A stretch of DNA of 64,000 nucleotides from Butyribacter intestini (GTDB taxonomy: Bacteria > Bacillota > Clostridia > Lachnospirales > Lachnospiraceae), in contig LLKB01000001.1 of the NCBI GenBank assembly GCA_001414325.1, positions 1,183,699 through 1,247,698 of the forward strand, given 5' to 3'. Every line of letters starts with the position of its first letter. Position 1 is the stretch's first letter. A program made the position numbers and the translations under genes. Under the pieces are notes generated by a model. That model ran no database searches. It was not told where the DNA came from and saw only the letters and a program-made list of their open reading frames with translations. Positions 1 through 64,000 of this stretch are shown here, in pieces.

Positions 1-803
1 TCCCTGACTTTTGATACAAGCTCTTGTTTAAGCCAATGACTTGTTTTAAGCATCTCAACCCATTTTGGCAGATAAAACGAAACCTGACTTACAGGAAATG
101 AGTCAAGAATTTTTTTCATTATCCTGCTTACATCCTCACGGCTAAGCTGCATACAGTTAAGTGCTACAGGAGTTACTCCGGTTCTTTCTTTTATCTCATT
201 TATCACATCTTTCGCCTTTTCGCCAAAAGGATTTGCCGAATTTACTATTACTATAAATGGTTTTCCTATGCTTTTTAATTCAGAAATAGTTTTATCTTCT
301 GCGGCTTTATAGCTTTGTCTTGAAATATCTCCAAAACTACCATCGGTTGTTATAACTATTCCTATCGTTGAATGGTCATGTATCACTTTTTTCGTTCCAT
401 ACTCAGCTGCCTTTGCAAAAGGCATCGGCTCCTCCGACCACGGAGTCATAACCATACGCTCACGCTCGCCCTCCATAAGTCCTCCTGCATCTTCCACGAT
501 ATAGCCGACGCAGTCAACCATCCTGACTTTTATATCATTGCCATCAAAAAGGTTTATCTTTACCGCTTCTTTAGGAATAAATTTCGGCTCAGTAGTCATT
601 ATGGTCTTTCCCTCCGCCGACTGAGGGAGTTCATCCATTGCACGCTTTCTGTCATTTTCATCCCTGATGCCCGGAAGTACAAACATTTCCATAAATTTCT
701 TTATAAATGTTGACTTTCCTGTTCTGACCGGACCGCAGACTCCAAGATAAAACTCGCCGTTCGTACGCTTTGAAATATCATTATATACACTATATTCTTC
801 CAT
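1..803 (-). CDS. spoIVA: Stage IV sporulation protein A (partial, runs off the left edge)
   Basis: SpoIVA is the ATPase that polymerises on the forespore surface and anchors the spore coat. The N-terminal ~267 residues are present; the C-terminus lies outside the window. The translation begins MEEYSVYNDISKRTNGEFYL and carries a P-loop (GPVRTGKS, residues 24-31) followed by the conserved stretch ending in TEPKFIPKEAV and the VDCVGY segment of the GTPase-like fold. An ATG at 803 is preceded by a GGGAG ribosome site. It marks the organism as a spore-former. Identification is secure from the near-invariant N-terminus. Confidence 0.96.
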   Translation of the reverse strand, partial: MEEYSVYNDISKRTNGEFYLGVCGPVRTGKSTFIKKFMEMFVLPGIRDENDRKRAMDELPQSAEGKTIMTTEPKFIPKEAVKINLFDGNDIKVRMVDCVGYIVEDAGGLMEGERERMVMTPWSEEPMPFAKAAEYGTKKVIHDHSTIGIVITTDGSFGDISRQSYKAAEDKTISELKSIGKPFIVIVNSANPFGEKAKDVINEIKERTGVTPVALNCMQLSREDVSRIMKKILDSFPVSQVSFYLPKWVEMLKTSHWLKQELVSKVR

Positions 804-897
804 ACATACCGCTCCCATATATATTTTTTATGACTGTTATGCAGGTTTAACTATTACCCATAGTCACATTATCTAATTATATATATGAGCTGATGAA

Positions 898-930
898 TAA
901 AAAAATGAGCAAAAAATAAATTTTGCTCAT
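898..930 (-). terminator. Rho-independent terminator after the AAA-ATPase gene
   Basis: On the minus strand a 10-bp perfect stem (ATGAGCAAAA / TTTTGCTCAT, 6-nt loop) is followed by seven T residues, about 13 bp past the stop of the gene ending at 943. Confidence 0.85.
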
Positions 931-942
931 CTTAATTTTTAA

Positions 943-2535
943 CTATTTGTTTTTACTGTACTTTTCGATAATGCACTCATGTTTTTTACCGGACCTATCA
1001 TAATTGAGACCAACCATTAAAATATTTCCCGTGTAGTCTGATAATGACTCTGTATATTTCTTATCCTTAATCTGCTGCATCGCAGTTTTGGCATTTTTAT
1101 TCCATTTAAGTTCAACAACAAGTGCAGGATATTCATCTGTATATTCGGGTTTTGGAAGATAAACAAAATCTGCAAACCCACGACCCGACGGCATTTCTCT
1201 TATCGGTTTATAATAATACTGCATCGAGCTTAAATAGGCAATCGTAAGCACACTGCTGAGAGAATTTTCATTATTATATTGAATAACAGATACATACTGT
1301 AAATGTATTTTTTCAATCTGTTCTGCCACTTTCCGGCTATCCATATCTATAGTCGCATCAAGCAGATTTTCAGATTCCTGTTGAAATGAATCGAATTCAT
1401 TCCATCTTTTACTCTCAACCGCATTTTTTAACTCTTGTCTTATCTCTTCATTTGGGATAAATGCGGATTTTTTCACCTCATCATAACCTATATAACCTAA
1501 ATGAATAAGATAAGTAAGTACATCATCTTTGCTTTTAAAATTCACAGTATCATTTCTGAATGTAGTTGTATTGACCTTTATAGTATCCCCTGAAAGCATT
1601 TCTATAATTGAAGTCTTAAGACCATCATAATTCATATTTATAAGAGGTACTATCGCATCGTACGATGCTGTTTCCGACCAATAACTCTTAAAACTGCCCT
1701 TGAGTAACACGCTGACAACCGCTTTTGGATTGTAAACCTGATATTCTTCCAAAATATATCCATCATACCATCTTTTTACTTTTTCAAAGTCTTTATTATA
1801 GTTTTTGCAAAGTGCTTTCACCTCATCATCTGTAAAACCTATATAAGATGCAAACGCACCTGCACTAAGCATGGTAAATTCATCGAAATTATTTAATGCT
1901 GACTGTGTCTTTTCTTTCTTAATCGGTAAAATTCCGGTAATATAAGCAAGCTGTATATATTTTGTCGGCTCAACACCTTTAAACATACCTCTTAAAAAAT
2001 TGATGTAATCCTCCTGAACCTTCTCTTCGGCTGCTTCATCCCTGATGATAACATCCCATTCATCTATGATAACTATGAACTTATTACCTGTTTTTTCCCT
2101 AATATTGGAAAGTGCCTGCGGAATAGTTGTTATATCTGATGTAATCACCATCGGATAAATAACTTTAAGTTCATTTAATATACTCTTTGTAAGAAATGCC
2201 ACAAAATTATCTATATCGTCACAATTTGTAAGAAACCATTGAATATCAATATGAATTACATCATATTTGTTCAGATGTGTTGTAAAATCTTCTTTTTTGC
2301 CGATTGCAAACCCTGAAAACATCTCCCTAGAGTCGCAGCCTTTACTATAATATGCCGCAAGCATATTGGCAGCGTATGATTTGCCAAACCGTCTCGGACG
2401 ACTGTTGCATATATATGCCTCAGTTGTCCCAAGAACACTGTTTGTATATTCAAGCAAACCTGTCTTATCTACATATATTTTTGAATTTAATGCAACCTGA
2501 AACGCACTGTTATCCGGATTTACAAATCGTCCCAT
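943..2535 (-). CDS. AAA-ATPase-like / PD-(D/E)XK nuclease family protein
   Basis: A 530-residue protein of the family that couples an N-terminal AAA-ATPase-like domain to a C-terminal PD-(D/E)XK-type nuclease domain; it is abundant in gut anaerobes and its biological role is unknown. Visible signs are the family-typical opening (KIYVDKTGLL), a P-loop variant RPRRFGKS at residues 46-53, a Walker-B-like IVIIDEWD near residue 155, and a C-terminal ADFVYLP...ALVVELKW segment that fits the nuclease core (D...ExK). The ATG has a good AAGGAG site 8 bases upstream. It stands alone with its own terminator and sits beside a broken PARG gene, so it may belong to accessory DNA. Confidence 0.85.
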   Translation of the reverse strand: MGRFVNPDNSAFQVALNSKIYVDKTGLLEYTNSVLGTTEAYICNSRPRRFGKSYAANMLAAYYSKGCDSREMFSGFAIGKKEDFTTHLNKYDVIHIDIQWFLTNCDDIDNFVAFLTKSILNELKVIYPMVITSDITTIPQALSNIREKTGNKFIVIIDEWDVIIRDEAAEEKVQEDYINFLRGMFKGVEPTKYIQLAYITGILPIKKEKTQSALNNFDEFTMLSAGAFASYIGFTDDEVKALCKNYNKDFEKVKRWYDGYILEEYQVYNPKAVVSVLLKGSFKSYWSETASYDAIVPLINMNYDGLKTSIIEMLSGDTIKVNTTTFRNDTVNFKSKDDVLTYLIHLGYIGYDEVKKSAFIPNEEIRQELKNAVESKRWNEFDSFQQESENLLDATIDMDSRKVAEQIEKIHLQYVSVIQYNNENSLSSVLTIAYLSSMQYYYKPIREMPSGRGFADFVYLPKPEYTDEYPALVVELKWNKNAKTAMQQIKDKKYTESLSDYTGNILMVGLNYDRSGKKHECIIEKYSKNK

Positions 2536-2602
2536 TAAGTTTGGCTCCTTTCGCCACTTTTATAAGTATGTTATCACATGAATGTATGTTCGTCAAGTTA
2601 TT

Positions 2603-2980
2603 TTATCGTGCCATAGATTTAAGCACCCTGTCAAAGGTTTTATAATTTCTGTCATCTCTGGGACTGCAATAAACAGCGAACTCAATTACTTTAAAAGCAT
2701 TCAAATAATCTTTTATTGCATTTCTTGCCGCCAAAACAACAACTTCCGGTTTATTCATAAAAACTCCACAGCCAAATGCTCCTAAAATCACAGCTTCTTC
2801 TCCCTCAGCCACAGCTACATCCAAAATTCTTCTTAAGCGTTTCTCTTGAATTTCCAAAAGTTTTTTATCACTTATTTTTACACATTTATCATCATCACCC
2901 GGATTATGTATATTTCCCGGCTTTTCTCTCAAATTAGGTGCAGCACAGGTAATAACATCCACATTATACCAGTCAATCAC
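2603..2980 (-). CDS. C-terminal half of a microbial PARG-like (TIGR02452/DUF2263) protein
   Basis: The 125-residue product matches only the C-terminal half of the TIGR02452 microbial poly(ADP-ribose) glycohydrolase-like family (full length about 260-280 residues). The segment ILGAFGCGVFMNKPEVV is the family hallmark. The N-terminal macrodomain with the catalytic GGG...EE loop is missing, and nothing like it is found in the ~200 bp upstream. A GTG start at 2980 has a strong AGGAGG 5 bases before it, so a short product may still be made. It could be a decayed gene that kept translation signals or a shortened protein in use; loss of PARG activity is inferred from the missing catalytic loop. Confidence 0.6.
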   Translation of the reverse strand: MIDWYNVDVITCAAPNLREKPGNIHNPGDDDKCVKISDKKLLEIQEKRLRRILDVAVAEGEEAVILGAFGCGVFMNKPEVVVLAARNAIKDYLNAFKVIEFAVYCSPRDDRNYKTFDRVLKSMAR

Positions 2981-3284
2981 ATTTACCTCCTGTAATGTTT
3001 CAATTTTATAAATAAATCACCTAAATTTTTTCCCTTAACGAAATTAAACTCCACTCCGGTTCACTATAATTACATTCGCAAAATCCCTGAGTAAATACTA
3101 TTAAATTCTTTTTTATAATTATATTTAAAATAGCCGCAAAAAACACGATAAAATAGTGATGTTCTATGACCATTATTTTTTGAACAATGCTTGTAGTTGC
3201 TTATACTATGTTTTTAATATCAATGAAATCTATTCTATTTGCTTTCTTGCGTCAACTTATTATCTTGCATCAAAATATTATAAA
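2981..3284. other. Intergenic stretch, no gene recognised
   Basis: AT-rich spacer between the PARG fragment and the next minus-strand gene. No coding region with a ribosome site, no hairpin terminator and no remnant of the missing PARG N-terminus could be recognised. Confidence 0.5.
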
Positions 3285-4262
3285 TTATTCTAAAATATCA
3301 AGTTCAGGAAAAATGTCATCATTTCCAAGAGCTGTTTTTACACGATACAAAATATCGTCTATCCCTCTTATACTTGTCACCATATACTTTTCATTCAACA
3401 ACTCAACAAGTTCCTTTTTCTGCTCATCTGTCAACTGTAATGACTGGACAAAAGTTATAAGTGCAAAATCCGCAGCCTGCCTGCTTATTGCATCAGGCTG
3501 TGAAACCATAGAATCAATCAGCAATGATACCGAAGAAAATGTATCTCTTCCATATGATGTAAAACTAATCTGCTGTAACATTGAAAACACTTCAATCTTG
3601 TCAAAATCCAGGTTTAAATTGCTTGTATATAAATCTCTTATATACTCATTACAATAATTTAAAAACTGATTATTAATATCAGCTTCCCTCACAATAAACA
3701 TATCTTTGCATTTAAAGCCAATAATATCTAACGGTAAAACTTTCATGCCTCTCTGCGCAAGCACTTTTACAGATACATTCCCATTTTGCATATCAATACT
3801 GCCATAGCTGTCTGCAAAAACCGACACCAGCCTGTTTCTCTTATTTTTAATAAGAGCATTTGTCTTTGCCACACCTCTTATATTATCTTCGTGAAACGAA
3901 ACTATCATTTCCTCTCCAAAACTTTTGTCAACATTAATATATACCGAAATACGATACATATTGTCTATAACACAGATATAAGATTTCTTCTTTTCCTGGT
4001 CTTTTCTTCTTTCTATCATATATGGCTGCAAATTTGAGAGATAATTTTTCACATACTCAAGCACAGTTTCCCCACAATATTCAATATAATGAAATAAATG
4101 TTTATTCAAACCGCTCCTGTGCTCCGTTTCATCAAGTTTCAGTCTGTCAAGTTTTGCAAGTTTTCGTAATATCCTACAGATTTTAGCCATAGACAAATCT
4201 ATGCCAAGTTTCTCCGCTTCAGCCACTGTTATTTCCCGCATACCCAGATTATTTTTAGTCAT
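3285..4262 (-). CDS. Hypothetical protein, possible winged-helix N-terminus
   Basis: Family not recognised. The 325-residue product is soluble, with no signal peptide or membrane segment. The first ~60 residues (REITVAEAEKLGIDLSMAKI... then RILRKLAKLDRL) read like a helix-turn-helix or winged-helix module, and the C-terminal ~70 residues are helical. I start it at the ATG at 4262, which follows GGAGGTGA by 8 bases, rather than the ATG at 4286, whose codons overlap that ribosome site. It precedes a DUF4190 gene on the same strand, but no shared function can be inferred. A transcription-regulator role is only a guess from the N-terminal pattern. Confidence 0.6.
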   Translation of the reverse strand: MTKNNLGMREITVAEAEKLGIDLSMAKICRILRKLAKLDRLKLDETEHRSGLNKHLFHYIEYCGETVLEYVKNYLSNLQPYMIERRKDQEKKKSYICVIDNMYRISVYINVDKSFGEEMIVSFHEDNIRGVAKTNALIKNKRNRLVSVFADSYGSIDMQNGNVSVKVLAQRGMKVLPLDIIGFKCKDMFIVREADINNQFLNYCNEYIRDLYTSNLNLDFDKIEVFSMLQQISFTSYGRDTFSSVSLLIDSMVSQPDAISRQAADFALITFVQSLQLTDEQKKELVELLNEKYMVTSIRGIDDILYRVKTALGNDDIFPELDILE

Positions 4263-4313
4263 TATATAACTCACCTCCAACTCCATAAATTTCTAGAATT
4301 TATTTTACTTCCC

Positions 4314-4811
4314 CTACTCCATACTATTTATCTGGTCGATTATCTTCTTATAATCATCAGCAGACATATTCATTCCGATATAGATAACCATAATTCCCAT
4401 AATCACCGCTATGATAAGTCCTATTGCCGAACAGATAAGCCCCGCTATTGCCATACCTCTGCCGGGTTTATGTTTCACAAGAACGATTATCGAAAATGCA
4501 AGTCCAATTACCGCAAATATACCTGAAACATACCAGAAACAGCAGCATACAAGTGACAAAATTCCAAGTACAAGAGATGCTATCGCAAACCCTGACGGAC
4601 TAAATGTACTTTGGCTTGCTCCCTGTCCGTTTACATCCTGGTATCCTGCATTGTTCCATGAATTTTCCGTATTGCCATACGGATTTGTATTTCCAACATT
4701 TTGCTGTTCCTGCTGCCCATAATTCTCATTCTGATAAGATGAAACATTTGTCTCATTATTCATTTCATTATCATTTTTCTCCAAAGAAACCTTATTTTCT
4801 TCGTTCTCCAT
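4314..4811 (-). CDS. DUF4190-type membrane protein with N/Q-rich N-terminus
   Basis: About 165 residues. The first ~70 are low-complexity and rich in Asn, Gln, Gly and Ser (disordered, cytoplasmic). Then come two closely spaced hydrophobic helices separated by a short basic loop (KHKPGRG), ending in a short tail. This matches DUF4190-family proteins, whose function is unknown. The ATG at 4811 is preferred over 4817 because the GGAGG site lies 7 bases before it and only one base before the other. The adjacent small membrane-protein gene at 4931 may be co-transcribed but is separated by a short palindromic repeat. Confidence 0.75.
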   Translation of the reverse strand: MENEENKVSLEKNDNEMNNETNVSSYQNENYGQQEQQNVGNTNPYGNTENSWNNAGYQDVNGQGASQSTFSPSGFAIASLVLGILSLVCCCFWYVSGIFAVIGLAFSIIVLVKHKPGRGMAIAGLICSAIGLIIAVIMGIMVIYIGMNMSADDYKKIIDQINSME

Positions 4812-4836
4812 AGTCATTCCTCCATTCTTAATTTAA

Positions 4837-4878
4837 TGCACTCTAGGTATCTTCTAAGTGAAGAATTTAGAGAGTACA
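4837..4878. repeat. Short palindromic repeat, family TGTACTCTC (copy 1)
   Basis: A 42-bp imperfect palindrome starting TGCACTCTAGGTATCTTCT and ending AGAGAGTACA. Its ends match those of the repeats at 9541 and 35484. It lies between two minus-strand genes. Confidence 0.6.
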
Positions 4879-4930
4879 TATTTAAAATACTAATTCCCAC
4901 TCTTGTGCATATGGATTTTGCACACTATTC

Positions 4931-5377
4931 TCATAAACTCTTTAATATATCAATCCCACAAACTATCAAAAGAAAGTTTTTTACCGCAAACTGTCCTAAA
5001 AGCAAAGCAACTCCGACATATACATACCACATCCTGAATTTCATATACCCTTTTCCATCATTGAAAATATATGCCAATGTTCCCTTTGCCATAAATAATA
5101 TGTAAAACACCACACAATATAACACAAACGGATGATATAAAAAAGATTTTAATAAATCTCCTTTTAACAGAAATACGACTGCTCTCGTTCCTCCACACCC
5201 CGGACAGTAAAGTCCTGTCAATGTATGAAACGAACATTTCACAATATGTAAAACATCTATATGTAAAATCTCTATTATACAAAGTACAACTATTAAAAGG
5301 ACTCCGATAATCATCCCGGTTTTATAGAGCAATTTCTCAAATTTTTCATCTGCATTTAAATACTTTTCTTTTAACAT
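4931..5377 (-). CDS. DUF2752 membrane protein
   Basis: A 148-residue protein with three to four hydrophobic segments (about residues 20-40, 85-105 and 115-140). After the first helix it carries the signature TGLYCPGCGGTRAV, which defines DUF2752. No function is established for the family; the Cys pairs suggest metal or thiol chemistry, but that is inference. It lies directly downstream of trmD on the same strand with a ~75 bp gap, in the place where rplS is commonly found after trmD. Confidence 0.85.
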   Translation of the reverse strand: MLKEKYLNADEKFEKLLYKTGMIIGVLLIVVLCIIEILHIDVLHIVKCSFHTLTGLYCPGCGGTRAVVFLLKGDLLKSFLYHPFVLYCVVFYILFMAKGTLAYIFNDGKGYMKFRMWYVYVGVALLLGQFAVKNFLLIVCGIDILKSL

Positions 5378-5454
5378 TCCATATATCCACCATCTGAAAA
5401 TATAAAATTCATTGTGTGCAAATATTTATATCGTATAACTTTAAACAAAATCTT

Positions 5455-6363
5455 TTATTTTTTATCAGCACTCTCATCCTCTCCTGCCATTATCATCTCG
5501 GCAAGCTCTCGCTCTTTTTGTGTAAGCTCTGCCTTTCCTATAAGGTCGGGTCTTCTTTTGGCAGTTCTTATAATAGACTGCTCCCTATACCATTCGGCAA
5601 GTTTTTTATGATTTCCTGACAGAAGCACAGGCGGTACAAATTTACCTTCCCAGTTTTCCGGTCTTGTGTATTGAGGGTATTCCAGAAGATTATCTGAAAA
5701 TGACTCTGTCTGTGCCGACATATCATTGTTTAAAACACCCGGAACAAGTCTTGAGATAGTGTCCATCATAACGAGAGCTGGAAGTTCCCCTCCTGTAAGC
5801 ACATAATCTCCTATCGAAACATAATCAGTGACTATCTCCTCAAGAACTCTCTCGTCTATGCCCTCATAATGTCCGCAAAGGAAAATAAGATTTTCTTCTT
5901 TTGCGAACTCTCTCGCCATTTCCTGATTAAATGTTTTTCCCTGTGGTGAGAGATATATTACTCTTATTTTCTTCTCATCGTCAGACTTTTTTTTATCATC
6001 AAAGAAATAACTATCTGTATTATCACATTCTTTCTGCTGTTCTTCTTTAGAAATATCAGCTAAATCCATTGCGTCTTTATCTCTTTCACAGGCACAACTG
6101 TTATCTTTTACATCCTCTGCTGACAAAATTCTTTCCTGTATCGCCTTATAACATCCATAAACCGGTGCCGCCTGCATAACCATTCCTGCCCCTCCGCCAT
6201 AAGGATAATCATCGACACTGTTATGCTTATTTCCTGCAAAATCCCTTATATTTACGGCATTTACAGTTATACGACCTGCCTTTATCGCCCTGCCTGTTAT
6301 ACTTTCTGCCATCGCATTGTTTATCATATTAGGAAATAATGTCATCACATGAAAATTCATCAT
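5455..6363 (-). CDS. trmD: tRNA (guanine-N1)-methyltransferase TrmD with an internal insertion
   Basis: TrmD methylates G37 of tRNAs at N1 using SAM and keeps the reading frame during translation. Family motifs are clear: MNFHVMTLFPNMI at the start, DDYPYGGGAGMVMQ, then YLSPQGKTF, LICGHYEGIDERV-type residues (FLCGHYEGIDERV) and YVLTGGELPALVM in the knot. At 302 residues it is ~50 longer than usual. The excess is an acidic, Lys/Asp/Cys-containing insertion at about residues 78-130, between the MVMQ and YLSPQG motifs. The start overlaps the rimM stop as ATGA, which implies translational coupling. All knot motifs are intact, so activity is expected. Confidence 0.97.
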   Translation of the reverse strand: MMNFHVMTLFPNMINNAMAESITGRAIKAGRITVNAVNIRDFAGNKHNSVDDYPYGGGAGMVMQAAPVYGCYKAIQERILSAEDVKDNSCACERDKDAMDLADISKEEQQKECDNTDSYFFDDKKKSDDEKKIRVIYLSPQGKTFNQEMAREFAKEENLIFLCGHYEGIDERVLEEIVTDYVSIGDYVLTGGELPALVMMDTISRLVPGVLNNDMSAQTESFSDNLLEYPQYTRPENWEGKFVPPVLLSGNHKKLAEWYREQSIIRTAKRRPDLIGKAELTQKERELAEMIMAGEDESADKK

Positions 6364-6869
6364 AGATCAAGTAATCCTTTCATTATATGAACCGTTACCA
6401 CCTTATTTTTGTCGTCTACTTCTTTTACACAGTCAGGTATATCCGGCAAAAGCACCTCTTTTCCATCGTGTTTTACGACAAATACAAGATTTGCACCTGT
6501 TTCCAAAATATCAACAAGTTCACCAAATTCCTCGCCGTCCTCCGTTATTACTTTTGAATTTATAATGTCTGCAAGATAAACCTCACCTTCCTCTAAAGGT
6601 ATGGCGTTTTCTCTCGTGACATAGAGGTCACAGCCTTTGTATTTTTCTATATCATTTATATTATCAATTCCCTTAAACTTCACGATAACAAGATTTTTAA
6701 AAAATCTTACAGCCTTTACTTCAAGGTCTATTTTTTCTTTTCCGGTATCAAGTATTACATCTTTCAATTTTTTAAATCTCTCCGGCTCCTGTGTAGTCGG
6801 AAAAACCTTGACCTCTCCCCTCACTCCATGCGTATTCGCTATAACTCCTACTCTGAATAAATCCGTCAT
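6360..6869 (-). CDS. rimM: 16S rRNA processing protein RimM
   Basis: RimM binds ribosomal protein S19 and helps mature the 30S subunit head. The 169-residue product has the usual two beta-barrel/PRC parts: FRVGVIANTHGVRGEVKVFP at the N-terminus and LVFVVKHDGKEVLLPDIPDC in the PRC half. I start it at the ATG at 6869, preceded by GGAGG; a longer reading frame to 6920 lacks a ribosome site and the extra residues are not family-like. It overlaps trmD by four bases and follows khpA in the conserved rpsP-khpA-rimM-trmD order. Confidence 0.96.
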   Translation of the reverse strand: MTDLFRVGVIANTHGVRGEVKVFPTTQEPERFKKLKDVILDTGKEKIDLEVKAVRFFKNLVIVKFKGIDNINDIEKYKGCDLYVTRENAIPLEEGEVYLADIINSKVITEDGEEFGELVDILETGANLVFVVKHDGKEVLLPDIPDCVKEVDDKNKVVTVHIMKGLLDL

Positions 6870-6986
6870 ATTTCCTCCATATGATTTTCCATAAAAATTA
6901 TCTATATAAAATAAGCCCATACCCAGATGGTACAGGCAAATATATATGCCGCAGTTTATATCCTCAATAGATTTTCACTGCAACGA

Positions 6987-7217
6987 TTACTGCTCTATCT
7001 CAACAATAACTTTCTTATCAGTTCGTGAAGCTGCTGCTTTCACCATAGCACGTATTGCTTTTGCAATGCGTCCCTGTTTTCCAATAACTTTTCCCATGTC
7101 ATCTGAAGCAACCTTCAAAACCAAGAGAATTTCATTATCCTGTTCAGTCTCTGTAACAGTGACCTGTTCCGGATAATCAACAAGGGATTTTGCAAGAACT
7201 TCTACTAATTCTTTCAT
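6987..7217 (-). CDS. khpA: KH-domain RNA-binding protein KhpA (YlqC)
   Basis: A 76-residue single-KH protein. The KH core is VASDDMGKVIGKQGRIAKAI with its GKQG loop. In Firmicutes KhpA pairs with KhpB (Jag) to bind RNA and influences cell elongation and division. The AGGAGG site sits just upstream of the ATG at 7217. Its place between rpsP and rimM is conserved across Firmicutes, which supports the call. Confidence 0.95.
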   Translation of the reverse strand: MKELVEVLAKSLVDYPEQVTVTETEQDNEILLVLKVASDDMGKVIGKQGRIAKAIRAMVKAAASRTDKKVIVEIEQ

Positions 7218-7307
7218 AAACCTGAAACCTCCTTTTTGGCAATCAGTTTATAAACGACGAAAAGACAGTCTTTAAACTGTCTGTCCGTCCTGCACCATAT
7301 CCGGAAA

Positions 7308-7553
7308 TTACTCCATGATACCTGCCTCTTTTAAAAGCTTGCCTACTGTCTCAGTTGGCTTTGCACCATTTGCGAGCCACTTCTTAGCGCTTTCCTCATC
7401 GAATTTGAATACGCTAGGATCCTGATTTGGATCATAAGTACCAATCTCCTCGATGAACTTTCCGTCTCTAGGACTTCTTGAATCAGCAACAACTACTCTA
7501 TAGAAAGGTGCTTTCTTCTTACCCATTCTTCTTAATCTGATCTTTACTGCCAT
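7308..7553 (-). CDS. rpsP: 30S ribosomal protein S16
   Basis: The 81-residue S16 starts [20 protein letters not shown] after Met and contains the [19 protein letters not shown] signature, so identity is certain. The AGGAGG ribosome site is at 7560. It follows ffh on the same strand with an ~80 bp gap and leads into khpA. Confidence 0.98.
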
Positions 7554-7634
7554 GTTTTCACCTCCTTGAAATAATCATCTATATCAAATTTCACATATCT
7601 TATGCAACGCACAAATGTAAAACCTGAAAACTTT

Positions 7635-8987
7635 TTAAAAACCAAAAGGTAATTTCGGCATTGAAAACTTACCTTTTTTCTTTCCCTTGCCACCCATCAT
7701 TCCTGACATCTGTTTCATCATCTTCTTTGACTGCTCATACTGCTTCATAAGTTTATTTACCTCAGCAATATTCACACCTGCACCTTTTGCGATACGGCGT
7801 TTTCTTGATGGATTTATAATAGCAGGGTTTCCTCTTTCCTCAGGTGTCATAGAATAAATGATAGCTTCTATGCCCTTAAAGATATTGTCATCTATCTCAA
7901 GATCAGTAGGCAGTCCCATTCCGGGAAGCATACTTAAAATACTTTGGATGCCGCCCATCTTTTTCATCTGTGCCATCTGATCAAGGAAATCATTAAAATC
8001 AAACTCAGCTTTGCGGAACTTTCGCTCCATCTCTTTTGCCTTGTCCTGATCTATCTCAGCTTCCGCTTTCTCGATAAGTGTAAGTACATCACCCATACCA
8101 AGAATTCTTGAAGCCATACGGTCAGGGTAAAATTGCTCAAGATCTGATAACTTTTCACCCATACCTACATAGAGAATAGGCTTACCTGTGACTGCTCTGA
8201 TAGAAAGTGCAGCACCACCTCTTGTATCACCGTCAAGCTTTGTGAGAATGACTCCGTCAACACCAATCTTTTCATTGAAGGTAGTCGCAACATTTACTGC
8301 GTCCTGACCTGTCATGGCATCGACCACAAGAATAGTATCATCTATCTCTACATTTTCTTTTATCTCCTGAAGTTCAGCCATCATATCTTCATCTATGTGA
8401 AGACGACCAGCCGTATCAAGAATAACAACATTAAGATTGTTCTTAGAAGCGTGCTCTATAGCCGCTTTTGCTATATCAACAGGTTTGTGGTTCGTTCCCA
8501 TAGTGAAAACTTCAACACCCTGTTTCTCGCCATTTTTCTGCAACTGCTCTATAGCTGCCGGACGATATATGTCACAGGCTGCAAGTAAAGGTCTCCTGCC
8601 TTTCTTCTTAAGCTTGCCTGCAATCTTTGCTGTTGTTGTCGTTTTACCGGCACCTTGCAAACCACACATGAGTATCACTGAAATCTCACTTGATGGCTTG
8701 AGTGCTATCTCTGTAGTGTCACTTCCCATAAGGGTTACAAGCTCTTCATTAACAAGTTTGACTACCATCTGTCCCGGTGTAAGACTATTTAAAACATCTT
8801 GTCCGACAGCTCTTTCCTGAACAGTCTTGACAAAATTCTTTACAACCTTGAAGTTTACATCAGCCTCTAAGAGAGCCATCTTAACTTCTTTTAAAGCTGC
8901 TTTTACATCTTCTTCCGTAAGTCTTCCCTTACTGCGAAGGTTCTTAAAAACATTTTGTAATTTTTCAGTTAAACTATCGAATGCCAT
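7635..8987 (-). CDS. ffh: Signal recognition particle protein Ffh
   Basis: Ffh is the SRP54 GTPase that binds 4.5S/6S scRNA and the signal sequences of nascent membrane and secreted proteins and hands them to FtsY. Domains appear in order: N bundle (1-~95), the GTPase G domain with GLQGAGKTTTTAKIA, DTAGRLH and TKLDGDTRGGAA, then a Met-rich M domain ending in a KQMSGMMGGKGKKKGK tail. The length of 450 is typical. It has its own sigma-A-type promoter at 9089-9117 inside the gap after ylxM, so it can be transcribed apart from ylxM. Confidence 0.98.
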   Translation of the reverse strand: MAFDSLTEKLQNVFKNLRSKGRLTEEDVKAALKEVKMALLEADVNFKVVKNFVKTVQERAVGQDVLNSLTPGQMVVKLVNEELVTLMGSDTTEIALKPSSEISVILMCGLQGAGKTTTTAKIAGKLKKKGRRPLLAACDIYRPAAIEQLQKNGEKQGVEVFTMGTNHKPVDIAKAAIEHASKNNLNVVILDTAGRLHIDEDMMAELQEIKENVEIDDTILVVDAMTGQDAVNVATTFNEKIGVDGVILTKLDGDTRGGAALSIRAVTGKPILYVGMGEKLSDLEQFYPDRMASRILGMGDVLTLIEKAEAEIDQDKAKEMERKFRKAEFDFNDFLDQMAQMKKMGGIQSILSMLPGMGLPTDLEIDDNIFKGIEAIIYSMTPEERGNPAIINPSRKRRIAKGAGVNIAEVNKLMKQYEQSKKMMKQMSGMMGGKGKKKGKFSMPKLPFGF

Positions 8988-9088
8988 AACAACCTCCCTT
9001 TGAACAAATATACTTATTTATAAAAACACTGCAACATATACTAATATATAATATCTGCACACACAGCACTTTCTCTGACACCTTGAAC

Positions 9089-9133
9089 AGTATAATACAG
9101 CAAAAAAAATATGTCAAGTATTTTTCTTGACAT
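9089..9133 (-). promoter_or_regulatory. ffh promoter whose -35 box lies in the ylxM terminator hairpin
   Basis: On the minus strand a perfect 8-bp stem (ATGTCAAG / CTTGACAT, 7-nt loop, 9111-9133) is followed by a run of eight T residues, giving an intrinsic terminator or attenuator for ylxM. The descending arm contains TTGACA (9112-9117), and 17 bp later comes TATACT (9089-9094), a near-consensus sigma-A promoter for ffh. The T-tract forms the spacer. Confidence 0.75.
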
Positions 9134-9155
9134 TTTTTAAATTTGGGTAACAGTC

Positions 9156-9518
9156 TTATTCTTCGTCGAGTATCTCGTCTATGATAGAATAGACTTCCTC
9201 AAGTTCACCCTCGTCACCTATGTTCATCCCTTTAAGAATGATATGAAGTTTTTTTACAAGTTCTTTCTGCTTTTCAAACTTCTCGACAAGACCAAGCTTT
9301 TGTTCATATTCACGCAACTGTTTACAGGCTCTTTTTATCGCATCATGTACACCCTGTCTTGTGATATTTTCATCTTCCGCTATCTCAGCAAGATTGTAAT
9401 CATCAAGAATACTCCCTTCAAACATACGACGCTGGTTTTCCTTAAGCAATGCCCCATAAAAATCATACAAAAGAGAGAGTTCAACTCTCTCTTCTATACT
9501 ATGTCTGTTTTCTGCCAT
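9156..9518 (-). CDS. ylxM: SRP-associated HTH protein YlxM
   Basis: A 120-residue member of the YlxM/p13 family, small sigma-like helix-turn-helix proteins encoded next to ffh that modulate SRP function. The sequence SLLYDFYGALLKENQRRMFE followed by DDYNLAEIAEDENITRQGVHD is typical. The start is the ATG at 9518 behind GGAGAA; the longer frame to 9572 reads into a palindromic repeat and is rejected. It is upstream of ffh and separated from it by a terminator/promoter overlap. The usual ftsY neighbour is not seen upstream. Confidence 0.94.
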   Translation of the reverse strand: MAENRHSIEERVELSLLYDFYGALLKENQRRMFEGSILDDYNLAEIAEDENITRQGVHDAIKRACKQLREYEQKLGLVEKFEKQKELVKKLHIILKGMNIGDEGELEEVYSIIDEILDEE

Positions 9519-9540
9519 TTTTTCTCCATTCTTATTCTGA

Positions 9541-9631
9541 TGTACTCTCGGTATCTTCTCAAAATGAATCATTTTGGCAGATTTTAAAAATACATCTCAA
9601 AATTCTTCATTTGGAAGATTCCGAGAGTACA
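9541..9631. repeat. Short palindromic repeat, family TGTACTCTC (copy 2)
   Basis: A 91-bp element with inverted ends TGTACTCTCGGTATCTTC and GAAGATTCCGAGAGTACA. The interior is itself partly palindromic (AAAATGAATCATTTT). It sits just upstream of ylxM. Confidence 0.75.
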
Positions 9632-9645
9632 TTTCTGTTTTAAAA

Positions 9646-9957
9646 CTATTTTTCTACTTTTCTCGGATTTATCTTAAATGAAAAATCAGGATCATTTATA
9701 TTTATCTGTATTTCTTTGCCATTTTCACCTATTATCCTTACATGGTCATTCTCTACATGACTACACTTATATACCTTTCCTTTAATGTAGCCATCACCAT
9801 CCACAAAACTAAGTGCAAGATTTACAAATGTATTTGACGCCATAAGTGTACCTGTCGCCTTATTAAATCTTGAACCTTCCGGTTTCTGTGAATGATTCTC
9901 ATTAAATGCCTCTGCAAGCCCGTTTATCAATTCACCTTTTAAAGCTGAGTCGTCCAT
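9646..9957 (-). CDS. Hypothetical protein
   Basis: A 103-residue soluble protein I do not recognise. It has an alpha-helical start, a central VNLALSFVDGDGYIKGKVYK stretch, and a beta-rich end containing INPRKVEK. The ATG at 9957 follows GGAGG by 5 bases and is preferred over the ATG at 9969, which overlaps that site. It lies upstream of ylxM on the same strand but is separated from it by a palindromic repeat. Confidence 0.6.
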   Translation of the reverse strand: MDDSALKGELINGLAEAFNENHSQKPEGSRFNKATGTLMASNTFVNLALSFVDGDGYIKGKVYKCSHVENDHVRIIGENGKEIQININDPDFSFKINPRKVEK

Positions 9958-9969
9958 TTTATCCTCCAT

Positions 9970-10189
9970 AATTTAACAATATATAATCCTATGTGTATTT
10001 TTAGTTTAAACTATTATCTTTATCATATTATTTATTTCTGCATATACACATACTTAATATTATATTATCAAGCATATGATTGAAATGTCAACCAACTTTC
10101 ATGACATATTCCCGCTTATATAAACATATATCACTTTTCCCACTACAGATATTCCAATTACAACACAAATGTATTGTAATCACTAAATA
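9970..10189. other. AT-rich intergenic stretch without a recognised gene
   Basis: About 220 bp of AT-rich sequence between the metallopeptidase gene and the small hypothetical gene. No hairpin with a T-run and no good promoter pair was identified with confidence. Confidence 0.4.
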
Positions 10190-10939
10190 TCAATCATCAT
10201 CTCTTCTTCCAAACAGCAGAATAAGTCTTAACAGTTGAAGAAGTGTAGATACCGTTGCCGTTATATATGTCATTGCTGCTGCCGTAAGAACTTTCCTTGC
10301 ACCTCTCACTTCATCTTTATATAACATTCCACTTTTATCAAGTATCTTTAATGCACGGGAAGATGCATTAAATTCTACCGGAAGTGTCACTATCTGAAAC
10401 ACAAGTGTCAGGGCAAATAATAAAATGCCTATATTTAACATATTAAACGAGCCTAGTATCACACCAAGTATGATAATGGGCCATGAAAGTTTTGAACCTA
10501 AGTTTACAACCGGAACTATCGCACTTCTTATCTTAATAGGAATATAGCCTACATTGTGTTGTATTGCATGACCACATTCATGTGCCGCAACCCCGACTGC
10601 TGCTATTGACGAAGAACCATAAACACTATCTGATAAATTAAGTGTTTTATTTCCAGGATTATAATTATCAGTCAAGTCACCTGAAATATGTCGTATCTGC
10701 ACATCATATATACCGGCATCGTGAAGAATTTTTTCAGCCGCCTGTGCACCTGTTGTTCCTCTCTTGCAGCCGTATCTGCTGTATTTACTAAATGATCTGC
10801 TCACATTAGCCGATGCTATCATACATATAACAGCACCTATTACAACCAATGAATAAGTAGGATCCATACGGTAAAACATTCCCGGAAAACCATAAAATCC
10901 CATAAAGCCGTTGCCGGCATTCAAAAAAACAAACTCCAT
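10190..10939 (-). CDS. Membrane zinc metallopeptidase, YugP family
   Basis: A 249-residue integral membrane protein with the zincin motif HECGH at residues 120-124 and four to five hydrophobic segments (about 28-45, 137-165, 165-185, 220-240). The architecture and the stretch GVAAHECGHAIQHNVGY match the Zn_peptidase_2 (YugP) family, membrane metallopeptidases of unknown substrate. The third zinc ligand is probably in the later EFNASSRAL segment (family knowledge). The C-terminal RRDDD tail is charged. It stands alone between unrelated genes. Confidence 0.9.
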   Translation of the reverse strand: MEFVFLNAGNGFMGFYGFPGMFYRMDPTYSLVVIGAVICMIASANVSRSFSKYSRYGCKRGTTGAQAAEKILHDAGIYDVQIRHISGDLTDNYNPGNKTLNLSDSVYGSSSIAAVGVAAHECGHAIQHNVGYIPIKIRSAIVPVVNLGSKLSWPIIILGVILGSFNMLNIGILLFALTLVFQIVTLPVEFNASSRALKILDKSGMLYKDEVRGARKVLTAAAMTYITATVSTLLQLLRLILLFGRRDDD

Positions 10940-11046
10940 ATATATACCTCCTAATCCCTCATAGTCTTTTTATATACTACCATACTTCCACACATATTTA
11001 AATACCAGAATCAAAATTCTCATCCGTCACTTTCTGCTATGATAAA

Positions 11047-11468
11047 CTGATCATCCATTTTCTTTTTTTAAAAATAACCAGTGACACAATCAGCCTGAAT
11101 ATTTCTTCTGTTGTAAGTAACATATACACACCTGCAATCCCCCACTTGAATACATATGCAGCAATCAGACACAACAACTGCACCAACTAACCCTGCATAC
11201 ATAATCTTCTATTAAAGCTGCTCCAGACCTCTTTTGCATCCTCAGCTCCAATAAACTGTGCAATCAGTGTCCCTGCAACTGTACTTACCGTACCAATCAC
11301 CACTGAAAAAATCATAGAAAAATTACCGCATAATCCAACTGCTGATATATTAGTTTCCCCCATCTGTCCGATCATTATCTGATCGACAATTGAAAATGAT
11401 GCCTGCAGCATGCTTTGCAATGTAACAGGAATTGCTATTCCACATAATGTTTTCATAAACTTTGACAT
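11047..11468 (-). pseudogene. MATE-family exporter, internally deleted
   Basis: The first ~85 codons encode a MATE N-terminus (TLCGIAIPVTLQSMLQASFS, then IDQIMIGQMG-like residues). The frame then breaks, and from about 11190 down to 11047 another frame encodes a MATE C-terminus (AAYVFKWGIAGVYMLLTTEE). The central ~300 residues are missing, so this is a deletion derivative and cannot make a working transporter. An intact but different MATE gene lies just upstream. Confidence 0.8.
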
Positions 11469-11597
11469 TATAACACCCTCGTACCCTTTCTTTTTACTAA
11501 TTCAACCGGCAACACAATTTCATTCTCTCAATGCAAGCCATTGTCTATAACCTCAAAACATTCAATCGCTCTTTCAGCCCTAATAAATTAATTTAGA

Positions 11598-12941
11598 TTA
11601 TTGGGAGATTTCCACTTTATCAGTCGGCCATGAGTTTCTAAGAGCTACATAGGATATTAAAAAATTCGCAAACCAACCGGCCGGTACAGCAAGCCAGACA
11701 AAAGCAATACCAAAACGCGGTGCAAAAATCAATGCAACTGACAGGCGGATTGCCAGGTTTACCATGTTTGCAATAAGGAATGGCCGCATGATTCCAAGAC
11801 CTCGAAGAACTCCATCAGTTGCCATTTTAATCCCCATAAAAATGAAAAAATATCCAAGCCATCTCATATAATCCCCGGATACCTGATATGCCAGAGCTGT
11901 TCCATCTTTACCAAGAAACAGCGAGGAAATTTGCGTGTGCATCGTTTCAATGACGATGAAAGCAATGGCTGCAAAGCACATATCCAATATTAATGCAGCT
12001 TTGTAGCCTTTTTTGATTCGCCGTGGTTTGTTTGCACCAAGGTTTTGGGAAACATACGGCGAAACTGCATTGCCGATTGATACGAAAATCAGAGAAAAAA
12101 CATTCTCTACCCGCATCGTCGCCGCATAACCCGCAAGTGCCTGTGTACCAAAAGGATTTACAACTGCCTGTACAATCATCATACCAATAGACACTGTAGA
12201 CTGCTGGAGCACTGACGGAACAGCTATTCTAAACATAGAATGAAGCTCGCACCAATCAAATAGTTGAAAGTTACTCTCATATTGCCGCATCCGATTCAAA
12301 AAAAGTAAAAGAGATAATACGGCGGAAATGCCCTGTGCAATCAAAGTTGCAAGTGCCGCACCGAACACGCCAAGCCTCAGACCTGCTACCATCCAAAGAT
12401 CCATAATGATATTTAAGATAGACGAAAATATCAGGAGTCCTAACGGAATTTTTGATTCGCCTATGGAATTGAACATCGTTGAAAGGATATTGTACATAAA
12501 CAAAAACGGAAATCCCACAAAATAAACCCGCAAATACAACACTGCATCATCCAGTATATCAGCAGGGGTTTGTAATGCCCTCATCATCGGGTTTGAAAAG
12601 CAAAAGCCAAAAACACCAAGAACTATACTTAGAATCAAAAAACTAAGTAAGGATGTTGACACGACTGTTTTCATTTTTCCGTACTCTCCGGCACCGAAAT
12701 AGCGGCTCACAAACACACCGGCACCAACACCTCCCCCCAATGCCACGCAAATAAATACATTTGTCAGTGCCGCACATGCACCGATAGCCGCAAGTGCTGA
12801 GGAGCCCACAAACCTGCCGACGATAACTGAGTCAGCCATATTATATATTTGCTGAAAAAAGCTGCCAAGAATCATCGGCAGTGCAAAAACCGTCAGTGCT
12901 TTAAGAGGCACATCTGTGATTAAATACTCATCTTTTGACAT
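11598..12941 (-). CDS. MATE family multidrug/Na+ (or H+) exporter
   Basis: A 447-residue protein with about twelve membrane helices in two repeats. The N-terminal half carries the MATE signature LPMILGSFFQQIYNMADSVI and VGRFVGSSALAAIG. It would export cationic drugs or metabolites using an ion gradient; the substrate cannot be told from sequence. Its start overlaps the stop of a short decayed frame (TAATG), and GGAGG lies 9 bases before the ATG. It lies beside a broken relative at 11047, which suggests local loss and gain of exporters. Confidence 0.92.
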   Translation of the reverse strand: MSKDEYLITDVPLKALTVFALPMILGSFFQQIYNMADSVIVGRFVGSSALAAIGACAALTNVFICVALGGGVGAGVFVSRYFGAGEYGKMKTVVSTSLLSFLILSIVLGVFGFCFSNPMMRALQTPADILDDAVLYLRVYFVGFPFLFMYNILSTMFNSIGESKIPLGLLIFSSILNIIMDLWMVAGLRLGVFGAALATLIAQGISAVLSLLLFLNRMRQYESNFQLFDWCELHSMFRIAVPSVLQQSTVSIGMMIVQAVVNPFGTQALAGYAATMRVENVFSLIFVSIGNAVSPYVSQNLGANKPRRIKKGYKAALILDMCFAAIAFIVIETMHTQISSLFLGKDGTALAYQVSGDYMRWLGYFFIFMGIKMATDGVLRGLGIMRPFLIANMVNLAIRLSVALIFAPRFGIAFVWLAVPAGWFANFLISYVALRNSWPTDKVEISQ

Positions 12942-13036
12942 TATAATATTCCTCCGCTGTTTTCATATGCTCTCGCGATATTTCCATCATGGTCAATATA
13001 ATCATATTCCCATTCGGTATCCTGTAAATTAATTTT
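12941..13036 (-). pseudogene. Short decayed reading frame coupled to the MATE start
   Basis: About 30 codons read on the minus strand without a stop, including WEYDYIDHDGNIARAY, and end in TAATG overlapping the MATE start. A nonsense codon closes the frame just upstream, and another frame there reads LPGQYDFMEKNMCKELKN. It looks like the end of a lost small gene once coupled to the exporter. The family is not recognised. Confidence 0.35.
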
Positions 13037-13190
13037 TTAGTTCTTTACACATATTTTTCTCCATAAAGTCATATTGTCCTGGCAAAAAATTATTGCATTA
13101 AACAAGCTCCACTAACCACCTAGCCACACTATTATCATTATCTTAAATTACCATATGATAAAGTTTCTCTTTTGCAAAATACAAAATCTT

Positions 13191-13333
13191 TTATATCTTC
13201 TCTAAATCCAGAATTGAAACATAATGCAATATTTCAAATTTTTCCGCAGTGATTGCATATATTTCCAATGTTCCTGTCTCCAAATCAAGTACATTTTGCT
13301 TAAAGACACTTTTGCTAATTTTGCATAAAAAAT
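13191..13333 (-). pseudogene. Deleted relic of a SAM-dependent methyltransferase (relative of the gene at 18081)
   Basis: The DNA aligns with two separated parts of the methyltransferase gene at 18081-18872. The FYAKLAELSLG...NVLDLGTG region is joined directly to the EHWKYMQSL...ILDLEKI terminus. The junction falls in the shared bases CAGGAAC, which occur at both places in the intact gene, so a deletion between short direct repeats explains it. About 190 codons are lost. Confidence 0.75.
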
Positions 13334-13358
13334 AGAGATTTTGTCAAACAGGAAGTTG

Positions 13359-14156
13359 TTAAAATCCACCATAATGGGACAGAGTCTCTGTTGCAAATCC
13401 TGTACCAACTCTCATAGCCTCGTAAATATCCCCCTTTATCAAATGAGAACATACCAATCCTGCATGGTAGCTATCTCCACATCCTGTAGTATCAATCACT
13501 TCTTTAACTTCATTAGCTTTGACAAAATATTTTTCACCATTATAGTATGTAACACTTCCTTTATCAGCTAAAGACACATTAAATAGTCCTTTATACTTCT
13601 TCGAAAATGCTTCAAATATCGGGAGAATTGATTCCTCTCCACTAATCATGAAATAATCTATATATGGTGCATATTTTTCCATATCTTTAAAATTACGATA
13701 TTCTGCAAAATCCACTGCCAATCTGAAGTTATTATTCTTTTTTAAATCTATAATTTGTCCAAAACAGCCTGCCCAAAAATGTACAAATACAACCTCCGAA
13801 TTTTTGATAAAATCCAATTCATCTTGATTCAATATCATTTTATCAACAATATCGCCCGTCCATGAATCATCTTTGTAATATCTGTCACCGTCAGCTGTAA
13901 GATATGTACGATTATTTGCAGTTACTTTATCCTTTTCAACTCTTACATGACTTACATCAATTCTCTTATCAGAAATAGAATCCATAATAAATTTTGCGTA
14001 GAAATCCTGCCCAACCGCACCCAATATCGAAACATTGAACTCCTCAAATTTTGATGCATGAACTGCAAAATTGAGGGCTTCACCACCAGCACGCAGTTCA
14101 TCCGTTCCATCAAAAACATCTACACAGAGGCACGGAAGTGCCACTAAATTCATCAT
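13359..14156 (-). CDS. PfkB-family sugar kinase, FrlD-like
   Basis: A ~265-residue ribokinase-fold enzyme that would phosphorylate a sugar or sugar-amine with ATP. The N-terminal GG motif (RAGGEALNFAVHASKF) and the C-terminal signature DTTGCGDSYHAGLV with the catalytic Asp are present. Length and the terminal SHYGGF resemble fructoselysine 6-kinase (FrlD), but the partner genes of that pathway are absent, so the substrate is uncertain. The start is the ATG at 14156, 8 bases after GGAGG; the longer frame to 14204 has no ribosome site. It sits on the low-coordinate flank of the rlmH-associated island. Confidence 0.85.
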   Translation of the reverse strand: MMNLVALPCLCVDVFDGTDELRAGGEALNFAVHASKFEEFNVSILGAVGQDFYAKFIMDSISDKRIDVSHVRVEKDKVTANNRTYLTADGDRYYKDDSWTGDIVDKMILNQDELDFIKNSEVVFVHFWAGCFGQIIDLKKNNNFRLAVDFAEYRNFKDMEKYAPYIDYFMISGEESILPIFEAFSKKYKGLFNVSLADKGSVTYYNGEKYFVKANEVKEVIDTTGCGDSYHAGLVCSHLIKGDIYEAMRVGTGFATETLSHYGGF

Positions 14157-14256
14157 TCTCTTTACCTCCAAAAATCGAAAGTTGTCAGCACCTGGTAAAA
14201 ACATAGCAACCTATATCCAATCCTCGACGCTTAGCAATTTTATAATCTTTCTTAAA

Positions 14257-14419
14257 CTAGTGTACTGACCTGTTGATATTTTGCCAAATAACTTGTATAA
14301 ATTCCCATCTGCTTCGTTGTCATCAATCGCCGTAGCCCGCTACGGCTCATTCTTCCGTCTTGCAGACTGAAAATTTATCCTAAGTTATTTAACTAAAAGT
14401 CATCAGGTCAGTACACTAG
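14257..14419. mobile_element. MITE-like element with CTAGTGTACTGACCTG inverted ends
   Basis: A 163-bp non-coding element bounded by perfect 16-bp inverted repeats. The homology of the two arms continues imperfectly inward for most of the length and ends in a central hairpin (CCGTAGCCCGCTACGG). No target duplication is evident. It lies in the gap upstream of the PfkB kinase. Confidence 0.8.
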
Positions 14420-14444
14420 GTTATATTTTTAATCTCATACTTTA

Positions 14445-14534
14445 TCATTTATCAAAATCTGCAAAGAGTTCATCCACATCACGATAACCTTTAACATTAG
14501 GATTCTTTGCAAACTTTTTAATAATTTCACTTTT
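14445..14534 (-). pseudogene. C-terminal remnant of a RelB/DinJ-like antitoxin
   Basis: Roughly 30 codons on the minus strand encode a terminus containing NPNVKGYRDVDELFADFDK and a stop. This resembles the toxin-binding tail of RelB/DinJ-type antitoxins. A stop codon closes the frame upstream and no toxin gene follows, so this is a fragment. The assignment rests on a short pattern. Confidence 0.45.
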
Positions 14535-14562
14535 TTATTTCTTTGTATTCCTCACTAAATCC

Positions 14563-14603
14563 CTATTTGTGATATGGTTCACCGTAACGCCATTTCGGAT
14601 TTT
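14563..14603 (-). other. att-like copy A of the rlmH 3' end
   Basis: On the minus strand this reads codons NPKWRYGEPYHK followed by a stop. The last 21 bases (GGTGAACCATATCACAAATAG) match the final 21 bases of rlmH (20811-20831) at 18 positions. The preceding ~20 bases match copy B at 19271-19290 and not rlmH. It marks the far boundary of the island. Confidence 0.65.
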
Positions 14604-14831
14604 CATTTTTCAGTGGTATTAGGAAAATTTGTACATTGATAATTACAATACTCAAGCTGCAATTTGTACCTACTTTTTAACATCTATTATGTAGTCTATA
14701 CTTTTATACAACACCACTGAGTTAAGTTGTCTTATACCACCCTTTTGTTATGCATGTTCACAAACAATGCTCCAACATTCAAAATCAAACGATACAAATA
14801 TTTTAGGTTTTGCCATATCCAATTCTCCATT
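14604..14831. other. Non-coding end of the island, AT-rich
   Basis: About 230 bp between att-like copy A and the restriction gene. The first ~70 bases resemble the flank of copy B (shared AAAATTT...CATTGA...ATTACA pattern), consistent with both being ends of the same element type. No gene was recognised. Confidence 0.45.
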
Positions 14832-15752
14832 CTATCTCGGTCCCATAAACCTGTCCCCATTCAAATGTATCATATGCTCCGGCATTTCAGCAATCCAGAC
14901 TTCTGTCTCCCATGCAAGTTCCTCTGCAAACTTTTTATATGTCTTAAAGTCTAAAAATGCTGTTACAAATATCTTTCCAGCCGTAACATCTTTGGTCATT
15001 TCTTCAATTTCCAATATGCGCTTCGGATCCATCGGACCGACTGATGTTACCGATTCCACAAAATAAATCCAGTCCTTATCTTCCCTGTACAGCACAACAT
15101 CCGGCATCTTATCATGTAGTGTAATTTCAAAACCCAACTCTTTCAGCTTTTCTACATTCTTTACCAGATTTTTTTCTATTGTATCTCCAACATATAGGCA
15201 TTCAGAATTTGGAGCGAATCTCGGTGCGAATTCCTCAATAATAGCTTTTTGCAGTTCATTATGCTTACCTGTAGAGAATTTAAAACTTTCACCATTTATA
15301 TTTACCGGCATCATTGTCATCTTCTTTTTAGAAGCATACAAATCAATTAACTTCTCATGGTAGCAAAGAAATCGTTTTATATATTCCTTCCACTTTGGAG
15401 TTCCCATAGTTCTTAGTATTTGCACTGTTTCTTCTGTCAATCTGTACCGATAATTCGGGCTATTAGTTGCTTTTCCATTATCCTCTATCAAAGCAGCGGT
15501 CCGAAATCTATGCAGCGCCTGTTTTCTAAATGTCTCTCTGCTGTTTTCCGCATAGCCCATGTCATAAAATGTATTGACAAACTGAATAATATCATGAATA
15601 CGAATCCATTCATTTGTTGCTTCACTCCATGACATATCTGGTTTTACTCCTGCCATTGCCAGTATCACATAACAACATATATCCGCTTGCTGTGCCTTAG
15701 GCATACCTATTGTTTTCAGAAATTCCCTTGTTTTTTCTATCTTATTATCCAC
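14832..15752 (-). CDS. Type II restriction endonuclease, BsuBI/PstI family
   Basis: A 306-residue enzyme of the BsuBI/PstI family, whose founding members cut CTGCAG; the same target is inferred here but not proven. The N-terminal half is helical and possibly DNA-binding. The C-terminal half contains the nuclease region MPDVVLYREDKDWIYFVESV, with acidic residues fitting a PD-(D/E)XK-like site, and ends MIHLNGDRFMGPR as in the family. The start overlaps the end of the methyltransferase gene by 8 bases, so host protection is translated first. The pair lies between the two att-like copies of the rlmH end, as expected for cargo of a mobile cassette. Confidence 0.9.
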   Translation of the reverse strand: MDNKIEKTREFLKTIGMPKAQQADICCYVILAMAGVKPDMSWSEATNEWIRIHDIIQFVNTFYDMGYAENSRETFRKQALHRFRTAALIEDNGKATNSPNYRYRLTEETVQILRTMGTPKWKEYIKRFLCYHEKLIDLYASKKKMTMMPVNINGESFKFSTGKHNELQKAIIEEFAPRFAPNSECLYVGDTIEKNLVKNVEKLKELGFEITLHDKMPDVVLYREDKDWIYFVESVTSVGPMDPKRILEIEEMTKDVTAGKIFVTAFLDFKTYKKFAEELAWETEVWIAEMPEHMIHLNGDRFMGPR

Positions 15753-17232
15753 AGTACCCCTCCAATATCAAATTGCAATTTGCCTCTGAATAGTCTCTAC
15801 TTTTAAGCACTTTTCTTCCCATTTCCTGAATATCTTCTAAATCCGGCACAGGCATTGCATTGATCTCTGTTGAATTAACCTGCGTAGATCCGTTCAAAAT
15901 GCGATAATATTCATCGTAAAGCGTTGAATTAAACAATACATACAACCCATACACCAGGCATTCTGACATTTCCGTTAATACACCATCCACAAAATTAATT
16001 TTGTTCTGCGTACTTATCTTTTTATATTGTGGAAATCTTTTTGCCAGGTACACTCCACACTGTAATCTTCGAGGTTCTTCCTTTGCCGTAAATCGTTTCA
16101 CAAACAGATAATTCTTGTTATCCTGCATCAATCCCTTTTGTTCTGTCACCACATATTCATGTTCTTTCTGTATTGGGAACTCTACCTTTCCCTGTTTTAT
16201 ATGTTGCGAATAAAATAAAGGAATCGCTCCTTCTTCTTCCTCGTCCCGCAGAATTTCACGATTACGGAAATCCACCGTTAACCCTGTTTTCATTTTTACT
16301 CCAATTGCAGGCAACGTTTTATCAAATTTATGAAGTTTTCTCAAAACCTCTACTTCGTTTTCATCTGTCACAAGATAAACATAATAATCCTCACCAGCTA
16401 CAACCAAATCATACGGGACTGTCAATGAAGTAATTTCGCCAAAGTCACTATTTGATTGCGAAGATGTAATGGTAACAGTTTCTGGCGTTTTAACCGTTTT
16501 TCTCACCTTAATAATAATCGTTTCCTGCAATACACTCTCTTTGTCAAATACCTTACTACGGCTAACAAAAAGATGAATATGTTCCAGTTTACCTGCTGTC
16601 AGGAAATACTCTCTAAAGCGTTTAAAATATGCTCCGGATGTCCATGATCGAGGAATAATATATACCATTTCCCCATCCTCACATAAATTAAACAGTCCCA
16701 TAGAAGCAAAAATAAAATACAAATTCGGTGCCCCGTAGCATACCTCCGGCATTGCTGTTGCTTCTGGAGCATCTTTAGGGATTTTCATATATGGTGGATT
16801 GCCAATTACAAAATCATATTTCCTAGGGTTATCATTTCCGCCTATCATATGATTAAAATCAAGATACTGACTAAGGATATAATTGTATTCAATTATATTA
16901 ATGACTATCTTTTTTCCAGATTTTTCCTTGCAGTATTCCAAATTTCGCTTTAACAATGGTAATACGTTATTATCATTCTCATAACAGGTAAGTTCAATTT
17001 TCTGAATGGAATCTATCATTTCCAATCTTTCAATAAAGGCACATGATAATATGCCTGAACCTGCTCCTGCATCGAGTACGCTTACCTTACTCTTCTTTTC
17101 ATCAATATTATATAAGCCAGCCATAAAACGGGCAGTCTCCATACTTGTAAAAAACTGTCCATACTTTTTACGCTCTTTCTTCGGCATACTTTCTACATAT
17201 TCGTTTGTAAGCTCTATAATTTTTTCCAGCAT
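15745..17232 (-). CDS. Type II adenine-N6 DNA methyltransferase (BsuBI/PstI type)
   Basis: A 495-residue SAM-dependent DNA methyltransferase partnered with the downstream endonuclease. SAM motif I is VLDAGAGSG at residues 52-60, and the catalytic motif IV is NPPY at 145-148, the form typical of adenine-N6 enzymes. The KYGQFFTS start and a C-terminal target-recognition region are also seen. Length agrees with the known M.BsuBI and M.PstI enzymes (about 500). A good promoter (TTCACA - 17 bp - TATAAT, 17267-17295) lies 35 bp upstream, so the pair is an independent transcription unit. It would methylate the A of CTGCAG if specificity follows the family. Confidence 0.93.
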   Translation of the reverse strand: MLEKIIELTNEYVESMPKKERKKYGQFFTSMETARFMAGLYNIDEKKSKVSVLDAGAGSGILSCAFIERLEMIDSIQKIELTCYENDNNVLPLLKRNLEYCKEKSGKKIVINIIEYNYILSQYLDFNHMIGGNDNPRKYDFVIGNPPYMKIPKDAPEATAMPEVCYGAPNLYFIFASMGLFNLCEDGEMVYIIPRSWTSGAYFKRFREYFLTAGKLEHIHLFVSRSKVFDKESVLQETIIIKVRKTVKTPETVTITSSQSNSDFGEITSLTVPYDLVVAGEDYYVYLVTDENEVEVLRKLHKFDKTLPAIGVKMKTGLTVDFRNREILRDEEEEGAIPLFYSQHIKQGKVEFPIQKEHEYVVTEQKGLMQDNKNYLFVKRFTAKEEPRRLQCGVYLAKRFPQYKKISTQNKINFVDGVLTEMSECLVYGLYVLFNSTLYDEYYRILNGSTQVNSTEINAMPVPDLEDIQEMGRKVLKSRDYSEANCNLILEGYCG

Positions 17233-17266
17233 ATTCCACCTACCTACAAGCCTTTTATTTCTTGCT

Positions 17267-17295
17267 ATTATACTATAACTCAGCCCTGTTGTGAA
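17267..17295 (-). promoter_or_regulatory. Promoter of the restriction-modification pair
   Basis: On the minus strand TTCACA (17290-17295) and a perfect TATAAT (17267-17272) are separated by 17 bp, about 35 bp before the methyltransferase ATG. Confidence 0.75.
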
Positions 17296-17396
17296 CTACC
17301 AATTGTCTTAAGCCAATGGGCTTCCTGCTTCATCGACCTCGTAACCTATTATCTCCACAGGCGTTAATTTGGGCAGTCCCTGCCCTATATATTTCT

Positions 17397-17966
17397 TTAT
17401 GCTATTTGTCTTAATCCTTCTGTCAGTATATTTTTCTCAGCATTGATATTCCTGTCATGTTCTGCTCCGCATTTCGGACATATACATGTCCTCACTGACA
17501 AATCTTTTGTATCTGGATTCTGATACCCGCAAACAGAACATAATTGACTACTAGCATAAAATGTATCTATTTTGATGTATTTCCTGCCATTCCATTTTGC
17601 CTTATACTCTAACTGTCTTGTCAGCTCATACCATGATACATCACTTATGGCTTTTGCCAGATGATGATTTTTTACCATGTTTTTTATCTGTAAATTCTCT
17701 GAAACTATCACTTGGTTTTCGCTGATAATCTCATGTGAAACTTTATGTAGATAATCTTTTCTTATATTCCTTATTTTCTCATGGCATAATGCTATCTTTT
17801 TCTTTGTTTTATAATAGTTCTTACTTCTCTTTCCTTTATGTGACAGTTGCCTTTGTAGCTTTACAAGCTGTTTCTCGTATTTTTTTATAATTTTTAGATT
17901 CTCATATACCTTTCCATCGGAAGTAATACATAAATCTTTAATTCCTAAATCGGGACTTGACAGCCT
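17397..17966 (-). pseudogene. IS200/IS605-type TnpB, C-terminal half
   Basis: An open frame of ~190 codons with no valid start encodes the C-terminal half of a TnpB RNA-guided nuclease. It begins at the first RuvC motif (DLGIKDLCI), has the second acidic motif VIVSENLQI, a zinc ribbon (CSVCGY ... CPKCG) and the last motif HDRNINAEKN, and ends normally. The N-terminal ~180 residues are gone: the sequence before 17951 is unrelated and closed by a TAG. A GTG at 17711 could start a shorter product but would lack the first RuvC aspartate. It lies directly upstream of the RM promoter. Confidence 0.85.
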
Positions 17967-18080
17967 CTACTTTCGCAATCATTTCCTTCTACAAAGGAAT
18001 CAACACAATTTTTACATCCAATTCTTTTTTAACTTTTTTCGCTGTTGCATACAATCAAATTTTTCTTTTTGCACAACCTT

Positions 18081-18872
18081 TTATATTTTTTCCAAATCCA
18101 AAATAGAAACATAATGCAAAATATCAAATTCTTCCGGCAGTGATTGCATATATTTCCAATGTTCCTGCTCCCATTTCTGAATCTCACTTTCCTTCAGTCC
18201 ACTCGCTCCAATTCCTCGACAAGCTTTCATCCTTCCATGCCATGCTTCTCTTGTAAAATGTACTGGCAAATCATATGTTAGCATATTTGCAGCCTTAAAC
18301 ATGCCTTCGCACCAAGGTGGCTCCTGCAATTCATATCTTGTCATTCTTCCACCAGTCCATGCAGGATTATATTTCAAAACAAGATTTTCGCTTGTTTTGG
18401 CAATCTCACTCTCTTCTGGTAGCCATGCCATAAATAAAATTGAAAAATGACCATAATCCTTTAAAATATGATGAAGTTTAGGCAAAACAACCGATTTATC
18501 AAAATACATAAAACATTGACACGCTGTAACCACATCAAATGTTCTGTCTGGAAAATCAATCTCTTCTGCTGATGCAACAATATAATCAATGTCCATCCCT
18601 GCGCTTTTGCTGAGTTTCCCCGCATATAAAATTTGATTTTCTGAGATATCTGCCCCTGTCCATTTTGCTCCGTAGGAATACATATTTCTTGGAATCACAC
18701 CCGTTCCTGTTCCTAAATCCAGTACATTTTGTCCCTTTACTCCTAACGATAATTCCGCTAGTTTTGCATAAAATTCTTTAGGATAAATATCACGGTACTT
18801 TGCATAGTCTTCAGAAGTTTTTCCCCAGTCAAATGCTTTCCCATGATCAATATTCTTATTGATTATTTCCAT
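18081..18872 (-). CDS. Class I SAM-dependent methyltransferase
   Basis: A 263-residue small-molecule methyltransferase of the UbiE/Methyltransf_11-like type. Motif I is VLDLGTGTG near residue 50, followed by TGADISENQI (SAM-binding acidic loop) and VVTACQCFMYF as motif IV. The substrate cannot be deduced. A GGGAGG site lies 9 bases before the ATG, and a promoter candidate lies in the 190-bp repeat at 19060-19249. A deleted relic of a close relative lies at 13191, so this gene has been duplicated or moved locally. It shares the island segment with the RM genes and the TnpB remnant. Confidence 0.88.
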   Translation of the reverse strand: MEIINKNIDHGKAFDWGKTSEDYAKYRDIYPKEFYAKLAELSLGVKGQNVLDLGTGTGVIPRNMYSYGAKWTGADISENQILYAGKLSKSAGMDIDYIVASAEEIDFPDRTFDVVTACQCFMYFDKSVVLPKLHHILKDYGHFSILFMAWLPEESEIAKTSENLVLKYNPAWTGGRMTRYELQEPPWCEGMFKAANMLTYDLPVHFTREAWHGRMKACRGIGASGLKESEIQKWEQEHWKYMQSLPEEFDILHYVSILDLEKI

Positions 18873-19059
18873 GATATTTGGCCTCCCATGTAAAACCTAA
18901 CTTTGCTGTAACATTTTAATTTTATTATACTCAACCACTCTCTTCTACTGCAATATATTTATGGTTAATATCTCTTACAGCCAGTAAGGAATTATCCATC
19001 TTGTTACTTATACTATATAATAATAGAATAACCGAATATCTTCTCTCTTCCACAAATCT

Positions 19060-19249
19060 GATTTGTACATATTCTATCACACATTCATCTTTCCCACAAT
19101 CACTTATCTTTCACTCCTCCACTAAGGAAACTAATCTTCGGACACTATATCTTGTCCTTTCCACTCTCTTATCAAACACCATCTGGTATAACACAGATTA
19201 CTTTTCTCAATGCACCTTTAAAATTTACCTATAAACAGATGCATCCCCC
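19060..19249 (-). repeat. 190-bp direct repeat R, copy 1 (with promoter)
   Basis: It matches 20422-20611 over its full 190 bp with scattered mismatches (roughly 85% by eye), in the same orientation. Read on the minus strand it ends in a conserved promoter-like pair (TTGTGG - 17 bp - TAGAAT) pointing at the methyltransferase. Its high-coordinate end abuts att-like copy B exactly. Confidence 0.85.
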
Positions 19250-19290
19250 TTATTTATGGTATGGTTCACCGTAACGCCATTTCGGATTTT
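19250..19290 (-). other. att-like copy B of the rlmH 3' end
   Basis: It reads NPKWRYGEPYHK and a stop on the minus strand. The last 21 bases (GGTGAACCATACCATAAATAA) match the rlmH terminus at 18 of 21, and the 20 bases before them equal those of copy A. It separates the methyltransferase/RM segment from the nitrilase segment. Confidence 0.7.
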
Positions 19291-19380
19291 TGTTCCTCAG
19301 CATAATCAGATGCTTTTACATCTAGTGAGGTTTGATTCCTCAATGTGATTTGTTATAGCTTAGCTTTGTAGGGCAATAAT

Positions 19381-19415
19381 CCTCAATGGAATCAAGAAAA
19401 TTTTGTCCATTGAGG
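19381..19415. repeat. Perfect inverted repeat next to att-like copy B
   Basis: CCTCAATGGA and TCCATTGAGG form a 10-bp perfect inverted repeat with a 15-bp spacer, about 90 bp inside the boundary. A decayed version of the same motif lies beside copy A near 14611-14640. Confidence 0.65.
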
Positions 19416-19446
19416 ATTACATATACAAACTGGAATTTGAACCATT

Positions 19447-20301
19447 TTATATATGATTCCTCTCTGATATTATACCATACACTTCTGGGCGTCGATTTTT
19501 GCACCCCCATACCTCACGATGACGATACTCTCGCAACATATCTACATCCAATTCAGCCACATATACACCCTCTCCCTCGCCAGCTTCAAATACACATGTA
19601 TCTCGCGAGTCAGGAAGCTCTGGAAGATATACGACACCATCGAACAGGGTAGAATGTCCATTGCAATCCGGATGAGGGGCCGGATAATTGCATGTGGCTA
19701 TAGCTAACATATTTTCATATGCTCTTCCCCTGAGTTGTGCGAGACGGTTCAGTTCCATTGGACAGGCATTTGGAACTAGAAGTAGCTCCGCTCCTTTCAA
19801 CATCATAACTCGAGCACTTTCCGGAAATTCCCGGTCATAGCAAATCATTGATCCGACTTTTATAACTCCTTCTTTCGTATCCAATTCTGTCACAAAGAAA
19901 TCATCTCCTGCATCCAGAACACTTTCATCATCTTCTTCCCCAAAATTACAAATATGGACTTTTGAATAACAATATTGTATTTTGCCATGTCTGTCGAAAA
20001 AGCAAACTGTATTTCTCGGTTTCGGCTCATGTTGCTCCAAAAAAGTGATAGCTATAGCCATATCCAACTCTGCAGCAAGTTCTGCAAACCTTTTCACAAA
20101 AGAGCCATACCTAGGAATGGCACATTCCCGTAGGCTTGCCTCTTCATGTGAAAAGACGTATCCGCAGCTCCACATTTCTGGAAAAATTGCAATATCTGCC
20201 CCCTTTTCTTTTGCCTGAAAACAAGCCTTGATTCCCTTTTCCATATTTCCTTTCAGACTTCCTGTTGGAAGAAGCTGTAATAATGCAATTGTAAGTTTCA
20301 T
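19447..20301 (-). CDS. Carbon-nitrogen hydrolase (nitrilase superfamily)
   Basis: A 284-residue nitrilase-superfamily amidase that would hydrolyse a C-N bond of an amide or carbamoyl compound; the substrate is unknown. The Glu-Lys-Cys triad is visible as FPEMW (E42), YSKVHICNFGE (K114) and MICYDREFPE (C154). The start is the ATG at 20301, five bases after GGAGG; the ATG at 20313 is itself part of that ribosome site. It is the only gene in the segment between rlmH and att-like copy B, and it has repeat R with its promoter-like bases ~120 bp upstream. Confidence 0.9.
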   Translation of the reverse strand: MKLTIALLQLLPTGSLKGNMEKGIKACFQAKEKGADIAIFPEMWSCGYVFSHEEASLRECAIPRYGSFVKRFAELAAELDMAIAITFLEQHEPKPRNTVCFFDRHGKIQYCYSKVHICNFGEEDDESVLDAGDDFFVTELDTKEGVIKVGSMICYDREFPESARVMMLKGAELLLVPNACPMELNRLAQLRGRAYENMLAIATCNYPAPHPDCNGHSTLFDGVVYLPELPDSRDTCVFEAGEGEGVYVAELDVDMLREYRHREVWGCKNRRPEVYGIISERNHI

Positions 20302-20382
20302 ATATTCCTCCATATCATTGTAGAAACCAACTCAATGCTCTGCAAATTACGATTTGTTAAGTTTTCTTCAATTTCCATCGGA

Positions 20383-20419
20383 CAAGAAGCATCCCTCGCT
20401 CTAAAGAGCTCGGTCAATT
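20383..20419. repeat. Dispersed 37-bp repeat (copy 1)
   Basis: Begins CAAGAAGCATCCCTCGCT and continues to AGCTCGGTC..ATT; it matches 63367-63403 at about 33 of 37 positions. It lies immediately before repeat R copy 2. Confidence 0.7.
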
Positions 20420-20421
20420 CC

Positions 20422-20611
20422 GATTTGTACATATTCTATCATACATTTATCTTTCCAACAATCACTTATTTTTCACCTATCCACTGAGGAAACTAATCTT
20501 CAGACACTGTATCTTGTCATTCCCACTCTCTCATCATACATCATCTGATATAACACAGATTACTTTCCTCAATGCACTTTCAAAATCTCCCTATAAACAG
20601 ATGCAATCCCT
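20422..20611 (-). repeat. 190-bp direct repeat R, copy 2 (with promoter)
   Basis: Partner of 19060-19249 in the same orientation. The conserved promoter-like pair here is TTGTTG - 17 bp - TAGAAT, directed at the nitrilase gene. Confidence 0.85.
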
Positions 20612-20740
20612 CACCAGAAACAACCACATCACAAGTAATCACTTATCCTCACTTGCGTCAATCCCATCAAAACGTATATCAGCTATTACATTTTTCAGCA
20701 AACCCCCGTTTCACACCCATTTACAGCCACATTCCTGTAA

Positions 20741-20776
20741 AAAAATTGGAAGAGTAACCAAATCAGCCACTCTTCC
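20741..20776 (-). terminator. Terminator downstream of rlmH
   Basis: On the minus strand GGAAGAGT / ACTCTTCC (8 bp, 13-nt loop) is followed by AATTTTTTT, about 35 bp past the rlmH stop. Confidence 0.75.
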
Positions 20777-20810
20777 TTATGCTTTCTATATCTTTGAAGT
20801 TTTAATTTTC

Positions 20811-21290
20811 TCATTTGTGGTATGGTTCCCCTGCATTTATCCTATATGCCCTGTATATCTGCTCCAGCAGAACCACCCTCATGAGCTGATGCGGAAATGT
20901 CATTTTTGAAAAACTCAGCAATTCGTTTGATTTTTTTAGTATATCTTTATCTATCCCTATTGAGCCGCCTATTATAAAAATAATATGACTTACCCCGTTT
21001 ATCCCAAGCTTGTCTATCTTGTCCGCAAATTCCTCTGATGAATATTGTTTTCCCTGTATGGCAAGTGAGATAACATATGCCCCGTCTTTTATGTATTTTG
21101 TGAGTCTTTCCCCTTCTTTTGCCCTTATTATATCTTCCTCATGCTCACTGGCATTATCCGGTGTCTTTTCATCTGCAACCTCTATTATTTCCAGTTTGCA
21201 ATACCTGCCAAGCCGCTTTTTATATTCATCTATTGCCATTGTAAAGTATTTTTCTTTTATCTTTCCTACCGTCAGAAGTGTTATTTTCAT
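20811..21290 (-). CDS. rlmH: 23S rRNA pseudouridine-1915 N3-methyltransferase RlmH
   Basis: RlmH is the SPOUT methyltransferase that modifies pseudouridine 1915 in helix 69 of assembled 70S ribosomes. The 159-residue product opens MKITLLTVGKIKEKYF, has the SAM-binding IIFIIGGSIGID knot segment and SFSKMTFPHQLMRVVLLEQI, and ends RAYRINAGEPYHK. The 3' end of rlmH is the known integration site of staphylococcal SCC elements. Here the same 21 terminal bases recur twice downstream, while rlmH itself is intact. It follows mazF with a ~24 bp gap on the same strand. Confidence 0.97.
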   Translation of the reverse strand: MKITLLTVGKIKEKYFTMAIDEYKKRLGRYCKLEIIEVADEKTPDNASEHEEDIIRAKEGERLTKYIKDGAYVISLAIQGKQYSSEEFADKIDKLGINGVSHIIFIIGGSIGIDKDILKKSNELLSFSKMTFPHQLMRVVLLEQIYRAYRINAGEPYHK

Positions 21291-21314
21291 CGTTCCCTCT
21301 TTTCCTTGTTTTGA

Positions 21315-21674
21315 TTATCTTAAGCATCCTTCCTCAAGTGCAAGGCTTATGCAAAGTGCATGATTTATCCTCTCAAGTATCTCATCATCGAGATGGCAGA
21401 CCTTTTCACGCAATCTTGATTTATCTATAGTCCTTATCTGTTCAAGCAATATCACTGAGTCTTTGATTATGTCATACCTGTTCACCTCAAGTGCTATGTG
21501 TGTCGGCAGTTTTGCCTTGTTCATTCTCGATGTTATTGCCGCACATATAACTGTCGGACTGTGTTTGTTTCCCATATCGTTCTGTATTATAAGCACAGGG
21601 CGTATTCCTCCCTGCTCTGAACCTACTACCGGTCTTAAATCTGCAAAATATATATCTCCCCGCTTTATATTCAA
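21315..21674 (-). CDS. MazF/PemK-family endoribonuclease toxin (EndoA-like)
   Basis: MazF-family toxins are sequence-specific mRNA interferases. The 119-residue product reads [20 protein letters not shown] and [12 protein letters not shown], then ICAAITSR, all standard for EndoA (116 residues in Bacillus). I place the start at a TTG (21674), nine bases after AGGAG; the frame continues open to 21767 but those residues are not family-like. In Bacillus the antitoxin gene lies between alr and endoA, but here the 305-bp gap shows no ribbon-helix-helix gene. The antitoxin is lost, unlinked, or too divergent to see. Confidence 0.88.
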
Positions 21675-21979
21675 AATTTTCACGCTCCTATCACAATAAT
21701 CTGGAATTGACTGAGCAGCTTTAAGAGTTGTTTCTTCATTGAAATCCAAAAAGACAAACTCTATCAATCGCTCTTAAACTGGATTTGACTTAGCAGTTCT
21801 GAAAACATTTCCTGACTTAGCATCAATAAAATGTACTCTTGCAACTGCTCATAATCCGGAATTGCATTTTATGTAATTCTTTATGCATCCTATAATGTTA
21901 TTTCTTTCCATCTTTATCGTTTTTATACATATGTATCTTTAAAAAGCATGAATTTTTTTACTCTAGCCAGAAACTTATT
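21675..21979. other. Gap between alr and mazF with short internal repeats, no antitoxin seen
   Basis: About 300 bp. Two to three imperfect copies of a ~20-bp unit (GCTGCTCAGTCAATTCCAGA and ACTGCTAAGTCAAATCCAGT, with a partial third) lie in direct orientation. No convincing antitoxin reading frame with a ribosome site was found. Confidence 0.45.
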
Positions 21980-23161
21980 CTAATACTCCGGATAAAAATC
22001 TTTTGTCGCAACTGCCTTTCCGCCGCTGTAATACACTCTCGGTATTCTTTTTCCTATGTCGCAAACAAATTCATAATTAAATGAATATGACATATCTGCC
22101 ACTTCTTCTATTGATATGTACTCATCTTTGTCCCTGCCGACAAGAGTTACCTCATCGCCCTGTTTTATATCAGGCTGGCTGCTTATATCAACCATAAACT
22201 GGTCCATGCATATTCTTCCAATTATCGGAAAACTTTTTCCTTTTATAAGAACTCTTCCTCTGTTTGACAACGCTCTTGAATAACCGTCAGCATATCCTAC
22301 CGGTATCGTTGCCACTACCGTTTCATTTGTTGTCGTATATGTACCGCCATAACCAATCTCTACTCCGGCCTTAAGTGTCTTTACGAATGACACATAAGAT
22401 TTTATCTCCATCGCCGGTGTTAGTTTTAATTTTGTTTTGTCTACTTCCTCAGATGGATACATTCCATATACACATATTCCGTCTCTTACCATATCGAGGT
22501 TTACTTCCGGCTTTTCTATTATTCCGGCACTGTTTGACACATGTTTTACAGGTATTTTAATGCCTGCATCTTCTATTCTTTTTACAAAATCCATATATCT
22601 CTCAAACTGCTTCATGGCTTTTGTCTTATCTTTTTCATCCATTGTCGCAAAATGCGTAAAACAGCCCTCGATTTCTATTCCGGGAAGCTCTGCTATCTTT
22701 TTTATAACCGCAAGACTTTCATCGTCCTGCTTAAATCCTATCCTGCTCATTCCGGTATCCAGTTTTATATGAACTTTAGCTTTTTTCTCCATTTTTTCTG
22801 CCGTATCCGACATTTTTTTTGCCATATCATACTCAAATACCGCTGTTGCTATGTCATATTTTATCATTGCACTGTAAAGAGGTGCCGGCGTATATCCAAG
22901 TATAAGTATAGGTTTATTTATGCCTGCCTGCCTTAACTCTACTCCTTCCTCTAGTATGGCAACACCGTATGCATCCGCAACATCCTCTAATGTTTGTGCG
23001 ACCATGACAGCTCCATGACCGTATGCATCTGCTTTTATTATAGCCATAAGTTTTGTTCCGGGTTTTGTAAGTGCTTTTGCATTTACAACATTTTCATGTA
23101 TCGCATCAAGGTCTATATCAGCTTTCACTCTGTAGTATTCTTTTATTTTATTCGTACTCAT
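21980..23161 (-). CDS. alr: Alanine racemase
   Basis: The PLP enzyme that interconverts L- and D-alanine for peptidoglycan. The PLP lysine is K43 in AIIKADAYGHG, and the barrel signature GCFTHFATMDEKDK and the C-terminal catalytic tyrosine region EIGYGGTYTTT are present. The start at 23161 follows GAGG by 6 bases; the upstream ATG at 23173 is too close to that site. It lies in the clostridial/bacillar order acpS-nnr-alr-mazF, which supports the calls on both sides. Confidence 0.97.
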   Translation of the reverse strand: MSTNKIKEYYRVKADIDLDAIHENVVNAKALTKPGTKLMAIIKADAYGHGAVMVAQTLEDVADAYGVAILEEGVELRQAGINKPILILGYTPAPLYSAMIKYDIATAVFEYDMAKKMSDTAEKMEKKAKVHIKLDTGMSRIGFKQDDESLAVIKKIAELPGIEIEGCFTHFATMDEKDKTKAMKQFERYMDFVKRIEDAGIKIPVKHVSNSAGIIEKPEVNLDMVRDGICVYGMYPSEEVDKTKLKLTPAMEIKSYVSFVKTLKAGVEIGYGGTYTTTNETVVATIPVGYADGYSRALSNRGRVLIKGKSFPIIGRICMDQFMVDISSQPDIKQGDEVTLVGRDKDEYISIEEVADMSYSFNYEFVCDIGKRIPRVYYSGGKAVATKDFYPEY

Positions 23162-23205
23162 TTTAATCCTCATTTCTCAGTTTTATTTACCATAATCTCC
23201 ACTAT

Positions 23206-24825
23206 CTACCTAGGCATTACATCCTGAAGCATATCTATTATATCAGATGCCGTCATACTGTACCTGCTTTTTGTCTCAGTGTATTTTTCTGCCGTCAGTC
23301 CGTGAACATATACCCCAAATGCAGCAGCAAGTGCCGGCTTCATTTTTATGTCCTGTGCCGCAATGCCTGCTATTATGCCACTTAATACATCGCCTGAACC
23401 GCCTGTTGCAAGTGCATTATTTCCTGATGTATTTATATATATCTTTCCGTCCGGTATGTTTCTTCCCTCACCGACAACTGTTCTCGCATCTTTTAAGACT
23501 ATGTTACATTCAGCCTGTGCCGTTGCATAGTACGGCATATCATTTTTTATCTCATCCGTTGTCTTCCCTGCAAGTCTGCTCATTTCTTTTAAATGCGGTG
23601 TCAATATAAAGTTTGTTCCAAGATTACCGAGGTCATGCTCTTTATTTTCTATAAATTCAGCTAAAATATTTAGTCCGTCGGCATCTATGACAACAGTTTT
23701 GTCTTTCACTTTTAATATGCGTTTTACAAGCAACTTTGCTTTAATACTTTTTCCAAGTCCCGGACCTATCACAATAACATCAGCCCAGCCGATTGCCTCT
23801 TCTACCTCTTTTTTAGGTGTAAAATCTATGCCATCCTCAAATTCTTCATCATAGCTTCCCACTATAGCTTCAGGCAGTTTTGTCTTTAATATCTGCATAT
23901 TTTCTTTTGCCGTAAGGACTCTCACCAGACCACATCCTGCTCTATAGGCTGCTGCGGCACTGAAATAACAGGCTCCGCACATTGCCTCGCATCCCGCTAT
24001 CACAAGAACTTTGCCGTAGCTTCCCTTATTTGTCCGCATTTTTCTCTGTGGCAGCATACAGTAAAGGTCATTTTTTTCAAATGTATATGCTTTTGGTGAC
24101 ACGCTTTCTACTGCTTTATCCGGAAAACCTATGTCTTTGACCTTTATCTCGCCTGAATACACTGCACCCGGAAACAGCAACATTCCTCTTTTTAAATTTC
24201 CAAATGTAACTGTCATGTCTGCTTTTACGGCTGTTCCAAGTATTTTCCCGCCTGTGGCATCTACTCCCGACGAAATATCAACAGAAACAATATAAGAATT
24301 GCTGCCGTTTATTTTCTCTATAATTTCTCTATATTCACCTGTTATCTCTCTTGACAAACCAATTCCAAAAATGGCATCTACTATAATATCATATTCATTT
24401 TTTTTCATGTCCGTGACAAAAGAAATCCCAAGATTTTTTGCTATTTCAAGCTGTTTTTTCATTTCTTCACTTGCGTGTTCAATATTTCCTACAAGCTTTA
24501 TCGCAGTTTTTATCCCGTCATGTTCTAACATTCTTGCTGCCGCTACTCCATCGGCTCCGTTATTTCCCATTCCTGCAACTACAAGTATTTTTGAATTAAC
24601 ATTTTTTAATTCCGCAGATTTTTTGCACCTTTGCGAATTCAAAAAATTATCTTCTGTTTTTCTCTTAACACAGGCATTAGCAGACAATTCTCCATATACC
24701 TTTTCAATCTCCTCTACAACACCAAGTGCAGCTCTCTCCATCAGTACAAGTGACGGAATACCAATCTCATTTATCGAAATATTATCTATCTGCTTTGCTT
24801 CTTTTGCATCAGTTATATATCTCAT
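23206..24825 (-). CDS. nnr: Bifunctional NAD(P)H-hydrate epimerase / ADP-dependent dehydratase
   Basis: This enzyme repairs damaged NADH and NADPH hydrates. The N-terminal ~240 residues are the YjeF_N epimerase (MRYITDAKEAKQIDN, VVAGMGNNGADGVAAARML). The C-terminal ~280 residues are the carbohydrate-kinase-like dehydratase (KVLVIAGCEAMCGACYFSA, VVIDADGLNIL, NTSGNNALATGGSGDVLSG with the catalytic GSGD). At 539 residues the length is normal for the fusion. It sits three bases after acpS, so the two are surely co-transcribed. Confidence 0.95.
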   Translation of the reverse strand: MRYITDAKEAKQIDNISINEIGIPSLVLMERAALGVVEEIEKVYGELSANACVKRKTEDNFLNSQRCKKSAELKNVNSKILVVAGMGNNGADGVAAARMLEHDGIKTAIKLVGNIEHASEEMKKQLEIAKNLGISFVTDMKKNEYDIIVDAIFGIGLSREITGEYREIIEKINGSNSYIVSVDISSGVDATGGKILGTAVKADMTVTFGNLKRGMLLFPGAVYSGEIKVKDIGFPDKAVESVSPKAYTFEKNDLYCMLPQRKMRTNKGSYGKVLVIAGCEAMCGACYFSAAAAYRAGCGLVRVLTAKENMQILKTKLPEAIVGSYDEEFEDGIDFTPKKEVEEAIGWADVIVIGPGLGKSIKAKLLVKRILKVKDKTVVIDADGLNILAEFIENKEHDLGNLGTNFILTPHLKEMSRLAGKTTDEIKNDMPYYATAQAECNIVLKDARTVVGEGRNIPDGKIYINTSGNNALATGGSGDVLSGIIAGIAAQDIKMKPALAAAFGVYVHGLTAEKYTETKSRYSMTASDIIDMLQDVMPR

Positions 24826-24828
24826 GTC

Positions 24829-25197
24829 TTAATCCCCCTCTGCTACCACATATGCCATTGCCAATTTATCCGTATCACTCAATGATATGTGAATTTTTGT
24901 TATACCTTTTTCTTTTACAATTTTTTCTGCTTTTTCGGAAAGATTTACATATGGTTTTCCTTTTTCATCTCTGAGTATCTCAATATCTTCAGGCATACAA
25001 TTTAAAAAGCCGGTTCCAAAAGCTTTTGCTACTGCTTCTTTTCCGGCAAAATTAGTGGCAGCACAACTCTTTCTTCTTTTTATAAGTTCTCTTTCTGCCT
25101 CTGTATAATATTTATTTAAAAAACTATGTTTTTCACAACTTTTAAGCACACGCCCAACTTCAACAATATCTGTCCCGACACCAATAATCTTACTCAT
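24829..25197 (-). CDS. acpS: Holo-[acyl-carrier-protein] synthase
   Basis: AcpS transfers 4'-phosphopantetheine from CoA to apo-ACP for fatty-acid synthesis. The 122-residue product has the Mg-binding GVGTDIVEVGRV start and the second signature NFAGKEAVAKAFGTG. Its ATG overlaps the stop of the preceding gene by one base (TAATG), showing translational coupling. It leads the acpS-nnr-alr cluster. Confidence 0.96.
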   Translation of the reverse strand: MSKIIGVGTDIVEVGRVLKSCEKHSFLNKYYTEAERELIKRRKSCAATNFAGKEAVAKAFGTGFLNCMPEDIEILRDEKGKPYVNLSEKAEKIVKEKGITKIHISLSDTDKLAMAYVVAEGD

Positions 25198-25865
25198 TAT
25201 TTTTTACTTGAAATGTTTTCTTCTACATTTCCCTTCCATACATGATTGTTTTTATCAAAAATTTCTACTATCTGTGCTCCAAGAAGATTATGCATATATT
25301 TATACAACTCCGTATTTCGCATCTCCTTGTCCTGCTTGGCAAGAATCCTGTTTTTTAGTTCTTCTCTTGCCGCATTTATCCACGCATCGAGTTCCTCTAT
25401 AATGGCTGTATTTTCCGTAAGTTCCCTGTAACATACATCCATGCAGGCAATGAGCAGCTCTTTATTTGCAATCTGTATCTCTGCCGGAAGCTGTCTTTGC
25501 AGCTGCTGTGCCTCGGCTGTCTTTTGGTTTATCTCATCAATCATCTTCTGATTTGCATCCTGCTTTTTATTTCTCAGCTCTGCGTCAGGCTCATGCCCAT
25601 CCGTCATATTGTTTACAATATTTTCCATGACGACTTTCTTGGCTTTCTCATATTCCTTTAAATCATTTGAGGACTGTCCCTGCTGCTTGATAAGATCAAG
25701 AAGATGTTCTTCAAGTTTTTTTATTTTATCAGTTTTTCTAAAGTCTGGAAATAACTCATGCCACTTTGGGTCTAATACCAACACAGGAATCTGTTTATTC
25801 TTAAGTGCATCTAAATAAAAGTAAGTCATATCCTTGCTCTGTTTCTTTTTCTTTCTGCCAAACAT
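25197..25865 (-). CDS. Hypothetical coiled-coil protein upstream of acpS
   Basis: A 222-residue, highly charged, helical protein with no signal peptide, family not recognised. It starts with a basic patch (FGRKKKKQSK), then ALKNKQIPVLVLDPKWHELF, then long amphipathic helices rich in Lys, Glu and Gln (about residues 45-175) that look like a coiled coil. Its stop overlaps the acpS start, so it belongs to that operon, but a functional link to ACP is not implied. Expression is plausible because of the tight coupling. Confidence 0.75.
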   Translation of the reverse strand: MFGRKKKKQSKDMTYFYLDALKNKQIPVLVLDPKWHELFPDFRKTDKIKKLEEHLLDLIKQQGQSSNDLKEYEKAKKVVMENIVNNMTDGHEPDAELRNKKQDANQKMIDEINQKTAEAQQLQRQLPAEIQIANKELLIACMDVCYRELTENTAIIEELDAWINAAREELKNRILAKQDKEMRNTELYKYMHNLLGAQIVEIFDKNNHVWKGNVEENISSKK

Positions 25866-25888
25866 TAAAATCTTCCTCCCGAAGTAAA

Positions 25889-25935
25889 ACGGACATTCGC
25901 AATCCGCTTCGCTGCTTGCTCATTAATGCAGTCGC
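25889..25935. repeat. Dispersed repeat CAATCCGCT...TGCTCA..AATGC (copy 1)
   Basis: About 45 bp related to 32913-32965 and more weakly to 61265-61310. The common parts are a small GCGGAT/ATCCGC-type palindrome and a following TGCTCA..AATGC. Confidence 0.45.
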
Positions 25936-25974
25936 TTTATTTTTAATTATATTCCGTCACTTAACATAAGTCAA

Positions 25975-26003
25975 TTGCATAGTTGTTCATTTTTATGTAT
26001 AAT
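25975..26003 (+). promoter_or_regulatory. Sigma-A promoter of the UDPGP gene
   Basis: TTGCAT (25975-25980), a 17-bp spacer and a perfect TATAAT (25998-26003), about 60 bp before the ATG at 26065. Confidence 0.85.
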
Positions 26004-26064
26004 AGTAACTGTAACAATGTAAATTGGAACAAATACTTAAACTACGGAGAAAGGACAAAAATTT

Positions 26065-27291
26065 ATGAACTTTGAAAATGCAAAAAACAAACTTAAAGAA
26101 TATGCACAGGAACACATTCTTGACTATTATGATGAATTAAATGACTCACAAAAAGAGGCTCTCTTAAAACAAATTGACGAGACTGATTTTTCAGTTACCT
26201 CTAAAGTAATAAATGGTAAAGCCGAGGATAAAAGAGGAGTTATAACACCTATAAAAGCTATGACGCTGACTGAAATCAATGCTTCAAAAGAACATTTTAA
26301 ATCACTAGGTCTTGAAGCTATTCGTGCCGGCAAAGTCAGTGCAGTTCTCTTAGCGGGCGGTATGGGAACAAGACTTGGTTCGGACAACCCAAAAGGTATG
26401 TATGACATAGGTATCACAAAACCAGTCTATATTTTCCAGCGTATTATCAGAAATCTTCTTGATGTTGTTGACGAAGCCGGTGTATGGATTCACCTCTTTA
26501 TTATGACAAGTGATAAAAATCATGAAGCTACAACTTCGTTCTTTAAAGAACAAAATTACTTTACCTACAACCCTGATTATATTCATTTTTTCAAGCAGGA
26601 TATGGCACCTGCCGCAACTTATGAAGGCAAGGTATATATGGAAGCAAAGGATAAGATTGCCACTTCCCCTAATGGAAATGGCGGTTGGTTCTCATCTATG
26701 CAAAATGCGGGAATTGTCGATATAATCCACAAAGAAAATATCGAGTGGATCAATGTTTTTGCTGTTGATAATGTTCTCCAGCGTATTGCTGACCCATGCT
26801 TTATCGGTGCAACTATAGACCAGAAATGCACTGTCGGTGCAAAAGTTGTAAGGAAAGCAGACCCCGACGAAAAAGTCGGTGTTATGTGCCTTGAGGATGG
26901 ACGACCATCTATCGTCGAATACTATGAGCAGACAGAAGAACTTCGCAACACAAAAGATGAAAACGGTGACCCTGCATATAACTTTGGCGTTATTCTCAAT
27001 TATCTTTTCCACGAACCTGAACTTGAGGAGATATGCAACAACGAACTCCCACTTCATATCGTAGAAAAGAAAATACCTTATATGAATGAAAACGGTGAAT
27101 TTATCAAACCTGAATCTCCAAACGGATATAAGTTTGAAACTCTTATCCTTGATATGATTCATATGCTTGATACTTGTCTTCCGTTTGAGGTTGAAAGAAA
27201 TAAAGAATTTGCACCTATCAAAAATAAAACAGGTGTCGATTCCATCGAAAGTGCAAGAAAACTTCTTAAGGAAAACGGCATAGAACTGTAA
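26065..27291 (+). CDS. UDP-sugar pyrophosphorylase, UDPGP/UAP type
   Basis: A 408-residue nucleotidyltransferase that forms a UDP-sugar from UTP and a sugar-1-phosphate. It belongs to the UDPGP family that includes eukaryotic UDP-GlcNAc and UDP-glucose pyrophosphorylases rather than the bacterial GalU/GlmU types. The signature VLLAGGMGTRLGSDNPKGMY is the nucleotide-binding loop, followed by TSDKNHEATTSFFKE and INVFAVDNVLQRIADP (sugar and metal site). Glucose-1-P versus GlcNAc-1-P as substrate cannot be separated by eye. It is monocistronic, with its own promoter and terminator, and is one of the few plus-strand genes. Confidence 0.92.
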   Translation: MNFENAKNKLKEYAQEHILDYYDELNDSQKEALLKQIDETDFSVTSKVINGKAEDKRGVITPIKAMTLTEINASKEHFKSLGLEAIRAGKVSAVLLAGGMGTRLGSDNPKGMYDIGITKPVYIFQRIIRNLLDVVDEAGVWIHLFIMTSDKNHEATTSFFKEQNYFTYNPDYIHFFKQDMAPAATYEGKVYMEAKDKIATSPNGNGGWFSSMQNAGIVDIIHKENIEWINVFAVDNVLQRIADPCFIGATIDQKCTVGAKVVRKADPDEKVGVMCLEDGRPSIVEYYEQTEELRNTKDENGDPAYNFGVILNYLFHEPELEEICNNELPLHIVEKKIPYMNENGEFIKPESPNGYKFETLILDMIHMLDTCLPFEVERNKEFAPIKNKTGVDSIESARKLLKENGIEL

Positions 27292-27311
27292 TATTAGAAC
27301 TTTTGTAATTA

Positions 27312-27356
27312 AAAAGAACAGGATTTATAATAATATACTTTAAATCCTGTTCTTTT
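27312..27356. terminator. Bidirectional terminator between converging genes
   Basis: A perfect 16-bp inverted repeat (AAAAGAACAGGATTTA / TAAATCCTGTTCTTTT) with a 13-nt loop and T-rich tails on both strands. It ends the UDPGP gene and the zinc-ribbon gene. Confidence 0.9.
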
Positions 27357-27366
27357 CTACATTAAT

Positions 27367-28428
27367 CTACTCAGCATCCTCAACAAAATGAGAATTGAAA
27401 AATTCTTCTGTCAGCATCTCAATAAATGAAACATTTAAATCCGGATACTTCTTTATAAGGATTGATCTGATATGTGCCATAACTATAAGGTCATTCTCCT
27501 CATCTGAAACAGAATCGTCAATCCACTTTTCCACACTCTCTTTAGTAATATTTTCTTCAAGCCATTTATTTAACTCTTCTGTAAGGATTTCTTCCTCCGG
27601 AATCTGAAGTTTAATCTTCTTCGACTTGACTACTGAAACAACTCCCATAACTATAAATCCGACAAATAATGCCGCTATGACACAAAATACAAATATATTG
27701 TAATCAATAGCGATAATATCAAGTTTACATAATGTAAGATATGCTATACCTAGAATACCGAATATGATAAATGTAATCCCTGAAAATTTAACATCCTTAT
27801 ACTCATCTTCTTTTTTTACATATGCCTTTGACGGTGTATATAAGATGTCCGCCGTATCTTCTTCTATCTCATCGTCAGTGATGACATTATTGTGAAGATC
27901 GTCCTCCTCAACAAGTTTTTCATCATCTTCACTCTCATCCTTGTTTATATCCCATTGCTGTTCTGTTTCATCAGCCTGAGTATCAGCATCTATTGCACTC
28001 TCCATATCCGTACCAGAGGACTCCTCTGTCTGGTCGAAATCGGCATTTTCTGTTCCATCAACTGAAACATCTTCTGAGTCCTGCTGTGCATATGCTTCTT
28101 CCTGTGCTTTCTTTAAAGCCTCCTGTTTCTGCTTTTCCTTGTCTTCCTCTAATGCAAGCTGAAAACCCTTAAACAGTTTTTCAACCTGCTTTTCATATCT
28201 TGATGGCACGGTCACTATAGTAATTCCGTCCCTTATGACTTTCTTAGCATTTTCAATCTTTGAATATCCGAGATACTCGATAAAATTTTCTGCCATTTCA
28301 TCATCTTTTAAATCACAGATCTCAACTACATCAAAGTCATCCGCTGTACCTTCAACAAGTTTTTCACCGCAATCTGCACATACTGTTATACCGTCACGAT
28401 ATTCAGTTTTACATTTTGGACACCACAT
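27367..28428 (-). CDS. Zinc-ribbon membrane protein
   Basis: About 353 residues. It begins with a zinc ribbon (MWCPKCKTEYRDGITVCADCGEK split as two CxxC pairs), followed by a DUF2007-like ~80-residue module (EICDLKDDEMAENFIEYLGY...GITIVTVPSRYEKQVEKLF). A long acidic, Glu/Asp-rich disordered region comes next, then two membrane helices around residues 230-280 and a cytoplasmic helical tail. I start it at the ATG at 28428 behind AGGAGG; the frame to 28515 adds non-family residues. The function is unknown; it may sense or present a ligand at the membrane, which is speculation. Confidence 0.75.
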   Translation of the reverse strand: MWCPKCKTEYRDGITVCADCGEKLVEGTADDFDVVEICDLKDDEMAENFIEYLGYSKIENAKKVIRDGITIVTVPSRYEKQVEKLFKGFQLALEEDKEKQKQEALKKAQEEAYAQQDSEDVSVDGTENADFDQTEESSGTDMESAIDADTQADETEQQWDINKDESEDDEKLVEEDDLHNNVITDDEIEEDTADILYTPSKAYVKKEDEYKDVKFSGITFIIFGILGIAYLTLCKLDIIAIDYNIFVFCVIAALFVGFIVMGVVSVVKSKKIKLQIPEEEILTEELNKWLEENITKESVEKWIDDSVSDEENDLIVMAHIRSILIKKYPDLNVSFIEMLTEEFFNSHFVEDAE

Positions 28429-28537
28429 CGTTTTTCCTCCTGGTTTTTGCTTTGTAATTGATATAATGTTATCATACAGCCACAAAAATGACAAGCTGGT
28501 AAGCCTCTTTATCACACAATTATCACAAAATCAAAAA

Positions 28538-29509
28538 CTATCTGCTTACAAGTCCGACTATCAAAAGCTCTACACCTATCTGGTCATCTAATATTCCTGT
28601 CTTAAACTTCTGCTCCGTGTCAAGACTGCTCTCTAATGCATTTTTAAGCTGTTCTCTTTTAAAACCTGCTGCCTGTCTCTGATAATTGCCGACAAAATAA
28701 GGTGAAATACCAATCTTTGCTGCTATCTCATTCTTTGCTGCTCCTCCTAGTGAACTTATCTGAAGAAGTATATTAAAATGTCTTATGAGCATATACAAAA
28801 TATAAGATGGAGCTTCTTTTAACTCAATCAGTTCATTATACAATTTCAAAGCCTTATCTGCATCTGATGCACCGACCGCATCCACCATCTGAAAAATATG
28901 ATTTTGGAGAAATGCAGGACATATCTCGTCTATATCGGCAATCGTCACTTCCTGCCTGTCTCCTGTATATGCAACAAGCTTGTCAATCTCATTTGAGAGA
29001 CTGTAAAGATTATTGTCCACTCTTTGCAAAAAATACTCCATCGTCTGTCTGGTGAACACTTTCCCGGCATCTTTTAATCTTCTCGCCGCCCAGTTTAATG
29101 TCTCCTGTGCGTCCTTAAGTTTAATCTCAGCAGCTATTCCGTTTTTGTTTACATATTTATATAACTTGTTTCTCTTGTCGATCTCTTTTTCAACAAAAAT
29201 AATAATCGTACTGTCAGGCATATGCTCAAGATAATCAGCAAAATCATTTGATGTTTTAAAAAGACCACTGTCCTGAATAACAATAAGCCTGTAATCACTG
29301 AAAAACGGCAATGTATCGGCTATGGACTGTACCTCACTTAAATCAATGCCTCTATTTTCAAATTTTGAAAAATTCATCTCATCACTGTTTTCCAGAATAA
29401 AATGCTTAAGATTTTCCCTGTAATTTTTTTTGAGCAATTCTTCACTGCCGTAAAGAAGATACAGATTGTGAAACTTCCTCTGCTTTATGTCATCCTTAAT
29501 ACGATTCAT
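28538..29509 (-). CDS. holA: DNA polymerase III subunit delta
   Basis: HolA is the clamp-loader subunit that opens the beta clamp. The 323-residue product has the family pattern NLYLLYGSEELLKKNYRENL at the N-terminus, IIFVEKEIDKRNKLYKYV in the second domain, and a C-terminal helical collar (LLQISSLGGAAKNEIAAKIG, SPYFVGNYQRQA). It follows lexA closely on the same strand. Confidence 0.94.
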   Translation of the reverse strand: MNRIKDDIKQRKFHNLYLLYGSEELLKKNYRENLKHFILENSDEMNFSKFENRGIDLSEVQSIADTLPFFSDYRLIVIQDSGLFKTSNDFADYLEHMPDSTIIIFVEKEIDKRNKLYKYVNKNGIAAEIKLKDAQETLNWAARRLKDAGKVFTRQTMEYFLQRVDNNLYSLSNEIDKLVAYTGDRQEVTIADIDEICPAFLQNHIFQMVDAVGASDADKALKLYNELIELKEAPSYILYMLIRHFNILLQISSLGGAAKNEIAAKIGISPYFVGNYQRQAAGFKREQLKNALESSLDTEQKFKTGILDDQIGVELLIVGLVSR

Positions 29510-29535
29510 ATAAGTTCTCCAAAAATAGTGTTAAA

Positions 29536-30153
29536 TCAATGATATGTTCTAAATAAACCTACTACTTTTCCAAGTATATCGACATTGTCTACGATAATGG
29601 GATCCATAGTATCATTTTCAGGCTGAAGTCTGAAATGACCGTCCTCTTTATAAAATGTCTTAACCGTGGCTGAATCATCGACAAGTGCCACTACTAGCTC
29701 ACCGTTTTCTGCAACACTCTGCTTATGAACAAGCACCTTATCTCCATCGAAGATACCTGCATTTATCATACTCTCACCACGGACATTTAAGATAAACGCT
29801 TCTCCCTTTGGCATATCTCCCGGAAGTACAGGCATATATCCCTCTATATTCTGCTCCGCAAAGATAGGCTCTCCTGCTGCCACTGAACCAATGATAGGAA
29901 CATTTATGAGTTCTCTCCTCACCAGATTAAAGTCATCATCAATAATCTCAATGGCTCTTGGCTTTGTAGGGTCTTTCCTGATAAAACCGTTTTTCTCCAA
30001 TGTCTCAAGATGAGAATGAACCGAGGATGTAGATTTGAGATTGACCGCCTCACAAATTTCACGAACTGCAGGCGGATATCCCTTATTTATAATCTCTGAT
30101 TTGATAAAGTCTAATATTTCTTTCTGCTTTGCAGATATTCTTTCTTTTGCCAT
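29536..30153 (-). CDS. lexA: SOS repressor LexA
   Basis: LexA represses DNA-damage genes and self-cleaves with RecA. The 205-residue product has the winged helix (SAKQKEILDFIKSEI ... STSSVHSHLETLEKNGFIRK), the cleavage site A93-G94 in SVAAGEP, the catalytic S128 in VRGESM and the lysine K165 in ATVKTF. The start is the ATG at 30153 behind GGGAGG; the longer frame to 30264 runs through its own promoter and operator. An SOS box overlaps the -35 region, showing autoregulation. Confidence 0.97.
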   Translation of the reverse strand: MAKERISAKQKEILDFIKSEIINKGYPPAVREICEAVNLKSTSSVHSHLETLEKNGFIRKDPTKPRAIEIIDDDFNLVRRELINVPIIGSVAAGEPIFAEQNIEGYMPVLPGDMPKGEAFILNVRGESMINAGIFDGDKVLVHKQSVAENGELVVALVDDSATVKTFYKEDGHFRLQPENDTMDPIIVDNVDILGKVVGLFRTYH

Positions 30154-30190
30154 AACACTGCCCTCCCGAATATGTATTGTAATTTTGTAT

Positions 30191-30230
30191 ATTTTATCAT
30201 ATTTGCAAGACATTGTCAAACATATGTTCA
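30191..30230 (-). promoter_or_regulatory. lexA promoter with SOS box
   Basis: On the minus strand TGAACATATGTTTG (30217-30230) fits the Firmicute LexA operator (CGAACATATGTTCG consensus). It overlaps TTGACA (30214-30219), which is 17 bp from TAAAAT (30191-30196). A bound LexA dimer would block the -35 element. Confidence 0.85.
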
Positions 30231-30247
30231 AAGAATTTTCTATAAAA

Positions 30248-30432
30248 AGTAACAGTTCAGCCATAAAAAGATAATTGGCAATACAATGAGCTTGTTCATT
30301 GTATTGTTAAGTACCTTTTTATGGTAGAATAGCTTTTTATTTCTGAAATGAGTAAACATAAACTGCAAAGCAGCGACTGACAGCTCGCTGGCAGGTTTAT
30401 GAATGTAAGAAATGCAAGACTGAACTGTTACT
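30248..30432. mobile_element. MITE, AGTAACAGTTCAG family (copy 1)
   Basis: A 185-bp non-coding element with inverted ends AGTAACAGTTCAG / CTGAACTGTTACT, flanked on both sides by the same 6 bp ATAAAA, a target-site duplication. The interior matches 35621-35804 over its length. It lies upstream of the lexA promoter. Confidence 0.9.
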
Positions 30433-30434
30433 AT

Positions 30435-30466
30435 AAAAAATGCCCTCAAATATGAGAGCATTTTTC
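30435..30466 (-). terminator. rsfS terminator
   Basis: On the minus strand AAAAATGCTCTCA pairs with TGAGGGCATTTTT (one mismatch, 4-5 nt loop) and runs into T residues, 20 bp past the rsfS stop. Confidence 0.75.
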
Positions 30467-30485
30467 ACATACTAAACTATAACCA

Positions 30486-30836
30486 TCACAACTCCTCAGG
30501 TGTGATAATCTTTCCGTCAGACCAGATTCTTTCAAGGTCATAAAAAAGCCTGTCCTCCCTGTTAAACACATGAACGACAACATCACCGAAATCGAGCAGA
30601 ACCCATGAACTGTTCTTGTCACCCTCCATCCTCTTCATCACATATCCTGCCTTGTGGAGATTCTCCTCAACATTTCTCACAAGTGCCTGTATCTGTGTAG
30701 AGCTTGAACCGCTTGCAACCACAAAATAATCTGCCATGATTGAAATCTCGGAAATATCAATTATCTTAATATCTTCGCCTTTCTTCTCATCAAGTGCATC
30801 AAAAACAATCTTTGCCATCTCTCTCTGTTTTGTCAT
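30486..30836 (-). CDS. rsfS: Ribosome silencing factor RsfS
   Basis: RsfS binds L14 on the 50S subunit and blocks subunit joining when nutrients are short. The 116-residue product reads IKIIDISEISIMADYFVVAS, GSSSTQIQALVRNVEENL and VLLDFGDVVVHVFN, all standard. The order yhbY-nadD-yqeK-rsfS on this strand is conserved in Firmicutes. A long palindrome lies between yqeK and rsfS. Confidence 0.96.
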   Translation of the reverse strand: MTKQREMAKIVFDALDEKKGEDIKIIDISEISIMADYFVVASGSSSTQIQALVRNVEENLHKAGYVMKRMEGDKNSSWVLLDFGDVVVHVFNREDRLFYDLERIWSDGKIITPEEL

Positions 30837-30900
30837 ATATTCTCTCCTTATTTTTATATACTGCTATAGGTATTTGCGAAACTATCATAAATCTTGATTA

Positions 30901-31047
30901 GATTGTGTAAATATAAACAATAATGTTAGCAGTGCACTTCTGTCACCGTCAGCACTTAATCAGCGTTTTTTGCTGATTTATGTACTGCTACGAGTGACAG
31001 GTAGCAAAAGCGTGCCTGCGTTATTATTTGTTTATATTTACACAATC
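30901..31047. mobile_element. 147-bp long palindrome (MITE-like)
   Basis: The ends are inverted repeats: GATTGTGTAAATATAAACAA on the left and its complement (with one inserted base just inside) on the right. Nested inside are CTGTCAC/GTGACAG and AATCAGC/GCTGATT around a T6 loop, so the whole element can fold into one hairpin. It lies between yqeK and rsfS; no target duplication is evident. Confidence 0.7.
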
Positions 31048-31073
31048 AGCACAACATATAATCAGTTTTGCAA

Positions 31074-31748
31074 TCACTTAATACCTTTTTCATCATGAAT
31101 TTTTTTATAATATTTATAGGCCTCAACTGAATGTTCATCAATCTCTTTTTCTTTGCCTGCTTCACTTTTCTTTTCATCACTCAGATAAGACAATGTGTTT
31201 TTAAGTATAAGATATACGGCTTCGTCAAGGTCAACAAATGCCATGCTTCTTATAAGCTTAAAGTTTGGAAGTATCTTTCTGCCAGGCTCTATATAATCTG
31301 CCGTAAACACAATGGCTTCAAGAACCGACATAACAGGCTTTCCTGTCGTGTGGTATCTGACTGCCGAACATATCTCATCATTGTCTATTCCGTATTTTTC
31401 TTTTACATAATATGCACCGAGTTTTGCATGGAGCAGATATCCGTTTCTTTTCTCCGTCTCACTACATTCTATACCATATTTTTTACATTTTTCGATAAGC
31501 TCATCATCAGTCATGTATTTTGCACAGTCATGCAACAGCCCTGCCATTGCCGCGTCATCAACATTTAGACCATAACGCATTGCCATTGCCGCTGCAGTAT
31601 AGCTTACACCTATCGTATGTGCATATCTTTTTTCAGATAATCTCTTTTTTAGTTTTTCCTGAATTTTTACATATTCATCTTTCATCCCTATACACCCGTC
31701 TTTCAGTCTTTCATCCTTATTCCGTTTACTTCTGTATATCAAAGCCAT
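31074..31748 (-). CDS. yqeK: HD-domain Ap4A hydrolase YqeK
   Basis: YqeK-type HD enzymes hydrolyse diadenosine tetraphosphate symmetrically. The HD motifs are visible: RYAHTIGVSYTAAAMA, LLHDCAKYM and the later YHTTGK plus FTADYIEPGR. At 224 residues it is a little longer than usual; an alternative start (ATG at 31685, MKDEYVKI) would give about 203 residues, and neither start has a strong ribosome site. It follows nadD by 11 bases, so the two are co-transcribed. Confidence 0.92.
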   Translation of the reverse strand: MALIYRSKRNKDERLKDGCIGMKDEYVKIQEKLKKRLSEKRYAHTIGVSYTAAAMAMRYGLNVDDAAMAGLLHDCAKYMTDDELIEKCKKYGIECSETEKRNGYLLHAKLGAYYVKEKYGIDNDEICSAVRYHTTGKPVMSVLEAIVFTADYIEPGRKILPNFKLIRSMAFVDLDEAVYLILKNTLSYLSDEKKSEAGKEKEIDEHSVEAYKYYKKIHDEKGIK

Positions 31749-31759
31749 CTCACATATTG

Positions 31760-32371
31760 CTATATCGCATCATATAATCCATTTGCATTTATATAGTTCC
31801 ATACTTCTTTGTCAAGGTATTTTTCCATGTTTTCTCCATGTGCGATACCTTCCCGTATCATGCTCGAACTTATATCCATCTGCCGCATATGCACAAAGCG
31901 TATATCCGCCTTGTCATACTGTTTTATAAGCTCTTTTCTTTTTTCTTTGAGTTCATCAGGTGTTGAGCCGTCACGCCCTATTGCTAATATGACCGCCCTC
32001 TTTAATATCTCTTGTGGTCTGTACCATTTATCCAGATAGAGCAGCGAATCCGCACCCATTATAAAATAATAGTTATCGTCTGGATTTTCTTCCTGTAACA
32101 GTCTTAATGTATCTGCCGTATATGTCGTACCTTTTCTTTGCAGCTCAAAATCCGAAAATACAAATTTATCATATTCTGAAACCGCCAGCTTTACCATAAC
32201 GGCACGCTCGTTTTCAGGCAATATACTTTTGTCTTTTTTGTGCGGCGGATTTTTTGACGGCATAAATAAAATCTTGTCTAAATCCTGCTGCCGCAGACAC
32301 ACTTTTGCCATCTCCGTATGTGCAAGATGGATAGGATTAAATGTTCCTCCCATAATACCTACTTTACTCAT
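31760..32371 (-). CDS. nadD: Nicotinate-nucleotide adenylyltransferase
   Basis: NadD adenylates nicotinate mononucleotide in NAD synthesis. The 203-residue product has GIMGGTFNPIHLAHTEMAKV at the start (the H..H nucleotidyl-transfer motif) and MDISSSMIREGIAHG near the end (the ISSTxIR motif). It sits between yhbY and yqeK in the conserved order. Confidence 0.96.
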   Translation of the reverse strand: MSKVGIMGGTFNPIHLAHTEMAKVCLRQQDLDKILFMPSKNPPHKKDKSILPENERAVMVKLAVSEYDKFVFSDFELQRKGTTYTADTLRLLQEENPDDNYYFIMGADSLLYLDKWYRPQEILKRAVILAIGRDGSTPDELKEKRKELIKQYDKADIRFVHMRQMDISSSMIREGIAHGENMEKYLDKEVWNYINANGLYDAI

Positions 32372-32410
32372 TTGTCTTATACACCACCTGCATCTTCAGT
32401 TTTTAATCTA

Positions 32411-32827
32411 TTATTTATTCTTTTTTACCTGATTTTTCTTTCTCATGCTGTCAGCCCTTGTCCACTCTGACTTTGTTCCACGCTTGATTTCTTTTGCTTT
32501 TCTTTTTGCTGCCTCTTTTTTCTTTTCAGCTCTTTTTTCTGCAAGACGGCGTTTCTCAAGTTTCTGCATATTCTGTTTATAGAGTATTATCTTTTTACCG
32601 ATAACCTGCACAACCTCCGCTCCCGTTCTCTCAGCGATAAGTTTTGCAAGTTCATTCGTATCATCATCACAATTCTTTAATACATTTATCTTTATAAGTT
32701 CTCTTGCCTTTAATGCCGCTCTTATAGCTTCTATAGACTGTGGAGTAAGACTTGATTTTCCTATCTGGAAAATGCTGTCAAGCTTCATAGCCTGTGACTT
32801 TAATTCTGTTCTCTGTTTACTTGTCAT
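32411..32827 (-). CDS. yhbY: RNA-binding protein YhbY (CRM domain)
   Basis: YhbY binds pre-50S particles through a CRM (CRS1-YhbY) domain. The first ~95 residues are the domain (MTSKQRTELKSQAMKLDSIF, QIGKSSLTPQSIEAI), and the remainder is a long basic, Lys/Arg-rich tail (LEKRRLAEKRAEKKKEAAKR) that is longer than in Escherichia coli and probably binds rRNA. The ATG at 32827 has GGAG 7 bases upstream; the frame to 32848 is less likely. Confidence 0.92.
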   Translation of the reverse strand: MTSKQRTELKSQAMKLDSIFQIGKSSLTPQSIEAIRAALKARELIKINVLKNCDDDTNELAKLIAERTGAEVVQVIGKKIILYKQNMQKLEKRRLAEKRAEKKKEAAKRKAKEIKRGTKSEWTRADSMRKKNQVKKNK

Positions 32828-32912
32828 TATTATTCTCCATTCTGTCATTATCTTTAGAATACGATAACAACCCGTTTCTTTCTTAATTTTGTTATAAAAT
32901 TACTTTTTGTCA

Positions 32913-32965
32913 GGCGGATATTTTCAATCCGCTCTGCTACCTGCTCAATAAATGCGAACAGCAAA
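32913..32965. repeat. Dispersed repeat CAATCCGCT...TGCTCA..AATGC (copy 2)
   Basis: About 50 bp: GGCGGATATTTTCAATCCGC is a 6-bp-arm palindrome, followed by TGCTAC CTGCTCAATAAATGC. Related to 25889-25935. Confidence 0.5.
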
Positions 32966-33090
32966 ACTATTATACACAAAAAAATCATTTTTTTCCACAC
33001 CAAAACAATACAATTTTGTAATATAACCGTATATTTATGAATAAATATGGATTAATACATATTTTACCTGTATAAAAGGATGATAACCAT

Positions 33091-34287
33091 ATGTCTGCGA
33101 AAAAAAATCTTTTATTTATAATGTCCCTTACTCTTTTTATTTCAAACATTATTTATATACCTCGTGCCACTGCAAAAGCCGCATTATCAATAGACTCAAA
33201 GACTGCCGTTCTTATCGAGAACAACAGCGGCAGAATCCTATACGAAAAAAACAAGGATAAGGAAATGATTCCGGCGAGCATAACCAAGATAATGACCTTA
33301 AATCTAATCTTCGATGCACTGTCATCAAAAAAAATCAAGCTGACTGACGAGGTGACAACAAGTGAATATGCCGCCTCAATGGGTGGCTCACAGGTCTTTC
33401 TTGAACCTGGCGAAGCACAAAATGTAGAGACAATGATAAAATGTATTTCCATCGCAAGTGCAAATGATGCCGCTGTTTCTATGGCTGAGTTTGTCGCCGG
33501 AAGTGAGACGGAATTTGTCAAACTTATGAACCAAAAAGCTCAAAAACTCGGCATGAAACATACTCATTTTAAAAATTGCAACGGTCTTGATGATTCCATC
33601 TCATCCGGGCATTTCAGCAGCGCCTATGATGTTGCACTCATGTCGAGAGAACTTATCACAAAACACCCCGAAATCTCAAAATATTCTACTACATGGATGG
33701 ATAAGATAACCCACAAGACCAAAAAAGGTGAAAAAGAATTCGGACTTACAAATACAAATAAGCTTATCAGAACCTATACAGGTATAACGGGACTTAAAAC
33801 CGGCTCTACATCAAAAGCCAAATATTGTCTCAGTGCTACGGCAAGCCGCAACGGTATCAGTCTGACCGCCGTTGTGATGGCATCACCTGACCCCAAAAAA
33901 AGATTTAACGAAGCCGCAAGTCTTTTAGACTATGGTTTTTCTCTGTGCAGAAATTATTCGGAAAAGACCTCAAAAGTGCTTCCATCTAAGATAAAGATAG
34001 CCGGCGGCAGAAAAAAGTATCTTAGTTCATACACAAAAAGTAATTTTAAATATATACTTATAAAAAATGAAAGTTCAGAAAAAATATCAAGAAAGGTTTA
34101 TCTTAAAAAGGACCTCACTGCACCGGTAAAAAAAGGTGAAAACATAGGGAAAATCACCTATTTTCTCAATGATACAAAAATTGATGATATTCCGATATAT
34201 GCGTCCGAGTCCGTTAATCGTGCGACTTATCTCGATTATATATTAAAATCATTTAAAAAACTGGTGTTTTCCACATACGCTGCATAA
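33091..34287 (+). CDS. D-alanyl-D-alanine carboxypeptidase (PBP5/DacF family, S11)
   Basis: A 398-residue secreted enzyme that trims the terminal D-Ala of peptidoglycan stem peptides. The signal peptide is residues 1-~30 (KKNLLFIMSLTLFISNIIY). Catalytic motifs are SITK (in MIPASITKIM), SAN (in SIASANDAA) and KTG (in TGLKTGSTSK), followed by a PBP5 C-terminal beta domain and a short amphipathic tail that may touch the membrane. It resembles sporulation DacF as well as vegetative DacA, and the exact orthology is open. It is transcribed alone on the plus strand, divergent from yhbY, and converges on an LCP gene. Confidence 0.93.
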   Translation: MSAKKNLLFIMSLTLFISNIIYIPRATAKAALSIDSKTAVLIENNSGRILYEKNKDKEMIPASITKIMTLNLIFDALSSKKIKLTDEVTTSEYAASMGGSQVFLEPGEAQNVETMIKCISIASANDAAVSMAEFVAGSETEFVKLMNQKAQKLGMKHTHFKNCNGLDDSISSGHFSSAYDVALMSRELITKHPEISKYSTTWMDKITHKTKKGEKEFGLTNTNKLIRTYTGITGLKTGSTSKAKYCLSATASRNGISLTAVVMASPDPKKRFNEAASLLDYGFSLCRNYSEKTSKVLPSKIKIAGGRKKYLSSYTKSNFKYILIKNESSEKISRKVYLKKDLTAPVKKGENIGKITYFLNDTKIDDIPIYASESVNRATYLDYILKSFKKLVFSTYAA

Positions 34288-34344
34288 ATATACTTCTCAT
34301 TCCATTTCTTAATGATTTTTACTTTCCAAAAAATTCGCATATTG

Positions 34345-34389
34345 TAAAAATAACAGACCGCCAAAATATAAAGGCAGTCTGTTATTTTA
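34345..34389. terminator. Bidirectional terminator between the carboxypeptidase and LCP genes
   Basis: AAATAACAGACcGCC pairs with GGCaGTCTGTTATTT across a 10-nt loop, with A and T tracts on both sides. Confidence 0.85.
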
Positions 34390-34411
34390 ATCTTCGCAGT
34401 TCCTTATTTCT

Positions 34412-35455
34412 TTACTTATTTGTAAATTTTCCGTATTGGAATGCTTTCTTTCCATCATAATCAAATATAAATTTATTGAGTGCCTCAGCATTTGCACTTG
34501 AATTTCTGGTTGAGCTTACTCCGTCAGTCATAACGATAGAAGAACCACAACTGTACTCGCCTCTTGCCGATGCTCTGTAATATCCGTTTATAGGTACCTG
34601 AAGCTGGTTTACCTTTGTAGTACCCATCTTGACAACATCCGTGATATATTCAAGTATCTTTTCATTTGAAAGGTCTGTAGTAACATATCCATCAAGTACC
34701 TTGTTTGCAATATCAATCCATTTTGTTGCAGGCAGTGTCTTTACTCTGTCAAAAACTGCTGTAATAATGGCTCTCTGTCTCCATGTACGACCATAATCAT
34801 CCGTAAGTCCTGTTATGGTATATGTGCCGCCTTTTCTAATACGGCAGTAACCAAGTGCCTGATTTCCGTTAAGCTTCTGCTTTCCAACCTTTACATGTCT
34901 GTATTTCTTTTTTGAAATATAGTTCGTAGTGTTTAAGTAATTTGCTTCTGACTCAGTAAGCTCTGCTTCCACACCCCCTACTGAATTGACAATTTTTTCA
35001 AATGCATCAAAACCAACTTCCACATAACCGTCAAGTTCGATATTAAAGTTCTGAGCTATTGTCTTGTAGAGAAGCGGTATTCCGCCAAATGAATTTGGTG
35101 AATTTAATTTGTTTGGATCATGTCCCGGTATGTCTACAATCATATCACGCATCAATGTTGTAAGTTTTAACATTCCATGCTTCATGTCCATTGTCGCGAT
35201 TATCATAGTGTCTGTAAGACCGCTCGCATCATATCCTTTTTCTTTTCTGTAATCGTTGCCGACTACAAGAATATTTACAATATCATCATCAGAATTTACC
35301 TCAATACCGCTTAAGTCTACATTCTTAAGTGCCGTATCATAATCCCTGTTGACATGATTTAATGTATTGTTAAATGTAACCTGTGCCTTAGCCACAAAAA
35401 ATCCGGCTGCACCGCTAATTATTATGAGAAGTGATAATATAATCTTCTTCCACAT
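34412..35455 (-). CDS. LytR-CpsA-Psr (LCP) family wall-polymer ligase
   Basis: LCP proteins attach teichoic-acid or capsule precursors from undecaprenyl phosphate to peptidoglycan. The ~347-residue product has a single N-terminal membrane helix (IILSLLIIISGAAGFFVAKA), then the extracytoplasmic LCP domain with NILVVGNDYRKEKG, DTMIIATMD, LKLTTLMRDM (Arg/Asp ligands) and YCRIRKG. The start is the ATG at 35455 or 35473; the ribosome site GGAGG overlaps the codons between them, and I use the inner one. It is a tandem paralogue of the gene at 35800, separated by two repeat elements. Confidence 0.93.
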   Translation of the reverse strand: MWKKIILSLLIIISGAAGFFVAKAQVTFNNTLNHVNRDYDTALKNVDLSGIEVNSDDDIVNILVVGNDYRKEKGYDASGLTDTMIIATMDMKHGMLKLTTLMRDMIVDIPGHDPNKLNSPNSFGGIPLLYKTIAQNFNIELDGYVEVGFDAFEKIVNSVGGVEAELTESEANYLNTTNYISKKKYRHVKVGKQKLNGNQALGYCRIRKGGTYTITGLTDDYGRTWRQRAIITAVFDRVKTLPATKWIDIANKVLDGYVTTDLSNEKILEYITDVVKMGTTKVNQLQVPINGYYRASARGEYSCGSSIVMTDGVSSTRNSSANAEALNKFIFDYDGKKAFQYGKFTNK

Positions 35456-35483
35456 ATCTTCATCTTCCTCCATTCCGTAAAAA

Positions 35484-35535
35484 TGTGCTCTCGAAATCTT
35501 CTGAACGAAGAATTTTAAGAAGATACTGAGAGTAC
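35484..35535. repeat. Short palindromic repeat, family TGTACTCTC (copy 3)
   Basis: A 52-bp imperfect palindrome from TGTGCTCTCGAAATCTTCT to AGATACTGAGAGTACA; ends shared with 4837 and 9541. It lies 28 bp upstream of the LCP start. Confidence 0.65.
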
Positions 35536-35620
35536 ATAAAACATTCCAGCGTTACAAAATGTTATTTTACACGAAAACTGCTTTTATTGCAATAAAATTC
35601 TGACTACTTTTTATTTCCAT

Positions 35621-35804
35621 AGTAACAGTTCAGCCATAAAAAATAATTGACAATACTTGAGCTTGCTCATTGTATTGCTGATTATCTTTTTATGGTAGAA
35701 TAGCCTTTCATTTCTGAAATGAAATAAACAAAAGCTGCAAAGCAGCGACTGACAGCTTGCTGGCAGGTTTATGAATTGAGGAAATAAAAGGCTGAACTGT
35801 TACT
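35621..35804. mobile_element. MITE, AGTAACAGTTCAG family (copy 2)
   Basis: 184 bp with inverted ends AGTAACAGTTCAGCC / GGCTGAACTGTTACT and a perfect 6-bp target duplication TTCCAT. It closely resembles the copy at 30248. Its end supplies the stop codon of the LCP gene at 35800. Confidence 0.93.
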
Positions 35805-36906
35805 TTCCATACTTAAATTCATCTTTACCATTGTATTTGAATATAAAATTTTTCAAAATATCAGCATTTGTGCTCCAGTCAGTTTCACTTGAATTTGTTG
35901 AAAGAAGATATGCTCCGTCAGAGCTTGTCGTAAAATATCCCTCCATAGGTATCTGAAGCTGTTTTACATCAGCCGTACCAAGAAATACCGTATCTTTCAT
36001 AAGAGACATTATCTTGTCATTGTCAAGATCCGTCTCAATATTAGAGAGAACCTTATTTCCAACTTCAAGCCATTTTGAAAGCGGCTGTTTCTTCATCTTT
36101 GCAAACACGGCACTGATAACTGTTCTCTGTCTCCATGTACGACCGTAATCATCGGTAAGTCCGTTTGCCGTAACGACAGGCTTTCCTATTACATCATATC
36201 CTTTTCGTATGCGGCAATATCCGAGTGCCTGATAACCGTTCAACTTCTGCTTTCCGACTTTTAAACCTTTACGATATTTTTTCTTTCTGATAAAGTTTGT
36301 CTTGCTCAGATAATCTACTTCCGTCTGCGTAAGCTCTACTTCAACTCCGCCTATCGTATTTATTGCCTGCGTAAAAGCATCAAAGCCGACCATGACATAT
36401 CCGTCAAGCTTTATGTTAAAGTTCTCTGCAATAGCCTTATATATGCCCTTTATGCCACCATCATTGAAACACTCATTTAACTTTCTGTATTTTCCTGATG
36501 ATGACGAATAAATTTTCATGTCCCTGAGAAGTGATGTAAGTTTTAATGATTTATGTTTTTTATCGAGAGTTCCTATCATCATAACATCAGGAAGCCCCTC
36601 CTCAACAAAACCATTCCACTCTTTTCGGTGGTCATTACCTATAAAAAGAAGATTTACAATATCATTATCAGAATCGACATGAATACCACTTAAATCAACT
36701 GTAGCTAATGCCGAGTCATAATTTCTCTTTACATGATTTAATGACTGGTTGAACATAACCTGTGCCCTTGCCGCAAAATAGCCTGCCGCAATACTTATTA
36801 TAAGACAGATGCTTAACAGAACATTCTTTAATACTTTCTTCTTTCTTTTTTTTCTGCTTCTCTTTTTAAAACTGTTTCTGTCACTGTTTCTACGATTTTC
36901 TTCCAT
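35800..36906 (-). CDS. LytR-CpsA-Psr (LCP) family wall-polymer ligase, 3' end altered by a MITE
   Basis: The second LCP ligase, ~368 residues. It has a basic cytoplasmic N-terminus (FKKRSRKKRKKKVLK), one membrane helix, and the LCP domain with NLLFIGNDHRKEWNG, DVMMIGTLD, LKLTSLLRDM and GYCRIRKGYD. The ATG at 36906 has GGGAG before it; the frame to 36918 is less likely. The final codons KYGK and TAA are formed at the MITE border. Removing the element and one TTCCAT copy restores KYGNKK and a stop, so only about three residues were replaced and function should be kept. Confidence 0.93.
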   Translation of the reverse strand: MEENRRNSDRNSFKKRSRKKRKKKVLKNVLLSICLIISIAAGYFAARAQVMFNQSLNHVKRNYDSALATVDLSGIHVDSDNDIVNLLFIGNDHRKEWNGFVEEGLPDVMMIGTLDKKHKSLKLTSLLRDMKIYSSSSGKYRKLNECFNDGGIKGIYKAIAENFNIKLDGYVMVGFDAFTQAINTIGGVEVELTQTEVDYLSKTNFIRKKKYRKGLKVGKQKLNGYQALGYCRIRKGYDVIGKPVVTANGLTDDYGRTWRQRTVISAVFAKMKKQPLSKWLEVGNKVLSNIETDLDNDKIMSLMKDTVFLGTADVKQLQIPMEGYFTTSSDGAYLLSTNSSETDWSTNADILKNFIFKYNGKDEFKYGK

Positions 36907-36918
36907 ATACACTCCCAT

Positions 36919-37199
36919 TTACTCACAGATATTATATTATGATGTTGAAGCTAAACAATATTTCTAAGACCGATGGATTACTATCTGTTTTTAACTTTTG
37001 CACCATATCATCTGATTTTATTTGTTATTTTTTACCTTTGAATATTATATAGGAGTCTTTCTCATATTGCAATAAATTTACGCAATTCTTAAGGATATTG
37101 TAAAAAACATTGAATCTTCTATTTTACTCTGCAGAAACTCACTGTAATGTAACATTGAATTACAAGCTTTTATATATTCAGCAAAAAGAAGTCTGCCAT
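36919..37199. other. Intergenic, nothing recognised
   Basis: About 280 bp of AT-rich sequence between the LCP gene and the ClpP-like gene. No clear gene, promoter pair or terminator was found. Confidence 0.4.
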
Positions 37200-37832
37200 T
37201 TATAACTGTCTCAGTTTTTTTATTGCTTCGGCTATCCCGCCGACTTCATCGTAAAGTCCTTTTTTTACGGCTTCTTTTCCAACAAGTATCGTACCGAGAT
37301 CCCTTGACAATATCCCCGGTGTCACCATCATCTTTTCTATCTCTTTTTTCTCAATTACGCTGTGTTTTGCGATAAAGTTCGTTATCCGCTCCTGTATGAG
37401 CTGAAAATACTCATATGTCTGAGGAGCACCCAGCACCGTGCCGCTCATTCTCACCGGATGTATGACAACCGTTGCGGAAGGAGCTATGATAGTGTGGTCT
37501 GCAGCGACTGAAAGCGGTACCCCTATTGAATGGCTGTCACCTATTATCAGTGAAACAGTCGGTTTTGTAAGTGATGCTATCATCTCCGCCAGTGCAAGTC
37601 CACACGAGACATCACCGCCGACCGTATTTATCAGAAAAAGTATCCCGTCTATATCCTCATCGCCCTCGATTGATACGAGCATAGGCAGCAGATGTTCATA
37701 CTTTGTTGTTTTTACCTTCTCAGATGCACTGTTATGTCCTTCTATCTCCCCGATTATCGAGATTACCAAAAAATGTTTTCCGCTATTTTCATCGTCAAGT
37801 TCAATCATTCCATATTCTCTTATATTATCCAT
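37200..37832 (-). CDS. tepA: ClpP-like serine protease of the TepA/YmfB family
   Basis: A 210-residue ClpP-fold protease. The Bacillus homologue TepA (YmfB) was linked to protein translocation. The family core is FLINTVGGDVSCGLALAEMI, then the catalytic serine region IGDSHSIGVPLSVAADHT and the histidine in VVIHPVRMSG. A GAGGGG site precedes the ATG at 37832. It lacks a signal peptide, so it is cytosolic. It stands alone between a wall-ligase gene and the terminator of the GH127 gene. Confidence 0.88.
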   Translation of the reverse strand: MDNIREYGMIELDDENSGKHFLVISIIGEIEGHNSASEKVKTTKYEHLLPMLVSIEGDEDIDGILFLINTVGGDVSCGLALAEMIASLTKPTVSLIIGDSHSIGVPLSVAADHTIIAPSATVVIHPVRMSGTVLGAPQTYEYFQLIQERITNFIAKHSVIEKKEIEKMMVTPGILSRDLGTILVGKEAVKKGLYDEVGGIAEAIKKLRQL

Positions 37833-38003
37833 ATTCCCCTCATTTCTGTGCTGTTTTTATTCATATCAACAATATTTTACCAAAAGGTATTTTACTCTAA
37901 ATTTTCCAAGTATCGTCAACTGTTTCTGCCTCTTGCACAATAAAAGTATGTGCAGTTTTTTCTAAAAAATCCGCTGCAAAACACAACAAATCCATAAACA
38001 ATA

Positions 38004-38054
38004 AAAAATCCTCCTTAAACAGATGGATATATCCAATCTGTCTAAAGAGGACTC
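38004..38054 (-). terminator. Terminator of the GH127 gene
   Basis: On the minus strand AGTCCTCTTTAGACAGATTGG pairs (few mismatches) with CCATCTGTTTAAGGAGGATT across a short ATATAT loop and runs into a T6 tract, about 60 bp past the stop. Confidence 0.85.
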
Positions 38055-38111
38055 TTTTTCAGACTATGATACAGTTAATCCCGCATCTTTTCTCTGCCTT
38101 TAATATAACTT

Positions 38112-41100
38112 TTATTTTACTTTGACAGTCTTTTTAACCTTATAATATTTTGATTTTGTTACTGTAATAACTATCTTAGTCTTTCTCTTAAGTTTCTTTG
38201 AAACCTTAAATGTAAATTTCTTACCTTTTACTTTTGCTTTCTTATTCTTTGCACTGCCTACCTTAACCATTACTTTTGTTCCTGAAACAGAAAGTACACC
38301 TGTTATCTTCTTAGTGTTTCTCTTTGCAATAACTTTTTTAACTGACATTTTTTTCTTTTTAACCTTTACTGTCGGTTTCTTCGTTGTCGCAGGTGTCTTT
38401 GTCGGATTTACCGTTGGTTTTGTCGTAGGTTTTACTGTCGGTGCCGCTGTCGGCTCGTTCGTAGGTTTCGTAGTGGTATTGTTATTGTTATCTGAACCGT
38501 TGTTATCCGGTGTTTTTGTCGGTGCAGCCGTTGCCTGTTCAGTCTGCTGCGGCTCACTTGTTGTCTGCTGTGGTGCCTTAGATGTCTCAGCAGGTGATGG
38601 TGTATCTGTAGCTTTTACATCCGGCTGTTCTGTACCTGTAGCAGGTGTTTCCGGCTGCTTTGTATCATCCCCTGTCACCGGTGATGGCGAAGGTGAAGCT
38701 GTTTCTTTGGCTTTCTTTACCGTATCAGCATTTATAACATTACATCCGAGTGCAGATACCTCTGACTGCGTAAGTGCCTTGTCAAATAATAATACATCAT
38801 CAAGTCCACCATTAAAGTAAGCATCCCATGCATTAACTCCAAAGTAAACTGCGGCACCTGATTTTTTCATTATGTCTTTTGCAACATTTCCCTCAGATAC
38901 AATTTCTCCGTTCACATAAAGTTTTCCTGATACAGTTCCGTCTTTTGTACCCTGTTTTGTTCCATCAACGGTAAGTGTGACTGTCTGCCACTCTCCTGCC
39001 GTATAAGCATTTGATACCGTTGTCTCAATATATCCTGCCGAATCATGTGTCCATATCTTTCCGTCAAGCGTAAGATTGAGCCAATATTCAGGACTGAATG
39101 TTCCTGCCGTAAGTGTAGGATTATACTTATTTCCGACTTCTGACGGCTTTATCGCAAAACTGATGGTATAACTCTCACCAAGTTTTGACGCGTCATCAAG
39201 AAGTTTAAGTCCGTATGTTCCGTCCATTGACAGTGCCTTATTTGTATTTCCGTCCGTGTAAGTATATGTCTTGCCTGAGATTACCGCAGGTACCAAAGCT
39301 TTTGAAACCGCTTTTGCTCCATCAATATTATTTTCAAATCCAAATGCCTTTACAAGATTTGCTGAAAGGTCAAGTCCCGTATAATCAGTATTTACGACAA
39401 GTGTGTACTCTGATACAGTCTCAAAATCCTGTGCATATACTTTTATCTTAACTTCCGTTACTTTTCCGTTTGTCTTTATCTTTTTATTTTCTGTTTCATC
39501 TACTATATCTGAGCCTGCCATCACATATCCGCCTTTATCCGAGATATTAAATTTAACCTCAGGTACTTTGTCATATGTAGTGTTTATCTCTATCTTACCC
39601 TCTTTATCAGGTGTGAGAGTCTGTTCGTTATACTCGACCGATGTAAGCGTGTTTGTATTTCTAAATGCCCTCATCAGCGAAAGTGACTTGCAAACTCTTG
39701 CCGACTCTTTATCTCCGCCTGAGAATGTAATGTTTATAACTTTCTTTGTAACTTCCTGTTCATTCTCAATAACCTTTAACTCACTGATATTGTCCTTTAC
39801 AACATCAGCAGGAATCTTATACATCACCTGATAATAGTCTTCCCTGTCGGCATTGGCAAGTGTTATGTTCTTAACTTCAGCTTTTGTGCTGTCAAGTATC
39901 TCATCAGCTATAACGCTTTCACCGACAGTTATCTTTATAGGCTTTCCGTCATCTTCTTTTGCGTATGTCACAAGAAGATAATTATCCTCGCTCTCATCCG
40001 CAATCATCTTATATGTAAATGAACCTGATGCCTGTGCATATCTTGCTAAGTTTGGTGCATCTTCCGCAACGGAACCGTTGTCGATAAGTCCGTCCACGGT
40101 TTCCTTGCCGTCAGCAAGCGTAAATCTAAGCTCATACTGACCGCGGCCTAACTGCTCTATCTTGTCGATGGTTGCATCTTCTATCCTGTTTTTCTGCTTT
40201 TCATCAAGCACTGCCTGGCTGCTTCTTCCGTCAGCATCAACATAATATGTCCAATAGATACCGTAATTTTCCTCATCCTGATTGTAATGAGTAGTAAATA
40301 CATAATCCACATTTGTACCGCTTAATGTGAAGTTCATCGTTCCATCCTGTTTTACAAGGTTTTCATTTATATTTGCGATAAACTCATCTACAGAATCGGC
40401 ATTTGTGATACCTATAGTATCGTTTGCAACTGCTTTGGCACTCGGCACTGTCACGGAAACACCGTGTGAAGTTGTTGACTGTTTAGATTTTCCGAGTTTT
40501 GCACTGAGTACATATGGACCGTATTTAAATGCATATGTATCTTTGCCGTCAGCAAGATTATATGCCTTTACTTCCATAGGAAGTTTGATGCCAAACTCTG
40601 CTCCCTGACTTATCTTTTCGTTAGGGATAACTATATATCCGTCTTTTACTTCATAATCGTATTCTTCATCACCGAATTTTACTGTTGCCTTACCGTCTTT
40701 TACCCAATATGGCATACGGAGTTTGAGATTAAATGTAATACTGTCACCACTTACCTTAAATGTCATCGTGTCGCTCTTTGAGAGGTCACCCATCTGCTCA
40801 ATGACATAGCCGTCACCTGTAGCTTTTGATGCAAGATACTGGTTTACTGCGATAACATTTTTACCCTTAAAGTAAATGCTGTCCTGAAGTTTTGTAAAGT
40901 TTTCCATTCCTGAACCCGTACAGCACCAGAAACTGTTTTCAAGCGTTCCAAAGACTTTCTGATAACCGCTCGCCATAGGCTGGAAATACATTGTAAGACC
41001 TGTTTTGTGATCCTGTGATGACATTATGGCATTTATAAGTGTTGTCTCATAATAGTCCGCATATTTTTTGTCACCTGTTATCACGAAAAGTCTTCTGCTG

Positions 41101-43139
41101 AGTTTGAGCATATTGTAAGTGTTACAGGTTTCGTTGTTGCAAACCGTTCTTTCACCGTCTAGAACATTGTCGGCACCAAAATGCTCGTCCTCACTGTTTC
41201 CTCCGGTAACATATGTATGTTTGTCTATTACCATCTGCCAGAAACTCTCTGCATACTGGAGATATTTTGTCTGTGTATCGTCCGTCTCATAGCGGCAGAG
41301 TGCACCTAAAAATTTAGGTATTGTAGTGTTTGCGTGTTTATTATTTAAGATATTATCCGTTCCTTTAAGAACACCCTCAAATAATGATGTCTCATCAAAC
41401 TTGTGAGCTGCACTGTAAAAATCTTCTTTGTTTGATGCGTCAGTCACTTTGTAAAGCTGATATAACGCATCGTTCATTCCACCGTACTCTACCGAGAGCA
41501 CTTTGTTCTGTGTTGATGTGTCCCAACTGTTCGCCCTGTCAGCTATCCATGTCGCAAGTTTGTTCGCAACTTCAAGTGCTGTCTCATTTCCTGCAACTTC
41601 ATAGGCATCCGTAAGACCTGCAAGTATCTTGTGCATCGTGTACCACGGAACCCATGCCTGTGTTGAGATATTTGTCTTTCCGCTTTCTACATTGTCAAAC
41701 TGAAGCACTACATTTTTCTTAAATTCACTGCTTGGAAGCGTTGCTCCAAATATATATCCTTCAATACCTGTTACTCCCTCTGTCTTTTTCTGACAGTCAG
41801 CTAGTGAGTCAATGATATAGTTTAATCTCTCCGTAAGTTTTTCTTTCTGCTCAGCCGTAACACCAGGATTTACTATTCCTTGTGCAACTGCTGACATATA
41901 ATGTCCGAGTATATGTCCTCCGATAAGTGAGTTTTCCCAGTTACCTCCGTAGCGTTCCTTGTTTTTCATATACTCTTTTATTTCTGATGCACTCATTCCT
42001 GCTGCATAACCCGCCGTTTCCCTGAAACCTGCAAGAAGTCTGTCTGCATCAAGTTTTAACATATTCTCAACATCGAGTTCTAAAGCGTTCTGATAGTATT
42101 CATCCGTAACTTCCACTTTTTCGCTGTCAAAATACTCAAGGTCTGTCATATCTTTTTTAGCTGTGACTGTTACCTTAAAATCTTTTGTAAGTGTAACATT
42201 TCCGTTTTTAACCGCAGCCGTAAGTGTAACTTCAGCATCACTCTCACCGGCCGCAGGTCTTGTAACTTTTCCGTCTTTTGATATAACACTCTCATTACTG
42301 CTCGACCAAGTTATCTCACTGTCAGCTAAGCTTCCTTTTGACGGAAGTTCTATATCACCGCTCACTGTCTCCGGAATACTTATCGCATCAAGGTCTGTCT
42401 GTGCAAGCGTGGTATCTCCTGCTTCCTTGATAGTGATATAAGTCATATTTATTGCCTTATTGTCATCACCCGTTCCTCTTGCATTGATAGTGAGTTCTCC
42501 GTCTGTTACCTTTACTGTGCCTGTCACCACACCTGAGTTAGTGCTCACATCAAAATCTTTGGCAATCTCTGTCTCATCATCTTTGCCGATATTAGCATAT
42601 ACTGACGGTGTCTTTGAACAGCCCCACGGATCTGTAAAGCCGACCTCTACATAATATTCACCATTTTCGACTTCAAACTTATAATCAATATGTCTTGTCT
42701 GATTTGCCGATATAGTTGTGCTTGTCTCAAACTGGTTTTTTGTATATCTGTTTGTTGCAGTTTTTTTAGATTGGTCCCCACTTACAAATTCATATGGCCA
42801 TGTCCAATCGGTGCTCACACCTCCAATCGAACAACTGCCGTTTGTAAGCGGAGAACTTACACTGTCAACGATTCCCCATTTATAACCTGTCTGTGCATCA
42901 GCACCATATACCTGATCCGTTACACTGTTGTGTGTTCCGAGAGGTCCGTCATCGGGTGTCGTAGTCACATCAAGGTCACCACAATCGACCGCATATACTA
43001 TACTGTTGTCATCCCTGTTAATCTTTTGTGCCGCCTGTGCTGACATCTGAAGTCCTGCAATATAAGGCATTGAGAGAACCATAGCCGATGACATGACAAT
43101 GGCAATACATTTACTAGCTGCTTTCTTTGTCTTTTTCAT
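38112..43139 (-). CDS. Secreted multidomain GH127 beta-L-arabinofuranosidase
   Basis: A 1675-residue exported glycosidase expected to cleave beta-L-arabinofuranosides from plant glycans or glycoproteins. Order: signal peptide (1-~36), carbohydrate-binding-like module (~50-235), bacterial Ig-like module (~245-330), GH127/DUF1680 domain (~331-1000), more beta modules, LamG/concanavalin-like lectin domain (~1263-1465), Pro/Thr linker (~1480-1583), Lys-rich beta domain (~1583-1675). The GH127 zinc-thiolate residues are seen as CNNETCNTYN (~668) and FWCCTGSG (~738), matching the Glu/Cys ligands and nucleophile of HypBA1. The ATG at 43139 has AAAGGA upstream; the frame to 43244 is not family-like. 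A divergent AraC regulator likely controls it. Confidence 0.92.
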   Translation of the reverse strand: MKKTKKAASKCIAIVMSSAMVLSMPYIAGLQMSAQAAQKINRDDNSIVYAVDCGDLDVTTTPDDGPLGTHNSVTDQVYGADAQTGYKWGIVDSVSSPLTNGSCSIGGVSTDWTWPYEFVSGDQSKKTATNRYTKNQFETSTTISANQTRHIDYKFEVENGEYYVEVGFTDPWGCSKTPSVYANIGKDDETEIAKDFDVSTNSGVVTGTVKVTDGELTINARGTGDDNKAINMTYITIKEAGDTTLAQTDLDAISIPETVSGDIELPSKGSLADSEITWSSSNESVISKDGKVTRPAAGESDAEVTLTAAVKNGNVTLTKDFKVTVTAKKDMTDLEYFDSEKVEVTDEYYQNALELDVENMLKLDADRLLAGFRETAGYAAGMSASEIKEYMKNKERYGGNWENSLIGGHILGHYMSAVAQGIVNPGVTAEQKEKLTERLNYIIDSLADCQKKTEGVTGIEGYIFGATLPSSEFKKNVVLQFDNVESGKTNISTQAWVPWYTMHKILAGLTDAYEVAGNETALEVANKLATWIADRANSWDTSTQNKVLSVEYGGMNDALYQLYKVTDASNKEDFYSAAHKFDETSLFEGVLKGTDNILNNKHANTTIPKFLGALCRYETDDTQTKYLQYAESFWQMVIDKHTYVTGGNSEDEHFGADNVLDGERTVCNNETCNTYNMLKLSRRLFVITGDKKYADYYETTLINAIMSSQDHKTGLTMYFQPMASGYQKVFGTLENSFWCCTGSGMENFTKLQDSIYFKGKNVIAVNQYLASKATGDGYVIEQMGDLSKSDTMTFKVSGDSITFNLKLRMPYWVKDGKATVKFGDEEYDYEVKDGYIVIPNEKISQGAEFGIKLPMEVKAYNLADGKDTYAFKYGPYVLSAKLGKSKQSTTSHGVSVTVPSAKAVANDTIGITNADSVDEFIANINENLVKQDGTMNFTLSGTNVDYVFTTHYNQDEENYGIYWTYYVDADGRSSQAVLDEKQKNRIEDATIDKIEQLGRGQYELRFTLADGKETVDGLIDNGSVAEDAPNLARYAQASGSFTYKMIADESEDNYLLVTYAKEDDGKPIKITVGESVIADEILDSTKAEVKNITLANADREDYYQVMYKIPADVVKDNISELKVIENEQEVTKKVINITFSGGDKESARVCKSLSLMRAFRNTNTLTSVEYNEQTLTPDKEGKIEINTTYDKVPEVKFNISDKGGYVMAGSDIVDETENKKIKTNGKVTEVKIKVYAQDFETVSEYTLVVNTDYTGLDLSANLVKAFGFENNIDGAKAVSKALVPAVISGKTYTYTDGNTNKALSMDGTYGLKLLDDASKLGESYTISFAIKPSEVGNKYNPTLTAGTFSPEYWLNLTLDGKIWTHDSAGYIETTVSNAYTAGEWQTVTLTVDGTKQGTKDGTVSGKLYVNGEIVSEGNVAKDIMKKSGAAVYFGVNAWDAYFNGGLDDVLLFDKALTQSEVSALGCNVINADTVKKAKETASPSPSPVTGDDTKQPETPATGTEQPDVKATDTPSPAETSKAPQQTTSEPQQTEQATAAPTKTPDNNGSDNNNNTTTKPTNEPTAAPTVKPTTKPTVNPTKTPATTKKPTVKVKKKKMSVKKVIAKRNTKKITGVLSVSGTKVMVKVGSAKNKKAKVKGKKFTFKVSKKLKRKTKIVITVTKSKYYKVKKTVKVK

Positions 43140-43406
43140 AACGCTTTCCTTTCTTTTAGTAATCTCAATATGTGTTAAATGTGCATATACACAAATTCCA
43201 AGTGCGAAAAAGCCTGTACATAGGTTATTCACACTAATCCTCATTTCTGCACATGTTTTTCACACTATATTCTCCTCCTGTTACAATATAAATTTTATCA
43301 TCTATCCCATTTTTACAGAATATTATTAAGTTATGTTTGTTACGAAAAAGTTTTACCCAAAAGTTAGATTAGGTGTAATTTTTTCATAGCATGGCACTCC
43401 TGTATA
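43140..43406. promoter_or_regulatory. Divergent regulatory region GH127 / AraC
   Basis: About 270 bp between two divergent genes. For the minus gene a weak promoter candidate (TTCTGT - 17 bp - TAAAAT) lies near 43275-43305. Operator sites for the AraC protein are expected here but none could be identified. Confidence 0.35.
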
Positions 43407-43435
43407 TTGCACACATAAATCCCATAATATATAAT
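43407..43435 (+). promoter_or_regulatory. Promoter of the AraC-family regulator
   Basis: TTGCAC (43407-43412), a 17-bp spacer and a perfect TATAAT (43430-43435). The -10 overlaps the first ATG of the longest frame (43434), so translation must begin further downstream. Confidence 0.8.
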
Positions 43436-43457
43436 GTATATAAAGGATATGAAAGGT

Positions 43458-44339
43458 ATGGTAAAACATATGGATGTATTAAATTTTCAATTAGCAAGCC
43501 CCTTGCAATTCAACTGGGCAGGCAAGTTTATTGCACCTGACGAAAACTGGACACACATTACAAGGGCACTTACGGATTATGAATTTATCGTTATGACTGA
43601 CGGCGAACTTTATATAGCAGACGACAAAAGACAATACGTAGTAAAAAATGGAGAATATCTTATTATGCCGCCGACACTTAAACAGTACGGATATAAGCCG
43701 TCTAAATGTACCTTTTACTGGACGCATTTTACTTATCCTAATGAACTTATATCCCCCCGTTGTTCAATGAGCGAACATGATATTCTAAATAATATACATA
43801 AAAATCAAAATATGATTCTTCCCATGCAAAACACGATTCCGCGTATTGACAGAATCATAGTCTTATTAAAACAGCTTCAGGACAGCGACAGAAAATACGG
43901 AAGTAAAATGTTAAACTCACTCAATATAACTGCGGCACTGATGGAACTTCACAGCCAGCTCTACCTCTCTAACGGAAGAGTTTCTCTAAAAGGCGGCCAT
44001 GTACAGTTATACACCGATATTGTCGATTATATCTCATGGCGGATAAGAGAAAATTTCAAAGTCAGTGAGATAGCAGAATATTTCGGCTACAATGAAAAAT
44101 ATATAACGACATTTTTTAAAAAAGCATCGGGTGTTTCACTGAAAACTTACATCTTAAATCAAAAGATGGATATGGCAAAGGCTTTGCTCAGTGACACAAA
44201 TAAAACTATCTCACAGATTGGATATGAAATAGGTTTCTCTGATAATCACAATTTTTCAAGTGCTTTCAAAAAAATAACCGGACAAAGCCCGTCCGATTAC
44301 CGCAATACTTACGCACAAAGAAAATTATTCCATGAATAG
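43458..44339 (+). CDS. AraC-family transcriptional regulator
   Basis: A ~293-residue one-component regulator. The N-terminal cupin-like sensor (FIVMTDGELYIADDKRQYVV, NGEYLIMPPTLKQYG) would bind a sugar, and the C-terminal ~100 residues carry two helix-turn-helices (FKVSEIAEYFGYNEKYITTF and TISQIGYEIGFSDNHNFSSAF). I place the start at the ATG at 43458 because the promoter excludes 43434; the ATGs at 43449 and 43470 remain possible. Divergent placement beside the GH127 gene suggests it activates that gene in response to an arabinose-type signal. The stop codon lies inside its terminator hairpin. Confidence 0.92.
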   Translation: MVKHMDVLNFQLASPLQFNWAGKFIAPDENWTHITRALTDYEFIVMTDGELYIADDKRQYVVKNGEYLIMPPTLKQYGYKPSKCTFYWTHFTYPNELISPRCSMSEHDILNNIHKNQNMILPMQNTIPRIDRIIVLLKQLQDSDRKYGSKMLNSLNITAALMELHSQLYLSNGRVSLKGGHVQLYTDIVDYISWRIRENFKVSEIAEYFGYNEKYITTFFKKASGVSLKTYILNQKMDMAKALLSDTNKTISQIGYEIGFSDNHNFSSAFKKITGQSPSDYRNTYAQRKLFHE

Positions 44340-44366
44340 TACATATTCATGGAATAATTTTTTCAC
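44321..44366 (+). terminator. Terminator overlapping the AraC stop codon
   Basis: A perfect 18-bp inverted repeat (AAAATTATTCCATGAATA / TATTCATGGAATAATTTT) with a 5-nt loop, ending in a T-run. The last codons and the TAG lie in the ascending arm and loop. Confidence 0.92.
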
Positions 44367-44485
44367 GCCTCTTCTGCCATACTTTTTTATATCTCTCATA
44401 TGCTGACAGGCGGATTTTATAGATTATTTTTAGATTTCGCTTATGTATATTCAAAATTCATTGGCACATAGTCTGACTACCGTTG

Positions 44486-45019
44486 TCAGGTTTGCGAACG
44501 AATAACAAATCCAATCCTCTTTATCAGAAGCCCCCCTGCTATGCCGACGATTACCCCTGCAACAGTTCCGGATATTATAAGTGCAGGTAGATAATATATT
44601 AGCAATTTTGTCTTAAGAACGAGCATAGCTACTATTATCTGACCCGTATTATGACTCACACCACCTGCCACACTCACTCCGTTCACGGAAAAAATATCTG
44701 CTTTTTTTAAAATAAACATTACAAAAAAGCTCAGCATACCGCCCGCAAAACTATACATAAGACTTGCAAGACTTCCGAATGTAAATCCGACAAGTATTAT
44801 CCTGACGATTGCTATGCCAAAAGCCGTAAACGGACCATACACATACATGGCAAAAATAACGACTATATTTGAAAATCCTGCTTTTATTCCCGGAATACCG
44901 ATGTTTATAGGTATCATTGATTCTATATAGCTTAGCACAAATGCAAGTGCTATCATAAGCCCTATGCCTGAAATCTTCTTTGTACCAAGTCTTTTATGGC
45001 GGTTTTCTTTTTGCCTCAT
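44486..45019 (-). CDS. Gx transporter family membrane protein (HepI-like)
   Basis: A ~177-residue membrane protein with five to six helices, beginning with a basic tail and GIGLMIALAFVLSYIESMIP, then IPGIKAGFSNIVVIFAMYVY. This matches the Gx_transp family, often annotated as heptaprenyl diphosphate synthase component I. The fold resembles ECF-transporter S components, so a small-molecule uptake role is more likely than prenyl synthesis (inference). The ATG at 45019 has GAGG upstream. It starts 15 bp after the HD-GYP gene and is probably co-transcribed with it. Confidence 0.85.
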   Translation of the reverse strand: MRQKENRHKRLGTKKISGIGLMIALAFVLSYIESMIPINIGIPGIKAGFSNIVVIFAMYVYGPFTAFGIAIVRIILVGFTFGSLASLMYSFAGGMLSFFVMFILKKADIFSVNGVSVAGGVSHNTGQIIVAMLVLKTKLLIYYLPALIISGTVAGVIVGIAGGLLIKRIGFVIRSQT

Positions 45020-45033
45020 ATCAATCCTCACTT

Positions 45034-47076
45034 CTACACTGCCACATCTGTACTGTCATTCTCAAAAACATAGTTTGCACACATATACTCAGGTATATAG
45101 AACAACAGGCAATTATCATCATTTGTATGATAAAATACTATTCTCATCTTATCACATTTGTATGACATAAATTCGTCACTTACTTTTACCGGAACACCAT
45201 ATTCGTTTATCAATGCATCTAAAACACTTCCCACTTTATCTCTCTTTAACAGAAAGACTCCAAGATTGACAAAACCCTTAAAAAAGTAATAATAAATCTT
45301 GTCCACACATTCATCAGAGGAAGATTGGGCAAAAATAAGGCTTTCGGTCTTGTTTTCATATGCAATTATAAGTGGTTTTTCCACAAGAAATCTTCCATTG
45401 TTAAATGTCTCTCCCCAATCATACCCCATAAACGAATCTTTATTACATAATTCTACTTTATCATTGTTTTTACTTGAAACTGCATAAGACTCGTCCATCT
45501 CTTTTTTATATTTTCCATAAAAATCAACAGCAATGCTGACAGCCTTGTCCATAAGGCTGTCAGAACCGTGTTTTTGAGTCACCTGAACAGGCGGAATCCA
45601 TGTGTCAGGTGCCATATGTTCGATAAACACATCTGCAATATGTTCATCAAACTCTGTTCCCCTGCCATTGTATATGATGTCCATTGCCTTATCTGTTTTC
45701 CAGGCTTCTTTATATTGTCTTTTACTTGTAAGAGCATCATAAACATCTGCTATTTTAATAATCTTGGCGAGCAGATTTATCTCATCACCTTTTACTCCGT
45801 CAGGATAACCATAGCCGTCAATCCTCTCATGATGATGTCTTACACCCGCTACTATATTGTCACTCATACCAACTTCCTGAAGCATCTCAGCTCCACGCAC
45901 GGTATGATTTTTCATCTGTTCAAAATCACTTCTTGTAAAAACACTTGGCTTATTAAGCACATAATCCGATACACCTATTTTGCCTATATCGTGCATGAGT
46001 GAAGCAAACTCAAGATCAAACATCTGTCTCTTGTCAAGTCCAAGCCATGTTCCAAGATCCCTTGACAACTCGGCAACCCTCTGTGAATGACCTGCTGTAA
46101 CAGGGTCTTTTGCATCTATAACGGAAATCATCAAAGACAACATTGAAAAATAAATTCTCTGATGTTCATCTCTCTCATGTTTCGCCCTGAAATAAATATA
46201 CATCGAAAATAACATTGTCGAGATATGCGATGCCCTCTGAACACCAAGTTTTCGTTCAAGACCTATGACCGTGTAAACCAATTCTTCTGAATTTTTGTCG
46301 ATAACCGGCATTGGTATAAAAGCAAGATAAGATACTCCCCTGAAAAGTTTTGTCCTTGTCTGTACAACCGTTGTCGTGCTTGACTTTTCTCTGCCAAACA
46401 ACTGTGTTTCCACAAACTTTTTGTTTCTGTGATTTTCATCTGAAAGTTTTTTAAGCAACCCTGAGCTGTTTGTCATTGCCGGATGTATCAGTTCTGCCGA
46501 TAACGACTTTTCTATCTGTTTTTTATTGTTCAAAAGATAATTAGCATATGTAGTCTCTGATTCCATATTTACTATATTTCTAACAAACTTTACTACTGCA
46601 CCTATAGGCAGGTTTTTCGTGTTGTATCTATATACAATAAATTTTATCAGACTGAGCATTACATATGTAATTCCTGAAAAGGACAAAATCTCAACAATCG
46701 GAATATAAAGGACACTCTTAAATATAAACCACCACTGTACAACCATAATCATAAGCAGGCCTGACAATGCTACAAATACTCCTTTTCTTGTGCGAAGCTG
46801 AACTGCAGTACAGCCTGCCATAAAGACAGCCAGTGCAACAGCAACCGCCTTTATATTAAATGGAAGTAACGGTATAACCTTTACTTCCGTACCTGCAATA
46901 ATAACCTTTTGGTTTATAATACTAATTATACTTCCATTGCCATAAACTCCTGTCACAAACCGGTCATAAAGTATATCTCTATTTCCAACAATTATAACTG
47001 CCACCACTGACATAATCGTACACAGTAAAACACCCGCATACAATTTTACCGAATCCCTTTTTTCAATCGACTTCAT
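45034..47076 (-). CDS. Membrane HD-GYP domain protein (putative c-di-GMP phosphodiesterase)
   Basis: About 680 residues: an N-terminal membrane helix, a short extracytoplasmic loop and three more helices (to ~residue 165), a cytoplasmic linker (~165-300), then a complete HD-GYP domain, then a ~180-residue C-terminal module of unknown type. All HD-GYP motifs are present: HSQRVAELS, LMHDIGKIG, KNHTVRGAEML, HHHERIDGYGYPDG and KIADVYDALTS. Degradation of cyclic di-GMP is the family activity. The ATG at 47076 is favoured (AAAGGTG just before it) over 47133. It would be turned on or off by whatever the loop or tail senses. Confidence 0.9.
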   Translation of the reverse strand: MKSIEKRDSVKLYAGVLLCTIMSVVAVIIVGNRDILYDRFVTGVYGNGSIISIINQKVIIAGTEVKVIPLLPFNIKAVAVALAVFMAGCTAVQLRTRKGVFVALSGLLMIMVVQWWFIFKSVLYIPIVEILSFSGITYVMLSLIKFIVYRYNTKNLPIGAVVKFVRNIVNMESETTYANYLLNNKKQIEKSLSAELIHPAMTNSSGLLKKLSDENHRNKKFVETQLFGREKSSTTTVVQTRTKLFRGVSYLAFIPMPVIDKNSEELVYTVIGLERKLGVQRASHISTMLFSMYIYFRAKHERDEHQRIYFSMLSLMISVIDAKDPVTAGHSQRVAELSRDLGTWLGLDKRQMFDLEFASLMHDIGKIGVSDYVLNKPSVFTRSDFEQMKNHTVRGAEMLQEVGMSDNIVAGVRHHHERIDGYGYPDGVKGDEINLLAKIIKIADVYDALTSKRQYKEAWKTDKAMDIIYNGRGTEFDEHIADVFIEHMAPDTWIPPVQVTQKHGSDSLMDKAVSIAVDFYGKYKKEMDESYAVSSKNNDKVELCNKDSFMGYDWGETFNNGRFLVEKPLIIAYENKTESLIFAQSSSDECVDKIYYYFFKGFVNLGVFLLKRDKVGSVLDALINEYGVPVKVSDEFMSYKCDKMRIVFYHTNDDNCLLFYIPEYMCANYVFENDSTDVAV

Positions 47077-47241
47077 GCACCTTTGACTCCTATCATATTT
47101 ATTTTCTCCTATTATCCCTCTTTTTTCTCCCATTAATTACATATTACATCTATTGAGCTAAAATGTCGAGTATTTTTTGTAAGTTTTGGAAAAAGCACCC
47201 AGCATTTATGCAACAAAAATTATCATCTATATAATATACTG

Positions 47242-47278
47242 AAAAAAGAGATTCTGATATTATCAAAATCTCTTTTTT
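47242..47278 (-). terminator. pnp terminator
   Basis: AAAAAAGAGATTctg...AAATCTCTTTTTT: an 11-bp stem with A and T tracts, about 40 bp past the pnp stop. Confidence 0.85.
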
Positions 47279-47318
47279 GCTTTTTATTCCGCTTTTAAAT
47301 TAAGAACATTGTTCCTAA

Positions 47319-49406
47319 TCATCTCACATCCTTGATGCTAAAGCTCATTCTGCCCATCTTGTCTTTTCCAAGACAGATAACCTTAACATGATCACCTAAT
47401 GTAAGAACATCTTCAATATGGTCGATTCTCTCTTTTGCAATCTTTGAAATATGAACCATGCCCTCTTTTCCCGGTGCAAATTCAATAAATGCTCCAAATT
47501 CTTTGATATTGATAACTTCTCCTTCAAGAATCTGTCCTTCATAGAAATCTGTCGTGATGACTTCGATAAGTCGTTTAGCCTCAGCCATCTTTTCAGCATC
47601 TTCACCGCAGATAGATACATTACCGTCATCAGTAATATCAATCTTTACATCTGTGCGCTCTATAAGTGCATTTATAGTCTTTCCTCTCTGACCTACTACA
47701 TCACCAATCTTCTGAGGATCAATCTGCATCTGGATAATCTTTGGTGCATATTTTCCAACTTCCTTACGAGGCTCGGAAATAGCCGGTTTCATACAAGTAT
47801 CCATTATAAAAAGTCTTGCCTCACGGCATCTTGCGATAGCACCCTCTACGATAGGTCTTGTAAGACCGTGAATCTTGATATCCATCTGAATAGCTGTGAT
47901 ACCCTCTGTAGTACCTGTAACCTTAAAGTCCATATCTCCGAAGAAATCTTCAAGTCCCTGAATATCCGTAAGAAGTACGAAATCATCATCTGTCTCGCCG
48001 GTAACAAGACCACATGAAATACCTGCTACCATTTTCTTAATAGGTACACCTGCTGCCATAAGTGACATACAAGATGCACATGTTGAAGCCATTGATGTTG
48101 AACCGTTTGACTCAAAAGTCTCAGATACACTTCTGATAGCATATGGAAATTCCTCTTCGCTAGGCAGAACCGGTAAAAGTGCTTTTTCAGCAAGTGCACC
48201 ATGTCCGATTTCACGGCGTCCCGGTCCTCTGCTCGGCTTTGTCTCTCCTACTGAATATGAAGGGAAATTGTAATGATGCATATATCTCTTTTCAGTAACA
48301 TTAGGATCAAGTCCGTCAACTTTCTGCTTCTCAGAGAGTGGTGCAAGTGTTGTGATATTACAAATCTGTGTCTGTCCACGGGTAAACATTGCAGAACCGT
48401 GAACTCTAGGTATAAGGTCTACCTCTGCCGAAAGCGGACGAATCTGTGTAATCTCACGACCGTCAGGACGCTTATGATCCTTTAATATCATCTTACGTAC
48501 TGTCTTTTTCTGATACTGATATACAGCTTCAGGCAAAATTTCAAGCCACTCCTCATTCTCAGCAAATGCTTCTTCAAGTTTTTCTGTTACCTGACGCACA
48601 TTTTCTTCACGAGTCTGCTTATCATCTGAGAATACGGCAACTTCCATCTCCTCAGGAGGAACAATCTTTTTAATCTCATCAAACATTTCCTCAGGAATAG
48701 CACAGCTTGTATATTCATGCTTTGGCTTTCCTACTTCTTCAACCATCTTGTCTATAAACGCAATGATAGTCTGGTTTACATCATGGCATTTGTAGATGGC
48801 TTCTATCATCTTGTCCTCAGGAAGCTCTTTTGCTCCTGCTTCTATCATGATAACCTTTTCTCTTGTTGATGCAACTGTAAGCTTAAGTTCTCCACCGTCC
48901 CATACTTCCTGACTTGGATTTACAATAAACTCACCGTCTACCATACCAAGCTGTGTTGTAGCACATGGTCCATAAAATGGAATATCTGAAATAGATGTAG
49001 CTATAGCTGAACCAATCATCGCTACAAGTTCCGGACGGCACTCAGGGTCAACTGAAAGTACAAGATTGTTAAGAGAACAGTCATTTCTATAATCCTTTGG
49101 AAAGAGCGGACGCATAGGTCTGTCGATGACACGTGCGGTAAGAACTGCATTCTCTGATGCCTTTCCCTCACGCTTATTAAATCCTCCCGGAATTTTTCCA
49201 ACTGAATACATTTTTTCTTCAAATTCTACTGAAAGTGGGAAGAAATCAATTCCCTCCCTAGGTTTTTCTGATGCCGTAGCTGTACAAAGTACAGTAGTAT
49301 CACCATAGTGCATTAAAGCTGCACCGTTTGCCTGTTTAGCAACTCTCCCAACCTCTACCGTGAGAGTTCTGCCAGCAAGTTCCATGGAAAATGATTTATA
49401 TGCCAT
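47319..49406 (-). CDS. pnp: Polynucleotide phosphorylase
   Basis: PNPase degrades RNA 3' to 5' using phosphate. The 695-residue product has two RNase PH domains (GDTTVLCTATASEKPREGID; RGQTQICNITTLAPLSEKQK), the helical linker, the KH domain (IGDVVGQRGKTINALIERT) and the S1 domain (GQILEGEVINIKEFGAFIEF). The GAAAGGAG site precedes the ATG. It lies downstream of rpsO on the same strand, the usual order, but also has its own strong promoter at 49619-49647. Confidence 0.97.
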   Translation of the reverse strand: MAYKSFSMELAGRTLTVEVGRVAKQANGAALMHYGDTTVLCTATASEKPREGIDFFPLSVEFEEKMYSVGKIPGGFNKREGKASENAVLTARVIDRPMRPLFPKDYRNDCSLNNLVLSVDPECRPELVAMIGSAIATSISDIPFYGPCATTQLGMVDGEFIVNPSQEVWDGGELKLTVASTREKVIMIEAGAKELPEDKMIEAIYKCHDVNQTIIAFIDKMVEEVGKPKHEYTSCAIPEEMFDEIKKIVPPEEMEVAVFSDDKQTREENVRQVTEKLEEAFAENEEWLEILPEAVYQYQKKTVRKMILKDHKRPDGREITQIRPLSAEVDLIPRVHGSAMFTRGQTQICNITTLAPLSEKQKVDGLDPNVTEKRYMHHYNFPSYSVGETKPSRGPGRREIGHGALAEKALLPVLPSEEEFPYAIRSVSETFESNGSTSMASTCASCMSLMAAGVPIKKMVAGISCGLVTGETDDDFVLLTDIQGLEDFFGDMDFKVTGTTEGITAIQMDIKIHGLTRPIVEGAIARCREARLFIMDTCMKPAISEPRKEVGKYAPKIIQMQIDPQKIGDVVGQRGKTINALIERTDVKIDITDDGNVSICGEDAEKMAEAKRLIEVITTDFYEGQILEGEVINIKEFGAFIEFAPGKEGMVHISKIAKERIDHIEDVLTLGDHVKVICLGKDKMGRMSFSIKDVR

Positions 49407-49647
49407 GAAAATCTCCTTTCTCTACAATGCAAAACATTACCATAACACGAGGTATGCCCTGCCGATTTTATTTTATGTAGGCCCTTGTCCCGAAACAACT
49501 GAAAAATATATCTTAACACTCATTGAAAAATTTACTGTTTTTATATAAAATCTTTCATATAACAAAAAAAGATATACTTTTCAGCAGTCTCGGCTCCAGC
49601 CCACACAACATCTGTATAAGTATATCATTTTATTTTAATATTTGCAA
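49407..49647 (-). promoter_or_regulatory. pnp promoter and ~200-nt leader
   Basis: On the minus strand TTGCAA (49642-49647), a 17-bp spacer and TATACT (49619-49624) form a strong promoter. The leader of about 200 nt that follows has a small hairpin (GGCTGGAGCC) near its start. The bases GATATACTT at the -10 also pair with AAGTATATC followed by T7 at 49563-49580, so a transcript reading through from rpsO could form a terminator that a transcript from this promoter cannot. Confidence 0.7.
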
Positions 49648-49708
49648 GTTTATTTATTTTTCTGTATTTACAGCGACACATTAATCTTATCTTATGCAGC
49701 CAAAGTAC

Positions 49709-49750
49709 AAAAACGCCATCAGCATTATTTATCCAAACAACACTGATGGC
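49709..49750 (-). terminator. rpsO terminator
   Basis: GCCATCAG and CTGATGGC pair around a ~20-nt loop; on the minus strand GTTTTTG follows, about 45 bp past the rpsO stop. Confidence 0.75.
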
Positions 49751-49796
49751 ATTTTATGTTATGCTGTAATCTCCAGCATATTGATACCTAAACAGA

Positions 49797-50063
49797 TTAT
49801 TTTCTTAAACCTAATTTAGCAATAAGTTCACGATAAGCTTCGATATCTTTTTTCTTTAAGTAAGCAAGAAGATTTCTTCTCTGACCTACCATCTTAAGAA
49901 GACCGCGTCTTGAATGATGATCCTTCTTATTCTCTTTTAAATGCTCGTTAAGCTCAACGATACGTGCTGTTAAAAGAGCTACCTGTACCTCTGGAGAACC
50001 TGTATCCTCTGGTGTACGTCCGTAAGTTTTGATAATCTCTGCTTTCTTTTCTTTGCTAATCAT
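49797..50063 (-). CDS. rpsO: 30S ribosomal protein S15
   Basis: The 88-residue S15 contains [20 protein letters not shown] and the [19 protein letters not shown] rRNA-binding segment, so identity is certain. AGGAGG precedes the ATG. It has a 175-bp leader with possible structure; S15 often represses its own mRNA through such leaders in other bacteria. Confidence 0.98.
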
Positions 50064-50224
50064 AATTGACCTCCTGTCCCTCTACGGGGTATTTGATAAT
50101 ATTTCACCTGACACTAAGAATAGGACGGAGCGACCTTATACTGAGTGCCGGTAGTTTCATGCCGCAATTCAGATAAATCTGAACACAACTACTGTAGTTT
50201 AACATATTATCATATGCTTGTAAA
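50064..50224 (-). promoter_or_regulatory. rpsO promoter and structured leader candidate
   Basis: On the minus strand a promoter candidate TTTACA (50219-50224) - 17 bp - TAAACT leads into ~140 nt of leader. Visible hairpins include TTCAGAT/ATCTGAA, and a GCGGC...ACCGGCACTCAG region lies near the middle. S15 autoregulation through this leader is an inference from other species. Confidence 0.5.
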
Positions 50225-50238
50225 TATATTTTTTTCTT

Positions 50239-51540
50239 TTAGTTAAAGAATGAACCTCCATTCCGGCTGTTCTGACCGCTGTTACTGTCTGAACCATTAT
50301 TTGTGCTGCCATTATCTGAATCAGAATTTCCCTCTGATGAACTGCTGTCTGTCGTTTCCTGTGGTGCATCTGATTTTCTGCCAAGTGTAACAGTAACCTT
50401 AACCTCTTTATACTCACCATTATCAGCTCTCTTTACGGTAATCTCCACTTTGTCTCCTGCCTTTGAGCGACTCATCTTCTCCTGCAGACCTTCCATAGTT
50501 GTTACATCTTTCCCTTTATATTTAACGACAACATCACCTTTTTTGATGCCTGCTTTTTCTGCCGGAGAACCACTTGTCACGCTTGATACATAAATTCCCT
50601 CCGGAAGATTGTAATACTGTGCGTATTCTGATGATACATCAGTTCCTTTTATTCCAAGATAAGCCTGTTCATCTTCTGATACAGTCTGAGATTTCACAAT
50701 ATCATTAATGATAGGTATTGCAGTATTGATAGGTATTGCAAACCCCATACCCTCAACTGATGTATCTGCATATTTTGATGAATTTATTCCTATGACTGCC
50801 CCTGTTGAATCAACAAGTGCTCCACCGCTGTTTCCCGGGTTAATAGCTGCATCCGTCTGGAGAAGCTTCATGTTAGTATCTTCACTTGATACTTCCCTGT
50901 CTTTTGCACTTATATAACCTACTGTTACAGATGTCCCATATCCAAGAGCATTTCCTATTGCGATAGCCTGTGCTCCAACTTTTGTCTTGCTTGAATCTCC
51001 AAGTGTCGCAACTTTTATATTGCTCAATGTATCTGCTGAAAGTTTTGATACCGGCACCTCAACAACTGCAAGGTCTGAGTCTGAATCAGTTCCCTTTACG
51101 ACAGCAGAATAAACACTCTTGTCATTAAATGTAACAGATACACTGTTTGCATCAGCAACAACATGATTGTTTGTTGCAATATAGATATTTTTGCTGTCCT
51201 GTGCAACAATTATTCCCGAACCGCTTCCACTCGCATCCTGTTTGTATGTCCTTCCGAATACATCTGTAGAAGTTTCCGTCGTCTTTACGTCAATGGCTAC
51301 TATTGACGGAAGTACATTTTCAGAGATGCCTGAAACTCCGTCAGAACTACTTGTCTTTGTAGATGTTGATGAAAGTGTCTTTGTATTGTCGATACTCTTT
51401 GTTGTTGAACTTGTGCTCTCTACTGCCGACTTATTTAAATACTTGTTTGAAATATAAGTCGTTCCCTCAAAACTCATTCCACCTATAAGTCCAAATACTG
51501 CTGCATATGTTGTTATCTTTAAAAAATTATTTTTACGCAT
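50239..51540 (-). CDS. HtrA/DegP-type serine protease with PDZ domain
   Basis: A membrane-anchored, extracytoplasmic quality-control protease of ~433 residues. It has an N-terminal helix (FLKITTYAAVFGLIGGM), a Ser/Thr-rich linker, and a trypsin-like domain with the triad His ~126 (TNNHVVADA), Asp ~154 (DSDSDLAVV) and Ser ~237 (NPGNSGGALV). One PDZ domain follows (GIYVSSVTSGSPAEKAGIKK), then a disordered Ser/Asn/Gly tail. The ATG at 51540 has GAGAGGAG upstream; the frame to 51564 is rejected. A piece of its PDZ sequence recurs at 52301 in front of the folate cyclo-ligase gene. Confidence 0.95.
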   Translation of the reverse strand: MRKNNFLKITTYAAVFGLIGGMSFEGTTYISNKYLNKSAVESTSSTTKSIDNTKTLSSTSTKTSSSDGVSGISENVLPSIVAIDVKTTETSTDVFGRTYKQDASGSGSGIIVAQDSKNIYIATNNHVVADANSVSVTFNDKSVYSAVVKGTDSDSDLAVVEVPVSKLSADTLSNIKVATLGDSSKTKVGAQAIAIGNALGYGTSVTVGYISAKDREVSSEDTNMKLLQTDAAINPGNSGGALVDSTGAVIGINSSKYADTSVEGMGFAIPINTAIPIINDIVKSQTVSEDEQAYLGIKGTDVSSEYAQYYNLPEGIYVSSVTSGSPAEKAGIKKGDVVVKYKGKDVTTMEGLQEKMSRSKAGDKVEITVKRADNGEYKEVKVTVTLGRKSDAPQETTDSSSSEGNSDSDNGSTNNGSDSNSGQNSRNGGSFFN

Positions 51541-51697
51541 ATAAATCTCTCCTCTCACACTCATGTATCTTTATTGTTGCTTTTTGTTTGTGTCTGTTTC
51601 TTTATTACAAGTACAATAATACAATCAAAATTTGTTTAGTTTGTGTATTGATTGTGTTCAAATTGTGATTAATTATAAAAAAGAGATTATATTTATA

Positions 51698-52300
51698 TCA
51701 ATAATAAGCCCTATCAGTCACCGTCATATCTACTTTCACATCATTTTCTTCCATCTTGATAGTGTCGTATTTCTGCATCTGGAAATCATAACATATACCT
51801 ATCTTCAAAAAATCATCCGCACCATACCGGTTCAGATACTTGTCATAAAAGCCACCGCCATAGCCTGCTCTGCCACGCTCTATATCAAAGGCAAGCCCCG
51901 GAAGTATCATGACAACATTTTCTGCCGGATTTAATCTTTCAAAATATTCCACATCTTTTACATTTACTAACCTGTGGTTATTCGGTTCTAATATTCCCAT
52001 ATTGCTTTTTTTAAGTTCATCAAGTGAGTCTATCTCAAAAAATTCCATCTCTGTGCCTAACACTTTCGGTACCGCAATATGTATATCTTTCTTATCTTTC
52101 AGACTCAGAAGATATTTTATTATTTCTTTTGTATCTGTTTCCGTTCCATATGATACGTAAATGTAAAACCATTTTTTATCTTTGAAGCGGCTGAGGGTTG
52201 TCAGGTTTTCAAATATCTTTTCATCTCTTATCTTTCGTTCCTCTGCGGTCATTTCCCTGCGCAGTCTTTTCATTTCTTTTCTTAAAACAGATTTTTCCAT
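51698..52300 (-). CDS. 5-formyltetrahydrofolate cyclo-ligase
   Basis: This ATP-dependent enzyme converts 5-formyl-THF to 5,10-methenyl-THF. The 200-residue product has a basic start (LRKEMKRLRREMTAEERKIR), the substrate loop NPAENVVMILPGLAFD, and the ATP-binding GRAGYGGGFYDKYL. The start region is unusual: the ATG and the ~60 bases before it derive from the PDZ coding sequence of htrA, which supplies AAAGGA as a weak ribosome site 12 bases away. It lies downstream of the DUF896 gene on the same strand. Confidence 0.94.
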   Translation of the reverse strand: MEKSVLRKEMKRLRREMTAEERKIRDEKIFENLTTLSRFKDKKWFYIYVSYGTETDTKEIIKYLLSLKDKKDIHIAVPKVLGTEMEFFEIDSLDELKKSNMGILEPNNHRLVNVKDVEYFERLNPAENVVMILPGLAFDIERGRAGYGGGFYDKYLNRYGADDFLKIGICYDFQMQKYDTIKMEENDVKVDMTVTDRAYY

Positions 52301-52378
52301 AGTTGTTATATCTTTTCCTTTATAATTTACGATGGTATCATCTTTTTTGATGCCTGCTTTTCACCTGAGAATCACATT
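52301..52378 (-). pseudogene. Fragment of the htrA PDZ coding sequence fused ahead of the cyclo-ligase
   Basis: Including the start codon, 52295-52357 matches 50491-50553 of htrA at about 54 of 63 positions. In the htrA frame it reads KAGIKKDDTIVNYKGKDITT and runs directly into the cyclo-ligase Met. A one-base loss and a TGA close the frame just upstream (near 52358-52361). Weaker similarity continues to the DUF896 stop. Confidence 0.85.
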
Positions 52379-52597
52379 TTAATGCAATTTCTTTCTTCTT
52401 TTCTTCATGTCAACCACTGTTCCGTCGGGATTAACTACTGTTATCCCCTCAAGCTGGCTCGTAAGATTTCCTCTTACGGATGCAATATAATCTTTTCTGA
52501 GCTGCTTCTGCTCCGCAAGTTCTTCTTCATTAAGTCCCTCAGCCTTAGATTTGTGGTATAACTCGTTTATCCTCTTTATCTTTTCATCCATTGTCAT
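52379..52597 (-). CDS. DUF896 (YnzC-like) small protein
   Basis: A 72-residue helical protein of the DUF896/YnzC family: DEKIKRINELYHKSKAEGLN, EEELAEQKQLRKDYIASVRG and a basic end MKKRRKKLH. Bacillus YnzC is known mainly as a small SOS-operon-linked protein, and its role is unclear. AGGAGG lies 9 bases before the ATG. It begins two bases past the stop of the flavoprotein gene upstream, so the two are coupled. Confidence 0.92.
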   Translation of the reverse strand: MTMDEKIKRINELYHKSKAEGLNEEELAEQKQLRKDYIASVRGNLTSQLEGITVVNPDGTVVDMKKRRKKLH

Positions 52598-52599
52598 TG

Positions 52600-54276
52600 C
52601 TATTTTCCTCCTGTTATCTTTATTGCTGTCTTTATTCCATCCATCGCCGCAGAAGTAATACCTCCTGCATATCCTGCTCCTTCACCGCACGGATACAATC
52701 CTTTTATATTAGACTGCATGGTGTCGTCTCTTACTATCTTTACCGGAGAAGATGTTCTGCTCTCAATACCTAAAAGCAATGTATCATCCCTGCTGTAACC
52801 ATTTATCTTCTTTTCAAATGCAGTTATTCCCTCCTCAATGGAATCTGCGACTTCTCCCGGAAGAATTTCCCTCACATTTGCAAATGCTGTCTCACCCTTT
52901 GTCTGAGGTCTGACATTACCAAACTCTTTACTTACAACATTTTTCTTAAAGTCACCAAAAAGTTGAACCGGTATCTTTCCGCCTGCCGCATCAAATGCTT
53001 TCTTTTCCCATTTTCTCTGAAACCTCATTCCTGCAAGTGCGTCTGTGCCGTCAAAGTCCTCAACTCCTACAGTCACGACGATGGCACTGTTGGCATTTAT
53101 GCCGTCTCTCAGATAATCGCTCATACCATTTACGGCAAGCATACCTTTTTCGGATGAGGCATTTACGACATAGCCTCCGGGACACATACAAAATGAATAT
53201 ACTCCCCTGCCGTCTTTCGTCTGGTGCGTAAGTTTATAATCTGCCGTAGGAAGTGCCTTGTAAAGTTCGCCGTACTGGTTTCTTCCTATCATTTCCTGCG
53301 AATGTTCAACCCTGACACCTATCGCAAATGATTTTGGCTGCATCATGACACCGCTTTCATTAAGGCTTAAAAATGTATCTCTTGCACTGTGGCCTATCGC
53401 AAGTATAAGCCTGTCACATTCTATAACCTCCGCTTTACCTAAAAATCTGTCAGTAACATTTATAGATTCAAGTTTTTTGCTATCACCATTGCCTGTATTT
53501 TTTATATTTAATGAGTCTAATCTTACACCAAATCTCACCTCGCCGCCAAGTCTTTCTATTTCAAGCCGCATATTTTTCACAACATCGGCGAGTTTATCTG
53601 TCCCGATATGCGGTTTTTGAAGATAGAGTATCTCGGCAGGTGCACCAAATTTTACAAATGTCTCAAGCACTCTGCGGTTATAGCCGAACTTGTCTTTTAC
53701 CATAGTATTTAACTTTCCATCCGAAAATGTTCCTGCACCGCCCTCGCCAAATGACACATTACTCTCAGTATCAAGTTCACCTGTTTTCCAAAAATGCTCA
53801 GCTGATTTCTTTCTGCTGTCAACATCAAGTCCACGCTCAATTACAAGTGGCTTGTAACCGCTTAATGCAAGTTCATATGCCGCAAACAGTCCTGCCGGTC
53901 CAAAGCCGGCTATGACTATCTTTTCAGATGTATCTTTTTCTGCCGCAGCTTCACATTTTGCTGTATAGTTTTCTTTTTTTTCACTCTTTATCGTCACATC
54001 ATTTTTCTTATAACGGCTCAAGACCCTTTTTTCATTGTCTGTAAAAAAATCAACCTGATAGATAAAAAATATCTGTTCTTTTTTTCTCGCATCCACCGAT
54101 TTTTTGAGCACCGTAAATTCTTTTATGTCACTCTGTTTTATTTTCAGCTTTTTTTCTATATACCTCTTTATAACGGCAGTCTCACCGGCCGATATTATTC
54201 CTTTTTTTAAATCCTGTTTTGAAGCCTCCGCCATAACTTTTTCAACAGGTATCTTCAACTGACCTATATGTATCAC
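52600..54276 (-). CDS. FAD-dependent oxidoreductase (COG2509 type)
   Basis: A ~558-residue flavoprotein of the COG2509 family, whose substrate is not established. The first ~95 residues are a small RNA-binding-like/ferredoxin-like domain, followed by the FAD dinucleotide fold (KIVIAGFGPAGLFAAYELAL), FGEGGAGTFSDGKLNT, and the closing FAD motif GLYPCGEGAGYAGGITSAA. The start is a GTG at 54276 that overlaps the previous stop as GTGA, with AGGAGG 9 bases before it; the frame to 54354 lies inside the upstream gene. It follows another flavoprotein gene in one operon. Confidence 0.9.
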   Translation of the reverse strand: MIHIGQLKIPVEKVMAEASKQDLKKGIISAGETAVIKRYIEKKLKIKQSDIKEFTVLKKSVDARKKEQIFFIYQVDFFTDNEKRVLSRYKKNDVTIKSEKKENYTAKCEAAAEKDTSEKIVIAGFGPAGLFAAYELALSGYKPLVIERGLDVDSRKKSAEHFWKTGELDTESNVSFGEGGAGTFSDGKLNTMVKDKFGYNRRVLETFVKFGAPAEILYLQKPHIGTDKLADVVKNMRLEIERLGGEVRFGVRLDSLNIKNTGNGDSKKLESINVTDRFLGKAEVIECDRLILAIGHSARDTFLSLNESGVMMQPKSFAIGVRVEHSQEMIGRNQYGELYKALPTADYKLTHQTKDGRGVYSFCMCPGGYVVNASSEKGMLAVNGMSDYLRDGINANSAIVVTVGVEDFDGTDALAGMRFQRKWEKKAFDAAGGKIPVQLFGDFKKNVVSKEFGNVRPQTKGETAFANVREILPGEVADSIEEGITAFEKKINGYSRDDTLLLGIESRTSSPVKIVRDDTMQSNIKGLYPCGEGAGYAGGITSAAMDGIKTAIKITGGK

Positions 54277-55523
54277 TTCTGTTTTCCTCCTGCCGCACTC
54301 TTTCCTGCAATATATCCGCTGCTCCAAGCCCATTGGAGATTGTAACCGCCGCATATGCCGTCAACATCAACTATCTCACCGGCAAGATACAATCCGTCAC
54401 AGACTTTTGAACTCATATCCTCAAAATCTATCTCACTTTTGCTGACACCGCCTGATGTTACCTGTGCATTGTCAAATCCCGCCGTTTCGCTTACATCTGC
54501 TCTGAAACACTTTACTGCCGCACATATATTTTGGCACTGTCTGCCCGTAAGTTCATTTAGTAATGTCCTGCTGCCTATACCACATTTTAATAAAACGGCA
54601 TCTGTAAGTTTATTGTTCATAATACCCTCAAGTATATATGAAGTTTCAAGCTTTGGATGGCACCGTTTTCTTCTCAAAAGCTCTTCGTACAATTCTTCCG
54701 CACTAAATTCCGGCAGAAAATCAACTTCGATATATGGTTTTTTTGACATTTCAAGCTCCCTTGAAATATATCTGCTGACCTGAAACACCGGGATTCCGGA
54801 TATTCCTGAAGCGACAAGCTGCAATTCGCCTTTGTCATGTGCAAGCAGCTTTTTATCTTCATCATATGCTTTTATAATGCCTTTTACTCTCACACCTGCC
54901 CAGAGTTTCGTGTATTTTTCTTTGAGTTTAAACCATGTCAGTGCCGGAACAGGAGTAACTACCGTGTGTCCAAGCTTTGCTAATATCCCAAAGCACTTTC
55001 CGTCACTCCCGTGGCACTTCGCAGCCATGCCACCCGCCGTCACGATAATCTTTTTAGCCAGATATTTATCTTTTGTTGTCTTTACGATAAAGCCAGTATT
55101 TTTTCCTGTCGCACTTGTCTTTTGCTCTATATCAGTTACTTCCTCCTCGAAGTGTATCTCAGCTTTATCAAGCTTTCTCCCAAGACAATTTCTAAGTGAA
55201 ACAGCCTGCATTGACATTGGATATACATAGCCGTCTTTCTCCTCAGGATAAACTCCTGCTTCCTTAAAAAATGAGATGGTTCTTTTCTCATCAAATCTTC
55301 TGAGAAGTTTCCAGACATCGTCACTCCCTGTCACGTGATAAAACTCAGGCTGCTGTTTTAGATTTGTAAAATTACATCTTCCATTTCCGGTGGCAAGGAT
55401 TTTTTTGCCAAGCATTGCCATCTTTTCAATAACCATCACTCTGCCACCCTGCTCTATTGCTGATGCGGCAGCCATCATCCCCGCTGCTCCACCGCCTATT
55501 ATCAAAATCGGAACACTCCTCAT
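54273..55523 (-). CDS. HI0933-like flavoprotein (NAD(P)/FAD-dependent oxidoreductase)
   Basis: A ~416-residue flavoprotein of the HI0933/YtfP (COG2081) family. Its FAD fold opens SVPILIIGGGAAGMMAAASA, continues ATGNGRCNFTNLKQQPE (family signature), and closes with LYLAGEIVDVDGICGGYNLQ and WAWSSGYIAG. The cellular reaction is not established. The ATG at 55523 has GGAG 6 bases upstream; the frame to 55592 overlaps the previous gene and is rejected. Its stop overlaps the start of the next flavoprotein gene (GTGA), so they are translated in step. Confidence 0.92.
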   Translation of the reverse strand: MRSVPILIIGGGAAGMMAAASAIEQGGRVMVIEKMAMLGKKILATGNGRCNFTNLKQQPEFYHVTGSDDVWKLLRRFDEKRTISFFKEAGVYPEEKDGYVYPMSMQAVSLRNCLGRKLDKAEIHFEEEVTDIEQKTSATGKNTGFIVKTTKDKYLAKKIIVTAGGMAAKCHGSDGKCFGILAKLGHTVVTPVPALTWFKLKEKYTKLWAGVRVKGIIKAYDEDKKLLAHDKGELQLVASGISGIPVFQVSRYISRELEMSKKPYIEVDFLPEFSAEELYEELLRRKRCHPKLETSYILEGIMNNKLTDAVLLKCGIGSRTLLNELTGRQCQNICAAVKCFRADVSETAGFDNAQVTSGGVSKSEIDFEDMSSKVCDGLYLAGEIVDVDGICGGYNLQWAWSSGYIAGKSAAGGKQK

Positions 55524-55548
55524 TTTTATCTCCATTTCCTTAATATTG

Positions 55549-56244
55549 TCAGGATGAATAGTTCTCCAAAATGCCGTACAATTCATCTTCATCTTTTACT
55601 TCAACGCCCTTTTTAAGAGCATTTCTCTCTTTTTTGTCAAGTCTTGAGGTTTTTATCCCCGTATAGTCAAAAATTGTTTTCTTATCTCCATAATATACAA
55701 CAACTTCACCGTCAATGGCAATAAGATAATACTTATACTTTATCTTTGTCTGGTCATATATCTTCTTTATGACAAGCCTGTCACTTGAAAAACTGACAAC
55801 TCCCATACTTTGCAATCCTGCAAGAAACTCATCCGCCGACATATTGTTCATATAGTCATGGCAATATGCCTCCACCTGTTCTTTGTTCATTCCGACAAGT
55901 TTTTCAGGAAGATTTCTGTACTCTGCACTTGAAATATCTTTTGCAGAATCATATTTTTCTACCTGATAAATCGTCTGCACGGTAAGTTTATCATTATTTT
56001 TAGTACCCGCCGTCACACTTTCAGACCCACTACTGTCCTTAATCTTGTTATAATACTGTTTAACTTTTGCATCCGTATAATCTTTCATCTGACTTGTGAT
56101 ATATGTTTCCGACTTCTGCGACATTTTTTCAAGCTTTTTTACTGCTGACCTATAACTTATAAAATTTGATGCAGCTATCACTATTAAAAATCCACATATA
56201 AGTCCTGCTTTTCTCACATACGAACCATTAAAATCTCTGCTCAT
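55549..56244 (-). CDS. Membrane-anchored protein with a BofC-like C-terminal domain
   Basis: A 231-residue protein with one N-terminal helix (AGLICGFLIVIAASNFI) and an extracytoplasmic remainder, including a Ser/Gly linker. The C-terminal ~75 residues (YYLIAIDGEVVVYYGDKKTI, then FDYTGIKTSRLDKKERNALK and a final ELYGILENYSS) resemble the C-terminal domain of BofC, a forespore protein that acts in sigma-K checkpoint signalling. The match is by pattern only. If correct, it fits the spore-forming lifestyle. It lies 25 bp upstream of the flavoprotein pair on the same strand. Confidence 0.6.
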   Translation of the reverse strand: MSRDFNGSYVRKAGLICGFLIVIAASNFISYRSAVKKLEKMSQKSETYITSQMKDYTDAKVKQYYNKIKDSSGSESVTAGTKNNDKLTVQTIYQVEKYDSAKDISSAEYRNLPEKLVGMNKEQVEAYCHDYMNNMSADEFLAGLQSMGVVSFSSDRLVIKKIYDQTKIKYKYYLIAIDGEVVVYYGDKKTIFDYTGIKTSRLDKKERNALKKGVEVKDEDELYGILENYSS

Positions 56245-56428
56245 ATAAACACCACACCTTTCTTTTTAATGTGTAGTGTTTCCATTTCAAATAAAGTTAT
56301 ACAATATCATTTCTGTTTTCGATTAAAAGCAACTTGATAATACATTGTCGCTGTATTTCTGTTTTCGCTTTAAACAAAGACAACGATATATTATTGCCAC
56401 GCAGGCATATATATAATAAATATGATGA
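56245..56428. other. Intergenic with an imperfect inverted repeat
   Basis: The stretch 56310-56400 contains TTGATAATACATTGTCGC and, inverted and imperfect, GACAACGATATATTATTG, plus two direct copies of TTTCTGTTTTCG. It could be a degenerate small repeat; no gene is present. Confidence 0.35.
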
Positions 56429-58111
56429 TTATTCTGTTTCTTTCCAGAGTCCGTTTTTTAAGAAATCCCTTGCCTGCTTTTCAGCATTATAGGTTATAAC
56501 CTTATCATAACCTATCATATTCAAAAGCTTTATGGCATTTCTTGTATTCGCCGCACCCTCTCTCAATCTATAATCAAACAAAACATCTTCCTCGTCAACA
56601 TGCTCCTCAAAATGATAATTAACATAATACTTTTTGAGCATATTTGTAAGCTCTATATCATGCGTTGCTGCAAAACACATTGCACCTTTCCCCGCAAGAT
56701 ACGCAAGTATCTCGGATGATGATGCTATCCTCTCAAGTGTATTCGTGCCTCTTAGGACTTCGTCTATAAAACAAAGTACCGGAACTTTGCTTTCCTTTAC
56801 TTTATCCAGTATTCTCTGGAGCGACCTTATCTCAACTATATAATAGCTTTCGCTGTTTTCAAGGTCATCTCTCAATGCCATTGATGAATATATATAGTAA
56901 AAACAGGTTTTATATGAGTCTGCGAGCACAGTATTTATCGTCTGTGCAAATATGGCATTTATCGCAACAGTCTTGATAAATGTCGATTTACCCGAAGCAT
57001 TTGAACCCGTAAGAAGAACAGATTTTTCAACACTGATACTGTTTTTTACCGGCTTTGCAATAAGCGGATGATATAAATTTTTGGCTCCAATCCCGATATT
57101 TTTATTATCAAACTCAGGAATACACCAGTTTTCAAGACTTTCCCTGTATGAACAGATTGAAATCATACTGTCAAGAAAACCAATCACCTCATATATATTA
57201 AATAATTCCTCATTGAGTTTTTTTGCCTCAGATACCATCGTACACATCTTTATTATATCTATGTGTACCAACATTCTGACATAATCCATAAGTGAATCAA
57301 GAAGGTCTCCACCCATCTGACCTCCCGCTATAAGTGAACTGTGTTTACAAAACTTTTTGAAACTCTTTACACTTTTATCGAGACTATCCATATAATCTTC
57401 AAGACCACTTATCTTTAAATCTACAATATCCCGACTCTGTGCCACAGTGCGTACTATAAACCCAAATAACTGTATATAGGGTTCAATCAATGATTTGTCC
57501 TTATAATATGAAAAGATATTATGCACAACAACAGCCACAAAAACAATTATCATAACTGACGGCCACACAAAGCACAACGCTCCGCTTATGAGAAACAAAA
57601 TACCAGATAAAATATGTTTTAATCTGTTCGGTGCATTTATATCTTTCACACTGTTCATATATTCGTAAACCGATATTTTCCCAGGTTTTCCCATCTGTGA
57701 AAATGCAATCTGAAGTTTCAATCTCTCTTCCTCATTATCTGCCATCAGCTCGATAACACGCTCTCTTTCTGCAAGCTCCTCACTGTCCGTGCAAGGTTTG
57801 TGCAGCATTGCATAGAGATATTCTTCTCCCACAGATGTCCTAGTATGATTTATCTTTTCGTAAACTCTGTCAAGTTCGAGGTCATTCCATGTAATATCAT
57901 CGATATCATTCTCTCCTGCCGTGTTTTCATGATAATATTTTATATTTTTCCATATCACCTCGGAATATTCCTGTCTCGTCGGCTGTCCCCATGTCCTCTT
58001 AAGCCTTGATGTAAGTTTTTCCATATACTTTTTCTCGTCATATACCACTTTTATCACGACAAGAACCAGAATAATTATGACCCCTATAGTTATCTTAATT
58101 GAATTATCCAT
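56429..58111 (-). CDS. Membrane-anchored MutS-like ATPase
   Basis: About 560 residues. It has an N-terminal membrane helix (ITIGVIIILVLVVIKVVYD), a second hydrophobic pair in the middle (around residues 165-205), helical core regions, and a C-terminal MutS-type ABC ATPase with VLLTGSNASGKSTFIKTVAI (P-loop) and VLCFIDEVLRGTNTLERIAS (Walker B and signature), then FAATHDIEL. The mismatch-recognition and connector domains of true MutS are absent, so a role in mismatch repair is unlikely. Family members of this layout are common in clostridia and uncharacterised. The start is the ATG at 58111, 6 bases after GGAGG. Confidence 0.88.
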   Translation of the reverse strand: MDNSIKITIGVIIILVLVVIKVVYDEKKYMEKLTSRLKRTWGQPTRQEYSEVIWKNIKYYHENTAGENDIDDITWNDLELDRVYEKINHTRTSVGEEYLYAMLHKPCTDSEELAERERVIELMADNEEERLKLQIAFSQMGKPGKISVYEYMNSVKDINAPNRLKHILSGILFLISGALCFVWPSVMIIVFVAVVVHNIFSYYKDKSLIEPYIQLFGFIVRTVAQSRDIVDLKISGLEDYMDSLDKSVKSFKKFCKHSSLIAGGQMGGDLLDSLMDYVRMLVHIDIIKMCTMVSEAKKLNEELFNIYEVIGFLDSMISICSYRESLENWCIPEFDNKNIGIGAKNLYHPLIAKPVKNSISVEKSVLLTGSNASGKSTFIKTVAINAIFAQTINTVLADSYKTCFYYIYSSMALRDDLENSESYYIVEIRSLQRILDKVKESKVPVLCFIDEVLRGTNTLERIASSSEILAYLAGKGAMCFAATHDIELTNMLKKYYVNYHFEEHVDEEDVLFDYRLREGAANTRNAIKLLNMIGYDKVITYNAEKQARDFLKNGLWKETE

Positions 58112-58138
58112 ATCCATCCTCCACATACTTCATTTTCT

Positions 58139-58172
58139 AAAAAAGGACGCAAACTTTATAATTTACGCCCTT
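58139..58172 (-). terminator. Terminator downstream of the lepB-like gene
   Basis: On the minus strand AAGGGCGTAAAT pairs with GTTTGCGTCCTT (G-U pairs allowed), followed by TTTTT. Confidence 0.7.
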
Positions 58173-58327
58173 ATTTTCATATCAATTATACCGTTGCCGC
58201 CAAACACCTAAAATTTTATAAACATTTTATATGTTCTGCTGCTTACACACAATCTTTACTGCAGCTCTACTATACAACCGACATTTTATACTGCCTGTTA
58301 CACCCTTGATGCGACAAAAACTTTATA

Positions 58328-58942
58328 TTATTTTACTTCTGATGATGACGAACTATCACTCTTTTTAAAACCGTCAATCTGATTTATAAAAGCAAATGAA
58401 TTTGTCCTTATCCATGCCTTTCCTACTATGTCGCTCTTTAATACATTTCCCATGCTGGCATTTCGGCTGTCCTCACAGTCATTTCTGTTATCTCCGAGCA
58501 CAAAATACTCATCATCGTCAAGTGTTATCTCATCAAGTGCAAGTCCACCGTTTTTCATAAGCGGAAAATCATACTTTTCATCAAGAACTTTTCCATCAAT
58601 ATAGACTTCACCGTTAGTTATCTTGACCTTTTCCCCCGGCAGACCGATAACCCTCTGCACCACATAATAATTATGCTCACTTCCATTCTGTCTCAAAACC
58701 ACAACATCATTTCTTTTTACGGAATGAAGTTTATACGACATTTTATTTATAAGAATTGAGTCATCATCTTTTACAGTCGGCTCCATGCCATTTCCTGACA
58801 TAGTCATTCTTTCAAGACCATAGCGGACTATCAAAAAAGCTGCAAGTACGACTATCGCTATCTCAATTAAAGTGATAAGGATACCGGTAATTATCTTCCT
58901 CGGATTTACTGATGTATCATCTAAATCATAATTATATCTCAT
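58328..58942 (-). CDS. Signal peptidase I homologue lacking both catalytic residues
   Basis: A 204-residue S26-family protein with one N-terminal membrane helix (GILITLIEIAIVVLAAFLIV) and all the usual boxes: box B is MSGNGMEPTV, box C/D YYVVQRVIGLPGEKV and box E LGDNRNDCEDSRN. In active enzymes box B is GxSMxPT with the catalytic serine and box D has a lysine (YVKRIIGLPGD in Bacillus SipS). Here the serine position is Gly52 (GGC) and the lysine position Gln96 (CAG). The fold is conserved but hydrolysis by the Ser-Lys dyad is not possible. It follows mecA with a ~30 bp gap. Confidence 0.9.
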   Translation of the reverse strand: MRYNYDLDDTSVNPRKIITGILITLIEIAIVVLAAFLIVRYGLERMTMSGNGMEPTVKDDDSILINKMSYKLHSVKRNDVVVLRQNGSEHNYYVVQRVIGLPGEKVKITNGEVYIDGKVLDEKYDFPLMKNGGLALDEITLDDDEYFVLGDNRNDCEDSRNASMGNVLKSDIVGKAWIRTNSFAFINQIDGFKKSDSSSSSEVK

Positions 58943-58971
58943 GCTATACTACAATACTCCCACTTTATTTA

Positions 58972-59787
58972 TTAATATTCTTTCAATACCTTAAGAGCAT
59001 TTTTAGAAATAAGACACTCAAAATGTTCCTTGCAATACTGCTCTATGTATGCCTGCTGTGAACATAACTTTGCATATTCCGTAAGTTTATGACAGACTCT
59101 TGTATAATCACCAAACTTAAGTTTACCTTTTTTAACAAACAGATAATATTTTCCATTTGAAACATCTTTATAAAGTTTGCTTGGAATATTTTTGTCAAGT
59201 TTCAAAGTCTCGGCAAATCTTTCTATATCATGCAAAGTATCAAAGCAAAATACCTTTGCTGCTGATGCTGCCTGCTTTTCTTTTGCCTTCTTCTGCTTTT
59301 CAATATCTTTTAAATGCTGTTTAAACGCTTTCTTTTGCTCATCCTCTGAAAGAGAATTATCATTTTTAAACTTGTCCATCTGCACATTTTCCACCTCATC
59401 AGTGGCTGCTTCTGACAGTTCTTCATCACCTGACTCGTCTTTTTCCTTTAACACACCGTTCACAACAACATCCGGTGTGCCAGACTCATCAAGTATGCCC
59501 GCAAGATTTTGTATCTGATTGAGCATATTGTGAATGGCATCTTCCCCTCTGTCAGTAAATGTGATAGTAAGAGAATTGTCCGGCATACGCATAAGCTGCA
59601 TAGACACCATGCCGCTTTCTATCTCATAGCCAATCTCTTCCTCTGCCATCTCAACGATACTCTCAAGAAACTCTCTTGACCTTTCCTGATTTGTAAAAAA
59701 ATCCTCTATCGCAAAACCGTATGAATTCATTTCCTCCTCTGTCATTCTACACTGAACAGTATTTTCATCAATCCTCTGAAAATCCAT
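58972..59787 (-). CDS. mecA: Adaptor protein MecA
   Basis: MecA delivers substrates to the ClpC-ClpP protease in Firmicutes. The 271-residue product has the N-terminal substrate-binding domain (MDFQRIDENTVQCRMTEEEM, FLESIVEMAEEEIGYE), a long acidic/basic linker (about 100-165) that is longer than in Bacillus, and the C-terminal ClpC-binding domain (VFCFDTLHDIERFAETLKLD, KLYKDVSNGKYYLFV). AGGAGG lies upstream of the ATG. A strong promoter and a short hairpin RNA lie 120-230 bp upstream, which may be its leader. Confidence 0.93.
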   Translation of the reverse strand: MDFQRIDENTVQCRMTEEEMNSYGFAIEDFFTNQERSREFLESIVEMAEEEIGYEIESGMVSMQLMRMPDNSLTITFTDRGEDAIHNMLNQIQNLAGILDESGTPDVVVNGVLKEKDESGDEELSEAATDEVENVQMDKFKNDNSLSEDEQKKAFKQHLKDIEKQKKAKEKQAASAAKVFCFDTLHDIERFAETLKLDKNIPSKLYKDVSNGKYYLFVKKGKLKFGDYTRVCHKLTEYAKLCSQQAYIEQYCKEHFECLISKNALKVLKEY

Positions 59788-59909
59788 ACGAACACCTCCT
59801 TAAAAAGTTAAAGTCTCTGACTGATATAATAATGCTTATACGGGTTCTTGTCAACAACATCAAAACATAAGTTTTGATATTATATACCCTTACTGTATAA
59901 ATTCTATAT

Positions 59910-59986
59910 AAAAAAAGGGGGCATCCTGCGGGTACAGGATGCCTAGGTATGAATTGAAAAAAGGGTAGTAGGTGTTTCCTACTATC
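59910..59986 (-). ncRNA. Short hairpin RNA (sRNA or attenuated mecA leader)
   Basis: A transcript of ~77 nt is predicted from the promoter at 59994-60022. It would start near 59986, form hairpin 1 (TAGTAGG-AAACA-CCTACTA), pass a CCCTTTTTTC tract, then form hairpin 2 (GGCATCCTG ... CAGGATGCC, 9 bp) followed by CCC and seven U residues, a strong terminator. No reading frame of useful length is present. It lies ~120 bp upstream of mecA on the same strand. I do not recognise it as a known RNA family. Confidence 0.7.
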
Positions 59987-59993
59987 GAGTAAT

Positions 59994-60022
59994 ATTGTAC
60001 ATTGTTAAAAATATTATGTCAA
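59994..60022 (-). promoter_or_regulatory. Strong promoter for the short RNA / mecA
   Basis: On the minus strand consensus TTGACA (60017-60022), a 17-bp spacer and TACAAT (59994-59999). Confidence 0.85.
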
Positions 60023-60119
60023 GCTGTAAAACAACTATTTTACTGTTTTTTCTCAGTTTTTTTATACTTTTTCTATACTATTCATAATCATTTGCTTATT
60101 TACACACATCCGGATTTAT

Positions 60120-60992
60120 TTAACCTGCCAACGCAAAATATCCGAGTACAAGTACCCCCAAAATAATTCTATACCAGCCAAACACTTTGAAATCATGCTT
60201 TTTAATATATCCCATGAGGAATTTTATCACAAAAAGTGATACTATAAATGCCGTTATCATACCTGTAAGCAATATTCCTGCTTCAAGAGCAGAAAAACCA
60301 AGTCCAAATTTAATTATTTTTATAAGACTTGCCCCAAACATAACCGGAATCGCAAGATAAAATGTAAACTCTGCCGCTACTGTTCTCGAAAGACCAAGTA
60401 TAAGTCCGCCTATGATAGTTGCTCCTGATCTTGATGTCCCCGGAAATACTGCTGCTACAAGCTGGAACATTCCTATCCAAAAAGCTGTCGTATATGTAAT
60501 CTGACCAATTTTATTAACTGAAGGTATATTTTTCTTGTTCTTTTCCTCGACAATAATAAATACAATACCTATCAATATAAGCATTATTGCTACGGTTTTG
60601 TAATTATAAAACCATTTTTCCAGATTATCCCCGAATGCAACTTCAACAATAATTGCCGGAACACAGGCGGCTACTATCTTAAACCACATTATAAATATAT
60701 CCTGTTTGATAAACTTAAAATTATCTAAAAAACCGGCAGCTTTATGTTTTACATAATGTTTTTTGAAATTCTCCTCTTTACAAAACGGCCATATTCTCCA
60801 CCAGAAAAGAAGAACTACCGCCATTATTGCTCCAAGCTGGATAACTACAAGATACATCTCTCTGAATTTATCAGATACATCCATCTTTATAAATTCATCA
60901 AGCAGAATCATATGACCCGTACTGCTTATTGGCAGCCACTCAGTAATTCCCTCCACGATTCCAAAAATAATTGATTTGATAATTTCTAACAT
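60120..60992 (-). CDS. uppP: Undecaprenyl-diphosphatase UppP (BacA)
   Basis: UppP dephosphorylates undecaprenyl pyrophosphate so the lipid carrier can be reused for wall synthesis; it also gives bacitracin resistance. The ~290-residue membrane protein has the two catalytic segments GIVEGITEWLPISSTGHMIL and VFPGTSRSGATIIGGLILGL and about eight helices. The start is the ATG at 60992 six bases after GGAG; a TTG at 61004 is the alternative in-frame start and is rejected. It stands alone upstream of the short-RNA locus. Confidence 0.96.
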   Translation of the reverse strand: MLEIIKSIIFGIVEGITEWLPISSTGHMILLDEFIKMDVSDKFREMYLVVIQLGAIMAVVLLFWWRIWPFCKEENFKKHYVKHKAAGFLDNFKFIKQDIFIMWFKIVAACVPAIIVEVAFGDNLEKWFYNYKTVAIMLILIGIVFIIVEEKNKKNIPSVNKIGQITYTTAFWIGMFQLVAAVFPGTSRSGATIIGGLILGLSRTVAAEFTFYLAIPVMFGASLIKIIKFGLGFSALEAGILLTGMITAFIVSLFVIKFLMGYIKKHDFKVFGWYRIILGVLVLGYFALAG

Positions 60993-61164
60993 GACACTCT
61001 CCAATCCTATAATTTTTACATATTTGAAATTTTAGGTATAAAACAGACTGTTTTTATATTGCAATATATTGTAAAAACAAAATCTATAAAACAATTTAAA
61101 TATACTATATCTTCTATATATAATTTGTAATATATCGGGGCAAAATGCATTTTAACCATTGCAT

Positions 61165-61210
61165 AACAAAATACAGTCTGACAATACAATATATATTATC
61201 AGACTGTATT
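61165..61210 (-). terminator. Terminator-like hairpin downstream of the hydrogenase gene
   Basis: AATACAGTCTGA and TCAGACTGTATT form a perfect 12-bp stem with a ~17-nt loop; on the minus strand only TTTTG follows, so the T-run is weak. Confidence 0.5.
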
Positions 61211-61300
61211 AATTATTTCAATATGATGTCACCTAATTAAAAACTAAATAACTTTTTAACATTCAAATCAGACATTCTCAATCTGCTTTGAATATTTGCT

Positions 61301-61390
61301 AATTCTGCATTCAGCCTTTCATTTATTACATTCATAAATCTGTCTGCAAGCTCAAGTATTGCTTATTATCTTTATAGCTGAACTGTCACT
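61301..61390. mobile_element. Degenerate MITE, AGTAACAGTTCAG family (copy 3)
   Basis: About 90 bp that aligns with both ends of the copies at 30248 and 35621 in reverse orientation: TCAGCCTTTCATTTATTACA ... ATTCATAAATCTG ... CAAGCTCAAGTATTG ... CTGAACTGTCACT. The middle ~90 bp is missing and the ends are mutated. Confidence 0.6.
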
Positions 61391-61402
61391 CTCAAGTTAT
61401 AC

Positions 61403-62905
61403 TTAAGGTAATTCAATTTCAAGCAAATCTTTTGCCGGAAGCTTAGTTGTAGACTCTTTAACAGTCTTAGCAACGGCAAGTTTAGCCTTGTTGATTGGAA
61501 GAATAGTTCCAACACCTGCTACACATCCGCCTGGGCAACCCATTCCCTCGATCATGCAGCCGTCTTTCTTTCCGGCTTTTGCAAGAAGAAGCATCTTCTT
61601 ACATTCTGCAAGACCCTCACAATGCTCCGTCTGGACTTCTGTTCCAGGATAGTATTCTTCGATACACTGCTCAATTGCACTGATAACTCCACCTGCAACA
61701 GCATATCCACGCCCTGCTCCTGTTGCTTCATGCATTGAACGACCCTTATCATATTTGCTAAAATCAATATTCTTTGCTTTAAATATTGCATTTAATTCTT
61801 CAAATGTAATAACAAAATCAACATCACTTCGCACAGTTCTTCTTGATGCCTCAAGCTTTTTAGCTGCACAAGGTCCTATAAATACTACCTTTGAGTTTGG
61901 ATATTTCTTCTTGATACTTCTCGCAGTTGCAACCATAGGAGTAAGCTCCTGAGATACACTGTCGATAATATCAGGGAAATACTTCTTAGCAAGCATTGAC
62001 CATGCAGGACAGCATGATGTAAGAAGAAACGGAAGATCTCCATTTACTACTTCCTTTACATAATGATGTGCTTCTGATACTGCACCGATATCTGCTCCAA
62101 GAGCAACCTCATGAACATCCTTAAATCCACATTCTTTTAATGCAGCTATAACCTGTGCAGGTGTAACATCAGCTCCAAACTGACCCTCAAATGCCGGGGC
62201 AATCTCTGCGATAACTTCATCACCGTGCTGGATAGCTCTGATCATCTGGAATATCTGTGATTTATCAGCAATAGCTCCGAATGGACAGCTCGCCATACAC
62301 TGACCACATGATACACACTTCTCATCATTTATCTTTGCTCGACCATGCTCATCACTCTCGATAGCATTAATTCCACAAGCTTCGGCACAAGGTCTGATTT
62401 TCTTGATAATCGCATGGTATGGGCATATAGCTATACATTTGCCACATTTGATACATTTGTCCTGATCTACAAATGCGTGTCCGTCAACCATTGAGATAGC
62501 TTCTTTTGGACAGACTTCCATACATGGATGTGCTACACAACCGTGACACATATTGCTGACTTCAATCTTGTTGTCCTCACACATATCACAAGCCGATGGA
62601 ATAACCTGCATAAGAGGCGGCTCATAATATTTTTCAGAAATATTACTCTCTGCAAATCCCTCTGTTATATGTACCGGTCTGTCTAATGGTCTGAGTGAAA
62701 GTCCCATTGCAAGACGAACTCTTTCTGATGCAATAGCTCTTTCTCTCCAAATGCTCTCACGGTAAAGCGGAACATCTGATGGTGTTATCTTGTATGGTAT
62801 TTCCTCCAACTCGTGGCTTACATCTCCTGTACTGTAAGCAGCACGTGCTACTTCCTCAAATACCTGTTCCCTGATTTTCTTTGTCTGTGTGTCAATTCCA
62901 CGCAT
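61403..62905 (-). CDS. [FeFe]-hydrogenase (ferredoxin-type, possible group B)
   Basis: A 500-residue cytosolic iron-sulfur protein. The N-terminal half has an upstream Cys-rich set (CHGCVAHPCMEVCP) and ferredoxin clusters (CIKCGKCIAICP, CVSCGQCMASCP). The C-terminal half has the three H-cluster motifs: TSCCPAW (residues 296-302), GPCAAKK (about 343-349) and EGMGCPGGCVAG (453-464). In classical [FeFe]-hydrogenases the second motif begins MPC; here it is GPC, so the enzyme is not of the standard A type. H2 evolution or sensing are both possible. The start is the ATG at 62905 behind AGGAGG. It lies downstream of etfA. Confidence 0.9.
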   Translation of the reverse strand: MRGIDTQTKKIREQVFEEVARAAYSTGDVSHELEEIPYKITPSDVPLYRESIWRERAIASERVRLAMGLSLRPLDRPVHITEGFAESNISEKYYEPPLMQVIPSACDMCEDNKIEVSNMCHGCVAHPCMEVCPKEAISMVDGHAFVDQDKCIKCGKCIAICPYHAIIKKIRPCAEACGINAIESDEHGRAKINDEKCVSCGQCMASCPFGAIADKSQIFQMIRAIQHGDEVIAEIAPAFEGQFGADVTPAQVIAALKECGFKDVHEVALGADIGAVSEAHHYVKEVVNGDLPFLLTSCCPAWSMLAKKYFPDIIDSVSQELTPMVATARSIKKKYPNSKVVFIGPCAAKKLEASRRTVRSDVDFVITFEELNAIFKAKNIDFSKYDKGRSMHEATGAGRGYAVAGGVISAIEQCIEEYYPGTEVQTEHCEGLAECKKMLLLAKAGKKDGCMIEGMGCPGGCVAGVGTILPINKAKLAVAKTVKESTTKLPAKDLLEIELP

Positions 62906-63398
62906 GGCAATCCTCCTATTATATTTGTATAATACCAATAGTAACCTATTTATTTTAAGTTGCAGTCTGACAAACATAATATACATAACTCCCCTGTATA
63001 TTATTAATTTCTAAAAATCTCAGCCACAACATTTTCACTGTAAAAACTAAGCTAATGCAGATATACTGAATTTGTTATTATTTTCCATATTTTTTCCGCA
63101 CAAACCTAACATATTATACTATAATAGATAAAAAATCTCAATAGAATTTTTTAAATTTATTATAAACAAATTCTATTGAGTTTTTGACATTATTACAACA
63201 AATATCATTATACCTAACGGATATGGAATAAAAAATAAGTTTTCAAATATAAAAATCATGCAACAATTAAAAAGGCGGCATACCCAAAACCGGATATGCC
63301 GCCTTTATATATGAATTAAAGAACTACCAAAATATAATTATAAATTGTCTCTTCTTGACTTTCAGTCAAGAAGCATCCCTCGCTTTAACAAGCTCGGT
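62906..63398. other. Intergenic region with two terminator hairpins
   Basis: About 490 bp without a gene. Stem 1 is CTCAATAGAATTT / AAATTCTATTGAG (63137-63180) with T5 on the plus strand and T5 on the minus strand. Stem 2 (63270-63306) is the etfA terminator. The remainder is AT-rich, and no good promoter for the hydrogenase gene was identified with confidence. Confidence 0.6.
63270..63306 (-). terminator. etfA terminator
   Basis: On the minus strand AAAGGCGGCATAtCCgg / tgggTATGCCGCCTTT forms a strong 12-bp G+C-rich stem followed by T residues, ~95 bp past the etfA stop. Confidence 0.9.
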
Positions 63399-63403
63399 CT
63401 ATT
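63367..63403. repeat. Dispersed 37-bp repeat (copy 2)
   Basis: It matches 20383-20419 (CAAGAAGCATCCCTCGCT ... AGCTCGGTC). It overlaps the etfA stop codon, so the end of etfA is set by the repeat border. Confidence 0.7.
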
Positions 63404-64000
63404 TTACAACCTCTTTTAAAGCTTCTGTAAGCTTTGGTACGATCTTGTTGAGGTCGCCTACTATACCATAATCAGCTACATCGAAGATAGGAGCTGTCTC
63501 ATCTTTGTTGATTGCAACGATGATGTCTGACTCTTCCATACCTGCTGTATGCTGGATAGCACCTGAAATACCGATTGCAAAGTAAACATTAGGACGAACT
63601 GTCTTTCCTGTCTGTCCAACCTGTAACTCTTTTGGCATCCATCCGTTATCTACTACTGCACGTGAGCAGCTAACTGTTCCGCCGATTACATCAGCGAGAT
63701 CCTGAAGCATTGCAAAGTTCTCTTTGCTTCCAACTCCACGACCACCTGATACAAGGATTTTTGCATCCATGATATCAACTGTATCTGAAAGATCTTTAAC
63801 GATGTCAAGGATCTCAACATATTTGTTATTTGGAGTAAATCCAGGATTGTACTCGATAACTTCTGCTTTTGCACCCTTTACAGGCTCGATTTTCTGCATA
63901 ACACCAGGACGAACTGTTGCCATCTGTGGACGATTGTCAGGGCAAGCGATAGTAGCGATAGTGTTACCACCGAATGCAGGACGAGTCATGAGAAGCTGAT
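63399..64000 (-). CDS. etfA: Electron transfer flavoprotein subunit alpha (partial, runs off the right edge)
   Basis: EtfA binds FAD and with EtfB carries electrons, in clostridia usually with butyryl-CoA or other acyl-CoA dehydrogenases. The last ~200 residues are present: TRPAFGGNTIATIACPDNRP, the FAD-binding VSGGRGVGSKENF, VDNGWMPKELQVGQTGKTV and FAIGISGAIQHTAGM, then VADYGIVGDLNKIVPKLTEA. The frame is open to the right edge (QLLMTRPAF), so the N-terminal part is outside. The combination with a hydrogenase downstream fits fermentative H2 metabolism. Confidence 0.96.
   Translation of the reverse strand, partial: QLLMTRPAFGGNTIATIACPDNRPQMATVRPGVMQKIEPVKGAKAEVIEYNPGFTPNNKYVEILDIVKDLSDTVDIMDAKILVSGGRGVGSKENFAMLQDLADVIGGTVSCSRAVVDNGWMPKELQVGQTGKTVRPNVYFAIGISGAIQHTAGMEESDIIVAINKDETAPIFDVADYGIVGDLNKIVPKLTEALKEVVK

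Follow-up and report, generated by a model that had tools for sequence, protein, structure and literature searches.

Putative tandem SCC-like mini-cassettes at the rlmH 3' end of Butyribacter intestini and related units in other genomes

The staphylococcal cassette chromosome (SCC) is best known for carrying methicillin resistance in staphylococci. Integron gene cassettes are small, mostly co-oriented tandem units with few genes and toxin-antitoxin cargo, and most of them lack a recombinase. Some of the SCC features compared here come from PMC10061031 and PMC6222049; the others are general background. According to the parts of PMC6222049 drawn on here, the Enterococcus cassette chromosome (ECC) occupies the rlmH site and is bounded by ~50-bp attL and attR sites that contain inverted repeats; 16 of the 32 ECCs have multiple attR sites, and circularisation was detected by PCR. 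The SCC-like islands with PolA-SSB pairs in Bacillota lie mostly behind rlmH, as stated in the portions of PMC10061031 used. For Bacillota, SCC-like islands downstream of rlmH have already been published; arrays of tiny recombinase-less cassettes were not found described.

The window, i.e., the whole 64,000-nt stretch of B. intestini DNA analysed (contig LLKB01000001.1, positions 1,183,699 to 1,247,698), contains a small island behind rlmH. From comparison of its sequence with those of relatives, positions 14563-20610 probably represent two cassettes, worn and non-autonomous, that belong to an SCC-like family with the rlmH 3' end as its insertion site (probability about 0.78).

Tail copies, repeats and cargo of the window

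The features of the locus are listed below in the direction of rlmH.

20811..21290, minus strand: rlmH, with its final codons (20811-20831) as the presumed attachment site (ORF; RlmH relatives)
20748..20776, minus strand: terminator-like hairpin just 3' of rlmH, before cassette 1 (terminator scan)
20415..20610, minus strand: R2, conserved start of cassette 1 (87-88% identity to R1)
19447..20313, minus strand: carbon-nitrogen hydrolase (nitrilase family), cassette 1 cargo (PF00795, E 2e-36)
19250..19300, minus strand: copy B, rlmH-tail copy with left arm; putative cassette 1 end and cassette 2 start (tail pattern, alignment)
19053..19248, minus strand: R1, immediately following tail B; conserved cassette 2 start (alignment with R2)
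18081..18872, minus strand: class I SAM methyltransferase, cargo (family match; relative in L016)
17397..17711, minus strand: TnpB-like remnant, TNB domain only (PF07282, E 5.5e-23)
15745..17232, minus strand: Eco57I-type adenine methyltransferase (family match)
14832..15752, minus strand: BsuBI/PstI-type restriction endonuclease (PF06616, E 1.7e-61)
14563..14613, minus strand: copy A, rlmH-tail copy with left arm; putative cassette 2 end (tail pattern, alignment)
14445..14534, minus strand: 29-residue C-terminal remnant, possible rest of a third cassette (reading frame only), which we take to resemble a RelB/DinJ antitoxin
13152..13281, minus strand: a further, incomplete copy of the end of the methyltransferase gene (82% identical DNA)

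Positions 20811-20831 are the last 21 bases of rlmH, whose product ends in ...NAGEPYHK*. The sequence-only reading had reported that this tail recurs at 19250 and 14563 in the same orientation, and both repeats were confirmed on the same strand; its count of 18/21 matching bases for each holds for copy B, while copy A is one lower (17/21). The same non-rlmH bases do precede both copies, over 53 nt with 87% identity. A degenerate pattern (KWRYGEPYHK, at most three mismatches) matched only copies A and B in the window, with 0.00 matches expected by chance (0/100 shuffles); chance repeats were set aside as their source. A genome-wide search (12 contigs; completeness 99.64%) that allowed at most two mismatches gave five matches: rlmH, B, and A were the only ones with zero mismatches, and the two others had two. 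The sequence NPKWRYGEPYHK was also considered as the terminus of another, common gene family and set aside: the pattern with at most two mismatches was found in this genome only (1/397 genomes of the family), and G339 and G152 carried it with three mismatches.

The repeat R (19053-19248 versus 20415-20610, 196 bp, 87-88% identity) was likewise verified, and its homology runs out no more than a few bases from tail B. Cassettes 1 and 2 have homologous starts (R, 88%) and ends (53 bp, 87%) with unrelated cargo between them: a nitrilase-family gene in cassette 1, and a methyltransferase, a TnpB remnant, and a BsuBI/PstI-type restriction pair in cassette 2. The earlier gene calls (CN_hydrolase, class I methyltransferase, TNB (TnpB) fragment, Eco57I methylase, and BsuBI/PstI endonuclease) were borne out by the family matches. 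A relative of the methyltransferase, 73% identical, lies behind rlmH in the congener L016, without a recognisable tail copy there. The promoter scan gave six promoter-like sites versus 7.5 in shuffles, i.e., no signal.

The tail copies could instead be remains of a local rlmH duplication (pseudogene ends) that arose without site-specific recombination. The copies adjoin rlmH and run in its direction, and unequal crossing over between repeats can enlarge arrays; however, only about 24 bases are common with rlmH, the preceding sequence is not rlmH-like and is the same in both copies, and in other species, genomes whose rlmH genes are less alike share cassette blocks, tails included, at 89-96% identity. 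Duplication of an rlmH pseudogene was set aside as very improbable.

The borders of the island are less sharp. The 200 bp noted between the rlmH end and R2 were confirmed and include the terminator (20776-20748), so no clean junction can be drawn for cassette 1; no decayed tail beside R2 was seen in the alignment read by eye. The remnants that lie past copy A suggest an island that formerly extended further. An empty site behind rlmH, sought in relatives, was not found among genomes searched at one per species. R with the left end, representing the window's own cassette family, occurred only in this genome among 61, except for a 22-base match in G025, and the kinase, Zn-peptidase, and MATE genes used as flank markers had few or no matches beside rlmH in relatives.

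Tail-bounded units in related genomes

Among about 100 rlmH loci, eight extra tail copies were found in six other loci, all downstream and on the strand of rlmH. Seventeen genomes had exact tail matches, of which at least three (G055, G379, and G309) represent rlmH's own tail; a separate match set of 66 also includes native tails, and further search rounds gave no additional genomes with tail matches. Of 34 loci picked for having at least two tails, 32 yielded units; in L195 and L199 the tails are spaced too closely for any. Tails with at most two mismatches were accepted as boundaries, so a few of them (in L147, L183, and L188) may be spurious. The resulting 51 units had a median length of 1,724 bp, 45 of them spanned 0.4-5.0 kb, and 39 contained one or two genes. 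For the arrays L143, L186, and L187, no rlmH was found in the stretch examined. Units with an ORF of at least 100 aa were wholly in rlmH's direction in 43/50 cases versus 31/76 array-free stretches behind rlmH, a contrast overstated by the 4-kb control stretches, which are longer than most units.

Toxin-antitoxin blocks ending in a tail were 89-96% identical between species whose rlmH genes are 60-80% identical. The whole DUF3990 unit of L051 and L156 showed 89.1% identity over 1,150 bp (rlmH 79.5%), and the DUF4160 block with its tail showed 96.1% over 743 bp between L043 and L051 (rlmH 76.7%) and 93.2% over 731 bp between L051 and L153 (rlmH 61.8%). The L043/L051 homology begins within the unit and not at the upstream tail, so whole-unit transfer is not shown for this pair. 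L043 is from Ruminococcus turbiniformis and L051 from Clostridium sp. Marseille-P3244. Comparison with the relatives suggests that the two window stretches come from a family of mobile mini-cassettes and have since worn; such cassettes resemble SCC but stack by one or two genes each, rather as integron cassettes do.

For the circle predicted to be excised from each of the 51 units, the left arm paired with the upstream boundary's right arm at 5.59/10 positions versus 4.11 in shuffles. In the register centred on GA, this pairing had a z of 7.4 (0/2000 shuffles), compared with -2.8 to 3.6 in eight shifted registers, and it persisted (z 6.4) with six related units dropped (45 left). Twenty of the 51 units reached 7/10 (11% expected from the null), and some units scored 1/10, e.g., three of the four in L188. 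The circle arms of the window's own two units pair at 4/10 and 3/10 (null mean 4.07), i.e., they show no pairing. Alternatively, the palindromes may be transcription terminators lying around the tail motif by coincidence, with the tail kept for termination and not recombination. Many right arms do run on into T-stretches, and the left arm of a copy pairs in situ with that copy's right arm above shuffles (4.88/10, z 4.9); terminators may therefore account for some of the dyad signal. Nevertheless, the pairing with the upstream boundary's arm is stronger and would be needless for an in-place terminator, and the motif is linked with the tail of rlmH and has CcrB-like recombinases beside it; we regard a purely terminator origin as very unlikely.

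A further reading, which overlaps with the SCC-like cassette explanation, is an ordinary insertion hot spot beside rlmH that fills by homologous recombination through R, the repeated tails, and the common flanks, a serine recombinase having acted only at the origin. Homologous exchange could use R and the 53-bp ends, the genome has no CcrB-like gene, and the internal start of the L043/L051 homology fits such exchange; on the other hand, many other units have little in common beyond the short core, and their arms match unit by unit above shuffles. The hot spot is considered unlikely.

Serine recombinases and the proposed mechanism

As the sequence-only reading had stated, no recombinase is present in the island: the window had no PF00239 or PF00589 match, and PF07508 was absent from it among the eight matches listed of the genome's ten. 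With the CcrB model, the best match in this genome scored 204 bits (C1:658205) and is not near rlmH. The nearest PF00589 match, roughly 82 kb away from rlmH, was at C1:1286955, and no IntI-type tyrosine recombinase was found beside the array. Across 66 genomes, the CcrB model revealed six large serine recombinases (LSRs) above 300 bits (308-441; next best 220), each lying either at the end of rlmH or no more than about 7 kb from a tail copy. They occurred in 6/32 genomes with tail copies versus 0/34 without (Fisher p 0.01); the other 26/32 tail-copy genomes had no such gene above 300 bits. In L198 (G216), a 9.2-kb unit with a CcrB-like LSR (387 bits) lies between rlmH and a tail copy. The best models for the LSRs adjoining tails were CcrB and CcrC. 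The tail-bounded units, species-shared blocks, set-wide dyads, and CcrB-like genes support the earlier proposal of tandem SCC-like cassettes that are non-autonomous or decayed.

We infer that a CcrB-like LSR, supplied in trans or since lost, would act on the cassette sites, with strand exchange at the GA of GGNGARCC between the rlmH tail and a circular cassette's dyad att site. Integration would restore the rlmH tail on one side, while the opposite end would keep a tail copy. Subsequent circles could enter at any tail, which would lead to tandem stacking, mostly in rlmH's direction. The window cassettes were presumably moved by a recombinase before decay. More broadly, and rather doubtfully, clostridial rlmH might be a chromosomal capture platform for small cassettes, a serine-recombinase counterpart of the integron: the dyad att of a circular cassette would be split at its centre on insertion, rare CcrB-like cassettes would mobilise others in trans, and toxin-antitoxin and defence genes would spread between species. 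If true of many clostridia, tiny stacked SCC-like cassettes would suggest how single genes could be packaged into such elements, and these anaerobes would have an integron-like gene-capture route. The paired arms offer direct, testable predictions of circle junctions, and LSR-bearing units provide candidate enzymes.

Comparison with known systems

As in SCC and SCCmec (CcrA/CcrB or CcrC), insertion is at the rlmH 3' end with a tail repeat at the far end, with the caveat of the 200 bp between rlmH and R2; tandem composites and restriction-modification cargo are also alike, and the LSRs beside tails elsewhere are closest to the CcrB and CcrC models. An SCC-type dyad att is seen over the 51 units as a set, with the window's own two units pairing at 4/10 and 3/10. 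Unlike SCC, the window has no ccr gene, 45/51 units elsewhere are 0.4-5.0 kb, and the LSR scores are far under the NCBI CcrB cut-off (best 441 versus 900). The ECC, as described in the consulted parts of PMC6222049, is similar in its rlmH site, inverted-repeat att ends, and multiple tail sites, whereas complete ECCs are defined by ccrABEnt and most arrays here have no CcrB-like gene. The PolA-SSB islands share LSRs, tandem composites, and restriction-modification genes, and their second ends were located by the last ~12 bp of rlmH; however, they were selected for polymerase-SSB pairs with a helicase and a recombinase, and the portions of PMC10061031 used note no one-gene arrays.

The units resemble integron cassettes in being small, mostly co-oriented, and tandem, with toxin-antitoxin cargo and mostly without a recombinase. 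In contrast to integrons, the recombinase that accompanies them is of the serine type, rlmH is the platform, and adjacent cassettes each hold one half of the dyad, which is divided at its centre.

Tail copies and proposed cassettes in the window

The tail pattern was absent from shuffled sequence and matched the whole genome without mismatch at only three sites, all of them within the window:

20811, end of rlmH
19250, copy B of the rlmH tail, on the strand of rlmH, 18/21 identical
14563, copy A of the rlmH tail, on the strand of rlmH, 17/21 identical

The sequence-only reading had assigned 18/21 to each copy, which is correct for B and one base too many for A; the common non-rlmH sequence that it noted before both copies was confirmed and comprises 53 nt (87% identical). 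The repeat R directly follows tail B (R1, 19053-19248), its homology ending within a few bases of the junction, and has a second copy (R2, 20415-20610; 88% identical). The shared R and 53-nt ends therefore make cassette 1 (R2 to copy B) and cassette 2 (R1 to copy A) alike at their starts and ends, not in their contents. The cargo of cassette 1 is a carbon-nitrogen hydrolase. In cassette 2, a type II RM pair, consisting of an Eco57I methylase and a BsuBI/PstI endonuclease, is accompanied by a SAM methyltransferase and a TnpB remnant. Past copy A lie a 29-residue reading frame, which we take to resemble an antitoxin C-terminus, and a second, partial methyltransferase end (13152-13281). The gap between rlmH and R2 is 200 bp long and contains a terminator-like hairpin. 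The island is read as a decaying array, in which a lost cassette perhaps once adjoined rlmH.

Just past copy A, positions 14253-14423 hold MITE-like 42-nt inverted repeats (83% complementary, 87 nt between them). A MATE fragment (11187-11468), apparently a truncated second copy, lies beside a longer MATE-like ORF (11598-12941). In a congener (G023, locus L016), a 73% identical relative of the window methyltransferase is located at 14520-15305, about 1.6 kb behind rlmH; no recognisable tail copy was found near it.

Tail-bounded units in related genomes

The scan covered 101 rlmH loci (19, 80 named, 1 duplicate of these, and the window) on both strands. Eight extra tail copies were found in six loci besides the window, all downstream and on the strand of rlmH; this is a lower bound because the downstream sequence is short in many loci. 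The pattern matched 66/392 genomes order-wide (at most one mismatch, native rlmH tails counted in) and 17/397 family-wide without mismatch, at least three of the 17 being native tails. Of 34 picked loci with at least two tails, 32 yielded 51 tail-bounded units with a median length of 1,724 bp (45/51 up to 5.0 kb); counting ORFs of 100 aa or more, 39/51 contained one or two. In genome G590, four units follow rlmH; family search assigned a phosphotransferase-family gene, GNAT, and YaaA to three, and the remaining one presumably holds a two-component pair, judging from its genes. Other units carry, by family search, DUF4160 with a small partner, DUF3990 with a partner, RelB with YoeB, or a TIR gene, and also what we take from the ORFs to be a SIR2-like gene. 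Three fetched stretches with tail arrays, L186, L187 (G304), and L143 (G511), lack rlmH, and there may thus be secondary sites or translocated arrays; one L187 unit seemingly contains riboflavin genes, by our reading of its ORFs.

Several blocks are shared between species at identities above those of the accompanying rlmH genes.

Identity of shared blocks and of rlmH between loci
DUF3990 unit, L051/L156: 89.1%, entire length; rlmH 79.5%
DUF3990 unit, L051/L192: 91.7% over 1,056 bp; rlmH 75.3%
DUF3990 unit, L156/L192: 92.0% over 1,049 bp; rlmH 73.2%
DUF4160 block and downstream tail, L043/L051: 96.1% over 743 bp; rlmH 76.7%
DUF4160 block and downstream tail, L051/L153: 93.2% over 731 bp; rlmH 61.8%
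DUF4160 block and downstream tail, L043/L153: 92.8% over 720 bp; rlmH 60.0%

The L013 relative of the DUF3990 unit is only 73-76% identical, close to the 63-69% of rlmH. Homology of the shared blocks stops at the tail or no more than about 50 bp past it. Rather than reaching the upstream tail, the L043/L051 homology starts within the unit, so this pair shares a common block, not a whole unit.

Bifidobacterium RlmH proteins (L038, L041, L045, L048, L052, L059-L062, L069, L074, and L088) are 62-70% identical to that of the window, a sequence likeness which suggests that rlmH has crossed from one phylum to another; none of these loci showed an extra tail copy.

Arm pairing and recombinases

Excision of a unit at its tails would bring the left arm of that unit together with the right arm of its upstream boundary. 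In these predicted circles, arm complementarity about the GA axis of the tail core GGNGARCC was 5.59/10 for the 51 units versus 4.11 in shuffled sequence (z 7.4, 0/2000), with z from -2.8 to 3.6 in eight shifted registers and 6.4 after removal of six related units. Both arms of a single copy, in place, scored 4.88 (z 4.9), a value compatible with terminators or with conserved types of arm. At least 7/10 positions were paired in 20/51 units in the circle and 13/51 in place (null 11%).

Arm pairing in individual loci
L151: circle 10, in place 6; clear
L156: circle 10, in place 6; clear
L197: circle 9, in place 2; clear
L189: circle 9, in place 4; clear
L144: circle 8, in place 2; clear
L143: circle 1, in place 2; poor
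L040: circle 3, in place 0; poor
L188: score 1 in 3/4 units; poor

The window units scored 4 and 3 in the circle versus a null mean of 4.07 (3 and 6 in place); hence, no circle dyad is apparent in the window itself.

Large serine recombinases (LSRs) adjoin tails or rlmH in G216, G197, G339, G513, and G030, and LSR fragments occur within several arrays (e.g., L147, L155, and L158). The best NCBIfam models of these five genomes' LSRs were CcrB and CcrC, with scores under the curated cut-off; ten further LSRs (G000, G003, G010, and G740) reached 85-204 bits on CcrB. A CcrB scan of 66 genomes gave six LSRs at 308-441 bits, the next best being 220. One is at the rlmH end (G030), and the others (G197, G216, G513, G339, and G322, the last with an internal stop in the gene) are 0.2-7 kb from a tail copy. 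Such LSRs occurred in 6/32 genomes with tail copies versus 0/34 without them (Fisher p 0.01). The reported absence of a recombinase was borne out by the lack of any resolvase-domain match in the window; the CcrB search of its genome gave nothing above 204 bits, and the closest tyrosine recombinase lies about 82 kb away from rlmH.

Comparison with known cassette systems

Published work on Bacillota describes SCC-like islands located behind rlmH, which feature large serine recombinases, tandem composites, and RM genes (PMC10061031); for ECC elements, circularisation and dyad att sites have been described (PMC6222049). Searches of open-licence papers gave no account of tiny recombinase-less cassette arrays at rlmH in clostridia. 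The window falls outside SCC proper because it has no ccr gene. The finding at rlmH is real, and its reading as tandem SCC-like cassettes was largely right; SCC-like working holds for the unit set as a whole. The window is a worn example, and the interest is in the whole set, which looks like an SCC-like system reduced to integron-like mini-cassettes.
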